In this document: positions 1-64,000 of the stretch, in pieces
Layout: each line of letters starts with the position of its first letter
Position numbering within the stretch: the first letter of the stretch is position 1
NCBI RefSeq assembly: GCF_947497915.1
Contig: NZ_CANMIJ010000001.1
Span: 473,501-537,500 of the forward strand
Direction: 5' to 3'
Length of the DNA stretch: 64,000 nt
DNA from: an uncultured Erythrobacter sp.
GTDB taxonomy: Bacteria; Pseudomonadota; Alphaproteobacteria; Sphingomonadales; Sphingomonadaceae
Made by a program: the position numbers and the translations under genes
Notes under the pieces: generated by a model
What the model saw: only the letters and a program-made list of their open reading frames with translations
What the model was told of the DNA's origin: nothing
Database searches by the model: none

Positions 1-189
1 TAAAGGCGACATTTTGAGGTATTGTCATAAGCCTGTGTCCTAATCCGCTTTCGCGCGGATGCCAATGCGGGTTCGCGGCTGCGGCAGACATTGAAAGCAC
101 ACGGCGCGGCGGGGGCAAGATTTTCTTGCACATGGCTCGTTCAAATCGAATTGCCCTTACGTCGCAGAGGGCCTAACCCGCCTGTCATT

Positions 190-1455
190 ATGACAAGCCA
201 AACTGCATCTGCGGCTTATGCAAGCCCGACCGAAGCCGGCGCCGACGCGCTGACCATCGACACTATTCGCGCAGCTGCTGCGCGAATTGAAGGCGCGGTT
301 GTAAAAACGCCGATGATGCATTCGATTACCCTGTCGGAAATTACCGGCGCGGAAGTGTGGTTGAAGTTTGAGAACCTGCAATTCACCGCTGCTTATAAAG
401 AGCGCGGTGCGCTCAACGCTTTGCTGCATTTAACCGACGAGCAGAAGAAGCGCGGCGTGATCGCGGCCTCTGCCGGAAACCATTCGCAGGGGCTTTCCTA
501 TCACGGCACCCGTTTGGGTGTGCCGGTGACTATCGTAATGCCTAAGACAACGCCGACTGTGAAAATCATGCAGACCGAAAGCGTCGGTGGCAATGTTGTG
601 ATCGAGGGTGAGACTTTTGATGAGGCGGCGGCGCATGCCCGCACTCTCGAAGAGGAGTTGGGGCTTACGTTCGTGCACCCGTTTGATGATCCTCTGATCG
701 CAGCGGGTCAGGGTACGGTTGCGCTCGAAATGCTTGAGGTGAAGCCCGATCTTGATTGCCTCGTGACGCCGATTGGTGGCGGCGGGCTGATCTCTGGCAT
801 GGCGACTGTCGCCAAAGCCATGAATTCCGATATCGAAGTCGTCGGGGTACAGGCGGCATTGTTCCCGAGCATGTTTGATCGGATCAAAGGCGAAAGCCAC
901 GATTGCGGAGGTGACACTCTGGCTGAAGGGATCGCGGTGAAAAAGCCCGGCGAGTTTACCAGCAAGGTTATCGCTGAGCGGGTGGACGACATCCTATTGG
1001 TTGGCGAACCAGCGCTTGAAAAAGCGGTCTCGTTGCTGCTCCAGATTGAGAAGACCGTGGTCGAGGGAGCGGGCGCAGCTGGGCTCGCCGCTGTTCTCAG
1101 CAATCCCGAGCGGTTCGCCGGAAAAACCATCGGCCTTGTGCTGTGCGGCGGCAATATCGATACCCGCTTGCTCGCCAATGTCCTGCTGCGCGACCTTGCA
1201 CGTCAAGGGCGGCTCGCACGGTTGCGCGTGACATTACAGGATCGCCCTGGCGCTTTGTTCAAAGTGATGAGCCTGTTTGATCAGCACAACGTCAACATCA
1301 TCGAAATCTATCACCAGCGCATCTTTACGACACTGCCGGCCAAAGGTCTGATCACAGATATCGAATGCGAAGCGCGCGACGCAGAGCAGGTTGAACGGCT
1401 GATCGAAGCCTTGCGGGCCAAAAACTACGAAGTGCAGATGGTCGAATTGAATTAG
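190..1455 (+). CDS. ilvA: threonine ammonia-lyase with C-terminal ACT domain
   Basis: PLP-dependent fold-type II enzyme that deaminates threonine to 2-oxobutanoate, the entry step to isoleucine; cytoplasmic. The protein has 421 residues from the chosen start. The PLP lysine lies in TAAYKERGA (about residue 70), the phosphate-binding loop is PIGGGGLISG, and the cofactor-contact motif is LCGGNID. The last 70 or so residues (LRVTLQDRPGALFKV onward) form one ACT domain, as in the roughly 400-residue single-ACT class rather than the two-ACT E. coli IlvA. The ORF track starts at 91, but the first 33 codons look unlike the family and MTSQTASAAY at 190 fits better. No strong Shine-Dalgarno is visible. 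The single ACT domain leaves open whether the role is biosynthetic or catabolic. Confidence 0.9.
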   Translation: MTSQTASAAYASPTEAGADALTIDTIRAAAARIEGAVVKTPMMHSITLSEITGAEVWLKFENLQFTAAYKERGALNALLHLTDEQKKRGVIAASAGNHSQGLSYHGTRLGVPVTIVMPKTTPTVKIMQTESVGGNVVIEGETFDEAAAHARTLEEELGLTFVHPFDDPLIAAGQGTVALEMLEVKPDLDCLVTPIGGGGLISGMATVAKAMNSDIEVVGVQAALFPSMFDRIKGESHDCGGDTLAEGIAVKKPGEFTSKVIAERVDDILLVGEPALEKAVSLLLQIEKTVVEGAGAAGLAAVLSNPERFAGKTIGLVLCGGNIDTRLLANVLLRDLARQGRLARLRVTLQDRPGALFKVMSLFDQHNVNIIEIYHQRIFTTLPAKGLITDIECEARDAEQVERLIEALRAKNYEVQMVELN

Positions 1456-1576
1456 CACCACGTTGGCGCCCATCAAACATGTGAAAGACTTTGCAAAAAC
1501 CTGTCCCGCTTTGAATCACCTTTGCCGGGAAATCGATGGACTGTGCAAAGTAAGGCTTTATTCACCATGATTCATA

Positions 1577-1626
1577 GTTAAGACTCTTTTACCGCGCAGC
1601 CCAAGCAGGCATAAGATTGTCTTAAC
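1577..1626. promoter_or_regulatory. 8-bp inverted repeat upstream of bpt
   Basis: GTTAAGAC (1577-1584) and GTCTTAAC (1619-1626) form perfect inverted half-sites 34 bases apart in the 213-base gap before bpt. It may be an operator or only chance; a repeat of this size is not rare in a gap this long. No clear -35/-10 pair was identified. Confidence 0.2.
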
Positions 1627-1668
1627 AAGCCCGACGCTGATTCCCGCTAGAGAGGACCGAGCCGACCC

Positions 1669-2514
1669 GTGACGGCCCCAATTCGCTTCCCCCGCTTCTT
1701 CGTGACGAGCCCCGCGCCGTGTCCGTATCTACCCGGACGCCAAGAGCGGAAGGTTTTCACAGAGCTTAAGGGTGAGCATGCGGATCAGCTTAACGAGGCT
1801 TTGGGCCGGATTGGTTTCCGTCGCAGCCAAACCGTCGCCTACCGTCCCAGCTGCCTAGATTGCCAAGCCTGCGTTTCGGTTCGTGTGGTCGCCAGCGAAT
1901 TTAAAGCGTCAAGCACGCAAAAGCGCGATCTTAAACGCAACAGCGATCTGGTCACGACCGAATGCCGTCCTTGGGCAACCGATGAGCAATTCGAGCTTTT
2001 GACCAAATATCTGTCCGTCCGCCATCCCGATGGCGGCATGTCCGCAATGGATGAGATGGATTATGCCGACATGGTGGAACACACGCCTGTCACCAGCAGC
2101 CTCGTCGAATATCGCGAACCGACCATATCGGGTGAGCCCGGCGAACTGGTTGGCGCTTGTCTCACAGACCGTCAGGGTGATGGATTATCGATGATCTATT
2201 CATTCTACGACCCCGATCACACAGACCGTGCTGGACTGGGCAATTACATCATCCTCGATCATATCCGCCGCGCGGGCGAAGCTGGCCTGCCTTATGTGTA
2301 TCTCGGCTATTGGGTCGATGGATCGCCGCGCATGCAATATAAAGTGCGTTATCGTCCGCTCGAAAAACTCACCCGCGATGGTTGGCAGCGGATGGATCGC
2401 GACGAACAGAGCAAACTGATCGCCGAAGCGACAGCACCGCGTAGCGAAAAGGGTGGAACGATTGGCGGCGCAAGGGGTAAGGACGGACAACCCGTTAAAT
2501 TTCCCGCGAGCTAA
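1669..2514 (+). CDS. bpt: aspartate/glutamate leucyltransferase (N-end rule)
   Basis: Transfers leucine from Leu-tRNA to proteins with N-terminal Asp or Glu, marking them for ClpS/ClpAP degradation; cytoplasmic. The N-terminal ATE domain is clear, with [17 protein letters not shown] near residues 17-33 and the cysteine-rich [12 protein letters not shown] near 62-73. The C-terminal ATE domain includes the [11 protein letters not shown] motif typical of Bpt. Start is GTG behind an AGAGAGGA-like ribosome site. At 281 residues it is about 30 longer than many Bpt proteins because of a Gly/Lys-rich C-terminal tail. The gene is followed three bases later by tamA, but a functional link is not implied. 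Confidence 0.93.
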
Positions 2515-2517
2515 AAT

Positions 2518-4752
2518 TTGCCCCGTTTACAATTGAATATGGTCTTTGTCGCTGGACTGTGCGCGGTATGCGCGCTGTTTCCGGTGGGCAGCCATGCGAT
2601 TGCGCAGGACGCAGCGGGCAATGCGCAGGAAACGCAGAACCCGCCGACTGAACCTGAAGCAGCTCCCGCTCAGCCGCGATTGAATGACCTTACGCTGGAT
2701 GAGCTGATCCCCGTGGATGCGGTGGGCAATGCGCAAAGCTGGGCAGGGCAGGACAACGCGCCTGCCGCCAGTGAAGCCGATGTCGAGGATGTATCCGAAG
2801 CGGCTGAAAGCGAACTTGAAAGCCCCAGCGATCCCATCGCCAATTCGGCTTTCGATGAGTTCAGCATCCCGGAGACAGATCGGCTAGAACCCGATCCCGA
2901 GGTGACGGCTTTGGCAGAAATTGATGCGCCGGACTTGATTGAACTGCCTGCGCTTCAGGAGTTTAGAGTCAGTGACGAGCTGATCCTTGCTTTCCCCGAA
3001 GACAATGATCGCTTTCCAGAACGCACTGCTTTTATTGAGCGGTTCCGCGCACTTTCAACGATCGAAACATTGGAAAGCGGCGATGACACTGTTCCGCAGC
3101 TCGCGGCCCGAGCGCGCGCCGATGAAACGCTGCTTGGCGATATGTTGCGCACGTATGGATATTACGACGGCGAGGTCGTGCGCCAGCTATCCGGCGGCCG
3201 GCGCGGCGGTGATGAAGGCGGTGAGCGCGTTGATACCGATCCAAAAGTGCGCTTCGATGTTCTTCCGGGCGAACGGTACACCTATGGAACGATCAACCTC
3301 GGATCGCTTGATAGCGCACCCGATTATTCGACATTGCGCGAGAGCTTTGCGATCCAACCGGGGGATTCGTTGCAGTCCGACCGGATTATTGCGGAGGAAA
3401 CCGATCTCCGTCTCGCGCTGGGTGAAAGCGGTTATCCTTTTGCAGAGATTGACGCGCCAAGCCTGCTGATCGATCACGCCCGCAGCGAAGGCGATCTGAC
3501 ATTGCCCGTCGATCCCGGCGGCAAATATGTGTTTGGCGGGATTGCCAGCGATGATGCGCGTTTCCTGTCTGGCAAACACTTGTCGCGGATCGCCCGATTT
3601 GAAAACGGCGATATCTATCAGGCCAGCCTGCAAGCCGATTTGCGCCGCGCTATCCTTGCGACCGGCCTAGTCACCAGTGTCACCGTCCAACCGCGCGAGA
3701 TCGCCAGTCCGCAAAACGGTGAACCCGGCCAAGTTGCGCTCGACGTTGATTTCGAACGCGCCCCGCTCCGCACGATTGCGGGGGCGATCGGCTACGGCAC
3801 CGAAGACGGGGTAAAGCTGGAGGCGAGCTGGGAGCACCGTAACCTGTTCCCGCCCGAAGGATCGCTGAAACTGCGCGGAATTCTGGGCACGCGAGAACAG
3901 CTGGGCAGCGTCACGTTTAAGAAGAACAATTTCCGCGATCGCGATCAGGTTTTAACGGTTGATGCCTATGCCAGCGATATAGAAACCGAAGCGGTCGATG
4001 CGCGCACCGTTGCGCTGCGCGGCTCGTTTGAGCGGATATCGAACCTCCTGTTCCAAAAACCGCTCAGCTGGCAGATCGGCGCAGAGGCGCTTTACACTGA
4101 TGAACGCAACCGGATCATCAATGGTATCCTGCGCCCGCGTCAGGAATATACGATCTTTGGCCTGTTCGGCAGCGCGACCCTCGATTCCAGCAATGACTTG
4201 CTCGACCCGAGCGAAGGATACCGCGTCACCGGGTTTCTCGCGCCAGAGGTTTCCCAATCTGTTGGCACACAAACATTCTATCTGCGCGGGCAAGTCGATG
4301 CGAGCTATTACCAATCCGTCGGCAGCACTGTTGTTGCCGGACGCGTGCGCGCCGCGACCATTCAGGGCGCTGATGCTGGCCTGATCGCGCCATCGCGGCG
4401 GCTGTACGCCGGCGGCGGCGGATCGGTGCGCGGGTACGGTTTCCAAGGTATCGGCCCGCGCAACGATCTGGGCGAGCCAACGGGCGGCGGATCGCTCGTT
4501 GAATTCTCGCTGGAGGCGCGCATTCAAACCGGTTTTCTCGACGGCGCCGTTGAAATTGTGCCGTTCATCGACGCTGGCTCGGTCGCGTTGGGTTCGACAC
4601 CTGATTTCCGCTTCATCCAATACGGTGCGGGATTGGGCGTCCGGTATAAGACTAGCTTTGGCCCGATCCGTGTTGATGTCGGCACTCCGCTCAACCCGAC
4701 CGAATTCGACGCGCCTGTTGTCGTCTATGTCAGCCTAGGTCAGGCGTTCTGA
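2518..4752 (+). CDS. tamA: TamA-like Omp85 outer membrane translocation protein
   Basis: Outer-membrane half of the translocation and assembly module, which with TamB helps insert autotransporters and other beta-barrel proteins. A signal peptide (hydrophobic VFVAGLCAVCALFPVG, then AIAQDA) is followed by an acidic, low-complexity segment up to about residue 150, then POTRA-like repeats, then a 16-strand barrel from about residue 415. The Omp85 signature SVRGYGFQGIGP lies near residue 637, and the protein ends in phenylalanine (YVSLGQAF), as barrels do. Start is TTG at 2518; an in-frame ATG at 2539 would also give a good signal peptide, and neither has a convincing ribosome site. It overlaps tamB by one base, which supports pairing. 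The long acidic region before the POTRA domains is unusual compared with E. coli TamA. Confidence 0.9.
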   Translation: MPRLQLNMVFVAGLCAVCALFPVGSHAIAQDAAGNAQETQNPPTEPEAAPAQPRLNDLTLDELIPVDAVGNAQSWAGQDNAPAASEADVEDVSEAAESELESPSDPIANSAFDEFSIPETDRLEPDPEVTALAEIDAPDLIELPALQEFRVSDELILAFPEDNDRFPERTAFIERFRALSTIETLESGDDTVPQLAARARADETLLGDMLRTYGYYDGEVVRQLSGGRRGGDEGGERVDTDPKVRFDVLPGERYTYGTINLGSLDSAPDYSTLRESFAIQPGDSLQSDRIIAEETDLRLALGESGYPFAEIDAPSLLIDHARSEGDLTLPVDPGGKYVFGGIASDDARFLSGKHLSRIARFENGDIYQASLQADLRRAILATGLVTSVTVQPREIASPQNGEPGQVALDVDFERAPLRTIAGAIGYGTEDGVKLEASWEHRNLFPPEGSLKLRGILGTREQLGSVTFKKNNFRDRDQVLTVDAYASDIETEAVDARTVALRGSFERISNLLFQKPLSWQIGAEALYTDERNRIINGILRPRQEYTIFGLFGSATLDSSNDLLDPSEGYRVTGFLAPEVSQSVGTQTFYLRGQVDASYYQSVGSTVVAGRVRAATIQGADAGLIAPSRRLYAGGGGSVRGYGFQGIGPRNDLGEPTGGGSLVEFSLEARIQTGFLDGAVEIVPFIDAGSVALGSTPDFRFIQYGAGLGVRYKTSFGPIRVDVGTPLNPTEFDAPVVVYVSLGQAF

Positions 4753-7700
4753 TGGACGGCGAAAACGACATTGAAGCGGGCGAGATCGAAGCGCCGGAGC
4801 GTAAGCGCAAGCGCCGCTGGCTCAAACGTTTCGGATGGCTGCTCGCGATTATCCTCGCGCCGCTTGTTCTGGCGGCGATTTTCCTAAGCTCCTCCATCGG
4901 CAAACGCTTTGTGTCGGATCAGATTGCGCAGGTCGCCCCTGCATCGGGCCTGCGGTTTGAGGTTGGGCGGATCGAAGGCGACATATACGGGCAAGCCGTT
5001 CTGCACGATGTCGTGTTCAGCGATCCGAAGGGCGAATTTCTGGTCATTCCCGAAGCGGAGATCGACTGGAGACCGCTATCATGGTTCTGGAGCGGAATTG
5101 ACGTTCGCAAGCTGACCGCGCGGCGCGGGCGGCTGGAACGCCTGCCTGAATTGCTTCCCGGCGATCCCGATGCGCCGCTGCTTCCCGACTTTGATATTCG
5201 CGTCGACACGCTCACAATCGAAGACCTTGTGCTCGCACCCGGCGTTGCGGGTGAAGAACAGCAGCGCGTAAACCTGACGAGCAAGATCGACATCCGATCG
5301 GGCCGCGCCTTTGTCGATGCGAAAGGCACATTGGGGACAGAGGATAGCCTTGCTATGCTACTCGATGCGGAGCCCGATGGTGACCGATTCGACCTGTCGA
5401 TTGATTACCGCGCAGCCTCCGATGGTCCGATAGCGCAAATGGCGGGGTTGAACGCCTCCTATGAGGCACGGGTCGAGGGTGATGGAACTTGGTCAAACTG
5501 GCTTGGCCATGCGCTTGTCACGCGCCAGCAAGGCGAGGACAAACCAAGCCGGGTTGCCGCGTTTCAGCTGACCAATAAAGCCGGGACATATGGTTTACTG
5601 GGTCAGGCATCGGCCGGTTTTGCCTCCAATTCTATCCTCGGTAGGGCAACCGGAGAGGCGCTATCCTTGGCGCTTACCGGCACTCTGGAACAGAGCACAT
5701 TTGATGGGCAGCTTGCGGCGGTTTCCTCTGGCATTGATCTGCGCGGCGATGGCGCGGTTGATCTGGCGGGCAACAGTTTTGACGGCTTTGATGCGCGCCT
5801 TATCGTTCGCAATCCGGCGCTTCTGGGCGAGGCGATTTTGCTTTCCGATACGCGCATCAATGCGGCACTCAATGGCCCATTCCGCGATCTGACCATCCAG
5901 CATGATCTAACAATTGGCGCGCTGACCGCAGGCACCACAATCCTCGAAAACTTGGCGCAATCGGGCGTTGCTACATTTGACGGTGCGATCTTCGATTTGC
6001 CGCTGGATACGACCGTGGAGCGGGTGGTTTCAGGCAGCGCCCTGATCGATCCGCAATTGGTCGGCGGCACGTTGACAGGCAATCTGACATATTCCGGCAC
6101 GCGGCTTACCTCCAACGAAGCGCGCATTCGCTTCCCCTCGCTTGATGCGGCGGTGGCACTGCGCGGGGATACCGCGACGGGGAGCTACGCGATTGCTGGC
6201 CCGGTCAATGCGCGCGGGCTAGCACTGGACGGGATCGGAACTGTCACCGCGAATGCAAAATTGCTCGCACAGTTCGGAACGCGCACGCCGTGGAGTGTCC
6301 GCGCCAACCTGGCTGGACGGCTCGACAATGTTACCAATGCCAGCGTCGCCAATGTCGCGGGCGAGCAGCTGAGGTTCAATGGCGCATTTGGAATGGCATC
6401 TGGTCAACCGATTGTGCTGCGCGAGGTGGAGCTGGATAGCGAGCGGCTAACCGCCCAATTTGACAGCCGTATCATCGGCGAACGAACCACATTCGCCGGT
6501 GGCGGAAACCATGTTCAATACGGCGACTTTACCATCGATGCTGAGATCGCTGGCGACGGTCCGCGCGCGACACTGGTTCTCGCCGATCCGCTTCCCTCTG
6601 CGGGCCTCGCTGATGTGCGTTTGCAAATTGCGCCGAGCGATAGTGGCTTCGCTGTCGATGCGTCAGGCGGATCACTGCTCGGGCCGTTCGATGGAGCTAT
6701 GGAGCTGATCCTGCCTGCAAATGGTGCGACCCGAATCGCGATCGAGCAATTGCAGGTTTACCGCACCAATGTCATCGGATCACTTGTGCTGGGCGATACT
6801 GGGATTTCAGGCGATCTGGCGCTTTCAGGCGGGGGCTTGGACGGCACCGTCATGCTGGCTCCGGCCACTGGCGGTTCGCAAGGTTTTGACCTTGATTTGA
6901 CCGCGCGGCAGGCCCGCTTTGGCGGCGACACACCGATTGCCTTGGCGAGCGCAGATATCGATGCCAGCGGCACATTCCGCGATGGAAGCAGCCGGATCAT
7001 CGCCGACGTGAAGGGATCGGGTCTCGAATATGGCGCGCTGTCGATTGCGCAGTTTGCGGCCAATGCGGAAGTGATCGACGGACGCGGAGATGTGAGAGCC
7101 TCTATCGCAGGGCGCCGCAGTGACAGGTTCGCGCTGAAGTTTGATGGCGATATCGCGCCGCAGCGGATTTCGCTGCTCGCGCGCGGTGAATATGGCGGGC
7201 GCCCGATCACGATGCCACGACGTGCGGTGCTGAGCGCGCAAGGCGATGGCGGTTGGAGCCTTGCACCGACGCAGATCGGATTTGCGCGCGGATTTGCAAT
7301 TGTTGATGGCTCGTTTGGGGGAAGCAAAACCGCTCTGAATGCACAGCTATCGCAGATGCCGCTGCGCCTTGCAGACCTTGTCGGAAGCGAGCTTGGCCTT
7401 GGTGGACGGCTTTCGGGTATCGTCAATTGGAACCAGAGCGGAAACGCTGCGCCTTCGGCGAAAGCGCGTGTCCGCATCGATGATTTCACCCGCTCCGGCC
7501 TGGTGCTGTCCTCCACACCGATCGATGTTTTGGCAGTGGCGGATCTTTCTGAATCGTCGCTGACATTGGGCGCCCGCCTGCGCGAAGATGGGGAGCGGCT
7601 TGGCAGGTTGGACGCGCGGGTCACGGGTCTGAGCGGCGGCAGTGATCTTGCCGCGCGGATCATGCGCGGGCGGCTGGATGCGAATTTTGCCTATGACGGC

Positions 7701-8966
7701 GCGGCGAGCTCGCTTTGGCGGCTGGCAGCGATTGAAACATTCGATCTGACCGGCCCGATCAGCGTCAATGCCAAAGCGACGGGGACATTGAACGATCCGC
7801 GCATCACTGGTGCTCTGGCAAGTGATGATTTGCGGCTTCAAAGCGCGCTATCGGGAACAGACATCAACGATGTGACCGCGCGCGGACGCTTCGCCGGATC
7901 GACGCTTACTATAACGCGCTTCGCCGGTGAAACGCGCGGCGGTGGCAGTGTCAGCGGCAGCGGCACGGTGAACCTATCAGGCATGAGCGCCCGCCGGGGC
8001 CCGCGTATCGATTTGAAAGCCGCGGCTAAGAATGCACAGCTGCTCAGCGCCAATGGACTGGACGCGACCATAACAGGCCCGCTGCGGCTCGTTTCGGATG
8101 GGTTGGGCGGAACAATTGCGGGCCGTGTTTCCATCGACCGAGCGAGCTGGGCTCTGGGTATCGCGGCTGAAGACTTGTCGCTCCCCAAAATTGCCACCCG
8201 CGAGGTGAATTTGCGCGACACAAGCGTGGTGAGAACGCGCAGTGCGGCGGCATCTTGGCGATATCTCATCAACGCTTCCTCGCCGAGCCGCGTGGCAGTC
8301 GACGGCATGGGCCTCGACAGCGAATGGGGAGTCGATATTGCCCTGCGCGGGACAGTCGATGATCCGCGTATCGGCGGCGAGGCGCGATTGGTGCGCGGCG
8401 ATTATACCTTTGCAGGCACCCGATTTGATTTGACCCAAGGACGGATCGATTTTGACGCCAACATGCCGATTGATCCGCGTCTCAATTTGATCGCGCAGAC
8501 CAACGCCAACGGCACCGATGTCACGGTGGCGATCACTGGCAATGCGCAATCGCCCGAGGTCGCGTTTTCATCGCAGCCAGCACTGCCGGAGGAGGAAATC
8601 CTTGCGCGGCTGCTGTTCGGCGGCTCCGTCACGTCTTTGTCCGCAACGGATGCGCTGCAATTGGGCGCAGCGCTGGCCTCTTTGCGTGGCGGAAGTGGGG
8701 GCCTTGATCCCATCGGCGATCTGCGTCGCTCCATCGGCCTTGATCAATTGCGCATCATCAGTGCCGATCCGGCCATCGGACGGGGAACAGGTGTGGCTTT
8801 GGGTAAGAATCTTGGCCGTAGGTTCTATGTCGAAATCGTCACTGACGGGCGCGGATACAGCGCGACTTCGGTCGAATACCGCGTGACCAGCTGGCTCGCC
8901 TTGCTCGGCACGGTTTCCACGATCGGACGCGACAGCGTTTTGGCAGAGATCAGCCGCGATTACTGA
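4752..8966 (+). CDS. tamB: TamB-like translocation/assembly protein (DUF490)
   Basis: Inner-membrane-anchored partner of TamA that spans the periplasm as a long beta-taco; the family is implicated in barrel assembly and phospholipid transport. The protein has 1404 residues with an Arg/Lys-rich N-terminus, one transmembrane anchor at about residues 24-46 (LLAIILAPLVLAAIFL), a very long repetitive beta-rich region, and the conserved C-terminal DUF490 domain. That domain includes DYTFAGTRFDLTQGRIDFD and PALPEEEILARLLFG, and the end is beta-strand rich. Its ATG shares the A of the tamA stop codon (TGATG), so translation is coupled. Its 3' end overlaps the convergent lysozyme gene by seven bases. 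Confidence 0.93.
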   Translation: MDGENDIEAGEIEAPERKRKRRWLKRFGWLLAIILAPLVLAAIFLSSSIGKRFVSDQIAQVAPASGLRFEVGRIEGDIYGQAVLHDVVFSDPKGEFLVIPEAEIDWRPLSWFWSGIDVRKLTARRGRLERLPELLPGDPDAPLLPDFDIRVDTLTIEDLVLAPGVAGEEQQRVNLTSKIDIRSGRAFVDAKGTLGTEDSLAMLLDAEPDGDRFDLSIDYRAASDGPIAQMAGLNASYEARVEGDGTWSNWLGHALVTRQQGEDKPSRVAAFQLTNKAGTYGLLGQASAGFASNSILGRATGEALSLALTGTLEQSTFDGQLAAVSSGIDLRGDGAVDLAGNSFDGFDARLIVRNPALLGEAILLSDTRINAALNGPFRDLTIQHDLTIGALTAGTTILENLAQSGVATFDGAIFDLPLDTTVERVVSGSALIDPQLVGGTLTGNLTYSGTRLTSNEARIRFPSLDAAVALRGDTATGSYAIAGPVNARGLALDGIGTVTANAKLLAQFGTRTPWSVRANLAGRLDNVTNASVANVAGEQLRFNGAFGMASGQPIVLREVELDSERLTAQFDSRIIGERTTFAGGGNHVQYGDFTIDAEIAGDGPRATLVLADPLPSAGLADVRLQIAPSDSGFAVDASGGSLLGPFDGAMELILPANGATRIAIEQLQVYRTNVIGSLVLGDTGISGDLALSGGGLDGTVMLAPATGGSQGFDLDLTARQARFGGDTPIALASADIDASGTFRDGSSRIIADVKGSGLEYGALSIAQFAANAEVIDGRGDVRASIAGRRSDRFALKFDGDIAPQRISLLARGEYGGRPITMPRRAVLSAQGDGGWSLAPTQIGFARGFAIVDGSFGGSKTALNAQLSQMPLRLADLVGSELGLGGRLSGIVNWNQSGNAAPSAKARVRIDDFTRSGLVLSSTPIDVLAVADLSESSLTLGARLREDGERLGRLDARVTGLSGGSDLAARIMRGRLDANFAYDGAASSLWRLAAIETFDLTGPISVNAKATGTLNDPRITGALASDDLRLQSALSGTDINDVTARGRFAGSTLTITRFAGETRGGGSVSGSGTVNLSGMSARRGPRIDLKAAAKNAQLLSANGLDATITGPLRLVSDGLGGTIAGRVSIDRASWALGIAAEDLSLPKIATREVNLRDTSVVRTRSAAASWRYLINASSPSRVAVDGMGLDSEWGVDIALRGTVDDPRIGGEARLVRGDYTFAGTRFDLTQGRIDFDANMPIDPRLNLIAQTNANGTDVTVAITGNAQSPEVAFSSQPALPEEEILARLLFGGSVTSLSATDALQLGAALASLRGGSGGLDPIGDLRRSIGLDQLRIISADPAIGRGTGVALGKNLGRRFYVEIVTDGRGYSATSVEYRVTSWLALLGTVSTIGRDSVLAEISRDY

Positions 8967-9625
8967 TCGCGGTAAAGCGCCGTTTCGTCCCTGCGCCGCC
9001 GGACAAGCCCTTTCAGAACACGCCCACCGGCCTTGTTCCAGCGCGCGAATTCAGCCGCCGCTCCGTCGTAATCGCCCGCGATGTGTTTCTTTGTCAGCGA
9101 GGCGCGTGTGATGGCTCCGGTGTTGTAATGAAAACTGACCATCGCATCGAATTGCGCCTGTGTGACGGGCGCTTTGCCAAGCGCGCGGGCTACATCGGCA
9201 GCGTAACGTTTCAGATCGTCTTCTAAACGTTCATCGCATTGCGCCTGTGTCCAAACCGTTGTCGGTTCCACAAAACCGTGCAGACCGCTGCGCGTTGCGC
9301 CCCAGCCGATGGTCCACGGCGCGCCGCCCGTTCCGGGGTCAGGATAGGCTGCGACCAGACCGTCGCGGCGCAGGCGGGCGCAGCCTTCGAATTTCTTGAT
9401 CAGCGCGATCCCATTTGGGCCGACTTTGCGGGCGCGGCCATCCTCTGACAAAACTGTCTGCCGCTTCACGACGGGCACGCCAGAGGCGGTTGTGTTCGGA
9501 CGGTCGATCACCTGATCAATGGCCGCATCAATCCTCTCAACTTCCGATTGGCGAAAGCCACGCTTCATCATCGAGCGCAGCGTATCGAACAGCGGCTTGC
9601 GAGTGTCGTTGGAACGTTTGGTCAT
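8960..9625 (-). CDS. GH24 phage-type lysozyme (muramidase)
   Basis: Cleaves the MurNAc-GlcNAc bond of peptidoglycan. The C-terminal 150 residues match the T4-lysozyme family. The catalytic triad is readable as E80 (KKFEG), D96 (YPDP) and T105 (WTIGWG), and the conserved FDAMVSFHYNTG and RRRRDE segments are present. The first 65 residues (221 in all) are an extra charged extension with no signal peptide or SAR helix that I can see, so how it would reach the wall is unclear. No holin, spanin or other phage gene is nearby, so it looks like a chromosomal domesticated endolysin rather than a prophage remnant. It is transcribed convergently with tamB, and the stops overlap by seven bases. Confidence 0.85.
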   Translation of the reverse strand: MTKRSNDTRKPLFDTLRSMMKRGFRQSEVERIDAAIDQVIDRPNTTASGVPVVKRQTVLSEDGRARKVGPNGIALIKKFEGCARLRRDGLVAAYPDPGTGGAPWTIGWGATRSGLHGFVEPTTVWTQAQCDERLEDDLKRYAADVARALGKAPVTQAQFDAMVSFHYNTGAITRASLTKKHIAGDYDGAAAEFARWNKAGGRVLKGLVRRRRDETALYRDQ

Positions 9626-10137
9626 GGCGGGGGCCTTCGTCGGGAGGGGAGGGAAGGCAGACGCATTAGGCAGAAAAAAGCGGAGTAGGAAAATGGAAAA
9701 CTACGCTGCGCTCTTGAGATAAGCGCGCTCATCGGTCAGCATTCCGAATGGGCGAGGTGGTGATCGTCCGCAAATGGTTGTTTGTCAAAGCAAGCTTCGG
9801 TCACGGCGACAGCGCTGTTCGCGGCGTTGCACGGCTATGAAACGATGGACGGGTTCAAACCTTATTTGCTCGCTTGGCTATACGCCTAAGGCAGTCACGT
9901 TTCTAAAGATATTGTCCGCCTACAACGTATTTTTCATGTTCAACATTGAATTGCTAATGGGACCTCAATTGGCAGAACCCATGCATCGGGTTTTACCGAC
10001 CGGTTCGGCAAATTCGAGATTCATGAAATGACTGACGAATGAGCAGTTTTCAAACGAAGCGCAAAAATTAGCCCGAGTGATACAAGTTGTTAATCAGTGA
10101 AAACTAAGCGGAAACACTGATACGACGGGAATCTTTT
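9626..10137. other. 512-base intergenic region, no supportable gene
   Basis: This gap holds the 5' regions of the divergent lysozyme and GGDEF-EAL genes. The ORF track lists 85- and 67-residue ORFs here, but they have no recognisable composition, motif or ribosome site. A short plus-strand frame ending at about 9890 (LFAALHGYETMDGFKPYLLAWLYA then stop, in a different frame from the listed ORF) reads like coding sequence but is closed upstream by a stop and has no start. It could be a gene remnant. The last 100 bases are AT-rich and probably carry the promoter of the downstream gene. Confidence 0.4.
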
Positions 10138-12072
10138 TTGCAAGATCGCAGCAACAGATTGGGTAGCGAAACCGAGCTTTCGGTGCGGGAAATTTATCGC
10201 CCTATTCTGCGCGGCTATTTCATCGCATGGATGCTGTATTACACTGCGATGATCCCATTGAACATGATGAGCCTGAATGGTCTGAGTTTCTTCGCTCTCG
10301 AAAGCTCTACCGTTCTGGCATCAAGCTTCGCAGTTTTCGGTGTGTATTACATGCGTAAGCCCGCTCCCGCCATAAACGTCGATATTCTGCTGCTTGCAAT
10401 GAATCTGCTCGTGATCATCAACATCGTTGTGGCGTTGAATTTGAGCTTCGCCGCTGAAAAATTGACATATTTCATCATCGCTGCAGTTTCATTCAGTCTT
10501 GGCAGCGTGAATTTCAAGCAATCACTCATTTCTTTGGCAGTGACGGGCTTTGCGTTCCTGACGTTCATCCCCAAACTAGATCAAGGCAGTTTATCAACTT
10601 ACGCGTTCCTGATTTTTGGCGCGGCAGTTGCCGCATCGTCAATTGCACTCTTGATGAAAAAGGCGATCACCAAAATCGCTGAAGCAAAAATTGAGGTCGA
10701 GGACGAGCTGGAGAATGCCAATACTCTTAGCGAGGAATTGCGTGCCCAATCGCTTTCCGACAGTTTGACCAAATTGCCCAACCGCCGTGCGTTTTTCGGC
10801 ACCTTGAAATGGGCAGTTCAGACCGCTCTGAAAGCGAAAGACGAAGGCGAAACTGACAAGCATGTCTGGTTGATACTTGTGGATCTTGATGGGTTTAAGG
10901 CCGTCAATGACATTCATGGGCACATGACTGGCGATCAATTGCTGCGGCAAGTTGCTGGAAGGTTGGAACAAGTTGCTGGTGATGAGATGCACGTCAGCCG
11001 AATGGGCGGCGATGAATTCAATTTGATCTGGTTGGGCAAGGAAGGCCCAGAAGGCGTGGCGCAGAAATGTGGGACGCTGCTTAAGGAGATCTCGAGACCT
11101 TACCGGATTGATGGGAAGCAAATTTCTATATCATGTTCGCTTGGCGCGACCATGCTGGAGCCAGGACGCAGTTCGCGCTCCCAAATCAGTTATGCTGATT
11201 ACGCGCTTATGGTCGCGAAAAAGAAAGGCAAGAATTGCTGGGTCTTGTTCGATGAAGAGCACGCACAGGCTGCCGATGCCCGTTTCAAGGTTGAAGACGC
11301 TTTGCGCACGGCAGACTTGGACAATGAGCTCAATCTGGTTTTTCAACCGCAATTTGCGCTTGGATCGCGCACCGTCGCCCGTGCTGAGGTCTTGGTGCGC
11401 TGGGACAGCCCGCAAATTGGCTTTGTTTCGCCAAATGGGTTCATCCAGATCGCAGAAGAAAGTGGCTTGATTACGGGGGTTACCTTGACTGTTGTTGAGA
11501 AGGCTTTGGCTGAGCTCAAGTCCTGGCCGCATGCGATGCCGCTTTCCATCAATCTGTCCAGTTATGATCTTATTTCGGACGCCACTATCGAACAGATTAT
11601 CGCACTTGTTGAAAAGCATGGCGTTGCCCCGAACATGGTGGAATTTGAAGTCACGGAAACGGCAATGATGGCCGACATCGGGAAGGCTATTGCCAATCTT
11701 AATCGGTTAAGAGGGATGGGTTGCCCAATTGCCCTAGATGATTTTGGTACGGGATATTCCAATTTCAGTCATTTGCGCTCCTTGCCAATACAAAAGCTCA
11801 AAGTGGACAAGAGCTTTATCGAAAATCCTGGCGATCCCATGGCGGAAAAAGTGCTGGCCTCGCTTGTTGGAATGGCCCGGGTCTTGGGTGTGCATTGCCT
11901 GCTTGAAGGCGTTGAGGACGAGGTCGGTTTGCTCATGGCAAAACGTGCTGGAGCAGAGTCGGTTCAGGGCTATTTGCTCGGGAGGCCGATGACTGCCCAG
12001 CAATTGATCAAGTTGATCGAGGCGCCTGACGACGATAATATTGATTGCGGAGCTAGCCTTCGAGCTTGTTAA
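10138..12072 (+). CDS. membrane GGDEF-EAL cyclic-di-GMP protein
   Basis: Makes and/or breaks down the second messenger c-di-GMP at the inner membrane. Residues about 30-180 carry five to six hydrophobic helices (a MASE-like sensor of unknown ligand), followed by a short coiled coil (EAKIEVEDELENANTLSEEL) as signalling linker. The GGDEF domain has the intact active site MGGDEF near residue 290. The RxxD inhibitory site that usually sits five residues before it is absent (GDEM instead). The EAL domain keeps a functional-looking EVLVRW, SINLS, DDFGTGYS and KVDKSF, so both activities may be present. The start is TTG at 10138; a downstream ATG (MLYYT) would cut into the first helix. It converges with glnA across a shared terminator. 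Confidence 0.9.
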   Translation: MQDRSNRLGSETELSVREIYRPILRGYFIAWMLYYTAMIPLNMMSLNGLSFFALESSTVLASSFAVFGVYYMRKPAPAINVDILLLAMNLLVIINIVVALNLSFAAEKLTYFIIAAVSFSLGSVNFKQSLISLAVTGFAFLTFIPKLDQGSLSTYAFLIFGAAVAASSIALLMKKAITKIAEAKIEVEDELENANTLSEELRAQSLSDSLTKLPNRRAFFGTLKWAVQTALKAKDEGETDKHVWLILVDLDGFKAVNDIHGHMTGDQLLRQVAGRLEQVAGDEMHVSRMGGDEFNLIWLGKEGPEGVAQKCGTLLKEISRPYRIDGKQISISCSLGATMLEPGRSSRSQISYADYALMVAKKKGKNCWVLFDEEHAQAADARFKVEDALRTADLDNELNLVFQPQFALGSRTVARAEVLVRWDSPQIGFVSPNGFIQIAEESGLITGVTLTVVEKALAELKSWPHAMPLSINLSSYDLISDATIEQIIALVEKHGVAPNMVEFEVTETAMMADIGKAIANLNRLRGMGCPIALDDFGTGYSNFSHLRSLPIQKLKVDKSFIENPGDPMAEKVLASLVGMARVLGVHCLLEGVEDEVGLLMAKRAGAESVQGYLLGRPMTAQQLIKLIEAPDDDNIDCGASLRAC

Positions 12073-12110
12073 ACGCCGTTTCGCGACACCGGACAAGCTG
12101 CGTTGTACAA

Positions 12111-12139
12111 AAAAGGCCCGATCTTTCGACCGGGCCTTT
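12111..12139. terminator. bidirectional rho-independent terminator
   Basis: AAAGGCCCG - ATCTTTCGAC - CGGGCCTTT forms a nine-base perfect stem flanked by A-runs on the left and T-rich sequence on the right. It lies between the convergent ends of the GGDEF-EAL gene and glnA and can serve both strands. Confidence 0.85.
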
Positions 12140-12162
12140 CGTCTCGATATGAGAAGTCTCGT

Positions 12163-13572
12163 TTACGAGCTGTAATACATGTCGAACTCGACCGGAGCTG
12201 GTGTCGTTTCGAGGCGGATGACCTCGTCCCATTTCAGTTCCATGTAAGCATCGATCTGATCTTTGGAGAACACATCGCCTTTCAACAGGAATTCGTGATC
12301 GGCTTCGAGCGCTTCCAGTGCTTCGCGCAGGCTGCCGCACACGGTTGGAACTTCGGCGAGCTCTGCTGGCGGCAGGTCGTAAAGGTTCTTGTCCATGGCT
12401 TCGCCCGGGTGGATCTTGTTCTCGATCCCGTCGAGGCCTGCCATCAGCAGGGCCGAGAATGCGAGATACGGGTTGCAGATCGCATCAGGGAAGCGGAACT
12501 CAACGCGCTTGGCTTTCTCACCCGCGCCGTATGGAATGCGGCACGATGCCGAGCGGTTGCGCGCTGAGTAAGCGAGCAGAACCGGCGCTTCAAAGCCCGG
12601 AACCAGACGCTTATAGCTGTTGGTGGTCGCGTTGGTGAAGGCGTTGACGGCTTTTGCGTGCTTGATGACGCCGCCGATGTAATAGAGGCAGTTCTCCGAC
12701 AGACCGGCATATTCATTGCCTGCAAATGTTGGCTTACCATCTTTCCAGATCGACATGTGGCTGTGCATGCCGCTGCCATTATCGTCCTTGATCGGCTTCG
12801 GCATGAAAGTCGCGGTTTTGCCGTAAGCGTGGGCGACCTGCTGCGTCACATATTTGTAGACCTGCACCTGATCAGCCGCAGTGGTCAGCGATGAGTAAGT
12901 AATACCCAGTTCATGCTGCGCTGCGGCCACTTCGTGGTGGTGTTTATCCATGTTGAGACCCATTTCCATCATCGTGGAAACCATCTCCGCGCGGATATCC
13001 ATGGCGCTATCGACCGGAGCAACGGGGAAATAACCGCCCTTCGCACGCGGACGGTGGCCCATATTGCCCATCTCGTATTCTTTGCCAGTGTTGGTTGGCA
13101 ATTCGATGTCGTCGATGGCGTAGCCCGATCCGGCATAGCCGTCTTCGAAACGGACATCGTCGAACATGAAGAATTCCGGCTCTGGCCCGACATAAACGGT
13201 GTCACCAATGCCGGTGGAAGCAAGATACGCCTCGGCGCGTTTCGCGGTTGAACGCGGATCGCGCGAGTAGAGCTGGCCGTCGGATGGTTCGACAATGTTG
13301 CAGAACACCGACAGCATCGGAGTTGCAGAGAACGGGTCGACATAGATCGCGTCGAGATCCGGTTTCAGGATCATGTCGCTTTCGTTGATTGTCTTCCAAC
13401 CTTCGATCGATGAACCGTCAAACATCAGGCCATCTTCAAGCGCGTCTTCGTCCATGACGCTGGCCGCCATGGTGAGGTGCTGCCACTTGCCCTTAGGGTC
13501 GGTAAAGCGAAGGTCGAGCCATTCGATTTCCTCGTCCTTGATCTGTTTAAGGACGTCTTTGATGCTTGCCAT
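12163..13572 (-). CDS. glnA: type I glutamine synthetase
   Basis: Condenses glutamate and ammonia with ATP to form glutamine; a cytoplasmic dodecamer. At 469 residues it matches GSI-beta length. Visible family signatures are the N-terminal FDGSSIEGW, the [14 protein letters not shown]-binding loop and the adenylylation site [11 protein letters not shown] with tyrosine near residue 398. It is therefore probably controlled by GlnE adenylylation and, through it, by the PII protein encoded just upstream. The glnB stop and the glnA start are separated by 65 bases on the same strand, which fits a glnB-glnA operon, the common alphaproteobacterial arrangement. Confidence 0.98.
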
Positions 13573-13637
13573 GATTGTAGTCTCCAGCTGGTATTGTGTT
13601 GGATCCCGCCGCGAGGGCGGGAGAATTTGGAAGCGGA

Positions 13638-13982
<345 letters not shown>

Positions 13983-14002
13983 TTACCCCACCCCTTGGTC
14001 CG

Positions 14003-14017
14003 TTAGTGACACACTAA
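14003..14017. promoter_or_regulatory. palindrome near the predicted glnB transcription start
   Basis: TTAGTG-ACA-CACTAA is a perfect 6-3-6 inverted repeat 27 bases upstream of glnB. If the sigma-54 element at 14023-14038 is used, the palindrome covers the +1 position, so a protein bound here would be placed to block initiation. The cognate regulator cannot be named from sequence. Confidence 0.45.
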
Positions 14018-14022
14018 ACATA

Positions 14023-14038
14023 ACCAAGAATCGTGCCA
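14023..14038 (-). promoter_or_regulatory. candidate sigma-54 promoter of glnB-glnA
   Basis: Read on the minus strand, the sequence is TGGCACGATTCTTGGT. This fits the RpoN consensus TGGCACG-N4-TTGCW with a perfect -24 element and one mismatch at the -12 position (TTGG for TTGC). It sits about 45 bases upstream of the glnB ATG, a normal distance. Promoters of this class need an enhancer-binding activator such as NtrC. Confidence 0.5.
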
Positions 14039-14110
14039 ATTGTTCCGGCACAGGGAAAGGGTCTACCGAGCGTCAAATTTGCGCGGGGGATTGCTTATAT
14101 TGAATCCATC

Positions 14111-14133
14111 GCGTGCCTAAATTTTGGGCATGC
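14111..14133. promoter_or_regulatory. imperfect palindrome, candidate NtrC-type enhancer site
   Basis: GCGTGCCTAAATTTTGGGCATGC is nearly symmetric and has TGC-N11-GCA, the outer spacing of NtrC sites (TGCACC-N5-GGTGCA), though the inner bases match poorly. It lies about 75 bases upstream of the sigma-54-like element, a usual enhancer distance. Because it is also just past the argC stop, it could instead be a weak argC terminator stem; it lacks a T-run. Confidence 0.3.
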
Positions 14134-14139
14134 TTCCGT

Positions 14140-15069
14140 TCAAAGCCGCAGTCCAGTTGTCTCCGGCAGGCCGCACATAATGTTCAAATTCTGGATCGCA
14201 GCGCCGCTTGCGCCTTTGCCGAGGTTGTCGAGCATCGCGATCAGGCGGGCCTGTGCTCCGTCTTCGCTAGTGAAGACATGCAGGCCCAATCCGTCCCATG
14301 GCTCTGCGCCCTGCTTCACCAACATTTCGGCTGGCGGCTGGCTGTGCGCGTGGACATGCACGACGCCGCTGCCCGCGTAATGGCCGGTCAGCGCGCTTTC
14401 CAGGAACGCCGCCGATGTCGCGCCGGGCATGGCGGAGAGGGGGAGGGGCACATCGACCAGCATCCCGCGATGAGCGGGCACCACGCTGGGCGAGAAAACG
14501 GGCTCATTAGTCAGGCCCGCATATGCCTTCATCTCGGGCAAATGCTTGTGGGTCAGCGCCAAACCGTAGGCGCGAAAGGCGATGGTTTGGTCATCGTCAA
14601 AACGGTCTATCAAAGCGTTGCCGCCGCCCGAATATCCGCTGACGGCGTTGACGGTGTAGGGCCACTCGGCTGGCAATACGGCGGCTTTAATCAGCGGTGC
14701 GACCAGCGCGAGAAATCCGGTGGGGTAACAGCCGGGGTTTGAGACAAATTGCGCTTCTGCGATTGCGTCATGGCCGATCAGTTCGGGAAAGCCATAGGTC
14801 CAGCCTTTGGCGACGCGGTGTGCGCTGGATGCGTCGATAATGCGGGTGTCGGCTCCTTCGACAAGAGCAACCGCATCACGCGCAGCACCATCGGGCAAGC
14901 ATAGGATCCCGATGTCGGCGGCGTGCAGCGCGTCGCGGCGCGCGTCTTCATCTTTGCGGCGATCATCGCTGAGCACGATCAATTCAAACTCTTCGCGGCC
15001 AGCAAGCCGGTCACGAATTTCCAGGCCGGTCGTTCCGGCGGCGCCATCGATGAAAATACGGGTTGTCAT
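14140..15069 (-). CDS. argC: N-acetyl-gamma-glutamyl-phosphate reductase, type 2
   Basis: NADPH-dependent reduction of N-acetylglutamyl phosphate to the semialdehyde, third step of arginine synthesis; cytoplasmic. The dinucleotide-binding start is FIDGAAGTTGLEI, the catalytic cysteine is C114 in SNPGCYPTG, and the substrate loop is VSGYSGGGN. At 309 residues it belongs to the short type-2 ArgC class rather than the roughly 345-residue type 1. No other arg gene is adjacent; the next gene upstream on the same strand is a small SH3-like protein about 20 bases away, so they may be cotranscribed. Confidence 0.95.
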   Translation of the reverse strand: MTTRIFIDGAAGTTGLEIRDRLAGREEFELIVLSDDRRKDEDARRDALHAADIGILCLPDGAARDAVALVEGADTRIIDASSAHRVAKGWTYGFPELIGHDAIAEAQFVSNPGCYPTGFLALVAPLIKAAVLPAEWPYTVNAVSGYSGGGNALIDRFDDDQTIAFRAYGLALTHKHLPEMKAYAGLTNEPVFSPSVVPAHRGMLVDVPLPLSAMPGATSAAFLESALTGHYAGSGVVHVHAHSQPPAEMLVKQGAEPWDGLGLHVFTSEDGAQARLIAMLDNLGKGASGAAIQNLNIMCGLPETTGLRL

Positions 15070-15088
15070 GCCCGCGCTTGTAGCGGCT

Positions 15089-15442
15089 TCAGCCTGCTAG
15101 ACAATTGCCTTTGCAATATCCGCTAGGGCCAGAGGGGCCTGTGCAAATCCAGACCCAATCACCCGCCACATCCAGCACCTCGATTGAAGTGCCGGCAGAC
15201 AGAGTATCCGTCACATCGCTATCATCGCGCGGGACAAGGTGAAGTTCAACCGGAGCATCGCCAATCATACCTGCATGAGGGATCACATAATGCGCCGCCA
15301 AGTGCGTTCCGGCGAGCGCGATATGCGCCAGATCACCGCGCAGGGGCAATGTACCGGGCGCAGGCTTTTCGACCGGGCCTTTCAGACCCAGCACGCCGCC
15401 TGGCACGGTGTATTTGCTTACCTGCACATCGGTGCCGCTCAT
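15089..15442 (-). CDS. small SH3-like domain protein
   Basis: 117 residues without a signal peptide or transmembrane segment. The C-terminal half (TLSAGTSIEVLDVAGDWVWICTG) has the spacing of a bacterial SH3 domain and ends in two cysteines around YCKGNCLAG. The first half is Gly/Pro rich. Function unknown; such domains bind peptides or wall fragments. It ends 20 bases before argC on the same strand, and composition is like its neighbours. Confidence 0.65.
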   Translation of the reverse strand: MSGTDVQVSKYTVPGGVLGLKGPVEKPAPGTLPLRGDLAHIALAGTHLAAHYVIPHAGMIGDAPVELHLVPRDDSDVTDTLSAGTSIEVLDVAGDWVWICTGPSGPSGYCKGNCLAG

Positions 15443-15555
15443 TCGCGTTGGTATCCTTAGTTCCGCACGTGGCGCGCGCTTAGCTGTAACTTACCAATCG
15501 GGCAAGTTTGCGCTGTGCCGAAACCGTGTAACGCAGACCGCGCAAATGCGGTTCC

Positions 15556-16953
15556 CTATGCACCGTAGCGTTCTTTGAGCATATGCCATGCTGCGCGTAA
15601 GCCATAGGCGGTGCCGCCTTTGGAACGGCCCGGCTTGGGATAGGGGCGCCACGCAAACGTATCGAAATGCACCCAGTCCACGCCTTCACCAACAAACCTG
15701 TCGAGGAAGAGGCCCGCGACACTCGCGCCGGCATAGGGGTTGCTCTGCGCGTTGACGATATCGGCGATGTCGGATTTGAGATAATCGCGATACGCCTCTG
15801 GCAGGGGAAGCCGCCACGGCTCGTCATCATTGGCCTTGCCTGCTTCGATCAGGGATTGCGCGGTTTCATCCTTGCGCGCCATCATCGCGGCGTAATCCGG
15901 ACCAAGTGCGATGCGCGCCGCGCCGGTCAGCGTGGCGAAATCGATGATCAGATCAGGCTGTTCTTCACTAGCGCGTGTCAAAGCATCGCCAAGGATCAGA
16001 CGGCCCTCTGCATCGGTGTTGTGGATTTCGACGCTGAGACCTTTTCGGCTGTCCAGAACATCGCCGGGGCGGAAAGCAGGGCCAGAGATCGCGTTATCAA
16101 CCGCTGGAACCAGAACATGCAGCCGCACCTTTAATCCCGCCGCCATGATCAGGCCTGCAAGTGCTATAACATGCGCCGCGCCGCCCATATCTTTCTTCAT
16201 CAATCGCATGCCGCCGCCTGGTTTTATGTTGAGGCCGCCCGTGTCGAAACACACGCCTTTGCCCACCAGCGCGAGGACCGGATCGCTTTCTTTGCCCCCC
16301 GGAGCAGACCATGTCAGGTGCATAATACGCGGCGCATGATGGCGCGCAGCCGCGCGGCCCACGGCATGCACCATGGGATAACCCTGTTCCAGCGAGTCGC
16401 CTTTGGTCACCGAGAGTTCGGCTCCGTGCGCCTTGGCCAGCTTTTCAATTTCGGCTTCGAGTGCGGCCGGGCCCATATCCTCGGCGGGAGTGTTGACGAG
16501 ATCGCGCACCAACATTTCGGCTTCTGCCTCGGCTAGGTAACCGGGCAGGCGGCCAACTTGCTCTGTCAAAAGCACACGCGGGCCCGCGGCATTTTCATCA
16601 TCTTTGTATCGGGTGAAGTTATAATGCGCGGTAAGCCAGCCAAACATCGCCGCACCCGCTTCCGCGCCGTCGAGCCGATAAGTTCCCGCAGGCAATTTCT
16701 CGGCCAATGCGGCAAGGCAATAGCTCGAAAGGTTGTCCGGATCGGACACGCCGCCAGCGGCGAAGAACGCGTCGCCTTCGGGCACAATGCCAACCTGTCC
16801 TGCGCCGCCTTCAAACTTTTGCGCAGCGAGGCTGGCGCGCTGTCCGGCGGAAAGTGTCTTGGCGAAGTCTTCAAAACCGGCCGACGTGGTGAGGCGGATG
16901 GTGACAGCGTCTTGCCCGCGATCGGGCTGGATCAGATCAGTAATATCAGTCAT
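15556..16953 (-). CDS. M17 leucyl aminopeptidase family protein
   Basis: Two-metal exopeptidase that removes N-terminal residues from peptides; cytoplasmic. The C-terminal catalytic domain has the metal/substrate lysine and aspartate in GKGVCFDTGGLNIKPGG, then MKKDMGGAA, and the family signature NTDAEGRLILGDAL. The N-terminal 150 residues are a divergent macro-like domain, and the whole is 465 residues, shorter than E. coli PepA (503). It is therefore best called a PepA-like M17 member of the alphaproteobacterial kind. The gene is divergent from the lipoprotein gene at 17019, with about 65 bases between them. Confidence 0.92.
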   Translation of the reverse strand: MTDITDLIQPDRGQDAVTIRLTTSAGFEDFAKTLSAGQRASLAAQKFEGGAGQVGIVPEGDAFFAAGGVSDPDNLSSYCLAALAEKLPAGTYRLDGAEAGAAMFGWLTAHYNFTRYKDDENAAGPRVLLTEQVGRLPGYLAEAEAEMLVRDLVNTPAEDMGPAALEAEIEKLAKAHGAELSVTKGDSLEQGYPMVHAVGRAAARHHAPRIMHLTWSAPGGKESDPVLALVGKGVCFDTGGLNIKPGGGMRLMKKDMGGAAHVIALAGLIMAAGLKVRLHVLVPAVDNAISGPAFRPGDVLDSRKGLSVEIHNTDAEGRLILGDALTRASEEQPDLIIDFATLTGAARIALGPDYAAMMARKDETAQSLIEAGKANDDEPWRLPLPEAYRDYLKSDIADIVNAQSNPYAGASVAGLFLDRFVGEGVDWVHFDTFAWRPYPKPGRSKGGTAYGLRAAWHMLKERYGA

Positions 16954-17018
16954 GATTGTGTAAGTAAGCGCGATCTACGGCTTGTCACGCGCGAATTGAT
17001 ATCGGGGATGGCGAAGTG

Positions 17019-17885
17019 ATGTTGAAACAGATGCTTGCAGGGGCTGCGATGATCGCTTTGACGGCATGTTCCGCTGCCGAAGAATTCAGCGAGGACGTTG
17101 CCGAGGAAACAAGCGGCCAAGCGCCCGGCGCGCCGGACATTGCCAATCCCGAGCCGCCTGCGCCCCCTGAAACGCCAGATGCGTCAACACAGGCCGGCGT
17201 GAAATATGAAAACAACACCGAAACCAATGATGGCGATGAAGGTGGGTCGCGCGAATTCTCCTATTCATGGCCCGGCGAAGTCGCAGCCATCCCGGCGCTC
17301 GCTGCCGAACTGGAAACGCAGCGGGACAAGGAGCTCGCGCAGCAGAAAACGTGGTGGGAAGAAGCACGCGCCGACTGCCCGCCTGTCTCCGCATCCTGCA
17401 GCAATTTTTCATTCGAGCTTGGCTGGCAAGTCGTCGCCGATCTGCCGCGTTATCTCAGCCTGTCTAGCGGGTTCTACATTTACACCGGCGGCGCGCACGG
17501 TAATTCTGGACGCAGCTCGCTCGTTTGGGACCGTGAGGAGGAGACCTCTATCGAGCCTAAAGCGATGTTTGCATCGCTGGATGCTCTCGATGCCGCGATC
17601 AGCGAGACAGCCTGCGCCATGCTGAACAAAGAGCGCAGCAAGCGGCGCGGCGGGGATAGCTATGGCAGCGAAGGCGAATGGCCCAATCAATGCGTGACAA
17701 TGAACGAAACCGTGCTGTTCGTGGGATCATCGGGTGGGGACAAATTTGATCGTCTTGGCGTCTATTACGCGCCCTACATCGCAGGCGCTTATGCAGAGGG
17801 GGATTTCGAGTTCACCCTGCCTGTCACGCCAGCAGTGATTGACGCGCTGAAACCGGAATATCGCGGCGCGTTCGCGGTAAAGTAG
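17019..17885 (+). CDS. DUF4163/DUF3298 lipoprotein
   Basis: A predicted outer- or inner-membrane lipoprotein with signal MLKQMLAGAAMIALTAC and lipobox LTAC. The next 60 residues are acidic and Pro/Glu rich, then a globular region carries the DUF4163-DUF3298 architecture: FSYSWPGEV, FSFELGWQVVADLPRYLSLSSGFYIYTGGAHGN, and a final FEFTLPVTPAVIDALKPEYRGAF. Similar folds occur in RsiV and PdaC, but no activity can be assigned. The ORF track includes a GTG at 17016 directly before the ATG; the ATG is the likelier start. Confidence 0.82.
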   Translation: MLKQMLAGAAMIALTACSAAEEFSEDVAEETSGQAPGAPDIANPEPPAPPETPDASTQAGVKYENNTETNDGDEGGSREFSYSWPGEVAAIPALAAELETQRDKELAQQKTWWEEARADCPPVSASCSNFSFELGWQVVADLPRYLSLSSGFYIYTGGAHGNSGRSSLVWDREEETSIEPKAMFASLDALDAAISETACAMLNKERSKRRGGDSYGSEGEWPNQCVTMNETVLFVGSSGGDKFDRLGVYYAPYIAGAYAEGDFEFTLPVTPAVIDALKPEYRGAFAVK

Positions 17886-17917
17886 AATTCTGCGCAGACT
17901 GTCGCTACATAGCGGGC

Positions 17918-18748
17918 ATGACCGAATATCAACTCGTAGAATCCACCGACACCGTTTACCGCGACGGCACGATCAAGCTGCACACCGAAGAAGGCTTCGA
18001 AGGGATGCGCAAGGCAGGCCGCCTTGCCGCGACAATCCTTGATGAAGTCGCCAATCTGGTGGTGCCGGGCGTAACAACCGCGCAGATTGATGATCGCGTG
18101 CGCGAAATGACGCTGGATGCAGGCGCGGTGCCTGCAACGCTCGGCTACCGCGGCTATGCACATTCCTGCTGTATCTCGATCAACCATGTAATCTGCCACG
18201 GCATTCCTTCGGACAAGGTGCTGAAAGAAGGCGACATTCTGAACGTGGATGTCACCCCGCTGCTCGATGGCTGGCACGGCGACACGAGCCGCATGTTCTA
18301 TGCAGGCGAACCGTCGATCAAGGCCAAGCGGCTGGTCGATGTGACATACGAATGCCTGATGTTGGGCATCGAAGCGGCGGGCAAATCGGGCGCGCGGCTG
18401 GGCGATATTGGCGCGGCGATCGAGGCGCACGCGAAACAGTTCCGTTACGGCGTAGTGCGCGAATTTTGTGGCCACGGTCTGGGCCGGTTGTTCCACGACG
18501 CGCCCGAAGTGGTGCACGCGGCAAAAGCGGGCACAGGGCCGGAACTAAAATCCGGCATGTTCTTCACGATTGAGCCGATGATCAACCTCGGCAAGCCATG
18601 GGCCAAAGTGCTGGGCGACGGCTGGACCGCCGTAACCCGCGACAAATCGCTATCCGCGCAGTTCGAGCACTCGCTGGCGATCACCGACGATGGGGTCGAG
18701 ATATTTACAAAGAGTCCGACAGGACGCGATAAGCCGCCTTATGGCTGA
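17918..18748 (+). CDS. map: methionine aminopeptidase, type I
   Basis: Removes the initiator methionine from nascent proteins; cytoplasmic and essential. The 276-residue protein has the family ligands in order: HSCCISINHVICHG (substrate histidine), DVTPLLDGWHGDTSRMF (two aspartates), GHGLGRLFHDAPEVVH (histidine), FTIEPMIN (glutamate) and SAQFEHSLAIT (glutamate). The first 25 or so residues are an extra segment common in alphaproteobacterial Map. Its last eight bases overlap the start of the small Cys-rich gene at 18741, so the two are likely translated together. Confidence 0.97.
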   Translation: MTEYQLVESTDTVYRDGTIKLHTEEGFEGMRKAGRLAATILDEVANLVVPGVTTAQIDDRVREMTLDAGAVPATLGYRGYAHSCCISINHVICHGIPSDKVLKEGDILNVDVTPLLDGWHGDTSRMFYAGEPSIKAKRLVDVTYECLMLGIEAAGKSGARLGDIGAAIEAHAKQFRYGVVREFCGHGLGRLFHDAPEVVHAAKAGTGPELKSGMFFTIEPMINLGKPWAKVLGDGWTAVTRDKSLSAQFEHSLAITDDGVEIFTKSPTGRDKPPYG

Positions 18749-18962
18749 TTATTGTTGCGAACGGTTTTCGTACGATCAAAATCAAGTCTGTGATCAACAT
18801 TCAGATCGTGATGCGTGTCCTGATGCGTTAATCAATCCAGTTCGGGGCGGCTATGGATTGCCAGTTCGAGATGGAAAGGATGGTTATGCTTCGAGCATAA
18901 TCGCTATCAGCTTCTGCCCCTTTTGCGGCGCTGAGCTGCCACCTATCGGTGGTCTCGATTAG
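18741..18962 (+). CDS. small Cys-rich DUF6980-like protein
   Basis: 73 residues, MADYCCERFSYDQNQV onward. The pattern CC - CDQH - CPD - FCPFCGAELP is that of the DUF6980-type small proteins of bacteria. I recognise it from memory; it was not searched. The paired cysteines suggest a zinc site. The tracked ORF starts at 18690, but this ATG, eight bases inside the end of map, gives the typical N-terminus. It is probably translationally coupled to map. Function unknown. Confidence 0.7.
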   Translation: MADYCCERFSYDQNQVCDQHSDRDACPDALINPVRGGYGLPVRDGKDGYASSIIAISFCPFCGAELPPIGGLD

Positions 18963-18971
18963 TCCGAAAGC

Positions 18972-19634
18972 CTACAAAAACCACACTGCCAGAACCCCCA
19001 CCATCACCGCAATAACCGCAAACGAAAACGCCAGCATCGCCAGCACTTCGCGGGTGACGCGGCCCTTGGTCAGCCAGTCATAGCCCACCGCAATCGCAAT
19101 CGTAATTGGCACCTGAACACCTATCGCTACGGGGTCGGGCAGGGCGAGCACTTGCACCACACGGGCATAGGCGGGGGTCATCAGCGCCAGCGTTCCGATC
19201 AGCATCGCCTGACGGTGCGCGTTGATATTGCGGGCGCGGGCGAACAGTATGGCGGCGGTATAGAGCGGGATAAAGGTCACGAATGCGGCGATATTGACGA
19301 CCGTCACCTCGGGCCGTCCCAATTCCTCACCGATATTCACCGCAAGGATGCCGCCCGAAACGGCCATCGCCGCGACCAGCACAATGGATGCGCGCCCGCT
19401 TACCCGGTGCAGCGCAAAACGCGCTCCGGCGGCTAGATAGGCTTGGCTAGAAAGCAGCGCGAACCATGCCAGCATGGCGAGTCCGTGAAACACCACAAGC
19501 GGTGTGTAGCGCGCCTGCACCTCGGTATGCACCGCCGCCTTAACGCCGAATGCAACTACCGTAAAAACTAATAATCCAAGCGCGATGCGGCCCATCAGGA
19601 CGGTCGCCTGTTTCTCGCTCACCGAAGCTATCAA
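18972..19634 (-). CDS. polytopic membrane protein, function unknown
   Basis: 220 residues with about seven hydrophobic helices and short loops, two of which carry HR pairs (FALHRVSGRAS and NAHRQAML). The pattern recalls DUF2306-like integral membrane proteins, but I cannot confirm the family. It begins one base after the ccmB stop using TTG, or from a GTG four codons in, so it appears to be the last gene of a ccmA-ccmB-orf unit. It lacks the tryptophan-rich heme-handling motif of CcmC. Confidence 0.65.
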   Translation of the reverse strand: MIASVSEKQATVLMGRIALGLLVFTVVAFGVKAAVHTEVQARYTPLVVFHGLAMLAWFALLSSQAYLAAGARFALHRVSGRASIVLVAAMAVSGGILAVNIGEELGRPEVTVVNIAAFVTFIPLYTAAILFARARNINAHRQAMLIGTLALMTPAYARVVQVLALPDPVAIGVQVPITIAIAVGYDWLTKGRVTREVLAMLAFSFAVIAVMVGVLAVWFL

Positions 19635-19635
19635 T

Positions 19636-20286
19636 TCAAACGTCCCTTGCGGCCCTGATCGCAGCCCCCGCAGCCAACGGCGCGATGGCGACCAGTGCGA
19701 GGCTTATCGCGGCGACAAAACCGAGGCTTGCTTGATCCTGACGCGCGAGCGCGCCTGCACCGAAGATCAGGATCGGCAGGGCGAGCGGGATGAGCATCAG
19801 GCCGGATAGCGCGGCCCCTGCGCGTAGGCTCGCGGTAAGCGCTGCGATGATCAATCCGATGGCGGCTAGACCCGGTGTGCCCGCGAGCAATCCGAGCAAC
19901 AGCAGGTGCAAGCTTTGCCCATCCAGCGCGAGCAAAGCGGCGGCTGGGAACGCGGCAAGGATGAGCGGCGGTCCAAAACTGAGCCAATGCGCGAGCAAGC
20001 GCACAGCCATCATGATCTCTTCGGTCAATCCGCGCAGGTGCAACTGATCAAATGTGCCAAGCTCTATGTCCTGCGCGACAAGCTTTTCCAGCGGCAGGAT
20101 CGCGGCGAGCAGGGCGGCGATCCAAACAACGCCGCCACCGGTGCGTCCGAGCAATTCCTGATCCGGCCCCACGGCAAACGGATACAGCATCGCCACCGCA
20201 ACAAAAAACACCACAGGCAGGGCAGCGCCGCCGCCTGCGAAGGGGAAGAATTTGCCCAGATCGCGTTTAAGCAGCGCGCCGATCAT
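19636..20286 (-). CDS. ccmB: heme exporter membrane subunit CcmB
   Basis: Membrane part of the CcmAB ABC transporter that releases heme-loaded CcmE during cytochrome c maturation. The 216 residues contain about six transmembrane helices. Family features include the N-terminal LLKRDLGKFFP and the central LERLVAQDIE-like stretch (LEKLVAQDIELGTFDQLHL). It overlaps ccmA by four bases (ATGA) and is followed at once by the polytopic membrane gene. ccmC, ccmD and ccmE are not in this window. Confidence 0.9.
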   Translation of the reverse strand: MIGALLKRDLGKFFPFAGGGAALPVVFFVAVAMLYPFAVGPDQELLGRTGGGVVWIAALLAAILPLEKLVAQDIELGTFDQLHLRGLTEEIMMAVRLLAHWLSFGPPLILAAFPAAALLALDGQSLHLLLLGLLAGTPGLAAIGLIIAALTASLRAGAALSGLMLIPLALPILIFGAGALARQDQASLGFVAAISLALVAIAPLAAGAAIRAARDV

Positions 20287-20891
20287 GCGGGCTCGTCCAT
20301 CGGGGCGAAGTCTTCAATCGCCAGAGTGCGCAGGCCGTCTATCGCGAGCGTCTGGTGCGACGCGATCAGCGCAGTCCCGCCGCCGGCGATATGGAGCGCG
20401 ATCAGCGCCGTGACTTGCTCGATCGCAGCCGCATCCAGCCCGCTAAGCGGCTCATCCAGAAGCCAGATCGGCACGCCGCGATTAAGCAGCGCGGCAAGGC
20501 CCGCCCGCTTGCGCTGCCCGGTCGAAAGGTAACGCACAGGCACATCCAACAACGGCTCCAGCCCGAGCACTTTGAGCGCGCCCGATGGATCGCGGCATCC
20601 GTCAATTCGATGCCAAAAGGCGAGCGCCTTTCCGAGCGGCTGATCCAGATCTAGGCCGGTGCGTTCATCCAGCAAACCAAGCGCGCCTTCGCAGGTCACT
20701 TCGCCAGCGTATGGCGTCGTCAGACCGGCCAGCGCGCGGATCAATGTTGTTTTGCCGGTGCCGTTCGCGCCGGTGATGTGCAGCGCCTCGCCAGCGCCGA
20801 TCTCAAACGACAGCCCGCGAAACAGCAGCCGGTCACCGCGGCGACAGGCAAGAGCGTTTGCAATAAGCTTTGGAGTTGGAGAACCTTGCAT
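20283..20891 (-). CDS. ccmA: heme exporter ATPase CcmA
   Basis: ATP-binding subunit of the cytochrome c maturation ABC transporter. Walker A is GANGTGKTT at residues 41-49, the ABC signature is YLSTGQRKRAGLA, and Walker B is IWLLDEPLSGLD. The last 20 residues are Pro/Asp containing, without extra domains. The tracked ORF starts at 20924; I prefer the ATG at 20891 (MQGSPTPKLIA), which gives 202 residues, the usual size. It is divergent from the pterin dehydratase gene, with 57 bases between the starts. Confidence 0.92.
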   Translation of the reverse strand: MQGSPTPKLIANALACRRGDRLLFRGLSFEIGAGEALHITGANGTGKTTLIRALAGLTTPYAGEVTCEGALGLLDERTGLDLDQPLGKALAFWHRIDGCRDPSGALKVLGLEPLLDVPVRYLSTGQRKRAGLAALLNRGVPIWLLDEPLSGLDAAAIEQVTALIALHIAGGGTALIASHQTLAIDGLRTLAIEDFAPMDEPA

Positions 20892-20948
20892 CGCCCCGTG
20901 CGTTAGGCAAAAGCGAAGCCGCAAACAACTCTCACATCAGGAGCCCCC

Positions 20949-21242
20949 ATGGCCAATGTCAACGAACTGAATGAAAAAGAACGCGCCACGTTGCTTGCCG
21001 ACCACCCCGAATGGGAGCTGACGCGCGAAGAGAAAGCGATCACGCGCACGTTTCAGTTTGGCGATTTTTCCGAAGCCTGGGGCTTCATGAGCCGCGTTGC
21101 CTTGCTCGCCGACCGTCAGGATCACCACCCGGAATGGTTCAACGTTTACGCCAAGGTGGAAATAACGCTGACCACACATGATGCAGGCGGTCTGTCACAG
21201 CGCGATGCGACCATGGCGCGGGCGATAGATCAGCTGGTCTAA
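20949..21242 (+). CDS. phhB: 4a-hydroxytetrahydrobiopterin dehydratase
   Basis: Recycles the pterin cofactor of phenylalanine hydroxylase by dehydrating the 4a-carbinolamine. The 97 residues show the family signature in order: [18 protein letters not shown], and the catalytic [27 protein letters not shown] ribosome site (TCAGGAGCCC) precedes ATG. Its stop overlaps the convergent SDR gene by four bases. No phenylalanine hydroxylase is visible nearby, so a moonlighting role (DCoH-like) is open. Confidence 0.95.
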
Positions 21243-22063
21243 AGCTCGACCCCGACACCCTGACTGCGCATTTCCTTGCGCAACAGTCCCGGCATCCAAC
21301 GCTTAAGGCGGCGCATCCGCTTGGCCATTTTGCCGACGGTGTAATGCAGATCGTCCCCGTGGACGGCTTGCCAGACTACGCCGGGTACGATGTCCACTGG
21401 TGACACTTCGACGCCCGCTTCGATCAGAGTTTCTTTGGCGGTCTGGTTCGAGTCTTCCTGAATTTTTCCGATGATCGGTGTGTCGATGAAACCGGGACAC
21501 AAAGCGGCGACCTTGATCCCGTCATCGGCCCATTCCGCGTCCAAACTTTCGGTCAGACCGCGCACGCCCCATTTGGTCGCGCAGTAGGCGGCGAGACCCG
21601 GCGCACCGATGATGCCTGCGAGGCTCGCGGTGTTCAGCAGGACAGATCCCGGCGCGGTTTCGGCGAGATAACGGTGCGATGCCTGCGCGCCGAAAATCAC
21701 GCCTTTCATATTGATGTCGAGCATCCGGGTCAGTTCGTCTTCGTCCTGATCAACCAGTTGCCCGCCGTCGCCGATGCCAGCATTGTTGAACACGACATCA
21801 ATGCGTCCGCCAGCGGCTTTCGCAAAGTCAGTCAACGCTGTGTCCCATTGATCGCGAAACCGCACATCAAGCGTGTGTGTCGATGCTCTTCCACTGGTGA
21901 TCATGGACAGCGTTTCGGCCATGCCCGCCTCGTCCACATCGGCGATGCCGACGAACCAGCCGCGCTCGGCAAAGAATACAGCCACAGCGCGGCCAATGCC
22001 CGATGCGCCGCCGGTGATGAAGATGGAACGGGTGGGTTCGCCTGTAATCGTATCCGCGCTCAT
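21239..22063 (-). CDS. short-chain dehydrogenase/reductase (SDR copy 1)
   Basis: Classical NAD(P)-dependent oxidoreductase. The Rossmann motif [12 protein letters not shown], the acidic residue after beta-2 (GIADVDEAG) that favours NAD, the NNAGIG motif and the catalytic Tyr-Lys pair in YCATKWG are all present. After the core there is a conserved-looking tail ([11 protein letters not shown]). It is 274 residues and lies 12 bases after copy 2 on the same strand. Both share long identical blocks ([24 protein letters not shown]), so this is a tandem duplication. Substrate unknown. Confidence 0.9.
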
Positions 22064-22075
22064 ACTGTCTATCCC

Positions 22076-22891
22076 TTATTTGCCGAGAAGTGCCGCGCCT
22101 TCGCGGTTCTGTTTGCGTATCTTGCCCGGCATCCAACGCTTGGCAAAGTTCAGCTTCTTGGCGGTCTTGCCAACGAGATAATGCAGATCATCACCGTGAA
22201 CGGCTTGCCAGATGGTTTCGGCTACTTCTTCCACCGGAGTGATCTCAAGCCCAGCGGCCTGCACGCGGGTTCGCACCGCTTCGTTGGATTTCCGGTTGCC
22301 GGTGCCATCGAGCAGCGGGGTTTCGATGAAGCTGGGGCAGATTGAGCAGGACTTGATCCCCTCCGGCGCCCATTCCGCGTCCAAACTCTCTGCGATGCCG
22401 CGCACTGCAAATTTGGTTGCGCTGTAAACGCTCATGCCGCTGCCGCCCGATATGCCTGCTGCGCTGGCAATATTGACGAGGGCCGAACCGGGCGCAGTTT
22501 TCTGGAGGTAGGGATAGACCGCCTGCGCGCCGTAAAGCACGCCGCGAATATTGATGTCGAGGCAGCGATCAATCTCTTCGGTTTCCAGCTCGGACAGCGC
22601 GCCGCCTGTGCCGATCCCTGCATTGTTGACCATCGCATCGATCCTTCCGCCAGCTGCGGTTGAGAATGCCTCCAACGCGGTGTCCCAAGCGGCGCGATCA
22701 CGCACGTCGAGTCTATGCATGTAGGTAAAGCCGCCGGGGATCAGACCGAGCGTGTCCTCCATGCCCGCTTCGTTGATGTCGGCGATGCCAACGAACCAGC
22801 CGCGCTCGCCAAAATAGCGCGCGGTGGCGCGGCCAATGCCGGATGCTCCGCCCGTGATGAAAATGCTGCGGCGCGGTTCTGATGCGCTCAT
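22076..22891 (-). CDS. short-chain dehydrogenase/reductase (SDR copy 2)
   Basis: Paralogue of the neighbouring SDR, with the same motifs: [30 protein letters not shown] and YSATKFA. From the chosen start (MSASEPRRSIF) it has 271 residues; the track begins nine codons earlier. The two SDRs form one operon, copy 2 first. Family members with this RWMPG-type C-terminus often act on acyl or steroid-like alcohols, but nothing here fixes a substrate. Confidence 0.9.
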   Translation of the reverse strand: MSASEPRRSIFITGGASGIGRATARYFGERGWFVGIADINEAGMEDTLGLIPGGFTYMHRLDVRDRAAWDTALEAFSTAAGGRIDAMVNNAGIGTGGALSELETEEIDRCLDINIRGVLYGAQAVYPYLQKTAPGSALVNIASAAGISGGSGMSVYSATKFAVRGIAESLDAEWAPEGIKSCSICPSFIETPLLDGTGNRKSNEAVRTRVQAAGLEITPVEEVAETIWQAVHGDDLHYLVGKTAKKLNFAKRWMPGKIRKQNREGAALLGK

Positions 22892-22948
22892 GTGATCCCT
22901 CTCAATTGCTATTTGCAACCGGTCTAGTGAGCACAGGGGCGCTTGTCA

Positions 22949-24904
22949 TCAGGACAATGCGGCTTTCAATCCCTGCACATGATCCTCACCCTCAACGATC
23001 TCGGCAGTCGAAGGCTTCAGCACGTCACCCAAAGGCTCCGCCCGGCCGCCTAAGCACTCGGCAAGGAAGTTTTCGGCAACTGCAAAGAAAGCGATAGAGT
23101 TGGCAGGTTTGGCAAAGCCGTGGCCTTCGTCTGGATAGAGCACATAGGTCACTGGAATACCGGCATCTTTCATCGCGCCAACGATTTGGTCGCTCTCATC
23201 CTGCTTCACACGCGGATCGTTTGCACCTTGTGCAATTAGCAGCGGCTTGATGATCTGATCCGCCTTGTGCAGCGGGCTGGCCGCTTTCAGCAGCGCGAGA
23301 TCTTCTTCGGTTTCGGGATTGCCCATCCGCTCGTGGAAAATCTTCACCATCGGCGCCCAGTATGGCGGGATCGTGCCAAGCAGAGTTTCGAGGTTTGACG
23401 GGCCGACAATATCGACGCCGCAGGCGAATACGTCCGGCGTAAAGGCGAGACCCGCTAGCGTCGCATAGCCGCCATATGAACCGCCCATAATGGCGACTTT
23501 GTCTTTGATCGCGATCCCTTCGGATACGGCCCAATCGACCGCGTCGATCAGATCGTCATGCATCTTCAGACCCCATTGCTTGTTCGCTGCGTTAAGGAAT
23601 TCCTTGCCGAAGCCGGTCGACCCGCGAAAGTTCACGGAGAGCACTGCATAGCCGCGATTGGCGAGCATTTGATGCGTGGAGTTGAACCCGTATCCATCGC
23701 GCGCCCACGGCCCGCCATGGACGAGCAGTACCATCGGAACAGGAGCGGTGGGGCGGCCATTGCCATCCGTATCGCTGCCAGCAGGCAGGGTGAGGTATGA
23801 TGGCAGGGTAAGTCCGTCGCGGCTGGTAATCTCGACCGGGTGCAGCCTTTGCAGCGGCGCGCCTTCCAGCTCTGGCCGCGTGACGTAAAACGGTGTCAGC
23901 GTGCTCGCGTCACGATCATAAATATGGCTCGCAACCGGATCGCCGACCGGATCATTCCACACGATCCATGTGCGGTCATCCTCGGTCCGGCTCATGATGC
24001 CGTATTCACCGTCAAACTGCGTGCGCAGCCATTCAAGCGAGGCCTTCATCTCCGGATCAATCGCGGTCCACTCCGTTTTAAGATAGTTGACGGCATAGGC
24101 TTGTATCTCGCCGGTTTTCTGATCCTGCATCGCGCCGCTGATATCAGCTTTGTCGTCCTCTGCGATTAACGTGCGTGTCCCCGTTTTGGTGTCCTGAGCA
24201 TAAAGCGCAGCGGTGTTCCGGCCGCGGCTGTCCATCCAATACAGGATCGAACCGTCAACCGTGTAGCCGGAGGGCGATGTGGTCATCGAGTCCTCCATTT
24301 CGGTGCTCTCAAACGGCTCGGCCTCTACCGCGCCGTCTGTGAAGCGAAAGAAGTCTGTTCCGCCCGCGTCATTCTGCTGAAACGCCATGCGCAGGGTCAG
24401 GCTGTCATCGGACATAAAACCGGCAAAGCCATTGTTCTCGTACACGAGCTCAAGCGCGCCGGTGTTGAGGTTAAGCCGGTGAACATCATGGAACTGCGCG
24501 TCGCGATTGTTCAAGCCGACAAGCACTTCATCAAGGATGGTTTCGGACGCGCCGACAATCTGCACTCGCGTCTCTTCAAACGGGGTCAGGCAAATCTCTT
24601 CGCCGCTCGCAATGTCGATCCGGTAGAGCAGGAAATTCTCGTCCCCGCCTTTATCCTGAATATACCCGACGCTCTTGCCATCGGGTGCCCAAAAATGGTC
24701 GCGGATCGGGCGGTCGGTCGAGCTGGTGATCGCCTTTGCATCATCAGGATTGTCGCGCGGCGCAAGCCAGATATTGAGTGTGCCATCGAGAGGCGCGAGC
24801 CAACTGAGCCATATGCCATCGGGGCTGATCTTACCTTGGGCGCGGGTTGGATTGCCAAACAAGGCATCGCGCGGGATCAGCGGAAATTGGTCGATAGCAG
24901 TCAT
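22949..24904 (-). CDS. prolyl-oligopeptidase family S9 serine peptidase
   Basis: A cytoplasmic peptidase of 651 residues with an N-terminal beta-propeller (residues about 20-380) and a C-terminal alpha/beta-hydrolase. The catalytic serine is in GGSYGGYATLAG near 475, with Asp near 561 (QGANDPRV) and His near 594 (DEGHGFAKP). No signal peptide is visible. The preferred start (MTAIDQFPLI) follows GGGAGAC; the tracked ORF begins nine codons earlier. A palindrome sits 15 bases upstream of this start. It precedes the SDR pair on the same strand. Confidence 0.94.
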   Translation of the reverse strand: MTAIDQFPLIPRDALFGNPTRAQGKISPDGIWLSWLAPLDGTLNIWLAPRDNPDDAKAITSSTDRPIRDHFWAPDGKSVGYIQDKGGDENFLLYRIDIASGEEICLTPFEETRVQIVGASETILDEVLVGLNNRDAQFHDVHRLNLNTGALELVYENNGFAGFMSDDSLTLRMAFQQNDAGGTDFFRFTDGAVEAEPFESTEMEDSMTTSPSGYTVDGSILYWMDSRGRNTAALYAQDTKTGTRTLIAEDDKADISGAMQDQKTGEIQAYAVNYLKTEWTAIDPEMKASLEWLRTQFDGEYGIMSRTEDDRTWIVWNDPVGDPVASHIYDRDASTLTPFYVTRPELEGAPLQRLHPVEITSRDGLTLPSYLTLPAGSDTDGNGRPTAPVPMVLLVHGGPWARDGYGFNSTHQMLANRGYAVLSVNFRGSTGFGKEFLNAANKQWGLKMHDDLIDAVDWAVSEGIAIKDKVAIMGGSYGGYATLAGLAFTPDVFACGVDIVGPSNLETLLGTIPPYWAPMVKIFHERMGNPETEEDLALLKAASPLHKADQIIKPLLIAQGANDPRVKQDESDQIVGAMKDAGIPVTYVLYPDEGHGFAKPANSIAFFAVAENFLAECLGGRAEPLGDVLKPSTAEIVEGEDHVQGLKAALS

Positions 24905-24918
24905 GGTGTCTCCCTTAG

Positions 24919-24931
24919 GTGTCAATGACAC
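24919..24931. promoter_or_regulatory. 13-bp palindrome at the S9 peptidase start
   Basis: GTGTCA-A-TGACAC is a perfect 6-1-6 inverted repeat ending 15 bases before the preferred ATG of the S9 peptidase. It has the form of a dimeric repressor operator (TetR, GntR or Lrp type). No regulator gene of these families is in the window. Confidence 0.4.
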
Positions 24932-24970
24932 TTGGGGAGCGCGCTACGGATTGCAAATAGCTGGTGGCAG

Positions 24971-25453
24971 CTAAGTCTGTTTTCGATCCGCCGCGCTCTC
25001 GACGTCCATCTCAATCAGGTAGGGCGCGACAAAGCCAGCGTAGTCCTCTTTGCGTTGCTGCGGCAAATCTTTCCAGCCGGTGATCGACCCGCGACAATTT
25101 GCGTGCCCGCATCCACATGAACTGGTGAAATGCTCGATACGGAAATTGCGCATGGCGTAATCATATGTGGCTTCGTCTTCGGCTGCGATATCGCGCATCG
25201 CGACAATGTTATGGCCGCCAGATTCGTTGAGTATGATACCGCAATTCGGATCGCAGGAATGATTGAACTTGGAGCTCAATCCCTTGTGAAAGCCAAATCC
25301 GGTCTTGCTGATTTGCGAGGCGTGTGAATGATTGCCGATCGGCCTGTCATCGAGCATCCCAAGATAGAGAATGTCGCCTTTCCTGAATGACCCCAAGGCG
25401 AAAACGCCTTGGCCGCGACCATGTGCAATTCGCTCTTCGATACCACTTGTCAT
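24971..25453 (-). CDS. SET-domain protein, putative lysine methyltransferase
   Basis: A SAM-dependent lysine methyltransferase fold. It shows HGRGQGVFA near the N-terminus, the catalytic NHSCDPNCG, then a DEATYDYA tyrosine motif and a post-SET-like cysteine cluster (CGCGHANCRG). From the preferred start (behind GAGGAG, seven bases upstream) it has 160 residues. The short form lacking extra domains is typical of bacterial SET proteins. Substrate unknown. It follows a 67-residue ORF on the same strand, overlapping slightly with the tracked start but not with this one. Confidence 0.85.
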   Translation of the reverse strand: MTSGIEERIAHGRGQGVFALGSFRKGDILYLGMLDDRPIGNHSHASQISKTGFGFHKGLSSKFNHSCDPNCGIILNESGGHNIVAMRDIAAEDEATYDYAMRNFRIEHFTSSCGCGHANCRGSITGWKDLPQQRKEDYAGFVAPYLIEMDVESAADRKQT

Positions 25454-25463
25454 TTGAAACTCC

Positions 25464-25667
25464 TCAGTCGGCAATGCCGTTTTGAGACCAAGAGCTATTG
25501 GCCCTGATCTTCGCGATTGGGTACTGCGCGACGCCGAGTTGCTGTCGAGCTCTTTGGATTAAGTTTTCGTGATGATTTACACAATCGCGTTGCGAAGCCC
25601 TGGCATCTGCTGCTGCGGCATTCATCAAAGCGACTTGGTGGTCAAAAAGAAGTCTGTTGAGGCTCAA
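25464..25667 (-). CDS. small hypothetical protein upstream of the SET gene
   Basis: 67 residues, mostly helical and hydrophilic (MSLNRLLFDHQVALMNAAAA, then HHENLIQRARQQLGV). It starts with TTG behind AGGGAGA. Its stop is ten bases before the SET-domain start, so they would be cotranscribed. I do not recognise a named family, although short proteins with an MSL-LL-HQ-A-M opening occur in relatives. It may be real or a chance ORF; coding style is plausible. Confidence 0.5.
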   Translation of the reverse strand: MSLNRLLFDHQVALMNAAAADARASQRDCVNHHENLIQRARQQLGVAQYPIAKIRANSSWSQNGIAD

Positions 25668-25958
25668 GTCGCGTTCTCCCTAATGCGGGAGCGCAATTGT
25701 CTCTCAGTCGAGAGGCGCATGAAGACGAACCTTCGATAGCGACTAGATGGTGATGATTATTGTGATCTACAAGCTGCAGGCTCTCAGAACCAATCTGCGA
25801 TCTCTGCAAGCCAAACGCTTGCCTTTGTTTTCTACAGAAGCGCTTGTTGCTACCGAGCCTGCGGCTCTTTCAGGTCTTTGTCGCTCAACTTTCTTCCTGA
25901 ATCGGATTTTCGCAATCCTTGCCTATGTTGGGTAAGTGTCAAGCATCTCCAACAAAAA

Positions 25959-27833
25959 CTACGCCCCTTCTGCTGCTTCCAGTTTCTCGCTGAATGCCAT
26001 CCATTCCGCCTCGACCGCGTCCAGTTCGTCGGACAATTCAGACCGCATAGAGAGCAGCTCGCTCATGCTCTTATCGGTGAGATGCTTGGCCGCATTGGAC
26101 GGCTCGTACATCGCTTGATCAATGACGCTGCGGTCTGATTGCAGTTTGGCCATCGTTTTTTCTGTCCGGGCAACGTCCGCTTTCACGCTGCGAATCTCGG
26201 CTCTTTCTTTCGAGCTTTTCTTGCCGCCTTTGCCCTTTGCGCTCTTGCTGCTGCCATCTTTCTTCGGTTGGTTCAGTCCCAGCACGAAATCGATGTAATC
26301 CTCCATGCTGCCAGTGAATTCCTTGGCGGTGCCATCGTCCACCAGCACGAGCCGATCAGAGCTTAACTCGACCATGTGGCGATCGTGGCTGATCAAGATT
26401 ACCGCACCGTTATAATCGTTGAGTGCCTGGACCAGAGCTTCGCGGGCATCGACGTCCAAGTGGTTGGTTGGCTCATCAAGGATAAGCAGATGCGGCGCGT
26501 CGCGGGTGATCAGGGCAAGCGCAAGTCGGGCGCGTTCACCGCCAGAAAGCTTAGCCACCTTTTGCGTGGCGCGGTTTCCGGAAAAGCCGAACCGGCCCAA
26601 CTGCTCGCGGATTTTACCGGCCGGCATGCCGTCCATCGCGTGGGTCATGTGCTCGAGCGGGGTTTCGTCTCCGGACAGTTCTTCGACCTGATACTGGGTG
26701 AAATAGCCGACCTTCATTTTGCTCGGCGCGTTCACCTCGCCTTCCATCAGTGGAAGTTGGGCCGCCAGCAGGCGGGCCAATGTCGTCTTGCCGTTTCCGT
26801 TTCGCCCAAGCAGCGCGATGCGATCATCAGGCTCAATCCGCAGACTGACCCGTTTCAGGATCGGCACATCCTTGGTGTAGCCGACCGCCGCCATATCCAT
26901 CGTGATCATCGGCGGTTTGAGCTGGCTCGGGCTGGGAAAATCAAAGCTGAGTGATGGGTCTTCCATCAGCGCAGCGATGGGCTGCATTTTTGCTAGCATT
27001 TTGGCGCGGGATTGGGCCTGTTTCGCGGTGGAGGCGCGGGCGCTGTTGCGGGCCACATAATCCTGAAGGCGTGCGCGCTGAGCATCCTGCGCCGCCTTGG
27101 CCGATTCCAGCTGCGCGGCGCGCTCTGCCCGCTGTTTTTCAAAGCTGTCGTAACCGCCGGGATACAAGGTCAGCCGCCCGCCCTGAAGGTGCAGGATATG
27201 ATCGGCGACCTTGTTCAGCAGATCGCGCTCATGGCTGATCACAAGCAGGGTGGCGGGATAGCTTTTGAGGAAGTTTTCTAGCCACAAAGTCGCTTCAAGA
27301 TCGAGGTGGTTCGAAGGTTCATCAAGCAGAAGAATATCAGGTTGTGAAAATAACAGCGCGCCGAGCGCGACGCGCATTTTCCAGCCGCCCGAAAAACTGT
27401 CGAGCGGTTGGCGCTGCATCTCTTCATCAAAGCCGAGGCCGATCAGAATGCGTGCGGCCCGTGACGGCGCGCTGTAGGCATCAATCGCCAGCAGCCGGTC
27501 ATGCACATCGCCCAGCCTGTCCATGTCGGTGCAGGTTTCGGATTCTTCCAGCAGCGCAGCGCGCTCCGTATCGGCGGCCAGCACCACCTCTTCAGGGGTG
27601 GTATTCCCGCTCGGTGCTTCCTGCGCGATATAGCCGAGACGGAGTTTGGACGACTTCGTGATTGCGCCTTCATCCGGCTCGATTTCGCCGATCAACGCTT
27701 TCATCAAAGTCGATTTGCCAGCGCCATTGCGGCCGATCAGGCCGACCCGCGCGCCATCGGGAATGGCAGCGCTGGCGTGTTCCAGGATCGAGCGGCCGCC
27801 TAGCCGGACAGTAATATCATCAATGGTCAGCAT
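25959..27833 (-). CDS. ABC-F family ATPase (YheS/Uup-like)
   Basis: A soluble tandem-ATPase of the ABC-F class, which acts on ribosomes rather than as a transporter. First ATPase: GRNGAGKST at about 36-44, SGGWKMRVALGALL, DILLLDEPSNHLD. Second: GRNGNGKTT, LSGGERARLALALI, LLILDEPTNHLD. Between them is a charged P-site tRNA interaction-type linker (ERAAQLESAKAAQDAQRARLQ). The C-terminal 90 residues are Lys/Ser rich then coiled-coil (SELLSMRSELSDELDAVEAE), as in YheS. No transmembrane segment is present. At 624 residues the size fits YheS/Uup. Confidence 0.93.
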   Translation of the reverse strand: MLTIDDITVRLGGRSILEHASAAIPDGARVGLIGRNGAGKSTLMKALIGEIEPDEGAITKSSKLRLGYIAQEAPSGNTTPEEVVLAADTERAALLEESETCTDMDRLGDVHDRLLAIDAYSAPSRAARILIGLGFDEEMQRQPLDSFSGGWKMRVALGALLFSQPDILLLDEPSNHLDLEATLWLENFLKSYPATLLVISHERDLLNKVADHILHLQGGRLTLYPGGYDSFEKQRAERAAQLESAKAAQDAQRARLQDYVARNSARASTAKQAQSRAKMLAKMQPIAALMEDPSLSFDFPSPSQLKPPMITMDMAAVGYTKDVPILKRVSLRIEPDDRIALLGRNGNGKTTLARLLAAQLPLMEGEVNAPSKMKVGYFTQYQVEELSGDETPLEHMTHAMDGMPAGKIREQLGRFGFSGNRATQKVAKLSGGERARLALALITRDAPHLLILDEPTNHLDVDAREALVQALNDYNGAVILISHDRHMVELSSDRLVLVDDGTAKEFTGSMEDYIDFVLGLNQPKKDGSSKSAKGKGGKKSSKERAEIRSVKADVARTEKTMAKLQSDRSVIDQAMYEPSNAAKHLTDKSMSELLSMRSELSDELDAVEAEWMAFSEKLEAAEGA

Positions 27834-27939
27834 GGCGCGCCTCTAGCAAGTCATGCCGCGCCGCCCAATGAAATTGATCTTACCGCCAAACGAATTCGCA
27901 AAGGCTTGCATCCTTGCCACAGACGTTTAGCCCGATGCC

Positions 27940-28203
27940 ATGGATATGGAACATCTGCTGCAACGCTATTTCGGCACCGTTGATCTAGGTGACGTGCAAG
28001 TCGACGCTATCCCCGCTGCGACCGAGAGAATGCTGGTCGATTTCGGGCTTGAGAAAGACCGCGGCAAGCGCTTCGCCTTGTGGAGCCTGCTCACCATGCT
28101 GGACGCAGCGCCCGATCTGGATGTCGCGTTTGAGGATGAAGAAGAGCGCGAGGCCGCACGCAACTTTATGGATATGATCGCCGCCGCCAGTCAGACTGAG
28201 TGA
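27940..28203 (+). CDS. small conserved-type hypothetical protein
   Basis: 87 residues, acidic and mostly helical (LLQRYFGTVDLGDV, then a highly acidic AFEDEEEREAARNF). No signal peptide or transmembrane segment. It sits divergent from the ABC-F gene and converges with the AlkA-like gene, two bases from its stop. Proteins of this type occur in Sphingomonadales, but I cannot name the family. Confidence 0.7.
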   Translation: MDMEHLLQRYFGTVDLGDVQVDAIPAATERMLVDFGLEKDRGKRFALWSLLTMLDAAPDLDVAFEDEEEREAARNFMDMIAAASQTE

Positions 28204-28205
28204 CG

Positions 28206-28823
28206 TTAAAGCGCCGGAGCATCGTAATAGCGCCACGAGAACAGCGCCATCGCGCCTCTATACGGACGCCACTGCTCACCGATTTCACGCAGCTCTCTTT
28301 CCTTCGGGCGTTCTGGCAGGTCGAGCAGCCGTTTAACGCCCTCTTGCACAGCAAGGTCGCCGGCTGGCCACATGTCGGCGCGGCCCTCTGCGAACATAAG
28401 GTAAATCTCCGCTGACCAGCGCCCGATACCTTTGATACGGGTTAGCTCTTCGATGGCGTCCTCATCCCCTTCAGGCAGCCCATCAAAATCAATCTCACCC
28501 GCCGCGACCAGCTCGCATAACGAGCGGGCATAGCCTTGCTTTTGCCGTGAAAGGCCGCAGGCGCGTAACGTGTCGAAATCCCTTTCAAGCAGGCATGACG
28601 GAGTGAAACCATCACCCAGCTCCGCTTCCAACTTGTTCCACATGGATGTGGCCGCTGCGACGGAGACTTGCTGACCGACGATAGTGCGCAGCAGCGTTTT
28701 ATAGCCGGTATCGCGCAGGCGCGGCTCTGGATAGCCAACCCGCTGCAATTCGCTGGCCAGCCTCGCATCTTTGCTCGCGAGCTCGTCCAATCCCCTGCGA
28801 ATTTCCTCTGCGCTGATGCCCAC
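28206..28823 (-). CDS. AlkA-like HhH-GPD DNA glycosylase
   Basis: Excises alkylated bases such as 3-methyladenine from DNA. The helix-hairpin-helix is LTRIKGIGRWSAEIYLMF at residues 128-144, and the catalytic aspartate is D156 in WPAGDLAVQEG. The IVGQQVSVAAAT segment is typical of AlkA. The 205 residues lack the N-terminal TBP-like domain of E. coli AlkA and all 4Fe-4S cysteines, so this is the short MagIII/AlkA2 type. Start is GTG behind AAGGAAC. Confidence 0.9.
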   Translation of the reverse strand: MGISAEEIRRGLDELASKDARLASELQRVGYPEPRLRDTGYKTLLRTIVGQQVSVAAATSMWNKLEAELGDGFTPSCLLERDFDTLRACGLSRQKQGYARSLCELVAAGEIDFDGLPEGDEDAIEELTRIKGIGRWSAEIYLMFAEGRADMWPAGDLAVQEGVKRLLDLPERPKERELREIGEQWRPYRGAMALFSWRYYDAPAL

Positions 28824-28934
28824 TTGGTTGTTCCTTGGCTTGCGTTGAATTTCGGAACGTCCTAGCAGCCCGTCTGTTCATTCGATAGCGCGCGTTCTTG
28901 CGCTCAATATCATTGTCAAAGAGGAAGTCTGTCC

Positions 28935-29252
28935 ATGCCAAAGCTCGTCGTCACCAATCGCGAAGGTGAAACAAGCGAAATCGATGTCGAAAATGGCATC
29001 ACCGTTATGGAAGCCATTCGCGACAATGGCTTTGACGAGCTGCTCGCGCTGTGCGGCGGTTGCTGCTCTTGCGCGACGTGCCACATCTATGTCGATGCTG
29101 CCGCGACCGACAAATTGCCGGAAATGAGCGAAGACGAAGATGATCTGCTGGAATCTTCCGAGCACCGCAACGACACATCGCGTCTTTCGTGCCAGATTCC
29201 CCTGACTGATGAGCTCGACGGGTTAAAGGTAACTATTGCCGCTGAAGATTGA
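28935..29252 (+). CDS. adrenodoxin-type 2Fe-2S ferredoxin
   Basis: A small electron carrier of 105 residues. Cluster ligands are C40, C46 and C49 ([10 protein letters not shown]) and C86 (RLSCQIPL), which is the spacing of vertebrate-type 2Fe-2S ferredoxins. Acidic patches ([11 protein letters not shown]) match the redox-partner surface of the family. Such proteins feed cytochromes P450 or Rieske oxygenases; no such enzyme is adjacent. The downstream cysK lies 42 bases away on the same strand. Confidence 0.93.
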
Positions 29253-29294
29253 TGTTGTTTGCGGATGGGCGCTGCGCGTCCTAAATCCCGCAGC

Positions 29295-30317
29295 ATGAAC
29301 ATTACTCAACCACTCGGCGATACGCTCGCCTTAATCGGAAATACACCGCTCGTGCGCCTTGCTGGACCCAGTGAGGCGGCGGGCTGTGACATCTGGGGTA
29401 AATGCGAATTCGCCAATCCTGGATCATCGGTAAAAGATCGTGCGGCGCTATATATGATCCGCGATGCAGAGGCGCGCGGCGAGCTTAAGTCTGGCGGCAC
29501 TGTGATCGAAGGAACTGCTGGCAACACCGGCATCGGCATCGCGCTCGTCGCCAACGCGCTTGGTTACAAGACGATCATCGTCATGCCTGATAACCAGTCG
29601 AAAGAGAAAATGGACACGCTTCGGGCGCTCGGCGCTCAGCTGGTTCTGGTTCCGCCGACCAAATATGCCGATCCGTGCCATTTCCAGCATGTCTCGCGCC
29701 GCATGGCAGAGGAGACCGAAGGCGCGGTTTGGGCGGGCCAGTTTGACAACACCGCCAACCGCAAGGCGCATATCGAAAGCACTGCAGAGGAATTGTGGGA
29801 GCAAACCGGCGGCAAGATCGACGGCTTTACATGCGCAGCGGGCACGGGCGGCACGATTGCCGGTGTTGGCATGGGGCTTAAGGAAAAGAATGCGGATGTT
29901 CGCATCGCGCTAACCGATCCGCATGGCGCGGCGCTCTACAATTACTACGCGCATGGCGAATTGAAGGGCGAAGGCTCTTCTGTGGCAGAGGGCATCGGGC
30001 AGGGGCGCATTACAGCCAATCTCGAAGGCGCTCCGATTGATACGCAGTTCCGCATCTCTGACGAAGAAGGTATCGTCTGGGTCGAACGTATGCTGCGCGA
30101 AGAGGGGCTGTGCCTTGGCCTGTCGAGCGGGATCAATGTTGCCGGGGCGATTGAATTGGGCAAGCAGCTTGTTGCCGAAGGTCGCGAAAATCCGCAAATT
30201 GCGACGATCCTGTGCGATACAGGTTTTCGCTACCTTTCGACGCTCTACAACGCTGAATGGCTCTCTGCGAAAGGTCTGCCGGTGTTTGACTGGCTGGCAC
30301 AAGAAGACGGCACCTGA
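29295..30317 (+). CDS. cysK: cysteine synthase A (O-acetylserine sulfhydrylase)
   Basis: PLP enzyme converting O-acetylserine and sulfide to cysteine. The PLP lysine is K47 in NPGSSVKDRAA, the phosphate loop is AGTGGTIAG and the substrate loop is EGTAGNTGIG. At 340 residues it is slightly longer than E. coli CysK (323). The tracked ORF starts at 29259; ATG at 29295 (MNITQPLGDTLALIGNTPLV) matches the family N-terminus. Together with cysH and cysI at the window end it serves assimilatory sulfur metabolism, although the two loci are far apart. Confidence 0.93.
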   Translation: MNITQPLGDTLALIGNTPLVRLAGPSEAAGCDIWGKCEFANPGSSVKDRAALYMIRDAEARGELKSGGTVIEGTAGNTGIGIALVANALGYKTIIVMPDNQSKEKMDTLRALGAQLVLVPPTKYADPCHFQHVSRRMAEETEGAVWAGQFDNTANRKAHIESTAEELWEQTGGKIDGFTCAAGTGGTIAGVGMGLKEKNADVRIALTDPHGAALYNYYAHGELKGEGSSVAEGIGQGRITANLEGAPIDTQFRISDEEGIVWVERMLREEGLCLGLSSGINVAGAIELGKQLVAEGRENPQIATILCDTGFRYLSTLYNAEWLSAKGLPVFDWLAQEDGT

Positions 30318-30329
30318 TAGTCTTGGGCC

Positions 30330-30737
30330 ATGGCAGATAAACAGCTCTTCCGCCGCTTGATCGGTGAAAAGTCCGGCGAAGGACAATTTGGCGAGGACAC
30401 CCCGCCGGAAAGCGCGCCGCTGGGCGGCAACCGCGAGGAAGCAGCGCAGCGCCTCCAAGTAGGGCTCTTCGGCATTGGTGCGATGGTGCTTTTGGTTGGG
30501 CTTGCAAGCGTGATCGGCAATCAGGCTGAGCTAACCGATGCATCCGCCGTGCCTGACGCCGCTCCAACGACAGAGCCGACCGACGCACCGCCTCAGCGGG
30601 ACCCCTTGGCCGACGCAGGCGTGGTGCCTGATATACCAGCGGAGCCAAGCCCAACGCCAAGTGGCGAGGAGCCAATCCTGCCAGAACAAGGTGCAAGAAA
30701 CCCGTCTGGGCCGCCAAGTGATACGCCAGCTCAATAG
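30330..30737 (+). CDS. single-pass membrane protein with Pro-rich tail
   Basis: 135 residues: a charged cytoplasmic N-terminus, one transmembrane helix at about residues 43-63 (VGLFGIGAMVLLVGLASVIG) and a Pro/Glu/Thr-rich, probably periplasmic, tail. No family recognised. It overlaps the lipoprotein gene downstream by about 20 bases, so the pair may be coexpressed. Confidence 0.75.
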   Translation: MADKQLFRRLIGEKSGEGQFGEDTPPESAPLGGNREEAAQRLQVGLFGIGAMVLLVGLASVIGNQAELTDASAVPDAAPTTEPTDAPPQRDPLADAGVVPDIPAEPSPTPSGEEPILPEQGARNPSGPPSDTPAQ

Positions 30738-31494
30738 GCTGGGGTTACTGGCATTGAGCATTGCGGCTGCTGCTGCATGCTCGTCGCCGCAACCGGATAC
30801 CTCCATTGCGACCCAAAAATGCGATCTGGCCGAGCCGCCGCCCGCTCTGGCCTTTATGACAAGCCTGCCGATTTATTGGCCCACGGATTTCTTTTCGGTC
30901 GATGTCAAAGAGACAGCGATACCATGGCAGCGTGCGGTGCTAGAGCGTTGCAATACTCTGGTTCCGATCGATACTCTGTCCAAGGACGAGGCAGGGTTTG
31001 ATCCGCTTGCAGGGCATGATCGTCTCGCAATAATCCAGCCGCGCGGCCTCTCGCCACTAGACAATGTCGCGCTAGATGACTGGGTGCGCAGAGGGGGGCA
31101 ATTGCTTCTCGTGCTCGATCCGATGTTGACGGGGGACTATGACTTCCCGCTGGGCGATCCGGCGCGGCCAGTTGATACAGCTTTGATCCCTCCTGTTGTG
31201 GAGCGTTGGGGTTTGGAGGTCAGTTTCGATGATGGGCAAGTGCCTGAACCGCGATCCGAAGTCATCGGCGCTGCCAGCGTCCCCGTTCTGATGGCGGGTG
31301 TAATTTCGCGACTGGAATCGACTGACAAGAGATGTGGGATATTTGGGAACGGAGTGGTCGCGAGTTGTCAGATCGGCAAGGGGTGGGTCACCATAGTCGC
31401 TGACGCTGCAGTCTTTGAACATCGGGCCGAAGGCGGGGAAAACGAAACAAGCCCATTGCTCCATCTACTGTATTACAGCTTTCAACATTACTGA
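30718..31494 (+). CDS. putative lipoprotein with GldG/ABC-aux-like fold
   Basis: From the GTG at 30718 the protein has 258 residues with a lipoprotein signal (LGLLALSIAAAAAC). The central stretch LAIIQPRGLSPLDNVALDDWVRRGGQLLLVLDPML is of the type seen in GldG/ABC_transp_aux and DUF4350 proteins, in which a beta-alpha core follows a line of polar residues; this is a resemblance, not a confirmed hit. The tracked ORF begins 60 codons upstream inside the previous gene, in sequence that looks like an out-of-frame shadow. Function unknown. Confidence 0.68.
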   Translation: MIRQLNRLGLLALSIAAAAACSSPQPDTSIATQKCDLAEPPPALAFMTSLPIYWPTDFFSVDVKETAIPWQRAVLERCNTLVPIDTLSKDEAGFDPLAGHDRLAIIQPRGLSPLDNVALDDWVRRGGQLLLVLDPMLTGDYDFPLGDPARPVDTALIPPVVERWGLEVSFDDGQVPEPRSEVIGAASVPVLMAGVISRLESTDKRCGIFGNGVVASCQIGKGWVTIVADAAVFEHRAEGGENETSPLLHLLYYSFQHY

Positions 31495-31893
31495 TCGGGA
31501 AAATTACGGGAAATCGGGTTTGAGGTCCGGTTAGGGTTAAGGACTCGGACGGAAAATCAGGGGATTCGTCCGGAATTCAGCGGTTTCTTTGGGGAATCTG
31601 CGGGATGATCGGGGTTTTCGGGCGCATTGATTGAAATGTTACAAGTCCAAAAAACTAAATAAAAACATATATTTCACACGTAATCCCTAGATTTCCCGCA
31701 AAAAGCCCTTTCCTCAGCCCTGCGTTAACGATAATACCGTCTTCCATCAAACATATCTGTTTGCTCTGCGCCACCTGTTTCGGTTGGCGCGCTGTTCCCG
31801 CTCGCGCGGTGACGGCGGCGGGGAAGTCATGTTTGAAATGAAGGCCAGTCAGGGGATCTTCGGCTGGTCAGGGATGTTAGGGGAACGACGCAA
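31495..31893. other. 399-base regulatory gap upstream of mraZ
   Basis: This gap carries the presumed promoter of the division cluster. The first half has many CGGG runs; 31591-31615 has three GGG boxes with 10-base periodicity (see separate entry). The centre is AT-rich (31630-31680) and suits a promoter. A stem-loop (GCGCCACC ... GGTTGGCGC, 31768-31790) lies in the probable mRNA leader. No gene is supportable. Confidence 0.6.
31591..31615. promoter_or_regulatory. candidate MraZ operator (three in-phase GGG boxes)
   Basis: GGGGA-ATCTG-CGGGA-TGATC-GGGGT gives three NGGGN boxes separated by exactly five bases, that is, the same face of the helix. MraZ of E. coli is known to bind direct TGGGN repeats with 5-base spacers upstream of mraZ. 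The boxes lie about 280 bases before the mraZ start, so a long leader is implied. A further off-phase CGGGC follows. Confidence 0.5.
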
Positions 31894-32406
31894 GTGTCTG
31901 CGTTTGAAGGATATAATGGCCAAGCTTTTTCGCCTGCGGGCGATAAAGGCCGTTTTGTCCTGCCGCCTGCATTCAGGAAAGCGGTCAAGGAAAGTGGTGA
32001 GGGCAAAAAGACCCTCTGCCTTGCTGTGCATGACAAATTTGACTGCCTCATAGGCTTCGGCCTTTCCCGCATTTCCGAACTTCACGCCAAGCTCGACAAG
32101 GAAGAAGAGCGCGCGATCCAAATGAAGGATCTCGATTGGGAGCGCGATGTCCGCGCCCAGCAGCTTTTCGGGTTTGAGCAATTGCCGTTCGACGACAGTG
32201 GCCGCTTTGTCATGCCAGAGCATCTCCGCGATCTCGGCAATGTCGGCGATGGCCTATATTTTCACGGGGCGGGTGAGTTTTTCTTCGTCTGGAACCCCGA
32301 AGAGTTGGGCCGGATGGATCGTTCGTTCCGCGGCGCGCAGGTGACGTGCAAGAAATTGATGGCTGAATTCGCTGCCAAGGTGAATTCGAAAGGCGGCAAG
32401 AAATGA
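31894..32406 (+). CDS. mraZ: transcriptional regulator MraZ
   Basis: DNA-binding repressor of the dcw operon and first gene of the cluster. The 170 residues contain two AbrB/SpoVT-type domains, the first including [12 protein letters not shown], the second [13 protein letters not shown], each with the DxxGRfxxP pattern of MraZ. Starts with GTG behind TTAGGGGAAC. The stop overlaps rsmH by four bases. The N-terminal half is longer than in E. coli (152 residues). Expected to bind the boxes at 31591-31615. Confidence 0.93.
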
Positions 32407-33341
32407 CCGAGCCTCATATCCCTGTCCTCCTCGACGAAGTGATCGCCGCGATTGATCCGCGCGCTGGTCTATCTGTGGTTGACGCGACTTTTGGTGCGGG
32501 CGGCTATACCGCTGCGCTGCTTTCCGGCGGCGCGCGTGTTTACGCATTTGACCGCGATCCCAACGCGATCCGTGACGGCGCTGCAATGGTTACAGATCAC
32601 GGCGGCCAGCTTTCGCTGCATCAGGAACGTTTTTCCGAAATGCGCGTCGAACTAGACCGGATCGGTGTCGAGCAAGTCGATGCTGTGGTGATGGATATCG
32701 GCGTATCATCGATGCAGCTTGATCAGGGTGAACGCGGCTTTGCGTTCTCCAATGATGGGCCGCTCGATATGCGGATGAGCCAGTCCGGCGAAACCGCGGC
32801 TGATTTCCTGAACACGGCAGACGAAGCGGCCATCGCTGATGTGCTCTACGAATATGGCGAAGAACGCCAATCTCGTCGGGTCGCCCGCGCGATTGTGGCA
32901 GCGCGTCCGCTTGAGACAACGGGCGAGCTTGCCCGCGTGGTCCGCCGCGCGTTGGGGCATAAGCCGCACGACAAGAAAGACCCTGCGACACGCACGTTTC
33001 AGGCCGTTCGTATTCACGTGAATGACGAGCTTGGCGAATTGCGCGCAGGTTTGGCAGCGGCCGAAGCCATACTGAAAGATGGCGGCGTTTTGGCTGTTGT
33101 CAGCTTTCACAGTCTCGAAGATCGCATCGTCAAACGCTTCCTGAAAGAAGCATCCGGCGCAGGCCGCGCGGTATCACGGCACTTGCCCGGCGAGATCCCC
33201 GGCCCTGATCCGGTGTTCGTAAAAGTATCCAAAGCGATCCGGCCATCCGAGGCCGAGATAGAGCGCAATCCGCGCTCCCGCTCATCAACATTGCGCCATG
33301 CAATCCGCACGGCGGCGCCAGCAAGGGAGGCTGCACTATGA
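32403..33341 (+). CDS. rsmH: 16S rRNA (cytosine(1402)-N4)-methyltransferase
   Basis: SAM-dependent methylation of C1402 in 16S rRNA. The protein opens with [10 protein letters not shown] and has the SAM loop [10 protein letters not shown], the [20 protein letters not shown] motif, and late [15 protein letters not shown], all diagnostic. 312 residues, the usual size. ATG overlaps mraZ by four bases and its stop overlaps ftsL by four bases. Confidence 0.97.
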
Positions 33342-33913
33342 TCGTAACAAACAATCAGATGCGCTCGCTTGGTTGGGCCATTTTGCTGGCTTTGTGCCTT
33401 GGCATGTTCGTGGTGCTCAGCCTGCGGGTGCACGCTGTTAGCAGTGAAGTGCAGCTGGCGGAGCGCAAAATTGTCGCTTTGAAGCGCGAAACGCTGCTTC
33501 TCGAAACAGAATTTCAGACCCGCGCGAACCAGCGTCAATTGGCCAACTGGAATTCTGTCGAGTTTGGCTTTGAGGCGCCGCGCGCTGATCAATATTTCGA
33601 CAATGAACGCCAGCTCGCAAGCCTTGGTCAGCCGCGCAGCCCCGATGCGCCTAGTCCGATCCGCGTTGCACGCGCCGACACAGGGAGCGCGAATGGCGCG
33701 CCGCCCGAAAAACGCGAAATGGTTTCTCCGTTGACCGGCGAAGCGATCACTTTGGCATCTGCAGCCGTAGAGGCGGATGGCGGCGCTGTATTTGCCGATG
33801 CATTTGGCGACTTTTTAATCGATGCCTCCCCGATCCGCGCGGCCAACGCGCAGACAGCGGCAGGCGAGGCCGCGTCCGGTCTGGCTCAGGAAATGGCCGG
33901 GGGCACGGAATGA
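33338..33913 (+). CDS. ftsL: cell division protein FtsL
   Basis: Bitopic divisome protein that scaffolds with FtsB and FtsQ. One transmembrane helix lies at about residues 12-30, followed by a coiled coil ([26 protein letters not shown]). The remaining 110 or so residues are a Pro/Ala-rich extension not found in E. coli FtsL (121 residues). Assignment rests on position between rsmH and ftsI, topology and coiled coil, because FtsL sequence is poorly conserved. Confidence 0.85.
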
Positions 33914-35706
33914 ACGCGTTTAGCCCTCAGCTTGGGCTGGATTTAGGTGGCGGAGCCTTCCTAGAACCCGATCTGAAATCCGACCGCGAACGTGTCTCAA
34001 ACGGCCCAGCCCTTCCGGCGGGCCGTATCCAATTGGTGCATCTGCGTTTCCAATCGGTCCTGACTGCGCGGATGCGAGTGTTCCTGATTGCTGCAGTTTT
34101 CGCCGCAGTTGCTCTGGCGGCGATCATTCGGATTGTATGGCTTGGTTTTGCTGGACATGCGCCCAGCCAGTCGAGCCTGGCGGATCAATTGTTGCCGCCG
34201 CGCGGAGAGATCATCGATCGCAATGGCGCTCCGCTTGCGCGTGCCTTTCCGGCATACGCGCTTTGGTATGATCCAAAGGCGATGGGCGATGGCGGTCAGC
34301 CGCTGGTGCGGGAGCCGGCGCAAGTGGCAGCCGATCTGAAATCGATTTTCCCCGATATGGATGAGGCAAAGACGGCGCTTCAGCTTGCCTCTGGCCGCTC
34401 CGGTTATTTGCGCCGCCGCGTTTTGCCCGAAGACGCGAACCGCGTGTTCGAAATGGGCGAGATTGCGCTGCAATTCCCGCAAGAAACCGATCGTCACTAT
34501 CCGCAAGGGTCACTGGCGGCTCACATCCTTGGCTATACGGTCGAGCAGCAAGGCGGCAAATTGGGCATGGAGCAGGTGCTTGAAGAGCGCCTTGCTGATC
34601 CAGAACTGCGCGGCGAGCCAGTCGCGCTTTCCATTGACGTCCGTGTTCAGGGCGCGCTCGAGGATGAGCTTCGCAGCGGCATGCTGGCAACCAACGCTTT
34701 GGGCGCAGCAGGCGTGGTGCTGGATGTCGACACTGGCGAGATCATGGCGATGGCATCGCTGCCAGAATTCGACCCCAACATTGTTGGCGCGGATGGCGCG
34801 CCCAACGTGTTCAACCGCGCGACCAACGGAACTTACGAACTGGGTTCGACTTTCAAGCCGTTGACGGTTGCGGCCGCAATTGACGCGGGTGTTGTGCGCG
34901 ATCTCAGCAAGAACTGGAACGCGCGTCCCGTGGAAGTCGGCAAGCGGACGATCCGTGATCTAAAGCCCAAAGGTGACGTGCTCAACGTGCCTCAGGCGCT
35001 CGTCTATTCATCCAACACAGTCACTGCGCGGATCGCGGATGAGCTGGGCTCGAAACGGGTCCAGCAAATGCTGGTCGATCTCAACATGAACAACCGTCCG
35101 ATTACAGAGCTGCCAGCGCGCGGAAAACCGCAATGGCCGCGCGATCCGGATAACCGCCACACCAATATGGTGATCGGCTATGGTCACTCGCTCGCTGTAA
35201 CCCCGCTGCACCTCGCCAATGCTTATGCGGCGATGGTAAATGGCGGTATCTGGCGCCCTTCGACTCTGCACAAGCTGGCGCCGGAGGATGTGCCGCGCGG
35301 CAAACGTGTGTTCAAGGCATCGACTTCTGCGCGCATGCGGCAGATGCTGCGGATGATTTCGATCTACGGCACAGGCCGCAGCGCCGATGCGCCGGGATAC
35401 CGTGTCGGGGGCAAAACCGGTTCTGCGGAAAAACCGAATGCACGCGGCGGCTATAGCCAGCGTAAGATTATCTCTACCTTTGCAGCGGCATTCCCGATGG
35501 ACCGCCCGCGTTATGTCATTGTCACTATGATTGACGAGCCTCGCGGAACGCGGGCCAGCTCTTTTCAGCGGACAGCGGCGTTTAACGCAGCGCCTGTCGT
35601 TGGCCGCCTTGTGCCGCGTATCGGGCCGATGTTGGGCGTGCGGCCTGATGCCAATCGCGACGTTGATATTTCCGACCTTCGCTATCTGGTTGAGGGGCGC
35701 AAATGA
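33910..35706 (+). CDS. ftsI: peptidoglycan transpeptidase FtsI (PBP3)
   Basis: Class B penicillin-binding protein that cross-links septal peptidoglycan. Cytoplasmic tail of about 54 residues, transmembrane helix at about 55-80, a dimerisation domain (LPPRGEIIDRNGAPLA) and transpeptidase domain with the SxxK serine in GSTFKPLT, SxN in SSNTVT and the KTG triad in GKTGSAEK. 598 residues. Overlaps ftsL and murE by four bases each. The cytoplasmic tail is longer than in E. coli. Confidence 0.97.
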   Translation: MNAFSPQLGLDLGGGAFLEPDLKSDRERVSNGPALPAGRIQLVHLRFQSVLTARMRVFLIAAVFAAVALAAIIRIVWLGFAGHAPSQSSLADQLLPPRGEIIDRNGAPLARAFPAYALWYDPKAMGDGGQPLVREPAQVAADLKSIFPDMDEAKTALQLASGRSGYLRRRVLPEDANRVFEMGEIALQFPQETDRHYPQGSLAAHILGYTVEQQGGKLGMEQVLEERLADPELRGEPVALSIDVRVQGALEDELRSGMLATNALGAAGVVLDVDTGEIMAMASLPEFDPNIVGADGAPNVFNRATNGTYELGSTFKPLTVAAAIDAGVVRDLSKNWNARPVEVGKRTIRDLKPKGDVLNVPQALVYSSNTVTARIADELGSKRVQQMLVDLNMNNRPITELPARGKPQWPRDPDNRHTNMVIGYGHSLAVTPLHLANAYAAMVNGGIWRPSTLHKLAPEDVPRGKRVFKASTSARMRQMLRMISIYGTGRSADAPGYRVGGKTGSAEKPNARGGYSQRKIISTFAAAFPMDRPRYVIVTMIDEPRGTRASSFQRTAAFNAAPVVGRLVPRIGPMLGVRPDANRDVDISDLRYLVEGRK

Positions 35707-37187
35707 AGCTATCCTCCCTGATCGAACGCGCCGGAATTGCCGGTGTCGAAGCCGGTGACGCACGCGTGACCGGCTTTGCCATTGATCACCGCAAGATCGC
35801 GCCAGGCACGGTTTTCGGCGCGTTTCAGGGTGCACAGTTCAATGCCGAGGATTTCATTCCGGCTGCCATCGAAGCCGGCGCGGTCGCTATTGTCGCGCGC
35901 GCCGAAGTCAAAGTCGAAGGCGCGCTGCATATTGCGAGCGACGAACCGCGTCAGACCTTCGCCAATCTCGCCGCCCAATTCTTCACTCCAGTGCCGCAAA
36001 CCGTCATTGCGGTAACGGGCACGAACGGCAAGACTTCTACGGCTGAAATGACTCGCCAAATCTGGCGCATGTGCGGTGAGCGCGCAGCCAGCATTGGAAC
36101 TCTCGGCGTAACAACGCCCGATGGCAGCGTATCAACGGGCCTGACTACGCCGGACATCGTCACGTTCCTATCGAATATGAGTGGGTTGGCGCGCGAAGGC
36201 GTGACCCATGTCGCATACGAAGCATCCAGCCACGGCCTGTCCCAGTTTCGCAATGAAGGGCTGCGCGTGAGTGCTGGAGCGTTCACAAATTTCAGCCGCG
36301 ACCATCTCGATTATCACGGGACAATGGATGAATATTTCGCGGCAAAAATGCGCCTGTTTGACGAGGTTGTCGAAGACGGTGCGCCAGCAATTATCTGGAG
36401 CGGCGCAGACAATAGCGAGTGGACCCGCCGCGCTATTGAGCATGCTGACAAGCGAGGCTTGAAGGTGCTTACAGTTGGCGAGGAAGGCGAGTTCCTGCGT
36501 CTTGCCGCCCGCGAGGCAAGCCAGCTTGGCCAAACGCTGACGATTGAACATGACGGTGATACGCGCACCGTGAAACTGCCGCTGATTGGCGCTTATCAAA
36601 CCGCAAACGCATTGGTTTCCGCTGCGCTTGCTTTGGCAACCGGTGCTGACAAGTCTCAAGTTTTTGACGCGATTGGCCGATTGCAGCCGGTTCGCGGACG
36701 GCTGGAACGTGCCGTCATTACGGCCAGCGGGGCGCCTGTTTATGTCGATTATGCTCACACGCCGGACGCACTTGAAGCAGCGATTATCGCGCTTCGTCCT
36801 CATGTTGATGGAGCGAAAGGCGGCAAGCTGATCGCCGTCTTCGGCGCAGGTGGAGACCGGGACACAGGCAAGCGCGCACCAATGGGCGCAGCGGCTTCAA
36901 AACACGCTGATGCAGTGATCGTTACAGACGACAATCCGCGCGGCGAAGACGCAGCGAGCATCCGCGCAGACGTTCTGTCAGGCGCAGATGCCAATGCCCG
37001 CGAAGTGGGCGGTAGACGCGAAGCAATTGCAGCCGCCATCGCCGTGTGCGGGGCGCACGACATCATACTCATCGCAGGCAAGGGCCACGAAGAAGGCCAA
37101 ATAATCGGGTCGGGAGAGACTATGCGGGTATTGCCGTTTAACGACGTTCAGGTTGCGCGTGAATGCGCGGCGGAGATGGCAGCATGA
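35703..37187 (+). CDS. murE: UDP-MurNAc-tripeptide synthetase (meso-DAP adding)
   Basis: Adds the third stem residue to UDP-MurNAc-L-Ala-D-Glu. The ATP loop is GTNGKTSTAEM and the DNPR motif (TDDNPRGED) marks specificity for meso-diaminopimelate rather than lysine. 494 residues, the usual size. Overlaps ftsI by four bases and murF by four bases. Confidence 0.97.
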   Translation: MKLSSLIERAGIAGVEAGDARVTGFAIDHRKIAPGTVFGAFQGAQFNAEDFIPAAIEAGAVAIVARAEVKVEGALHIASDEPRQTFANLAAQFFTPVPQTVIAVTGTNGKTSTAEMTRQIWRMCGERAASIGTLGVTTPDGSVSTGLTTPDIVTFLSNMSGLAREGVTHVAYEASSHGLSQFRNEGLRVSAGAFTNFSRDHLDYHGTMDEYFAAKMRLFDEVVEDGAPAIIWSGADNSEWTRRAIEHADKRGLKVLTVGEEGEFLRLAAREASQLGQTLTIEHDGDTRTVKLPLIGAYQTANALVSAALALATGADKSQVFDAIGRLQPVRGRLERAVITASGAPVYVDYAHTPDALEAAIIALRPHVDGAKGGKLIAVFGAGGDRDTGKRAPMGAAASKHADAVIVTDDNPRGEDAASIRADVLSGADANAREVGGRREAIAAAIAVCGAHDIILIAGKGHEEGQIIGSGETMRVLPFNDVQVARECAAEMAA

Positions 37188-38656
37188 GCGCCGTCCACGC
37201 AATGCTTCGGGCATGGCCGGTCAATCCGCGCGACACATTGCCGCTCGCGCTGTGGGATTCCGTTGCCATTGCTGCTGCAACAGGCGGCACCTCAAGCCAT
37301 GCATTCCAGGCTTCCGGCGTGGAGATGGATTCCCGAGATGTGCGCCCCGGCGATTTGTTCGTCGCCCTCAAAGGTGAAGCGATGGATGGTCACAAGTTCA
37401 TTGCAGCCGCCTTTGCCAAAGGCGCGGTTGCAGCGATTGTCGATCGCCCGGTCGATTTCCCGCACGTGTTGGTGAAAGACACTACCAAAGCTCTGCTCGA
37501 TCTTGCGAATGCTGCGCGTAAACGGTGCGAAGGCGTCCGTATTGCTGTGACCGGATCTGTTGGCAAAACTGGCGTCAAAGAGGCCATTTTTAACAGTCTA
37601 GACCGCGCAAGCCGCGGCGCGGCGCATCGCAGCGTGCGCAGTTACAACAACCACGTTGGCGTTCCGCTAAGTCTTGCACGCCTGCCAGCACGCGCTGAAT
37701 ACGGCGTGTTCGAAATGGGCATGAACCACGCGGGCGAAATCGCACCGCTTGCCGATCATGTTCGCCCGAACGTCGCCGTCATCACCACAATCGCGCCCGC
37801 GCACATCGAAAACCTCGGTTCAATGGAAGCGATTGCCGATGAGAAAGCGCAGATCTTCACCGGTCTTGCAGAGGGCGGTACCGCAGTAATTCCTGCGGAT
37901 AGCGAATACACGCCGCGAATGGTCGAGCATGCCCATAAACTGGGCGTGAAAGTGATCACCTTTGGACGTAGCGCAGATGCCGATGTCCGTTTGCTTGATG
38001 CGATTCCCAGCGCGAATGGCGGATCGCTCGTCACAGCGGATTTGGGCGACAAACGCCTTTGCTATTCCGTCGCCGAGCCGGGAGAGCACTGGATCGCCAA
38101 TTCACTTGCCGTCATGGCGGCGATTCGCGCGGCTGGCGGGGATCTTGCCAGCGCAGGCCTCGCATTGGCTGAAATGGGCGGTCTGAAAGGGCGCGGCGCG
38201 CGTTTCAACATTGCAGTGCCGGGCGGCAAAGCTCTGCTCGTGGATGAAAGCTACAACGCTAACCCTGCTTCGATGCGCGCGACCTTGCGCGCGCTTGGCC
38301 AAACACCGGCTCACCGCCGCGTAACCGTGCTGGGCAGCATGATGGAACTGGGCGATTTTGGCCCTAAATTTCATCGCCAGTTGGCCGAGCCGATCATGGA
38401 TGCGAAAATCGACCACGTGATCCTAGTTGGTGAGGAAATGCGCGCGCTTGCATCGGCGCTATCAGGGCAGTTGGGGAAAGCCTCCTCTGCCCCGCTTGGC
38501 ATTGTTCCCAGCTTCGAGCATTGCGAAGGGGCTGCCGAAGCGATTTTGGCACTCGAAGAGTTTGGCCTTACCCACGGCGATGCTGTCCTCGTAAAGGGTT
38601 CCAATTCCGTAGGTCTCGGCAGACTGGTGACACACTTTACGAACGCTTCGGCTTGA
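37184..38656 (+). CDS. murF: UDP-MurNAc-pentapeptide synthetase
   Basis: Adds D-Ala-D-Ala to complete the stem peptide. ATP loop TGSVGKTGVKEAI, the MurF-type NYNNHVG-like motif (SYNNHVGVPLSLAR), EMGMNHAGEI and the DESYNANPASM segment are all present. 490 residues from the chosen ATG, which overlaps the murE stop by four bases; the tracked ORF starts seven codons earlier inside murE. Confidence 0.97.
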   Translation: MSAVHAMLRAWPVNPRDTLPLALWDSVAIAAATGGTSSHAFQASGVEMDSRDVRPGDLFVALKGEAMDGHKFIAAAFAKGAVAAIVDRPVDFPHVLVKDTTKALLDLANAARKRCEGVRIAVTGSVGKTGVKEAIFNSLDRASRGAAHRSVRSYNNHVGVPLSLARLPARAEYGVFEMGMNHAGEIAPLADHVRPNVAVITTIAPAHIENLGSMEAIADEKAQIFTGLAEGGTAVIPADSEYTPRMVEHAHKLGVKVITFGRSADADVRLLDAIPSANGGSLVTADLGDKRLCYSVAEPGEHWIANSLAVMAAIRAAGGDLASAGLALAEMGGLKGRGARFNIAVPGGKALLVDESYNANPASMRATLRALGQTPAHRRVTVLGSMMELGDFGPKFHRQLAEPIMDAKIDHVILVGEEMRALASALSGQLGKASSAPLGIVPSFEHCEGAAEAILALEEFGLTHGDAVLVKGSNSVGLGRLVTHFTNASA

Positions 38657-38676
38657 TCGCCGGGCGAGGGGTCTGA

Positions 38677-39747
38677 ATGCTCTATCTACTCGCGGAATGG
38701 CTTAGCTTTGAAGGCGCGCTGAATCTGGTGCGCTATCAGACGTTCCGTTTCGGCGCGACGTTGATGACGGCGCTTGTCCTTGGCCTGATTATCGGCCCGC
38801 GTTTCATCAATATGCTGCGTGTGCGTCAGGGCAAAGGTCAGCCGATCCGCGAAGACGGCCCGCAAACGCACCTCGCCAAGGTTGGCACGCCGACTATGGG
38901 CGGGTTGATGATCCTTGTTTCGCTGGTGCTGTCGCTGTTGCTTTGGATGGATTTGAAGAACCCGCTGGTTTGGGCTTGTCTTGCGGTGACCATCGGTTTC
39001 GGCCTGATCGGCTTCCTCGATGACTACGATAAAGTGACCAAGAACAGCCATGCTGGGCTTTCAGGAAAGATCCGTCTGCTCGCGGAATTCGCCGTTGCCG
39101 GCGTCGCCTCTTATTTAATTGTCAGCCAGATCAACACCAATCTCTACATCCCGTTTTTCTCCGATGTCAGCATTCCTTTGGGGCCGTTTTACTATCTCTT
39201 TGCCGCCTTCGTGATTGTAGGTGCGGGCAATGCGGTGAACCTGACCGACGGGCTTGATGGCCTTGCGATCATGCCGGTGATTATCGCGGCGGGCACTTTT
39301 GCAATTATCGCCTATCTCGTCGGGCGCGTCGATTTCAGTGAATATCTCGGCATTCCGCATGTTGAGGGCGCCGGTGAGCTGGCGATATTCTCCGCTGCGA
39401 TCATGGGGGCGGGTCTCGCTTTCCTATGGTTCAATGCGCCGCCTGCTGCGGTGTTTATGGGCGACACCGGATCGCTGGCTCTTGGCGGAGCTCTCGGCGC
39501 AATTGCTGTGGCAAGCCACCACGAGGTTGTGCTTGCAATCGTCGGCGGCCTGTTCGTGCTTGAAGCGGTATCTGTCATCATTCAGGTCTTTTGGTTCAAA
39601 CGGACGGGCAAGCGGGTGTTCCGCATGGCCCCGATCCATCACCATTTCGAACAGCTCGGTTGGAGCGAGAGCAAAGTTGTGATCCGTTTCTGGATCATCT
39701 CGATCATCCTCGCCCTTATCGGTCTTGCCACATTGAAGTTGAGGTAA
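38677..39747 (+). CDS. mraY: phospho-MurNAc-pentapeptide transferase
   Basis: Transfers phospho-MurNAc-pentapeptide to undecaprenyl phosphate, making lipid I at the inner membrane. About ten transmembrane helices are visible; diagnostic motifs are [25 protein letters not shown] and MAPIHHHFE. 356 residues. It starts 20 bases after murF, one of the few gaps in the cluster. Confidence 0.98.
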
Positions 39748-39758
39748 CGGACAGGCGC

Positions 39759-41147
39759 GTGATCACTTCCCCTGCCTTTACCGGAAAACGCTATGCCGTC
39801 CTCGGTCTCGCGCGCTCCGGTGCGGCGACAGTGGAGGCATTGCTCGCAAGCGGAGCCGATGTCACCGCTTGGGACAGGCAGGATGTCGCGCGTGAACCGT
39901 TCGCGGATCGCTGCACAATTGCCGATCCGTTGGATATCGACCTAAGCGGTTTTTCAGGCGTCGTTGTGTCGCCGGGCGTCCCTCTGAATACGCATCCGAT
40001 CAAGCCGCATGCTGAGAAATTCGGCGTACCTGTTATCGGTGATGTTGAGCTGTTCGCGCTGGCTCGCGGTGATCTTCACGATCATAAAGTTGTCGGCATC
40101 ACGGGTACGAATGGCAAATCTACCACGACTGCATTGCTGCACCACATTCTGGAAATGGCGGGCATTCCGGCGGTTATGGGCGGCAATATTGGCGAGCCTA
40201 TCCTGTCTCGTGAGCCGCTCGTGCCGAATGAGAACGGCGTCGGGGTCTATGTACTCGAACTGTCGAGCTATCAAATTGACCTCACACGCTCGCTCGCTTG
40301 CGAGGTTGCCGCGCTCACCAACATTACACCAGATCATCTCGACCGCTATGATGGTTTTGAGGATTATGCGTTCTCAAAAGGTCGTCTGTTCGCGATGCAA
40401 GGATCGGGTCAGTTTGCTGTATTCGGTTCAACCGAAGGCGCAGCGGGCGCGGTGATGATGGCAGAGCAATCGCGCCGCGCCGATGGCCGCGCCGTTGCCG
40501 CCGATCTTTGGCGCTTTGCACCCATGCAAAGCGAATGGCCAAGCCTGCAGGGCCCGCATAATCTTGAAAATGTAGCAGTCGCCGTCGCGCTCGCCGAAGA
40601 ATTGGGCGTCAGCGAAGCGCAATGGCGCCATGCCTTGCCGCGTTTTCGCAACCTGCCGCACCGGATGGAGCTGGTTTGCGAAGAGGCGGGCGTCCTCTTT
40701 ATCAACGATAGCAAGGCGACCAATCCGGCCTCGACTGCGCCTGCTCTTGCCGCGTTTCCCCCTGATCCCAGCATTCGCGGCGGCATCGCCCGTGTGCATT
40801 GGATTGTCGGCGGTCTCGCCAAAGAAGACGGCTTGGGCGAATGCGAAGCCATGCTTGGAAATATCGCGGCGGCATACACAGTGGGGGAAGCTGGTCCGCG
40901 CTTTGCCGAACTGCTCGAAGGCCGCGTGCCGAATGTCGAGAAATGCGAGTTGATCAGCGAGGCGGTGAGCCGCGCGCGCGAAGCCGCAATAACCGGCGAT
41001 GTTGTGATGTTCTCCCCCGCCTGCGCCAGTTTTGATCAGTTTCGTGACTATGAGAAACGCGGCCAGCATTTCCGATCATTGGTCGGCGTCATTGCAGAGC
41101 ACGGCGATTGCACACCAGAAGCGTATGACACGGATATCGCGTCATGA
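39759..41147 (+). CDS. murD: UDP-MurNAc-L-alanine:D-glutamate ligase
   Basis: Adds D-glutamate to the stem peptide. The N-terminal dinucleotide fold opens YAVLGLARSGAATV, the ATP loop is GTNGKSTTTALL, and the ligase signature ALTNITPDHLDRYDGFEDY is present, as is the substrate lysine context NDSKATNPAST. I take the GTG at 39759 as start (462 residues, ribosome site GGACAGG). The tracked ORF begins inside mraY, in the wrong frame for it. Overlaps ftsW by four bases. Confidence 0.95.
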   Translation: MITSPAFTGKRYAVLGLARSGAATVEALLASGADVTAWDRQDVAREPFADRCTIADPLDIDLSGFSGVVVSPGVPLNTHPIKPHAEKFGVPVIGDVELFALARGDLHDHKVVGITGTNGKSTTTALLHHILEMAGIPAVMGGNIGEPILSREPLVPNENGVGVYVLELSSYQIDLTRSLACEVAALTNITPDHLDRYDGFEDYAFSKGRLFAMQGSGQFAVFGSTEGAAGAVMMAEQSRRADGRAVAADLWRFAPMQSEWPSLQGPHNLENVAVAVALAEELGVSEAQWRHALPRFRNLPHRMELVCEEAGVLFINDSKATNPASTAPALAAFPPDPSIRGGIARVHWIVGGLAKEDGLGECEAMLGNIAAAYTVGEAGPRFAELLEGRVPNVEKCELISEAVSRAREAAITGDVVMFSPACASFDQFRDYEKRGQHFRSLVGVIAEHGDCTPEAYDTDIAS

Positions 41148-42388
41148 ATTCGCCGGGCACCCTTTCTGCGCCGCGCGGGGAGCGCGCATTCCACGCGCCG
41201 GTTCCTTCGAACCGCAAATTTAGCGAGCATGCGCGCATCTGGTGGCGTGAGCTTGATAAATGGCTGCTGTTTATGATCCTGCTGCTGATGGCGCTGGGCA
41301 CTGTTGCCGTTGCCGCGGCTGCTCCTGCTGCATCCGAGCAGTTGGGCCGGCGCGGGATCGAGGTGAGTGAATTCCACTATCTTCGCCAACATATCATGTG
41401 GCAGATAATGGGTATCGGCGGGATGATCGCGGTGTCATTCCTAGACCGCGAAACTGCGCGGCGTCTGGGCATTCTGGTCTTTGTCGGGTTTCTATTCCTG
41501 CTGTTTCTTGTTCCGCTCATCGGAGTGGAGAAGAACGGGGCACGGCGCTGGCTGGAATTCGGCATGTCGCTTCAGCCTTCGGAGTTCTTGAAGCCCGGCT
41601 TTGCGATTGTTCTCGCCTGGATACTCAGCATGAAGTTGCGCGATCAAAACTTGCCCGTGCTGACTGTTGTGACAGCGATCATGGGGTTGGTTGCAGGGCT
41701 TTTGATGCTGCAGCCGAATCTTGGCGCTACCATCCTGTTTGGCGGCGTATGGTTTGTGCTTGTCCTGCTGGCCGGCGTTTCGATCCAAAGGATTGGCGCG
41801 CTGATTGGTGCGGGGCTGGTCGCGCTTACGGCGACGTATTTCCTTTATGATAATGCGCGTTACCGGATCGATTCCTTCCTCGGCGGAGGCACTGCTTTTG
41901 ATCAGGTTGATCTGGCGCAGCGCACGCTGCTCGCAGGCGGATGGACGGGCAGCGGGCTGTGGCTTGGTATTCGCAAGATGAACCTGCCGGAACCGCACAC
42001 GGACTACATCTTCTCCGTCATCGGTGAGGAGTTTGGCCTGTTAATGTGCGGGCTCATAGTGTTGCTCTATCTTGCGATCATCGGGAAAGCGTTGATGCGG
42101 CTTGTCGATGAGGACAATCTGTTTGCGCTGCTTGCAGGGGCAGGCCTTGTCACCCAAATCGGGGGGCAGGCATTCATCAACATTCTGGTGAATTTGCAGC
42201 TGTTCCCGTCGAAAGGGATGACCTTGCCGCTGATCAGCTATGGCGGTTCGTCCACTTTGGCGGTGTGCTTCACAGTGGGGCTGCTGCTCGCGATAACCCG
42301 GCGCAATCCGTTTCTTGAGCGGGAAAGCACCGGGCTGAAAGATATATTCGATCGCCCCAAAAACGGGCGGAGGGAGGAACGCGCATGA
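41144..42388 (+). CDS. ftsW: SEDS peptidoglycan polymerase FtsW
   Basis: Septal glycosyltransferase that polymerises lipid II together with FtsI. About ten transmembrane helices; SEDS signatures include RRWLEFGMSLQPSEFLKPG, QPNLGATI, the active-site-adjacent FSVIGEEFGLL and GGSSTLAVC. 414 residues with a 35-residue cytoplasmic lead before the first helix. ATG overlaps murD and its stop overlaps murG. Confidence 0.97.
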   Translation: MNSPGTLSAPRGERAFHAPVPSNRKFSEHARIWWRELDKWLLFMILLLMALGTVAVAAAAPAASEQLGRRGIEVSEFHYLRQHIMWQIMGIGGMIAVSFLDRETARRLGILVFVGFLFLLFLVPLIGVEKNGARRWLEFGMSLQPSEFLKPGFAIVLAWILSMKLRDQNLPVLTVVTAIMGLVAGLLMLQPNLGATILFGGVWFVLVLLAGVSIQRIGALIGAGLVALTATYFLYDNARYRIDSFLGGGTAFDQVDLAQRTLLAGGWTGSGLWLGIRKMNLPEPHTDYIFSVIGEEFGLLMCGLIVLLYLAIIGKALMRLVDEDNLFALLAGAGLVTQIGGQAFINILVNLQLFPSKGMTLPLISYGGSSTLAVCFTVGLLLAITRRNPFLERESTGLKDIFDRPKNGRREERA

Positions 42389-43620
42389 ACAGCGAGACAC
42401 AGCAGGCAGTGCCCACCGGCGCCAGTCGGCATTTCGTCCTCGCCGCAGGGGGAACGGGCGGCCATTTGATCCCGGCCTTTGCGCTCGCCACGGAGCTTGA
42501 GGCGCGGGGCCACCATGTTGCTTTGATCACCGATGATCGCGGGGCCAATATCCCGGGTAAGCCGGACAGTTTGACGGCGCACGTTTTGCCAGCGGGCCGG
42601 TTTGGTAAGAACCCGCTCAACTGGTTCAAAGGTGCGCGCGCTGTCCTTGAAGGGCGCAATATGGCGCTGCGCCTGTTTGAAAGTTTTGAACCCAGCGCAG
42701 TGATCGGTTTTGGCGGCTATCCCGCTTTGCCCGCACTCCTCGCCGCAACATCCGCAGGCGTGCCCAGCGTCGTTCATGAACAGAATGCGGTTCTAGGCCG
42801 TGTGAACCGCCTGCTCGCTGGACGGGTGGATGCGATTGCGACATCTTATTCCCAAGTCGAACGGCTGAAACCGAAATACCTCAACAAAACGCATCTGGTC
42901 GGCAACCCTGTACGCGAAGAGGTTCTGGCTTTGCGCGATCAGGAATTCCCTCCCTTTACCGAAGATGGCTTGCTTCGCGTTTTGGTGACCGGCGGCAGTC
43001 AGGGCGCGAGCATCCTTTCCGACGTTGTGCCTGACGGGCTCTCGATGCTTCCCGATGGATTGCGCGCGCGCCTGCAAGTAACTCAGCAATGCCGCAGCGA
43101 AGATGTGGACCGCGTGCGAGAACGCTATGCAAATCACGATATTCCGGCAGAACTCGGCACCTATTTCGAAGACATGCATGAACGCCTTGCCGATACCCAT
43201 CTGTTTATCGGGCGGGCAGGCGCGTCGACTATTGCCGAGTTAACGGCAGTGGGCAGGCCGGGTATCCTTGTGCCCTTGCCGATTGCGACGGACGATCATC
43301 AGGCTGTGAACACCCGCGATGTTGTGAAAGCGGGTGGGGCGCGGATGATCCGCCAGAACAGCTTCACACCTAAAGAGCTGGCCAAGCAAATCCAGGCAAT
43401 GGCGCAGAATCCATCGAGCCTCGCCAATGCGGCGCATGGCGCGTGGAATTGCGGCTATCCCAACGCCGCGAAAGACCTCGCCGATTTGGTTGATAGCATG
43501 GCGGGTATCGATTTGATGGATGTCGTTCGCGTCGGTGATGCAAAACCGCGCGCTGCGAAAACTGCGACACAAACCCAGCCTGCGACCCGCGATGCGTCCA
43601 AGAAAGACGTTGCTGCATGA
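42385..43620 (+). CDS. murG: lipid II synthase MurG
   Basis: GT28 family enzyme adding GlcNAc to lipid I on the cytoplasmic face. The glycine-rich [16 protein letters not shown], the [16 protein letters not shown] segment, [15 protein letters not shown] and the UDP-GlcNAc loop [13 protein letters not shown] are present. At 411 residues it has about 40 more at the C-terminus than usual, a Lys/Thr-rich tail. Overlaps ftsW and murC by four bases. Confidence 0.97.
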
Positions 43621-45053
43621 AGGGTGTCGGCACAGACATTGGCACGATCCATTTCGTCGGCATCGGCGGCATCGGCATGTCCGGTATTGCCGAGGTGATG
43701 GCGAACTTAGGCTATTCAGTGCAGGGTAGCGACATCAAGGAAAGCCCCGTTGTCGATCGATTGCGCGGGCGCGGCGTGAAAATCGCTATCGGCCATGCTG
43801 CCGATAATGTTGAAGGTGCGGCCGTAGTGGTAACCTCAACAGCCGTGCGGCGAACCAATCCCGAAGTCGCGTATGCGCTAGAAAACCGCATTCCCGTGGT
43901 GCGCCGCGCCGAAATGCTGGCTGAGCTCATGCGCCTGAAATCAACCGTCGCAGTTGCTGGAACGCACGGAAAGACCACCACGACGAGTATGATTGCCGCC
44001 CTTCTGGATGCAGGCAAGATCGATCCGACCGTTATCAATGGTGGTATTATCGAACAATATGGCTCCAACGCGCGCCTTGGCGACAGCGATTGGATGGTTG
44101 TCGAAGCGGATGAAAGCGATGGCAGCTTCCTGCGGCTCGACGGGACGATTGCGGTGGTTACCAATATCGACCCAGAGCACCTCGATCATTACGGCGATTT
44201 TGACGGTGTCAAAAAGGCGTTTGTCGAGTTCATTCACAACGTTCCGTTCTATGGCGCGGCGATCCTGTGCGTCGACCATCCTGAAGTTCAGGCGGTGATC
44301 GGCAATGTGCGCGACCGTAAGGTTGTGACCTACGGCTTCTCACTGCAGGCCGACATTTGCGGCGTGAACATCCGTGCGATTGATGGCGGGAATACGTTTG
44401 ATGTGATCGTGCGTCAGCGCGGCGAAGAGGATCGCCGGATCGAAGGCGTTCACCTCCCCATGCCGGGCCGGCACAACGTGCAGAATGCGCTCGCCGCGAT
44501 TGCCGTCGCGGTTGAGATGGGTTGCCCGGATGACATTATTTGCACCGGCTTCGGCGCGTTTGGCGGTGTGCGCCGCCGCTTTACCAAAGCGGGCACTGTT
44601 CCATTCGATACAGGCGCAGCCGTTGTTATCGACGATTACGCCCACCACCCGGTCGAGATTAAAGCCGTGCTTGGCGCGGCGCGCGAACAGGTCGACGCCG
44701 CCGGCATCGGTGGCCGCGTGATCGCTGTTGCCCAGCCGCACCGCTACACACGGCTCAATGATCTGATGGATGACTTCCAATCGTGCTTTAACGATGCCGA
44801 TAGTGTCTATGTCACGCCAGTTTACGAAGCAGGCGAAGACCCGATTGAGGGCGCAGATTCCGCAGCTTTGGTTGCTGGCCTAAAATCGCGCGGGCATCGC
44901 AGCGCGGCTGTGATCGAAGACGAAAATGCGCTGGCAGGAGCACTGGCCGCAGATATCACCGCCGGTGACATCATCGTATGCCTCGGCGCGGGGGATATCA
45001 CCCGCTGGGCGGCTGGTCTCGCACCCGCGATTGAATCAAAGCGGGGGTCATGA
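43617..45053 (+). CDS. murC: UDP-MurNAc:L-alanine ligase
   Basis: First stem-peptide ligase. N-terminal fold with [19 protein letters not shown] loop [11 protein letters not shown], ligase signatures [12 protein letters not shown] and [12 protein letters not shown]. 478 residues. Overlaps murG and murB by four bases each. Confidence 0.98.
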
Positions 45054-46021
45054 CGATGCAACAACCCGATGACTGGCTTGACCGTGATGATGGCTCCGCT
45101 CCTAATTGCGCAATCGAAGGCGGCGCGAGCGCGCCTGTGCCTGTCGAAGGCATTCGCGGCACTCTGACCTGTGAGGCTCCGCTCGATAAATTTGTCTGGT
45201 TCAAAAGCGGCGGCAAAGCCGACTGGCTGTTTGAACCTGCCGATATCGAAGACCTGAAATTCTTCTGCGAGCATCTCGACGGATCCATGCCGATTATGGC
45301 ACTGGGTGTGGGATCAAACATGATCATCCGTGATGGCGGCGTACCCGGCATTGTCATCAAGCTTGGCAAGCCGTTTATGGACATCGAAATTACCGGCGAC
45401 ACCACTTTGCAAGCGGGCTCAGCCGCTCCGGTCAGCATTGTGTCACGCCGCGCGGCGAAAGCGGGCATTGACGGTCTTGCATTCTTCACCGGCATTCCGG
45501 GATCGGTTGGCGGCGTTACTCGCATGAATGGCGGCTGTTACGGGCGCGAAACATGCGATGTGCTGACAGAGTGCGATGTCATTCTGCCCGATGGCCAATT
45601 TGTGACTCTTTCGAACAGCGACCTGCAATACAGCTACCGCCACTCGGCCTTGCCTGATGGCGCGATTGTCGTTGCAGCCCGTTTCGAAGGTTTCCTTGGC
45701 GATCCTGATACGATCAAGGCCGAGATGGACCGCATTTCGAGCGAGCGCAAAGATTCGCAACCCATTGGCAGCCGTACAGGCGGGTCCACTTTCAAAAACC
45801 CTCCCGGCCATAGCAGCTGGAAATTGATCGACGATGCCGGGCTGCGCGGATTTAAGCATGGCGGCGCGCAGGTTTCTGAAAAGCACTGCAATTTCCTGAT
45901 CAACACAGGTGATGCGACCAGCACCGAGATCGAAGAGTTGGGCGAAATTGTTCGCGAGAAGGTCTACGCCAATTCGGGTATTCAGCTCGAATGGGAGATC
46001 AAGCGGGTTGGGCGGCCATAA
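45050..46021 (+). CDS. murB: UDP-N-acetylenolpyruvoylglucosamine reductase
   Basis: FAD enzyme making UDP-MurNAc. FAD-binding [22 protein letters not shown] and the catalytic-serine context [14 protein letters not shown] are seen. The type-II architecture (323 residues, lacking the Tyr loop of E. coli MurB) fits alphaproteobacteria. An N-terminal stretch of about 35 residues rich in Asp and Pro precedes the fold. Confidence 0.96.
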
Positions 46022-46025
46022 GGAT

Positions 46026-47003
46026 ATGGGCGTGACCGAACCTCTCCACGTCGCCGTTCTGATGGGCGGTTGGGCGAATGAGCGTGAAGTGTCGTTGATG
46101 AGCGGCGCAGGCGTGGCCGATGCGTTGGAAAGCAAGGGGCACCGCGTGACCGAAATCGACATGGGCCGCGACGTGGCTCATAAGATTGCCGAAGCTGCGC
46201 CAGACGTGGTGTTCAACGCGCTGCACGGCGTTCCCGGTGAAGACGGAACGGTTCAGGGCATGCTCGATCTGATGGGCGTTCCCTACACCCATTCAGGCGT
46301 CGCAACGTCTGTGATTGCGATCGACAAACAGCTCACCAAACAAGCGCTAGTCCCGCATGGTATCCCGATGCCGGGTGGCCGTATTGTCGCTTCGAATGAA
46401 CTGTTCGAGCGCGATCCTCTTCCACGCCCATATGTTTTAAAACCGGTCAACGAAGGCTCTTCTGTAGGCGTTGCGATTGTCACCGAAGACAGCAATGTCG
46501 GCAATCCTATTGGCCGGAACGCAAAGGGACCATGGCAAGATTTTGACGAGCTTCTTGCGGAACCTTTCATCAAGGGCCGCGAGCTGACAACCGCCGTGAT
46601 CGATGGCCCGGATGGTCCGCGCGCGCTTGGCGTAACAGAGTTGATCATCGAAACCGGCTTTTACGATTACGAGCACAAATACACCGAGGGCCGCACTCAG
46701 CATGTTTGCCCGGCGGCAATTCCGTCGGAAATCGCTGCCTTGTGCGAGGATTACGCAATCCGCGCGCACAAAGTGCTCGGTTGCCACGGGACAAGTCGTA
46801 CCGATTATCGCTGGGACGATGAAGCGGGCGAAGAGGGCCTGTTCGTGCTTGAAACCAACACGCAGCCGGGCATGACTCCGCTGAGCCTCGTGCCAGAACA
46901 AGCGCGCCATGCGGGTATTGATTACCCCGAATTGTGCGACATGATTGTGCGCGAAGCGATGCGAGTTCACGGCGCACAGAAAACGGAGAGCGCCCATGGC
47001 TAA
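46026..47003 (+). CDS. ddl: D-alanine:D-alanine ligase
   Basis: ATP-grasp enzyme joining two D-alanines for murF. N-terminal HVAVLMGGWANEREVSLMSG, NALHGVPGEDGTVQGML, the KPVNEGSSVGV ATP-loop and the C-terminal ETNTQPGMTPLSLVPEQA are all typical. The tracked ORF starts inside murB; ATG at 46026, four bases after the murB stop, is chosen (325 residues). Its 3' end overlaps ftsQ by eight bases. Confidence 0.96.
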   Translation: MGVTEPLHVAVLMGGWANEREVSLMSGAGVADALESKGHRVTEIDMGRDVAHKIAEAAPDVVFNALHGVPGEDGTVQGMLDLMGVPYTHSGVATSVIAIDKQLTKQALVPHGIPMPGGRIVASNELFERDPLPRPYVLKPVNEGSSVGVAIVTEDSNVGNPIGRNAKGPWQDFDELLAEPFIKGRELTTAVIDGPDGPRALGVTELIIETGFYDYEHKYTEGRTQHVCPAAIPSEIAALCEDYAIRAHKVLGCHGTSRTDYRWDDEAGEEGLFVLETNTQPGMTPLSLVPEQARHAGIDYPELCDMIVREAMRVHGAQKTESAHG

Positions 47004-47907
47004 AATCAAGCGTTCAAGTGGGAAAGGCGTTCGCCGCGCGGCGAAGTCGCAAAGCCGCGCCGCCGGCGCTCGCCGCGCGAAAGCCAAGACAAGCGGCATT
47101 GTCGATAGCGCAATGGGCATCCTACCTTTCACAGAAGAGCAATGGAGCCGAATCTGGCTCGCGATTATCATTGGCGGCGCCGTTGCGCTTGCATGGGTGA
47201 TCGCCAACCTAGCGGGCGTTCCGACGATGGCGCAGGCGCAAGTCGCTCAGGTCGCAGCGGATGCCGGTTTTGAAGTCAAACAGGTGCGCGTCACCGGCAC
47301 AAACCGGATGGATGAGCGTGAGGTTTATGCCCGCGCATTGGCCCGCCGCGATCAGCCAATGCCGCAGGTCGATTTGGAGCAGTTGCGCACGGATTTGATG
47401 GACCTTCCTTGGGTCGCCGATGCGCGGGTTTCCGTCCAGCTTCCCGATACGCTAGCCATCGATATCGTAGAGCGTGAACCGCATGCTGTGCTGGAAAAGC
47501 CGGACCGGTTGGTTCTGATTGACGCGGAAGGGCATGAACTAGCCCCCGTCGCCGCAGACAAAGTCGAAGGCCAGCTGCGTATTTCCGGCCCGGGTTCGGC
47601 CAAGCAGGTCGGCAATCTTGATCGCTTGCTCGTGGCGGCGCCCGCGCTTCAACCTCAGGTGAAAGGCGCGGAATGGATCGGCAATCGGCGCTGGAATGTG
47701 ACATTCAAAACCGATCAGGTTCTGGCCCTACCCGAAGGGGAGGACGATGCCGCGTCCGCGCTCGTGAAATTTGCACGGATGGATGGCCAAAACCGTTTGC
47801 TAGGCGGCAAAGTCACCAGTTTTGATATGCGCGATCCGCCGCGGATTTATATGCGCGTGCCGGGCCGTTCTGAAGACATGCCTCTGATCGCCGGAAAAGC
47901 ACCATGA
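46996..47907 (+). CDS. ftsQ: cell division protein FtsQ
   Basis: Bitopic divisome protein. A Lys/Arg-rich cytoplasmic segment of about 50 residues, a transmembrane helix (WLAIIIGGAVALAWVIANLAG), then a POTRA domain (FEVKQVRVTGTNRM) and a beta domain with the FtsQ-type WV.DARVSVQLPDTLAI stretch. 303 residues from the chosen ATG, which overlaps ddl. Followed by ftsA with a four-base overlap. Confidence 0.93.
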   Translation: MAKIKRSSGKGVRRAAKSQSRAAGARRAKAKTSGIVDSAMGILPFTEEQWSRIWLAIIIGGAVALAWVIANLAGVPTMAQAQVAQVAADAGFEVKQVRVTGTNRMDEREVYARALARRDQPMPQVDLEQLRTDLMDLPWVADARVSVQLPDTLAIDIVEREPHAVLEKPDRLVLIDAEGHELAPVAADKVEGQLRISGPGSAKQVGNLDRLLVAAPALQPQVKGAEWIGNRRWNVTFKTDQVLALPEGEDDAASALVKFARMDGQNRLLGGKVTSFDMRDPPRIYMRVPGRSEDMPLIAGKAP

Positions 47908-49238
47908 GCGCTTCTGCCAAAACCAAAATGAGTGCACCGCGCGCACGTCTCGCCAAAGTATTCGGCGCGGTCAACATCGGATCATTCCGCATCTCTGCGA
48001 TGATCATGGGTGAGACTGAAACAGGCGATCTGCTTGTGCTGGGATCGGGCCACCGCGCCAGCCAAGGCATCAAGCGTGGCTATGTCACCGACATGAAAGC
48101 CGCGACCTACGCCATTCGCGATGCTGTCGAACGCGCCGAAAAGAACGCCGGGCAGAGCGTCCAGAGCGTCTGGATCGCATGTGCGGGAGCGGGACTGAAA
48201 AGCCGCGTATCCAAGGTTGAAATTGAGATCGGCGGCCGCCGGATCGAAGAAGATGATGTCGAGCACCTGCTTGTTGCGGCGCGCGATATGATCCAGCCTG
48301 ACGGCCGGACAGTTCTGCATGCGCAGCCCGCGCATTACACGCTGGATGGCGCGCACGGTGTTGCCAATCCGCGCAATCTTCATGCCGAAAGGCTGGGCGT
48401 TGACGTGCATGTCATGCTGGCTGACGGCGCTCCGGTGCGCAATCTGATGGAGGCTGTGCAAAGTGCCCACCTCGAAGTCGAAGGCGTAGTCGCCGCGCCA
48501 TTGGCATCGGGATATGCCTGTCTTTCCATCGAAGAACGCGAATTGGGTGTCGCTTTGGTCGAAATTGGTGCCGACGTAACAAATGTTTCTGTGTTCGCTG
48601 GCGGTATGCTTTTGGGGCTGCGCGCGATCCCGATGGGGTCGGGCGAGATCACCGATGCAATCGCCAGCGCTTTTGGCATCCGGCGTTTTCAGGCAGAACG
48701 GCTGAAATGCGTATCGGGGTCGGCCATCGCGAGCCCGTCTGATCACCGTGAGATGATCCCTGTAAACGGCCCGAACGATGGCTGGGACGAGGAAGCATCT
48801 GGCCCAGTCGCACGCGGGGCGGACGAGAAAAACCGTATCGCGCGGGCCGAACTGGTTTCGGTGGTGACACAGCAACTCTCGCAATTGACGCGCGAAATTG
48901 GTAAGGCACTCAAAGAGATGGGCTTTTCTGGATCGCGCGCAGGGCAAGTTGTGCTCACAGGCGGCGGCGCAGAACTCGCCGGTCTCGCTGAATTCACGCA
49001 AAGCGCGCTGGGTATGCCGGTGCGCATAGGCCGCGCGCCGTCGCTGACGGGATTGCCGGAAGCGCATTCGACGCCGGGTTTTGCGACGCTGGCGGGACTG
49101 TGCCTTTACGCTGCCGATGATCCGATCGACATACGTGCCATCGGATCACGTCACCGCGAGGTACATGGCGGGACTGGCGGTATCGTCGGAGCCGCTGGCT
49201 TCTCGAGGCTGTTTCGCGCGCTGAAAGAGTATTTCTGA
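47904..49238 (+). CDS. ftsA: cell division protein FtsA
   Basis: Actin-like membrane tether of FtsZ. Phosphate-1-like FGAVNIGSFRISAMI opening, SHDS1C-type domain in the middle, the adenosine loop VVLTGGGAELAGL, and a C-terminal amphipathic helix (FSRLFRALKEYF) that would bind the membrane. 444 residues. It ends the run of overlapping genes; ftsZ follows after 181 bases. Confidence 0.96.
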   Translation: MSASAKTKMSAPRARLAKVFGAVNIGSFRISAMIMGETETGDLLVLGSGHRASQGIKRGYVTDMKAATYAIRDAVERAEKNAGQSVQSVWIACAGAGLKSRVSKVEIEIGGRRIEEDDVEHLLVAARDMIQPDGRTVLHAQPAHYTLDGAHGVANPRNLHAERLGVDVHVMLADGAPVRNLMEAVQSAHLEVEGVVAAPLASGYACLSIEERELGVALVEIGADVTNVSVFAGGMLLGLRAIPMGSGEITDAIASAFGIRRFQAERLKCVSGSAIASPSDHREMIPVNGPNDGWDEEASGPVARGADEKNRIARAELVSVVTQQLSQLTREIGKALKEMGFSGSRAGQVVLTGGGAELAGLAEFTQSALGMPVRIGRAPSLTGLPEAHSTPGFATLAGLCLYAADDPIDIRAIGSRHREVHGGTGGIVGAAGFSRLFRALKEYF

Positions 49239-49293
49239 GGTAACGCGAGATTTTAACGCGGTACTGCGAGACGTATGAGGGTTAATAAGCCGC

Positions 49294-49302
49294 TGTGGAT
49301 AA
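49294..49302 (-). promoter_or_regulatory. consensus DnaA box in the ftsA-ftsZ gap
   Basis: TGTGGATAA on the plus strand is TTATCCACA on the minus strand, a perfect match to the high-affinity DnaA box. It is 118 bases before the ftsZ ATG. In Caulobacter DnaA is known to act at ftsZ, so this may link initiation with division here, but a single 9-mer can occur by chance. Confidence 0.5.
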
Positions 49303-49419
49303 GGATTTCTGCGGTATAACGGGCTTGTAGTGATTATGGCACAAGCGATCCTGAGTAGAAAAGCACGACTAAGGCGGAAAATATAACAGGGACGCCCGTC
49401 TGCTTAGAGGAAGATTAAA

Positions 49420-51204
49420 ATGAGCATCAATATCGGACCAGCAGCGACTGACGATCTGCGCCCACGCATTACCGTAATCGGTGTCGGCGGGGCGGGCGGC
49501 AACGCCATCGCCAATATGATTGAATCCGAAATCGAAGGCGTTGAGTTCGTGGTTGCTAACACCGACGCACAAGCGCTTAGCAGCAGCCCTGCCGAAAAGC
49601 GGATCCAGATCGGCCCGGATATCACCGGCGGTCTTGGCGCAGGCGCGCGTCCCGAAGTGGGTAAAGCAGCAGCCGAAGAAACTGTGACGGAGATCGAAGA
49701 AGCGCTGGAAGGCGTGAACATGGTCTTCATCGCAGCCGGGATGGGCGGCGGCACCGGCACCGGTGCAGCGCCCGTTATCGCCGAAGCCGCTCGCCGCAAA
49801 GGCGTGCTGACAGTTGGCGTCGTGACCAAGCCGTTCCTGTTCGAAGGCACACGCCGGATGCGCGCAGCCGAGGCTGGCATCGCAGAGCTTCAGCAATGCG
49901 TTGACACTCTGATCGTCATTCCGAACCAGAACCTGTTCTTGATAGCGAAAGCCGAAACGACTTTCAAAGAAGCGTTCCAGCTCGCCGATGAAGTCTTGCA
50001 GCAAGGCGTTCGTTCCATCACCGATCTGATGGTGATGCCGGGCCTTATCAACCTCGATTTTGCCGATGTTCGCTCTGTGATGAGTGAAATGGGCAAAGCG
50101 ATGATGGGTACAGGCGAGGGCGAGGGTGAGACCCGCGCGCTCGACGCTGCTGAACAAGCCATCGCGAACCCGCTTCTCGACGGTGTCAGCATGCAAGGTG
50201 CCAAAGGCGTGATCATCTCGATCATCGGCGGCGAAGACATGAAACTGCTCGAAGTGGATGAGGCAGCGAACCACATTCGCGAACTCGTCGATGAAGACGC
50301 CAACATCATTTGGGGCAGCGCATTCAACCCTGACCTCGACGGCAAGATCCGCGTATCTGTCGTCGCAACCGGTATTGAGCCGGGCGCGGCCGGACATGCC
50401 GAGCATTCGACGCCAGTATCGTTGTCGAGCTCACGCGCGCCGAAGCGACCTGTTCTCGAATTGCCGGGCGAAGACGAGATAACCGAAGAGCCTGCAGCTG
50501 AAGAAGCGCATGAAGAAGAGCCGCTGACTTTGACTGCGCCGGAACTGCCAACGTTCGACGCCGAACCAGAAGCAGAGCCGGAATTTGAGCCTGAGCTTGA
50601 GGCAGAAGAGCCAGAAGAGGCCGCTGGTGAAGCCGAACCGTTCGATCTGAGCGGCATGCAAGCTGGCGACGATATGGGCGTGACCGAAGAAGGTGATGAT
50701 GTTGACGGTATCGTCGATCCGCTTGCCGGATTGCGCGATGTCGAAGAAGAACCGTATGATCTTTCAACTGCTGAAGACGCAGAACTCGTCGAACCGGCTG
50801 ACGATAGCCATTACGGTGCTGACGAGACAGACGGATTTGGCAGCGGTTCGGATGAGCAGACGCTCGATCTGACCGATGATCAATCGGACGCGGGCGAAGC
50901 TGACGGCAACGAAGACATTCTTGCCGATGCAGACCGTCTTGCTGAAGAGAATAAACCTGTCGAGGCACGAGGCAGCGGGAGCCGCCGTCGCGGAATTCTT
51001 GGCAGCGGCGCTGATGAGGCGGGCGATGGCAGCGAAGAGCCTTCGCAGCCTGCGAGCGGCGCAAGCGGTGGAAGCACATTGTTTGAGCGCATGGCGAACC
51101 TGTCGCGCAGCGGCTCTGACGACAAAGAAGATGATGAGGATGGCGATGACGATGCTCCCGCACTCAGCATTCCGCGTTTCCTTGGACGCCAGAACAACCA
51201 ATAA
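49420..51204 (+). CDS. ftsZ: cell division GTPase FtsZ with long acidic linker
   Basis: Tubulin-like GTPase that forms the Z ring. GTPase core (residues about 1-325) with the [10 protein letters not shown] opening, the GTP loop [12 protein letters not shown] and the [18 protein letters not shown] end. A linker of about 240 residues then follows, extremely rich in Glu, Asp and Ala/Pro. The conserved C-terminal peptide [11 protein letters not shown], the site for FtsA and other partners, is at the very end. At 594 residues it is far larger than E. coli (383) or Caulobacter (508). Good ribosome site GAGGAAG. The upstream gap holds the DnaA box and probably its own promoter. Confidence 0.98.
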
Positions 51205-51212
51205 AGGTGATA

Positions 51213-51244
51213 CGCGGCAGCAGGATTTATCTCCCGCTGCCGCG
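51213..51244. terminator. stem-loop after ftsZ
   Basis: CGCGGCAGC (51213-51221) pairs perfectly with GCTGCCGCG (51236-51244) across a 14-base loop, right after the ftsZ stop. It lacks a T-run, so it is either a weak or Rho-assisted terminator or an mRNA stabilising hairpin. Confidence 0.5.
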
Positions 51245-51327
51245 CACTTATTCAGTGCGGGGGTCGCTTTGCCTTGAACGCAAGCCCGTTCGCCCCGCGT
51301 TCACCACATGAGGGCTATTCGCAGGCC

Positions 51328-52779
51328 ATGTTTCGACTAGCTGACAATGCGATGATGCTTATTCTTTCAAAAACACTGCCCGCAATTACGCTCTCTCTCG
51401 CCATCGGGGCTGTCGCCGCGACCGCGCCTGCCTCTGCCCAAGGCTCGACTTCCCGCGAAATTGTTCAGGCGCTCCCTTCGAAAGACGTGCAGCGCCTTAA
51501 CCGCGCGCTATTGCGCCTGGCCAAGCGGCCCGAGAATGTCGGTGCTTTGATCGAGGCAGCGCAGGCTTCATCCAATGTCGGCGACCTTGATGCGGCGATG
51601 GGCTTTTATCGCCGGGCGGACGACCTTTCGCCCAACAATGCCGAAGTGAAGCTTGGCATGGCCGAAGTGTACCTCAAATCTGGGCGCCCCGTCGATGCAT
51701 TACCGCTATTCAATGCTGCGCAAAGCGCTGGGGCTGACGCCAAGGACTTGCTGAGTGACCGTGCGCTTGCTTTCGATATGGTAGGTGACAATGCGAGCGC
51801 GCAAGCGGCGCATCTGCGCGCCGTATCGCTCAATCCGAAAGACAATGAAACAAAGCGCAGGCTCGCGATCAGTTACGCGGTGTCTGGAAACCGCGCTGGA
51901 TTTGAAGACATCCTGCGGCCTATGCTCGACCGCCGCGACTTCGCGTCATTCCGCACCCGCGCGTTCGGCCTCGCGATAATGGGTGAGCAAGACCGTGCTT
52001 CCGCCATCGTCGACGCCGTCATGCCGCGCGATCTGGCTGGACGGATTAACCCCTATCTCGCCTTTATGCCGCGCCTGACGAAATCTCAGCAAGCGGCGGC
52101 TGCCAATCTTGGTATATTCCCGCAAGCCGCCGATATTGGCCGAGATGATCCGGCGATCGCTGCATATACCGGCGGTGCGACATCCAGCGATGCTGTCACT
52201 GCGAGCAGAGCAGGGAGCCGTTTGGAGCCAGCCGGAGAGCCGCTTGGCACCCGCGCGGCGAGCGTAGCCGAAACGGCTCAGGCGGATCAAAAGCCCGGTT
52301 TCGATTTGGCCCGTGTTACGACCGAAGAGGTCAATGCACCAGCAACTCCAGCACCCAAATCTGCAAGCGTTGCCGATGCTTTCGCGGATTTTGGCGGTGG
52401 AGCCTTGCCTCAAACCACGACAGTCGGAGACGCCGTCGATCTTGCCGCGATCGAAGTCCCGCGTGAGAGCCAGCCTGAACCAAAGGCGGGAACGCCGAAA
52501 GAGCCACAACATCCGAGCCGAATTTGGGTTCAACTTGCCACAGGGCGAGATGTCTCAGCACTCAAGTTTGATTGGCGGCGATTCAGCCGCAAGGCGCCCG
52601 GCGTGCTGGACGACTTTGCCCCGCATGTGACGCCATGGGGTCAAGCAAACCGCTTGCTAGCAGGCCCAGTTAGCTCACGCGGTGAAGCGCGAGACCTTAT
52701 GAATGCGCTGAAAGAGAAGGGGATCGACACGTTCCGCTTCACCAGCCCAGAAGGCACTGAAATTAAAGAGTTAAAGTAA
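51328..52779 (+). CDS. exported TPR and SPOR-domain protein
   Basis: Probably periplasmic and septal: the signal-type segment LPAITLSLAIGAVAATAPASAQG is followed by TPR-like helical repeats (about residues 60-230), a Pro/Ala-rich linker and a C-terminal SPOR domain (RIWVQLATGRDVSALKFDW ... VSSRGEARDLMNAL), which binds denuded septal glycan. Placed after the dcw cluster it fits a division accessory. The tracked start is 51274 (TTG); I prefer ATG at 51328. No specific name can be given. Confidence 0.85.
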   Translation: MFRLADNAMMLILSKTLPAITLSLAIGAVAATAPASAQGSTSREIVQALPSKDVQRLNRALLRLAKRPENVGALIEAAQASSNVGDLDAAMGFYRRADDLSPNNAEVKLGMAEVYLKSGRPVDALPLFNAAQSAGADAKDLLSDRALAFDMVGDNASAQAAHLRAVSLNPKDNETKRRLAISYAVSGNRAGFEDILRPMLDRRDFASFRTRAFGLAIMGEQDRASAIVDAVMPRDLAGRINPYLAFMPRLTKSQQAAAANLGIFPQAADIGRDDPAIAAYTGGATSSDAVTASRAGSRLEPAGEPLGTRAASVAETAQADQKPGFDLARVTTEEVNAPATPAPKSASVADAFADFGGGALPQTTTVGDAVDLAAIEVPRESQPEPKAGTPKEPQHPSRIWVQLATGRDVSALKFDWRRFSRKAPGVLDDFAPHVTPWGQANRLLAGPVSSRGEARDLMNALKEKGIDTFRFTSPEGTEIKELK

Positions 52780-52923
52780 CTCTTTCATCTCATCCCCGCC
52801 TTTCTGTGCACAAGGTTTGAACAGCGCAAATCGGTTCTCCCCAGCCGCCCGCTATCTGCGGATTGCCAATCGATGGGCAGTGCAGGCATCTCTGCAGTCA
52901 ATGTTACAGATTGCCCCAATTCA

Positions 52924-53430
52924 ATGAGACCGCAGGCGCAAGAAATTGCCGCGCAAGATGATGCCGCTCCGGTCGATATGCTCTCCGCCTTGTTTGAGGC
53001 ACGCGGGTGGAGCTGTGAGGTCATGTCGGATGACGAGATGAGCGGAGAGGTTCAGGGGAGCTGGGCCAAGTATAAGCTTAATGCCATCTGGCGTCCGCAG
53101 GACAATGTCCTCCAATTTTTATGCCTGCCAGACATTCGAGTGTCGGACGAAAAGAAGCAGCGCGCTCATGAGCTCCTAACGCTTATCAACGAGCAGATGT
53201 GGCTGGGCCATTTCGATATTTGGTCGAACGGTGATGTGCTGCTGTATCGACACGGAGCAATGCTGGGCGATGATGGCATGTTGAGCCTGACGCAGGCGCA
53301 GTCTCTGGTCGAAAACGCGATCGACGAATGTGACCGTTTTTATCCCGCGTTCCAGTTTGTGCTTTGGGGTGACAAGACCCCGCGTGAGGCTTTGGATGCG
53401 GCAATGGTTGACGCGGCGGGTGAAGCATAA
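52924..53430 (+). CDS. YbjN domain-containing protein
   Basis: The 168-residue protein from the preferred ATG shows the type III secretion chaperone-like YbjN fold: DMLSALFEARGWSCE, QFLCLPDIRVS, NEQMWLGHFDIWSNGDVLLYRHGAM and FYPAFQFVLWGDKTP. Alphaproteobacterial members are often encoded beside proC, as here. Role unclear. The tracked start (52873) would add 17 residues that look unlike relatives. Confidence 0.85.
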   Translation: MRPQAQEIAAQDDAAPVDMLSALFEARGWSCEVMSDDEMSGEVQGSWAKYKLNAIWRPQDNVLQFLCLPDIRVSDEKKQRAHELLTLINEQMWLGHFDIWSNGDVLLYRHGAMLGDDGMLSLTQAQSLVENAIDECDRFYPAFQFVLWGDKTPREALDAAMVDAAGEA

Positions 53431-53473
53431 CCATTTGGGGTGCATGAACGCATCAACGTAAGGGTGGTTTGCG

Positions 53474-54286
53474 ATGTCTGGTATCAAACAACTTCTCATC
53501 ATCGGCTACGGCAATATGAGCGGTGCAATGCTCGCAGGGTGGCTGGCCGCAGGCGAGCCGCCAGAGCGTTTCGCGATCCTCAACCGGACATTGAAACCTG
53601 GGCCAGAGGGTGTGGCGGTTTACCGCGATATTGACGAAGCGGTGCATGCTGGTTCGCATGATGCGGTGATGCTAGGCTTTAAGCCTCAACAGCTCGGCGA
53701 TGTTGCGCCGGATTTGCAGGGGCTAACGGGCAAAGGTGTGGGGGTTTACTCGTTGCTAGCGGGGCTATCACTGGCTCAATTGAAACACGCGTTTCCAGAC
53801 GCTGATGCGCATGTTCGGGTCATGCCGAACCTAGCATCACGGATCAACAGATCGCCGATCATCCTGCTAGAAGACGGCTTGAGCGCCGATTTGCATGGTG
53901 AAGTGTCGGATTTCTTCGATACTCTGGGCACTGCTGTCTGGCTTAATGCGGAGGACAGATTCGATCTCGCCACGGCTCTCGCCGGTTCTGGGCCCGGCTT
54001 TGTGTACCGATTTATTGACGCGCTGGCCGGAGCAGCGAGTGAACTTGGCCTTGAAAAGGATCAGGCGCAGGCTTTAGCAGCCTCGATGGTGGACGGGGCA
54101 TCTTCGCTGGCTGCGGGTGAGACAATCTCACCCGGAGAGCTCGCAAACAGGGTCGCCAGTCCCGGCGGAATGACGCGAGAGGGCATGAATGTGCTTGATG
54201 CGGATCAGGCTTTGCAGAAGCTTTTGGTGGAGACATTGCGGGCGACCGCGGCACGCGGAGCGGAATTGTCAGCCGGAAACGGTTAA
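53474..54286 (+). CDS. proC: pyrroline-5-carboxylate reductase
   Basis: NAD(P)H-dependent last step of proline synthesis. Rossmann opening IIGYGNMSGAMLAGWLAAG, FKPQQLGDVAP, RVMPNLASRINRS, the GSGPGFVYRFIDAL helix and the C-terminal RVASPGGMTREGM are typical. 270 residues. proB (glutamate kinase) is 6 kb downstream on the same strand, proA is not in the window. Confidence 0.96.
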   Translation: MSGIKQLLIIGYGNMSGAMLAGWLAAGEPPERFAILNRTLKPGPEGVAVYRDIDEAVHAGSHDAVMLGFKPQQLGDVAPDLQGLTGKGVGVYSLLAGLSLAQLKHAFPDADAHVRVMPNLASRINRSPIILLEDGLSADLHGEVSDFFDTLGTAVWLNAEDRFDLATALAGSGPGFVYRFIDALAGAASELGLEKDQAQALAASMVDGASSLAAGETISPGELANRVASPGGMTREGMNVLDADQALQKLLVETLRATAARGAELSAGNG

Positions 54287-54397
54287 TCGCTGTCAACATC
54301 CTGGTTCCGGTTTTGCTTGAAATTCACCTGTAAAACACCGATATTGTTCGGGACAGGCGCGTATTGTCGCGCCGCATTTGGAGACAAGGGATCCATT

Positions 54398-55147
54398 ATG
54401 TCTGATTGGAATGACACACAGCGCACCGGCTTTGGCTCGGTGCCGCGCGCCGGCGGCGATGTCGATGGCGTTACTTACGATCAGGGCCTGCGTAAGCATA
54501 TGCTCTCGATCTACAACTATATGTCCTCTGGCGTTCTATGGACAGGCATCGTTGCGATCCTGTTTTCGTGGGGCGGCATGGAATCGCCTGCGGCATCGCT
54601 CGCGATCAATGGCGGTATCATGCTTTGGATTGTTAAACTTGCACCGCTCGCCTTTATTCTTGCGATGACCTTTGGCCTTCATAAAATGAGCCAAACGACG
54701 CTTCAGATCGTATTCTGGGCCTTCGCGACCGTTATGGGCCTTTCGATGTCGACGATTTTCCTCGTTTACACGGGCGAATCAATTGCCGTGACGTTCTTCG
54801 CAACTGCTGGCGCTTTCGCTGGTCTGTCGCTGTTCGGTTACACGACCAAGAAAGACATGTCCGGCATGGGCAGCTTCCTGATTATGGGCGTAGTTGGCTT
54901 GATTATCGCGATGGTCATCAACTGGTTCCTGCAGTCTGAAACGATGGCATTCGTAATCAGCGGGATTGGTGTACTGATTTTCGCTGCGCTGACGGCTTAC
55001 GATACGCAGCGTCTGAAGAACGAATATCAGTATGTGCGCGGCACCGAATTTGCCGGCAAAGCGGTGATCATGGGCGCAACCAGCCTGTACCTCGACTTTG
55101 TGAACATGTTCATGTTCCTGCTCCAGTTCCTCGGCAGCCGCGAGTAA
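54398..55147 (+). CDS. Bax inhibitor-1/YbhL family membrane protein
   Basis: Inner-membrane protein of the TMBIM/YccA family, related to calcium-leak and stress proteins. 249 residues from the preferred ATG with seven transmembrane helices; the family's terminal FAALTAYDTQRLK and the acidic-pair context are present. The tracked ORF starts 27 codons upstream in a stretch without coding features. Followed by two strong hairpins. Confidence 0.93.
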   Translation: MSDWNDTQRTGFGSVPRAGGDVDGVTYDQGLRKHMLSIYNYMSSGVLWTGIVAILFSWGGMESPAASLAINGGIMLWIVKLAPLAFILAMTFGLHKMSQTTLQIVFWAFATVMGLSMSTIFLVYTGESIAVTFFATAGAFAGLSLFGYTTKKDMSGMGSFLIMGVVGLIIAMVINWFLQSETMAFVISGIGVLIFAALTAYDTQRLKNEYQYVRGTEFAGKAVIMGATSLYLDFVNMFMFLLQFLGSRE

Positions 55148-55162
55148 TCGCTGCGCTGACCT

Positions 55163-55186
55163 GATCGGAAGTACGCTTTTCCGATC
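55163..55186 (+). terminator. hairpin after the Bax-inhibitor gene
   Basis: GATCGGAA - GTACGCTT - TTCCGATC is a perfect eight-base stem with an eight-base loop, beginning 16 bases past the stop. It has no T-run and may work together with the next hairpin. Confidence 0.5.
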
Positions 55187-55204
55187 AAACTGGTGAAATC
55201 TACG

Positions 55205-55243
55205 ATGCCCGGAGCCTTTGATTAGGCTTCGGGCATTTGCTTT
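55205..55243 (+). terminator. rho-independent terminator
   Basis: ATGCCCGGAGCC and GGCTTCGGGCAT form a twelve-base stem with one G-T wobble and an eight-base loop, followed by TTTGCTTTG. It terminates the Bax-inhibitor transcript. Confidence 0.8.
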
Positions 55244-55332
55244 GTCAGCCCAGCGGGTTATCGCTCTTCACTTCATACACGAGCAAGGCGCGTTCCGGCA
55301 TGACGGATCGAGGTCATTGAGAGAGAGTCGGC

Positions 55333-56280
55333 ATGAGCAAAGTGGATGCAGGCGGCAGAAAGCCCGCTGGATTGAAAATTACCACGTTAACGGTGGCAAT
55401 CGGGATGCTGGCAGCCTGTGCGACACCGCCTCCGCCCCCGCCGCCGCCTCCACCTCCGCCGCCGCCTCCACCGGCAGCAGAGATCATTCCGTTCCGGCCA
55501 CTGCCGCCGGGCGGCGCTTCCTATGTGATGCGCATTCCGGGCAAAGATGTTCTTGGCCGCCGTCAAACCGTCAATCGCGGGATCACCGATGACGAAAAGG
55601 TGTGGCATTTCCGCTCGGCATGGAACGTGGCTGCGCTCAATTGCACGGCTGCCCGATATCAGCCGGTACTGGATGCCTACAGCGTTTACATCAAAGATCA
55701 CGCTCGCTCGCTCAAACGGGTGAATGACCGTATCGATCGCAAATATCGCAGCGAAATGGGCGCACGCCGCGCGGGCATTATCGAACGCGAAGGCAAAATG
55801 ACCAGCGTGTACAATTTCTTTGCGCTGCCGCCTGCGCGAAGCAATTTCTGCACCGCCGCGCTTGATATCTCAAACCGCGCTTTGGCTGCACCGCCGACAG
55901 ATGCAGTGGCATTTGCGATGGAGAATTTCAGATTGCTCCAGCAGCCGTTCCTGACTTTCTTTGATGAATACGATCAGTATCGCAGAGATTCCGCGCGTTG
56001 GGATGCGAAATATGGTGCCCAATACGGGCCATCGCAGCCCGGCTGGGTCGCTGTGCAAGACGCCAAGGCCCGCGGCGTTGTGATCCCGACCGTTGGCGAA
56101 GATCCTGCGGCGACAACCACTACTCCGACGCAAACAGCGGGTACAGTGGTCGACGAGGTCACTGGCGCAGAAGTGCCAGTGGTTCCCGTGCAAGACGGTT
56201 TCATATCACAGCCTGTGGTTGAACCAATTCCGACCGGCGGGGAGGAAGAGCCTGCGCCGGCACCGCGCGGCTTGCGATAA
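55333..56280 (+). CDS. polyproline lipoprotein, function unknown
   Basis: 315 residues with a lipoprotein-type signal (TLTVAIGMLAAC). Immediately after the lipid cysteine comes AT and 16 consecutive prolines, then a globular region (residues about 55-240, VMRIPGKDVLGRRQTVNRGI and the charged SLKRVNDRIDRKYRSEMG helix) and a Pro/Glu/Thr-rich tail. The proline run would act as a stiff stalk off the membrane and needs EF-P to be translated. No known family recognised; the region between the stalk and the tail may be new. Confidence 0.75.
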   Translation: MSKVDAGGRKPAGLKITTLTVAIGMLAACATPPPPPPPPPPPPPPPPAAEIIPFRPLPPGGASYVMRIPGKDVLGRRQTVNRGITDDEKVWHFRSAWNVAALNCTAARYQPVLDAYSVYIKDHARSLKRVNDRIDRKYRSEMGARRAGIIEREGKMTSVYNFFALPPARSNFCTAALDISNRALAAPPTDAVAFAMENFRLLQQPFLTFFDEYDQYRRDSARWDAKYGAQYGPSQPGWVAVQDAKARGVVIPTVGEDPAATTTTPTQTAGTVVDEVTGAEVPVVPVQDGFISQPVVEPIPTGGEEEPAPAPRGLR

Positions 56281-56308
56281 CGTCAATTCGCGCCTAATCC
56301 GGCGCAAT

Positions 56309-56470
56309 CACTTCGGTAACGGGAATGCGGTGTAACTCCGCAGCTGTCCCTGCAACTGTAAGCGGTGAGCGATTGTTTCGTGCGGCGTCTGAAAAAGGCG
56401 CTGCAGCCACTGAGGAAACCCCTTGGGAAGGTGAGAAACAGACGCGCTGATCCGTGAGCCAGGAGACCGA
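56309..56470 (+). promoter_or_regulatory. cobalamin (B12) riboswitch
   Basis: The B12-box core GGGAATGCGGTG, followed by CTGTCCCTGCAACTGTAAGCGGTGAG, then GCCACTG, GGGAAGG and GTGAGCCAGGAGACC, is the order and sequence of the adenosylcobalamin riboswitch. It lies 135 bases before btuB and would switch off receptor synthesis when B12 is plentiful. Confidence 0.96.
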
Positions 56471-56604
56471 CCGGAGCGTGTCGCTTGTAGCCTGGTTCAG
56501 GGATTGATCCGGCGCGAAAAACTTTCGTTTCGAGCGACGATAGCTGGCCGTGCGGGCATTTTCCGTGCGGTCAATTGTGTTGCTCATTCGGAAGGGATCC
56601 GAGA

Positions 56605-58560
56605 ATGAAGACTATACTATACCTTGGCGCTGCGACCGCAGCGCTTGGCACGAGCGCGCCAATATCGGCTCAGGACGCAGCAGATGATGCCGTGGCCAGC
56701 GCCAATGATCAGCAAGCTGTTGACGACATGCCTTCAGAATTACTGGTTGTCGCCAGCCGCGCTGAGAACCTCGATTTGAGCCGCTACACGGGCTCTATCT
56801 TGCGACTTTCGCGTGAGCAGCTGGAACAGCGCCAGACCCGCGATATCGCCGATATTCTGCGCGATGTGCCCGGCGTCGCCGTTAGCAGTGTCGCGGGCCA
56901 GACGCAGATCAGACTGCGCGGGTCGGAGGCGAACCATGTTCTCATCCTTGTTGACGGTATCGAGGTCTCCGATCCGTTTGCGGGCGAATTCGATCTTGGC
57001 ACTTTGCAGGCAGAGGTCGGTGCAAGCGTTGACGTTTTGCGCGGGCCGCAATCCGCGCTTTATGGAGCGGACGCAATCGGAGGCGTTGTGGCGTATCAAA
57101 GCGCCAGCGGTGCAGAACTGAACGGTCTTGGCGGACGGGTTGAGGCTGGCACCAATGACACCCTTAACGGCTCAGTCCGCTTTGGCATCGGCGATTACAA
57201 CGCCGATCTGGCAGTGAATGCGACAGTTGTCAGCACGGATGGTGAACCCAATGCGAGAGACGGGACGCGCGATCTGGGCCGCAATAGTTACACATTGTCT
57301 GGCAAGGGCTCAGTCCGCCTAACGGAAACATTGCAAGCCCGCGCTGCCGCGCGCTTCATTCGTACAGAGGGCGATTTCAACAATTCCGACTTTGACGACA
57401 CTCAGCCAACATTCGGCCTGATTATCGACACGCCGGAAACCCGATTTGAAAACGAAGCGATCTATGCGCTCGCGGGTGTAAAGCTCGACACATTCAATGG
57501 CGCATGGACGCATGACTTTTCGGCCCAGCTGGCTGATATCAAACGCGATACGTTCGGAGCGTTTGGCCGCAGCGGCGGAAGCGAAGGCGAGCGATTGAAG
57601 GCCTCGTATGTGAGCGCGGCCGAGATCAACAGCGGCAATGCGACTCACTTCATCACCTTCGCAGCCGATTGGGAGCAAGAGCAGTTCCGAAACAACGACC
57701 CGTTCGGCACCGCTTTTGCCGGAACACGCGAGATCGAGAATATCGGCTTGGTTGGAGAATACCGGTTTGAAGGCGGGGATTTCGACCTTTCCGCAGCTCT
57801 GCGTCACGACATCAATGATCGCTTCTCCGATGAAACAACATTCCGGGTTGGCGCGGGCTACAACGTCGCGGATGGCACTCGGTTAAGAGTAAGCGCAGGG
57901 TCGGGCATAAAGAACCCCGGCTTTTTCGAGCTGTTCGGTTTCTTCGATGGCCAGTTCATCGGCAATGCCGACCTCCAGCCAGAAAAGTCGACCGGCTGGG
58001 AAGTTGGGATCGACCAGAGTATCGCCAACGGGAAAGCGAGCGTTTCGCTGACGTATTTCGACAGCACGCTGGAAAACGAGATTTTCACGACATTCCCAGC
58101 GCCGACTTTCGTTGCAACACCGGCCAATCGCCAAACAGACAGCAAACGGCGCGGGGTTGAGGTGTCGGCAAATGCGGTGCTTGGCAGCGGTTTCTCGATC
58201 GATGCGGCCTACAGCTACCTTGATGCGAAAGAAGACGGCATCGAAGAAGTCCGCCGCCCCGATCACATTGCCAGTGCGGCGCTAAACTGGACTGCGAGCG
58301 ATGATGGAGCCTCCGCTACGCTGGTGATCCGGCACAATGGCGAGACCGAAGATCTTGCCTTTACCGATCCCAGTTTCATACCGGTTCGTGAAACACTGGA
58401 TGACTTCACACTCGTCAATCTGTCTGGCGAAGTGCGTCTAACCGAGGGCGTGAACCTGTTTGGCCGCGTCGAAAACTTGCTTGATCAAACTTACGAGCAA
58501 GTGTTCAGCTTTGTTTCGCCGGGTCGCACAGCAACCGCAGGAATCCGCGCGAGGTTCTAA
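56605..58560 (+). CDS. btuB: TonB-dependent cobalamin receptor BtuB
   Basis: Outer-membrane receptor for vitamin B12 uptake, powered by TonB. Signal peptide, then a TonB-box-like SELLVVASR, the plug domain (LRDVPGVAVSSVAGQTQIRLRGSEANHVLILVDG) and a 22-strand barrel ending in the aromatic terminus RARF. 651 residues from the preferred ATG (behind GAAGGGATCC). The riboswitch directly upstream is strong evidence that cobalamin is the ligand. No btuCDF or cob genes are near. Confidence 0.93.
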   Translation: MKTILYLGAATAALGTSAPISAQDAADDAVASANDQQAVDDMPSELLVVASRAENLDLSRYTGSILRLSREQLEQRQTRDIADILRDVPGVAVSSVAGQTQIRLRGSEANHVLILVDGIEVSDPFAGEFDLGTLQAEVGASVDVLRGPQSALYGADAIGGVVAYQSASGAELNGLGGRVEAGTNDTLNGSVRFGIGDYNADLAVNATVVSTDGEPNARDGTRDLGRNSYTLSGKGSVRLTETLQARAAARFIRTEGDFNNSDFDDTQPTFGLIIDTPETRFENEAIYALAGVKLDTFNGAWTHDFSAQLADIKRDTFGAFGRSGGSEGERLKASYVSAAEINSGNATHFITFAADWEQEQFRNNDPFGTAFAGTREIENIGLVGEYRFEGGDFDLSAALRHDINDRFSDETTFRVGAGYNVADGTRLRVSAGSGIKNPGFFELFGFFDGQFIGNADLQPEKSTGWEVGIDQSIANGKASVSLTYFDSTLENEIFTTFPAPTFVATPANRQTDSKRRGVEVSANAVLGSGFSIDAAYSYLDAKEDGIEEVRRPDHIASAALNWTASDDGASATLVIRHNGETEDLAFTDPSFIPVRETLDDFTLVNLSGEVRLTEGVNLFGRVENLLDQTYEQVFSFVSPGRTATAGIRARF

Positions 58561-58574
58561 TCTTCTCGCAATTC

Positions 58575-58615
58575 ATCGAGGAAATGCATAGGTGCGTCCC
58601 ATGCATTTCCTCGAT
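58575..58615 (+). promoter_or_regulatory. 15-bp perfect inverted repeat over the obgE start codon
   Basis: ATCGAGGAAATGCAT (58575-58589) and ATGCATTTCCTCGAT (58601-58615) are exact reverse complements around an 11-base loop. The right arm is the first five codons of obgE, and the loop carries the apparent Shine-Dalgarno AGGTG. In mRNA the start codon would be base-paired, so this could be a translation switch for obgE. No T-run follows, so a simple terminator for btuB is less likely. Confidence 0.75.
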
Positions 58616-59659
58616 CAAGCCAAAATCTACCTTAAATCAGGTGCCGGAGGGCCAGGAGCGGTCAGTTTCCGGCGCGAGAAGTATGTCGAATATGGCGGCC
58701 CGGACGGCGGCAATGGCGGCAAGGGCGGCGACATCATCTTCGAAGCCGTGCAGGGCCTCAACACGCTGATCGACTTCCGTTATGCTCAGCATTTCAAAGC
58801 CAAGCGCGGCAATCACGGGCAGGGTAAAGACAAAACCGGCGCGGCAGCGCCTGACCTGGTGATCAAAGTACCGGTCGGCACTCAAGTTTTGTCAGAGGAC
58901 AAAGAAGAAGTTCTCGCCGACTTTACCGAGATCGGCCAGCAGGTCGTATTCCTCAAAGGTGGGATAGGCGGTCGCGGCAATGCGTCCTACAAAAGCTCAA
59001 CCAATCGCGCCCCGCGTCAACATCAGCCGGGAACTCCGAGCGAGGAAGCGTGGGTCTGGCTCCGTTTGAAATTGCTTGCGGATGTGGGACTACTAGGTCT
59101 GCCCAACGCGGGGAAATCGACTTTCATCAACGCTGTATCGAATGCTCAGGCCAAAGTTGGCCATTATGCCTTTACGACGCTGATTCCGAAGCTCGGTGTG
59201 GTTTCCCACAAGGGCCGCGAATTTGTGCTCGCCGATATTCCGGGCCTGATCGAAGGCGCTGCGGATGGCGCGGGTATTGGAGACCGTTTCCTTGGGCACA
59301 TCGAGCGGTGCCGCGTGCTCATCCATCTCGTCGATATCGCTGGTGATGATCCAGCCGAAGCGATGAAAATCGTTAAGGATGAGCTTGCCGCTTACGGCGA
59401 AGGCCTCGAAGACAAGCCGCAATTGATTGCGCTGAACAAGCTCGATCTTGCCGACGCAGAACTTGGTGAAGCATTCGCAAAAGAGCTCATGGCTGCTGGC
59501 GCGGAAAAGGTGTTCGCGATCTCTGGCGCGACCGGCGAAGGTGTCGCTGAATTGATGGATGCGGTCTTGGGGTATCTTCCTGACCAGACATCGACCGAAA
59601 CCAACACAGTCGAAGTCGAAGACGAAGACGAGACGGCCGGGGAATGGTCCCCGATTTAA
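58601..59659 (+). CDS. obgE: GTPase ObgE/CgtA
   Basis: Essential GTPase linking ribosome assembly (50S), stress and replication. The Obg fold (residues 1-158) has FLDQAKIYLKSGAGGPG and glycine-rich repeats (GGPDGGNGGKGGD). The G domain has P-loop GLPNAGKST, G3 DIPGLIEGAADGAGIG and G4 NKLD. A 35-residue acidic tail ends it (352 residues). I use ATG at 58601, since MHFLDQAKIY is the family start; the tracked GTG is three codons earlier. This start lies inside a perfect inverted repeat. Confidence 0.96.
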   Translation: MHFLDQAKIYLKSGAGGPGAVSFRREKYVEYGGPDGGNGGKGGDIIFEAVQGLNTLIDFRYAQHFKAKRGNHGQGKDKTGAAAPDLVIKVPVGTQVLSEDKEEVLADFTEIGQQVVFLKGGIGGRGNASYKSSTNRAPRQHQPGTPSEEAWVWLRLKLLADVGLLGLPNAGKSTFINAVSNAQAKVGHYAFTTLIPKLGVVSHKGREFVLADIPGLIEGAADGAGIGDRFLGHIERCRVLIHLVDIAGDDPAEAMKIVKDELAAYGEGLEDKPQLIALNKLDLADAELGEAFAKELMAAGAEKVFAISGATGEGVAELMDAVLGYLPDQTSTETNTVEVEDEDETAGEWSPI

Positions 59660-59663
59660 CGTC

Positions 59664-60785
59664 ATGGTTTTGAGCGCGATTTCAGACTTTTCCGAAGCAC
59701 GGCGGATTGTGATCAAGATCGGCAGCGCGCTCTTGGTCAGATCAGGCAAGCCGGCAACCGAATGGCTGGGTGCCGTCGTCGAAGACATGATAGCCCTTCG
59801 CAAGAATGGCGCTGAAATCATCATCGTCAGTTCGGGCGCGATTGCGCTGGGTGCGGCGCGTCTTAACCTTCCTAAAGGCGGACGGGCGAGCCTAGCCGAC
59901 GCACAGGCGGCGGCCTCTGTCGGTCAGGTCGCCTTGGCGCAGCTTTGGGCTCACGCTTTGGGCCAGCGCGACCTGACGGCGGCGCAGATGCTCGTAACAT
60001 TGGACGATCTGGAAGACCGTCGCCGCTATCTCAACGCGGCTGCGACGCTCGAACGCTTGTTAGAAGCGGGCGCGATCCCGGTCGTCAATGAAAACGACAG
60101 CGTCGCGACTGCAGAGATTCGATTTGGCGACAATGATCGTTTGGCCGCGCGGGTTGCTCAGGCGGCTGGCGCGGATGCGGTTATGCTGCTCTCTGACGTC
60201 GATGGCCTTTATGATCGTGATCCCAGCCAAGACAGCGCACAATTGATCGAGCGGGTCGAAGGCGTAACGCCCGAAATCATCGCGATGGCAGGCGAAGGTT
60301 CGTCCTCTGGTCTTGGATCAGGCGGAATGCTGGCCAAGCTTCAGGCGGCCCGGATCGCCGAGCGCGCGGGCATCACACTCGCGATTATCAATGGGACCGA
60401 AGAACATCCTATAACCGCATGCTTGAAAAGTGGGCGTGGAACCGTGTTTGCTCCCGTGCGCGCCGACAATGCTCGTAAGAGCTGGCTTGGCGGTAGGCTC
60501 GCACCTGAGGGTGTGCTGACGGTGGATGCTGGCTGTGTTGAGGCTTTGGAGGGCGGAGCAAGCTTGCTCGCCGCAGGCCTGATCGAGATTGAGGGCGATT
60601 TTCAGCGCGGCGCGCTGGTCAGCCTGCATGGCCCGAAAGGGCAGCGGCTTGGACAAGGGCTAGTCGAATACAGTTCTGAGGAATGCCGCGCGATTGTGGG
60701 CCTGAAACAGGACGATCAAGAGGCAAAGCTGGGTTACGCCCCGCGCGCTGCGGTGGTTCACCGCGATCACATGGTAAGTGGATAG
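59664..60785 (+). CDS. proB: glutamate 5-kinase with PUA domain
   Basis: First enzyme of proline synthesis. Kinase fold opens RIVIKIGSALLV, with SSGAIALGAARL, VNENDSVATAEIRFGDND and GSGGMLAKLQAA. The C-terminal PUA domain covers about residues 275-365. 373 residues from the ATG four bases after the obgE stop; the tracked start is inside obgE. The obgE-proB arrangement is common in alphaproteobacteria. Confidence 0.96.
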   Translation: MVLSAISDFSEARRIVIKIGSALLVRSGKPATEWLGAVVEDMIALRKNGAEIIIVSSGAIALGAARLNLPKGGRASLADAQAAASVGQVALAQLWAHALGQRDLTAAQMLVTLDDLEDRRRYLNAAATLERLLEAGAIPVVNENDSVATAEIRFGDNDRLAARVAQAAGADAVMLLSDVDGLYDRDPSQDSAQLIERVEGVTPEIIAMAGEGSSSGLGSGGMLAKLQAARIAERAGITLAIINGTEEHPITACLKSGRGTVFAPVRADNARKSWLGGRLAPEGVLTVDAGCVEALEGGASLLAAGLIEIEGDFQRGALVSLHGPKGQRLGQGLVEYSSEECRAIVGLKQDDQEAKLGYAPRAAVVHRDHMVSG

Positions 60786-60790
60786 AGCTC

Positions 60791-61702
60791 ATGAAAATCG
60801 CACTCACCGGGGGAACAGGGTTTGTCGGCAGCGCCGCGTTAGAAGTCGCGCTACACCGTGCCCATGCTGTTCGTGCGCTGACCCGGCGAGAGCAGCCTAC
60901 GCAAAAAGATGTGGAATGGGTGCGCGGCACTTTGGACGACACCGCTGCGCTGGCTGACCTTGTCACAGGTGCAGAAACGGTGGTCCATATCGCAGGCCTC
61001 ACGAACACGCCCAATCCAGACCGGTTTGAAGCCGCCAATGTGACGGGCACGGCCAATATGATCGCAGCGGCGAAGTCGGCCGGGGTTGATCGTTTTGTCT
61101 TCGTGTCATCGCTTTCCGCACGCGAACCTGATTTGTCCGCTTATGGCGCTTCTAAGGCCCGCGCTGAGGAGCTGGTGAAGGCTAGCGGTCTTGATTGGAC
61201 CATTGTTCGCCCGCCTGCCGTTTATGGCCCGCGCGATGTCGATATGTTCGAGCTGTTTCGCACGGCGAAATTTGGCATCGTCCCCGTACCGGCTGAGGGA
61301 TGCACTTCGATTATTCACGTCGAGGATCTCGCACGGCTTCTGATCGCTCTGGTGCCAGCCAATCCCGTGACGAAGGGGCATACTTACGAACCCTGGGATG
61401 ACAATGCGTTCGGGTATGAACATTCAGAGCTGGCGAAGATGATTGGCGAGGCAATGGGCAACGATCACGCCAAGGCTTTGCCGCTGCCGCCAGCAGTCAT
61501 GCATTTCGGAGCGAAAGTGGACGGGTTTTTGCGCGGATCAAAGGCAAAGCTGACGCCTGACCGGGTCGGCTATATGCTCCACCCTGATTGGGTCTGCGAC
61601 ATGAAGAAAGCGCCGCCGATATCGGTGTGGCAGGCAGTATGGTCAGGAGCAGACGGGCTAAGAATGACTGCTGACTGGTACAAAGACGAGGGTTGGCTTT
61701 GA
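60791..61702 (+). CDS. NAD-dependent epimerase/dehydratase family protein
   Basis: Extended/atypical SDR. The Rossmann motif is ALTGGTGFVGSAAL, the catalytic Tyr-Lys pair is in YGASKARAEEL, and VRPPAVYGPRD is the typical epimerase loop. Substrate unknown. The 303-residue form starts at ATG 60791, five bases after the proB stop; relatives with a WQA-terminal tail resemble the complex I NDUFA9-like branch. Confidence 0.88.
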   Translation: MKIALTGGTGFVGSAALEVALHRAHAVRALTRREQPTQKDVEWVRGTLDDTAALADLVTGAETVVHIAGLTNTPNPDRFEAANVTGTANMIAAAKSAGVDRFVFVSSLSAREPDLSAYGASKARAEELVKASGLDWTIVRPPAVYGPRDVDMFELFRTAKFGIVPVPAEGCTSIIHVEDLARLLIALVPANPVTKGHTYEPWDDNAFGYEHSELAKMIGEAMGNDHAKALPLPPAVMHFGAKVDGFLRGSKAKLTPDRVGYMLHPDWVCDMKKAPPISVWQAVWSGADGLRMTADWYKDEGWL

Positions 61703-61807
61703 GGGCCTTGCTTTGACTTGGCACTTTTGCGCACTAGGAGTTGTTTCGGGTCATATTTAGCAAAGACAACCGCTCGGACGTGTTCTGGCGGGGTGGGGGA
61801 TTTTTTG

Positions 61808-62224
61808 ATGAAATATGTGCCAATTGCCGCAGGGCTGTTCTTAGTTGTGGGCTGCTCGCCTGCCGAAACTGCTTCGCCAACAGATGCCGATGCAACTGCG
61901 GTGGAAGCCACGGCAATTGTTAAGAATTCCGCTGCTGCAGATGGCGGGCCGCCCGAAGGCCGTTACCGCGCCGTGGACGATTCAGGTTTTGTCCTATTCG
62001 AAGAATTACGAGCCGATAACACTTATACATTCTCCGATGAGAATGGAGAGGTTCTGGAAGAGGGCACATATGTCCAACGAACCGTCTCTCAGTTGTGCTT
62101 TACAGCCGACACCGAAGGTGCAGCTGAAAAATGCTACCTAGAAGAAATCGGAGAGGATAGTGTGTGGCGCACGACCGATCCTGATACGGGTGTCGTTTCT
62201 ATAGTTGAACGCATTGAAGACTAA
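61808..62224 (+). CDS. small lipoprotein, function unknown
   Basis: 138 residues with signal MKYVPIAAGLFLVVGC (lipobox VVGC), a linker rich in Ala, Thr and Asp, and a beta-rich core (GRYRAVDDSGFVLFEELRADNTYTFSDENG). The core resembles small lipocalin-like or hypothetical periplasmic domains, but I cannot name it. Good ribosome site GGGGTGGGGGA. It converges with cysH. Confidence 0.75.
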   Translation: MKYVPIAAGLFLVVGCSPAETASPTDADATAVEATAIVKNSAAADGGPPEGRYRAVDDSGFVLFEELRADNTYTFSDENGEVLEEGTYVQRTVSQLCFTADTEGAAEKCYLEEIGEDSVWRTTDPDTGVVSIVERIED

Positions 62225-62237
62225 CGGCACAGCCGGG

Positions 62238-62996
62238 TTACAGGAACGGTTCCTCGCCCGGCTGGTGAATACCGCATTCGACTTTGTCCCAGCCTTTCCA
62301 CCGGCCTGAACGCGGATCGTCGCCATCGGCCACCTTGTTTGTGCAAGGCTCGCAACCAATCGACGGGAAGCCTTCGGCGACAAGCGGGTGGCGCGGCAGA
62401 TCGTGCTCTTCGAGATAGGCGTTGATATCATCCGCCGACCAGTCGATTAGTGGATTGATCTTGAGCCGCCCCTGATCGTCTGATGTGTCCACTTCGAAAC
62501 GGGGCAGGTTCGCGCGGGTCGATGATTGGAATGCCTTGCGGCCCGTAAAGCTTGCATCATATTCGGCGAGAGCTTTGGCGAGCGGGCGGACCTTACGAAT
62601 CTCGCAGCACCCGTCGGGGTCATACGACCAGCGTAGGCCAGTTTCGTCTTTCGCCGCGAGTTCATCCTCGTCCGGCGTCAGCACGACCAGATTGGTAAGG
62701 CCGAGCCTCTCGGCCACTTCATCGCGGTATTTCAGGGTCGCGGCGAAATGCTTGCCTGTATCGAGGAACAGCACAGGCACAGAAGGATCGACCTGCGCGA
62801 TCAGGTGCAGCAGCACTACGCTTTCCGCGCCAAAGCTCGATACGGTTGTTACATCGCCTGCAAGGCTGCCTTTGATCACGGCATCGAGCATTTCCTGCGT
62901 CGAGGAGCCGCGGAACATCCGGTTAAGGCGAACGGCATCGTGCTCGGTAAAACGGGGGGCGGTATCGATCCGGTCTATTTTGCGGACTTCATTCAT
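62238..62996 (-). CDS. cysH: assimilatory APS reductase (4Fe-4S type)
   Basis: Reduces adenylyl sulfate to sulfite with thioredoxin. 252 residues. Nucleotide loop SSFGAESVVLLHL, the arginine-loop KVRPL, and two Cys pairs: CC in DGCCEIRK and CxxC in GCEPCT. The second pair plus the first mark a 4Fe-4S cluster and so APS rather than PAPS specificity; the catalytic ECGIHQ is near the end. The ATG overlaps the DUF934 stop by four bases. Confidence 0.93.
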   Translation of the reverse strand: MNEVRKIDRIDTAPRFTEHDAVRLNRMFRGSSTQEMLDAVIKGSLAGDVTTVSSFGAESVVLLHLIAQVDPSVPVLFLDTGKHFAATLKYRDEVAERLGLTNLVVLTPDEDELAAKDETGLRWSYDPDGCCEIRKVRPLAKALAEYDASFTGRKAFQSSTRANLPRFEVDTSDDQGRLKINPLIDWSADDINAYLEEHDLPRHPLVAEGFPSIGCEPCTNKVADGDDPRSGRWKGWDKVECGIHQPGEEPFL

Positions 62997-63454
62997 TGGT
63001 CCGCACCATGGCGGCGTTCTTGGATAGTTTTGCGGCCATCGGTCGTGGCCTGATAAACATTGTCCCACGTTGCGAAGGCGCGCTGCGCGTCTTTCTCATC
63101 AAGCCGCACATCAGGGGCAAAGGCATCAAAGCCGCAGCGGCGCATGTGGCTGAGTTGATCGATCAGCACATCACCGACTGCCCGCAGTTCGCCGGTGTAC
63201 CCCGCTTCGCGCAGAATGCGCGCAGCAGAATATCCGCGCCCGTCTGCGAAGCTAGGAAAGTTCACCTCAACCAGCGCGAGCCGATCAAGAAAGGGCAGCA
63301 ATTCGCGCGCATCATCGCCCGGCTCAATGCGGACGGCAGTCGCGTTGGTCTGATCGCAGCAGGCATCGACGGTAACAGTGCCGTGATCGACAGTTTCATC
63401 GTCGCGGAAACGGAATTGCACTTCGTCAGGGGAGGTTCCAAGGTTCTCAGTCAT
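62993..63454 (-). CDS. DUF934 protein of the sulfite reductase operon
   Basis: 153 residues; the family DUF934 is regularly encoded between the sulfite reductase and the APS reductase in alphaproteobacteria. Conserved segments include PFLDRLALVEVNFPSFADGRGYS and the FDAFAPDVRLD stretch. Function not established; a maturation or electron-transfer helper is an inference. ATG at 63454, behind AAGGAGG, is preferred to the tracked start 26 codons upstream. Overlaps cysI by eight bases. Confidence 0.88.
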   Translation of the reverse strand: MTENLGTSPDEVQFRFRDDETVDHGTVTVDACCDQTNATAVRIEPGDDARELLPFLDRLALVEVNFPSFADGRGYSAARILREAGYTGELRAVGDVLIDQLSHMRRCGFDAFAPDVRLDEKDAQRAFATWDNVYQATTDGRKTIQERRHGADQ

Positions 63455-64000
63455 AAAGCGCCTCCTTGAACGGGGCCATGCCAATGCGGCGGTAGGTATC
63501 GAGGAAACGCTCCTCGCCTTGCTTCTGAGCAAGATAAACGTCTGTCACGGTCTCAACCGCTTCGATCACGCCGTCCTCGGTGAATCCAGGGCCAGTTATC
63601 TTGGCGAGACTGACATCCTCTGCCTCGCTTCCGCCAAGCGAAAGCTGGTAATTCTCAACGCCTTTTTTATCGACGCCAAGGATGCCGATATGGCCCGCAT
63701 GGTGGTGCCCGCAGGCGTTGATGCAGCCGGAGATTTTCAGCTTTAACTCACCAAGTTTCTCAGTCTTGCCAGAGGCATCGAATTTTTCCGAAATACGCTG
63801 GGCAAGCGGGATCGAACGAGCATTGGCCAGAGCGCAATAATCGAGGCCGGGGCACGCGATCATATCTTCGATCGTATCCATATTAGGCGCGCCAAGATCA
63901 GCCGCGTCGAGCTGCGTCCAAAGCGCGTGGAGATCGGCGATCTTCACATGCGGCAGGACAACATTTTGCGTGTGCATGATACGCAGCTCGTCAAAGCTGT
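63447..64000 (-). CDS. cysI: nitrite/sulfite reductase, C-terminal part (truncated by window)
   Basis: Six-electron reduction of sulfite to sulfide using siroheme and a 4Fe-4S cluster. The visible end has the cluster/siroheme cysteines in ACPGLDYCALA and SGCINACGHHHAGHIG, typical of the NirA/CysI class. No stop interrupts the frame to the window edge (SFDELRIMHTQ...), so the gene continues beyond base 64000 and its N-terminal half is not seen. It is the first seen gene of the operon with DUF934 and cysH. Confidence 0.93.
   Translation of the reverse strand, partial: SFDELRIMHTQNVVLPHVKIADLHALWTQLDAADLGAPNMDTIEDMIACPGLDYCALANARSIPLAQRISEKFDASGKTEKLGELKLKISGCINACGHHHAGHIGILGVDKKGVENYQLSLGGSEAEDVSLAKITGPGFTEDGVIEAVETVTDVYLAQKQGEERFLDTYRRIGMAPFKEALYD

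Follow-up and report, generated by a model that had tools for sequence, protein, structure and literature searches.

The window, as we call the whole 64,000-nucleotide stretch of DNA that was analysed, carries argC, a 163-bp gap, glnB, and glnA on its minus strand, in that order (Table 1). Read toward glnB, the gap contains TGCCCAAAATTTAGGCA, then TTGGCACGATTCTTGGT, within which lies TGGCACGATTCTTGG, and finally TTAGTGTGTCACTAA. The first of these begins 9 bp after the argC stop codon. The initial annotation had described three features in this gap, namely a sigma-54 element, a palindrome over the predicted transcription start, and a distal palindrome, and all three were found at its coordinates when the minus strand was re-read. 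For comparison, upstream regions of glnB were gathered from ~90 relatives in the genus, and searches of the window's genome covered its two contigs (G000, 2.9 Mb).

Table 1. Genes and promoter features of the argC-glnB-glnA locus (positions are those of the window)
Feature	Position	Strand	Basis and remarks
glnA (type I glutamine synthetase)	12163..13572	-	co-directional with glnB; TIGR00653, 650 bits against a cut-off of 429
glnB (PII protein)	13638..13976	-	GTG start; P-II family models 9e-52, under their E. coli-type equivalog cut-offs
6-3-6 inverted repeat TTAGTG-ACA-CACTAA	14003..14017	.	perfect; covers -5 to +10
Predicted transcription start (+1)	14012	-	12 bases downstream of -12, from sigma-54 geometry
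Sigma-54 (-24/-12) element TGGCACG-ATTC-TTGG, TGGCACGATTCTTGG	14024..14038	-	sequence match and conservation in the genus
Candidate weak second NtrC half-site, TGGATTCAATATAAGCA	14092..14108	-	centre -88; the main box is 22 bp away
NtrC box (TGC-N11-GCA), TGCCCAAAATTTAGGCA	14114..14130	-	centre -110; top-scoring box of each of the 84 genus promoters
argC, gene upstream of glnB	14140..15069	-	TIGR01851, 363 bits against a cut-off of 230

The sigma-54 element matches TGGCACG-N4-TTG exactly. Its -24 GG lies at 14037-14036 and G(-13) at 14025, so that TGG at -26/-24, G at -13, and the GG-N10-G spacing are all present, and T(-11) follows at 14023. The sole deviation is at -12 (14024), where the consensus C is replaced by G. 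The element had been described as one mismatch from the RpoN consensus, as re-reading the strand confirmed. TTGGCAYGNNNCTTG or a near form of it precedes glnB in 84 of the ~90 genus relatives, where TTGGCAYGRTTCTTG is conserved. Positions -26 to -13 are almost invariant (82-84 relatives), and on a tree of the genus built from argC, neither -26 to -20 nor -16 to -13 shows any variation except for C/T at -21. At -11, A or T was found in 81 of 82 relatives. RpoN, whose absence would have spoken against the initial annotation, is encoded in the window's genome. Judged by this conservation, the sigma-54 element is beyond chance and functional.

Two further observations concern the same bases. The spacer includes GATTC (14028-14032), and most members of the genus have a CcrM methylation site (GANTC) here. 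We rejected a maintained CcrM site, as A and G at -19 switch often, with at least 13 changes (GATTC to GGTTC). Overlapping the -24 element on the minus strand is TGCCGGAACAATTGGCA (14036-14052), which also matches TGC-N11-GCA, and a TGC at this offset occurs in 7 of 84 relatives, against ~1.3 expected. It is conceivable that TGCCGGAACAATTGGCA is an NtrC pseudo-site over the core.

Conservation also marked the distal palindrome. The initial annotation had noted a TGC-N11-GCA palindrome at enhancer distance, and a corresponding box was present in 84/84 glnB promoters scored, with a median score of 29.1 compared with 3.9 for the 99th percentile of shuffled sequence. The genus consensus of this box is TGCCTAAAATTTAGGCA. 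Its distance varies across the genus from -98 to ~-180, most commonly -153 to -168. In the window's genome, TGCCYAANNTTNRGGCA occurs perfectly in exactly two places, before glnB and before dusB. The second copy (L231:1501-1517 = G000 C1:1192066-1192082) lies 9 bp ahead of the start codon of dusB, between dusB(-ntrBC) and ispDF, and adjoins the ntr genes. Because the other of the two perfect copies lies at the ntrBC locus, and because the box is so widely conserved, we identify the distal palindrome, from these comparisons, as the NtrC box of the clade and as functional. The position of the dusB copy suggests NtrC autorepression.

The ntr locus of the window's genome is ordered ntrB-ntrC-ntrY-ntrX. 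Its NtrC has the GAFTGA loop, which is required to work on sigma-54, and its best family was TIGR01818 (554.6 bits against a cut-off of 558.6). NtrX (L100:1027-2412) was found to lack this loop and, for that reason, probably does not work on sigma-54. Between the main box and the sigma-54 element, TGGATTCAATATAAGCA is kept in the three nearest relatives and scores close to background, and we list it tentatively as a second NtrC half-site. An RGCA ending at -57 in 31 of 84 relatives is a possible further conserved half-site.

The inverted repeat over +1 behaved differently from these two elements. On the minus strand it reads TTAGTG-TGT-CACTAA. The initial annotation was right that a perfect repeat covers the predicted start, and took it to imply a second, repressing regulator layered on NtrC control. 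The exact placement of the repeat at the predicted start fits an operator, as does a core, GTGTGTCAC, common to the window and its two nearest relatives. However, all six pairs are present in only one of 84 aligned genomes, that of the window; the two nearest relatives keep 4 of 6 pairs, and the next (L115) is without the GTG half. When the nearest relatives were aligned, the right arm (TGTCA) was better kept than the left. A search of the window's genome for the motif, as the initial annotation had proposed, returned no other copy, either perfect or with one mismatch, and copies with up to two mismatches were fewer than for a reversed control (14 vs. 102). Chance also accounts readily for such a repeat: Markov shuffling of the 163-bp region yields one or more 6-bp inverted repeats (spacer 0-10) 35% of the time, and the chance of one in a given 36-bp stretch is ~6%. 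On conservation and chance we rejected the operator, which we regard as very improbable; the repeat is probably a by-product without conserved function. What stands of the proposed layered glnB-glnA promoter is the sigma-54 element and the distal NtrC enhancer, but not the repressor layer.

We then turned to the one base at which the glnB element departs from consensus. Among 84 promoters of the genus, the base at -12 was T (41), G (26), or A (17), and never C. On the argC tree, -12 changed among G, A, and T at least 20 times (a parsimony count on a quick tree of ~390 bases, and hence a lower bound) with zero changes to C. If one in three changes could go to C, the probability of such an outcome is ~3 in 10,000 by rough arithmetic. 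The pattern extends to other genera of Sphingomonadaceae, in which TTG[AGT] was found at glnB in 40 of 50, and the tree places this state at the base of the family, with a few coupled reversals. Elsewhere glnB mostly has VTGC, that is, C at -12 and no T at -15, in 27 of 29 promoters from other families of the order and 32 of 41 from other alphaproteobacteria. The full TGGCACG-N4-TTGC was found at glnB in 2 of ~205 promoters tabulated, plus L047. These counts suggested that T(-15) and C(-12) exclude each other across alphaproteobacteria; we did not adopt this idea, because the counts, although striking, reduce to five supported independent pairs and the sign test was not significant. One of the records, L016, is titled 'Bacillus sp. 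2B10' but contains the glnB locus of a sphingomonad (92% identity at the protein level), which points to a mislabelled or contaminated assembly.

A change in the sigma-54 specificity of the clade that made C at -12 irrelevant would account for the family-wide loss of this base at glnB. Two other sigma-54 promoters of the same genus contradict this explanation, which we consider hardly credible: -12 was C in 40/40 glnK promoters and in 29/30 psp promoters, and in a family-wide set including five members of the genus it was C at glnK in 48/48. As read from these alignments, the mismatch that the initial annotation had noted is conserved as a base that is never C, and this is specific to the gene, a point that annotation had missed.

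The glnK promoters differ from glnB in their enhancers as well. The full TGGCACG-N4-TTGC is present in 34/40 glnK promoters of the genus, and their NtrC boxes are tandem and degraded, at -118 and -99, with a median score of 18.1, compared with 29.1 at glnB. The distance between the two boxes is exactly 19 bp in almost every member of the genus (L381, L255-L294), and each degraded box has one strong half-site, at its outer end. By sequence, the two promoters are of reciprocal build: at glnB a single near-perfect NtrC box accompanies a core that departs from consensus, and at glnK weak tandem boxes accompany a consensus core.

Taken together, our analysis of sequence and conservation suggests, with a probability of roughly 0.8, that an NtrC-activated sigma-54 promoter drives glnB-glnA and that its core is kept away from the consensus at -12. 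By analogy with known NtrC promoters, phosphorylated NtrC would bind the strong -110 box and loop onto sigma-54 polymerase at -24/-12, raising glnBA when nitrogen is short. When nitrogen is plentiful, the non-C base at -12 might allow basal transcription of glnBA, or the passage of other transcription. The opposite build of glnK-amtB would be expected to make it silent, switch-like, and cooperative.

Sigma-54 promoters are conventionally presented as all-or-none switches that stay silent unless activated, C(-12) forming part of the lock. The consensus C(-12) is not strictly required of an NtrC-dependent sigma-54 promoter. The cell needs glnBA in nitrogen-rich medium as well, but not glnK-amtB. 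According to PMC4551910, C(-12) occurs in 96% of bacterial sigma-54 promoters and restrains basal transcription. Activator-independent (bypass) sites in E. coli do not strictly retain C(-12), and all sites at which sigma-54 represses sigma-70 transcription have it (PMC4551910). Since C(-12) is thus known to silence the closed complex and to accompany the blocking of overlapping sigma-70 transcription, and since glnBA, unlike glnK-amtB, is also needed in nitrogen-rich medium, glnBA may be kept leaky or non-blocking.

Leaky basal transcription as the purpose of the -12 effect is a tentative proposal, to which we give rather less than even odds. A non-C base at -12, as in activator-bypass sigma-54 promoters, is indeed what we found at glnB. 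However, the evidence for bypass comes from E. coli and partly from sigma-54 without Region I, avoidance of C could also simply weaken the core, and leakiness through -12 is no general property of glnB promoters, given the predominance of C(-12) without T(-15) outside Sphingomonadaceae. The broader proposal is that selection against C at -12 has given glnBA of Sphingomonadaceae a leaky enhancer-dependent promoter throughout the family. This promoter would supply glutamine synthetase even with no activator, NtrC would raise its output, and glnK would be the tight counterpart. We consider this possible but less likely than not.

A non-C base might instead only weaken the core, lowering closed-complex occupancy and maximum output and so setting the dose of GlnB and glutamine synthetase with no basal leak. 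Other alphaproteobacterial families are equally one base off, through the VTGC form, and the rarity of the complete element at glnB stands against its prevalence at glnK in the genus, both of which would fit a core kept weak. Within the genus, however, the element shows no relaxation elsewhere and the route is always -12, and the tree does not show the deviations at -12 and -15 to be interchangeable. We regard this explanation as unlikely, although it retains appreciable weight.

Blocking of other transcription offers another explanation, in which closed complexes held by C(-12) would obstruct transcription that enters from argC or starts at an undetected sigma-70 promoter, and a non-C base would keep the passage clear. 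The constant C(-12) of sigma-70-repressing sites (PMC4551910) agrees with it, and argC lies near glnB and is co-directional. On the other hand, no overlapping sigma-70-like promoter was detected in 13900-14250 by the E. coli consensus, the one consensus used. Such a road-block is improbable in our judgement, and we give no better odds to the avoidance of a blocking closed complex as the purpose of the -12 effect. What is left would fall to a weaker core or to some other purpose.

If glnB-glnA is driven by an NtrC-activated sigma-54 promoter held off consensus at -12, the conserved exclusion of C(-12), specific to this gene and found at an essential operon, points to evolutionary tuning of the lock itself, base by base. 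As PII paralogues in one cell, glnB and glnK offer natural promoters for measuring in vivo the effect of -12 on basal transcription, road-blocking, and induction, and the inverse matching of enhancer strength to core strength amounts to a design rule that can be tested directly. Within the part of the literature that we covered, we found no reports of a conserved C(-12) exclusion or of a reciprocal glnB/glnK build, and no publications on sphingomonad NtrC or mapped starts.

A glnB promoter under NtrC and sigma-54 is already known, as part of the core of the NtrC regulon (PMC5343134). In S. meliloti, mapped starts have been matched to sigma-54 promoters that include those of glnB and glnK (PMC3616915), and the NtrC ChIP peaks of Caulobacter include glnBA, glnK, and ntrB (PMC10274813). 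The promoter described here shares the spacing of the -24 GG and -13 G and the distal NtrC palindrome with E. coli glnAp2, S. meliloti glnB, and Caulobacter glnBA. As at the glnBA or glnA promoters of these organisms, the same gene pair is involved, NtrC and RpoN are encoded, and an NtrC box is also found at ntrBC. It differs from them in lacking C at -12 throughout the genus and in having one near-perfect NtrC box. Moreover, NtrC of the window's genome has GAFTGA, whereas that of Caulobacter does not (PMC10274813).

The activator-bypass promoters of E. coli resemble the glnB promoter in having a canonical -24 element and in not retaining C(-12) (PMC4551910). Those sites are low-level and were detected with sigma-54 lacking Region I, whereas the deviation at glnB persists across a family, at one essential operon, and together with an NtrC enhancer. 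A further comparison is with the glnK-amtB promoter in the same genomes, which has the same regulators, a paralogous PII gene, and the TGGCACG -24 element. There, a consensus TTGC core is joined to degraded tandem NtrC boxes 19 bp apart, and glnB is the reverse.

Follow-up and report, generated by a model that had tools for sequence, protein, structure and literature searches.

The analysed stretch of DNA, 64,000 nt of a contig of an uncultured Erythrobacter sp. (hereafter the window), carries around the start of obgE the following features:

56283-56489, + strand: cobalamin riboswitch aptamer (RF00174; Rfam cmscan score 89 bits, E 1.4e-21), preceding the btuB-like gene
56605-58560, + strand: btuB-like gene for a TonB-dependent receptor (Pfam Plug and TonB barrel); the open reading frame opens at 56575 and the start codon is uncertain
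58566-58571, + strand: predicted -35 element TCGCAA, placed by a CTCGC block that stands throughout the genus at an almost constant distance from the ATG; 17 bp to the -10 box
58575-58589, + strand: left arm of an inverted repeat, within the predicted promoter spacer, its last base also opening the -10 box
58589-58594, + strand: predicted -10 element TAGGTG, which matches TANNNN (consensus of PMC7566282) and shows conservation of T-12 and A-11
58601, + strand: predicted transcription start, the A of the obgE ATG, placed by adding a 6-nt discriminator to the -10 element
58601-58615, + strand: right arm of the inverted repeat, identical with obgE codons 1-5 (MHFLD)
58601-59659, + strand: obgE (Obg/CgtA GTPase, 352 aa; NCBIfam NF008956 and TIGR02729 above cutoff)
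59664-60785, + strand: proB, glutamate 5-kinase (TIGR01027 above cutoff)

The best NCBIfam model for the product of the btuB-like gene is TonB-B12, with a score below the cutoff of that model. The gene ends with a TAA codon (58558-58560) 40 nt ahead of the obgE ATG. A cobalamin riboswitch was also detected at 15 of the 20 relatives' loci examined, and the riboswitch and the btuB-like gene are syntenic with obgE in most of the relatives examined. On the distal side, proB starts 4 nt past the obgE stop codon (window positions 59656-59664) and probably shares one operon with obgE; since it follows directly, control of obgE transcription would also affect proline synthesis.

The perfect 15-bp inverted repeat at the obgE start is composed of the left arm ATCGAGGAAATGCAT (58575-58589), the 11-nt loop AGGTGCGTCCC and the right arm ATGCATTTCCTCGAT (58601-58615), which confirms the coordinates, spacing and position at the ATG given in an earlier, sequence-only reading of this DNA. 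In an RNA fold of 58570-58622 the repeat forms a 15-bp stem of -25.8 kcal/mol (z = -6.6), a stability reached by none of 200 shuffled sequences. The entire 64-kb window was scanned for perfect inverted repeats with arms of at least 10 bp and loops of 3-30 nt, and three were found; the one at obgE is the longest by 5 bp and the only one with arms longer than 10 bp, the other two having arms of exactly this length. In ten first-order Markov resamplings of the window the longest arms measured 10-13 bp, one resampling contained no such repeat and 13 bp was never exceeded. The inverted repeat is far from what chance would produce. It was rejected as an intrinsic terminator, in line with the earlier remark that its geometry is not typical of one: the stem is followed by CAAGCCAAAA and not by a U-tract, and a + strand terminator scan between the btuB-like stop codon and obgE found none. 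An Rfam search of the hairpin region (E up to 1) gave no match.

A scan for the sigma70 consensus TTGACA/TATAAT found nothing, because the local promoter consensus differs. Zymomonas mobilis belongs to the order Sphingomonadales. Promoters mapped in this species and in Caulobacter are reported to have a -35 element TTGNNN, a 17-bp spacer, a -10 element TANNNN without the usual final T and, mostly, a 6-bp discriminator (PMC7566282). Leaderless mRNAs number 119 in Zymomonas (PMC7566282) and 375 in Caulobacter, where they are reported to have unstructured starts (PMC4117421). The layout in the window is TCGCAA, a 17-bp spacer, TAGGTG, a 6-nt discriminator and the A of the ATG. A family-wide comparison of obgE starts revealed a TA step fixed 11-13 nt ahead of the ATG and an almost complete absence of Shine-Dalgarno sequences: TA occupies -13/-12 in 83% of 63 obgE starts from other genera of the family (0-8% at other positions), with SD-like cores in five of them, and within this genus (105 genomes) T-12 is present in 87% and A-11 in 91%, with SD-like cores in 20. 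Throughout the genus, the CTCGC block lies about 35 nt ahead of the ATG at a near-fixed distance.

This comparison shows obgE to have a promoter of its own, with a putative -10 box 12-7 nt ahead of the ATG. The AGGUG of the loop (58590-58594), previously taken for a Shine-Dalgarno sequence, more probably belongs to the -10 hexamer TAGGTG (58589-58594), SD cores being rare. Because the -10 box and the 6-nt discriminator end at the ATG, the ordinary obgE mRNA is predicted to be leaderless and to start at the AUG; a -10 box about 6 nt ahead of an ATG that lacks a Shine-Dalgarno sequence is the arrangement expected of a leaderless mRNA, and in a fold of the predicted transcript the first 18 nt are unpaired. 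The left arm, which by this assignment consists of promoter spacer and the first -10 base, would then be missing from the mRNA made from the obgE promoter, and the hairpin could form only in RNA entering from upstream. The claim that the stem holds the AUG in obgE mRNA was accordingly narrowed: the AUG would be buried in any RNA carrying both arms, but not in the ordinary mRNA with its predicted start at the A of the ATG. A literature search on obgE with leaderless mRNA, and on obgE with cobalamin riboswitches, returned nothing direct.

We favour, at slightly less than an even chance, the reading of the hairpin as a read-through start-codon lock, open in the leaderless mRNA of obgE itself and closed in RNA reading through from btuB. 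From its place ahead of the predicted start at 58601 the left arm can pair with the initiation region, and in a modelled btuB-obgE read-through RNA the full stem folds. Both arms would be present together only in RNA running in from the btuB-like gene, itself under riboswitch control; if such RNA is made, its 10-15 bp stem would hide the AUG and leave obgE untranslated. The supply of ObgE would come from its own leaderless transcript only and would be insulated from the vitamin-B12-dependent transcription of btuB, the lock doing the work of a terminator, which would not fit into the space available.

The sequence-only reading suggested that translation of the ordinary obgE mRNA is regulated by a switch, operated by a protein, a small RNA, temperature or feedback from ObgE; this seems improbable. 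The stem is indeed strong, conserved and able to bury an AUG, but the predicted transcript begins at the ATG and lacks the left arm, the supposed Shine-Dalgarno sequence of the loop coincides with the -10 box and, as a Shine-Dalgarno sequence, lacks conservation, a stem of -26 kcal/mol is probably too stable for a plain thermometer, and the Rfam search supplied no known element. With a leaderless mRNA predicted, any such switch would have to act on read-through or unmapped longer transcripts.

The distribution of the motif bears on a further possibility, namely that a dimeric regulator uses the dyad as its DNA operator and sits over the -10 box and the start site. With up to 3 mismatches allowed, the motif occurs in the 2.9-Mb genome at the obgE site only, and a covariance-model search likewise returned one copy per genome. 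The exact core, GGAAATGCAT-N4-25-ATGCATTTCC, was found in 5 of 401 genomes of the family, once in each and in this genus only, and wherever checked these matches sit at obgE. Because of the single copy per genome, a dispersed repeat, a mobile repeat and a regulon site were rejected; the single copy also argues against a regulon operator and for the lock. An operator would suit the position of the dyad, which covers the -10 box and the start, and its two identical half-sites about 26 bp apart; the arms, however, co-vary and tolerate G-T, which is unexpected of an operator, and together with the single genomic copy this makes the operator very improbable.

For comparison among relatives, a pattern search recovered the obgE start region in 105 of the 114 genomes of this genus group, and an obgE tree was built from the 105 sequences with the first 60 coding bases removed. 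About 57 related species keep a core of 10-11 bp (GGAAATGCAT paired with ATGCATTTCC) in the same place and with a gap of 10-13 nt; these hairpin-bearing species, dozens of related marine bacteria, are mostly found together in a single region of the tree. Pairs +1 to +10 hardly ever vary, at +11 to +13 Watson-Crick or G-U pairing prevails, and +14 and +15 pair as often as expected by chance. The left arm thus does not vary freely among close relatives in its 10-bp core, but does so at its outermost pairs, and the perfect 15 bp seen in the window are therefore read as a conserved stem of 10-13 bp extended by chance pairs. In one relative (L134; G031:C1:1508856-1509928) obgE lies in two overlapping frames (residues 1-74 and 66-352), which reflects either a frameshift or a sequencing error in an essential gene.

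In the pairing alignment 92.5% of the cells are paired, and the covariation score was matched by only 1 of 500 shuffles. The covariation in both arms that the sequence-only reading had proposed to look for was found in part: there are a few compensatory changes, with A-U in place of G-C at two pairs (+9 and +12), and G-U is tolerated in many sequences, but no covariation is present at pair +15 among the relatives. At pair +11, changes in the left arm kept a G-U pair 11 times and broke it twice. A test on independent pairs pointed in the expected direction, with too few pairs and independent lineages for significance.

These data also bear on the main rival explanation, that the hairpin is a by-product: the promoter sequence AAATGC-TA and the codons ATG CAT TTC (Met-His-Phe) would be constrained separately and be complementary over 8-10 nt by accident, the 15 bp of the window would represent the upper tail among relatives, and a hairpin in read-through RNA would be unselected. 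We consider this possible though somewhat less probable than the lock, the two being rated close together. In its favour, A-19, A-18, T-16, G-15, C-14, T-12 and A-11 are conserved genus-wide with or without the hairpin, pairs +14 and +15 are at chance, and other early obgE codons (8 and 9) are conserved too. A clade without the hairpin also conserves its promoter spacer (GCAGCAAAAATTGC) in the absence of pairing, so that conservation of the spacer alone is no proof of pairing. Constraint at synonymous sites was likewise rejected as proof: it is striking if genomes are picked by pairing, but only suggestive and non-significant with a tree-defined clade, in which about 9% of codon triples vary as little as codons 3-5 or less. 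Against the by-product, the GG partners of +9 and +10 are near-invariant in the hairpin clade alone, and the compensatory A-U pairs at +9 and +12 arose in several lineages, with no opposite moves at +9.

In the non-hairpin clade (e.g. L072, L077 and L122) we also observed a strongly conserved spacer, CTCGCAATTGCAGCAAAAATTGCCTATGCG, together with a direct repeat, AATTGC. Part of this clade has a palindrome, GCAATTGC, inside the spacer, which is more conserved than expected for a plain sigma70 spacer.

The gene context was compared with the presence of the hairpin in 104 genomes, the hairpin being defined by at least 11 pairs and a near context by a btuB-like stop codon within 65 nt of the ATG. 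The hairpin was present in 45 of 53 genomes with a near btuB-like stop and in 6 of 51 with the gene farther away or absent, and this tie to btuB distance is not what a by-product would lead one to expect. Phylogenetically independent contrasts offered 6 usable pairs, of which 3-4 agreed with the expectation and 0-1 opposed it, and the sign tests were not significant; as both traits switch rarely on the tree, phylogenetically independent support is weak. Many genomes with longer btuB-obgE gaps carry GC-rich stem-loops in the gap, and a hairpin where spacing is tight with other stem-loops where it is longer is what the idea of a terminator substitute predicts. About eight relatives in which a different same-strand gene ends about 48 nt upstream of obgE have no hairpin, an argument against insulation being generally needed, and 5-6 hairpin genomes have a distant btuB.

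The stem could also act at the 3' end of the btuB mRNA, as a stabiliser or as a site of processing, and not as a lock on obgE. Its location immediately past the btuB stop codon and the other stem-loops in many relatives with longer gaps would fit such an element, which we nevertheless regard as unlikely: there is no U-tract and no terminator call, and the position of the stem follows the obgE start (gap steady at 10-13 nt) and not the btuB stop codon, which ranges from -39 to -168 across relatives.

Two further observations concern the region ahead of obgE. Relatives L069 and L131 have neither a btuB-like gene ahead of obgE nor the hairpin, and their gap contains, by eye, a tRNA-like gene. In the non-hairpin clade (L064, L066, L113, L125, L128 and others) the btuB-obgE gap carries repeated GC-rich palindromic units (GCACCCCATCCGGGGTGCGAAATCCTCGCTC...; CTCGAGCG...CGCTCGAC; CCCCTCCC...GGGAGGGG), and these resemble small dispersed repeats that were inserted at a single site.

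For phage T4 e and soc and the IS10 transposase gene, transcripts that begin at outside promoters have a paired initiation region, which is free in transcripts from the gene's own promoter; unlike obgE, these are phage or mobile genes with SD-led translation and unrelated sequence. The closest described case appears to be sigG of Bacillus subtilis, for which a large hairpin (20+ bp) has been proposed to block translation of spoIIG read-through RNA, one of its arms lying upstream of the sigG start site and being absent from the own-promoter transcript (PMC5942855, with its refs 9 and 52). As far as this account goes, both loci would have a long stem directed against read-through from an upstream operon and unable to form in the own-promoter mRNA. 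They differ in that sigG is a leadered sporulation sigma gene with a ribosome-binding site (PMC5942855), while obgE is a predicted leaderless gene for an essential GTPase, its left arm is the putative promoter spacer itself and its upstream gene is under a B12 riboswitch. The leaderless mRNAs of Caulobacter (PMC4117421) and Zymomonas (PMC7566282) resemble the predicted obgE mRNA in their start on the A of the ATG, their -10 TANNNN and their unstructured 5' coding region, but the parts of these two reports considered here describe no start-codon lock against read-through of the kind proposed for obgE.

Going further, a clade of the Erythrobacter group may, with a probability well below even, have evolved such a lock: an essential leaderless gene would use its promoter spacer also as an antisense arm against its own start codon, so that translation would proceed only from its own transcript and never from B12-regulated read-through RNA, the terminator having been replaced. 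If this is true, close-packed genes would stay independent without a terminator, one short stretch of DNA serving both as promoter and as a block to translation on foreign RNA. The idea of a read-through lock would then cover an essential GTPase of ribosome assembly as well as leaderless genes, a frequent class in alphaproteobacteria. The output of obgE would be independent of vitamin B12 in the species with the hairpin, and would become B12-dependent once the left arm was altered with the promoter intact.
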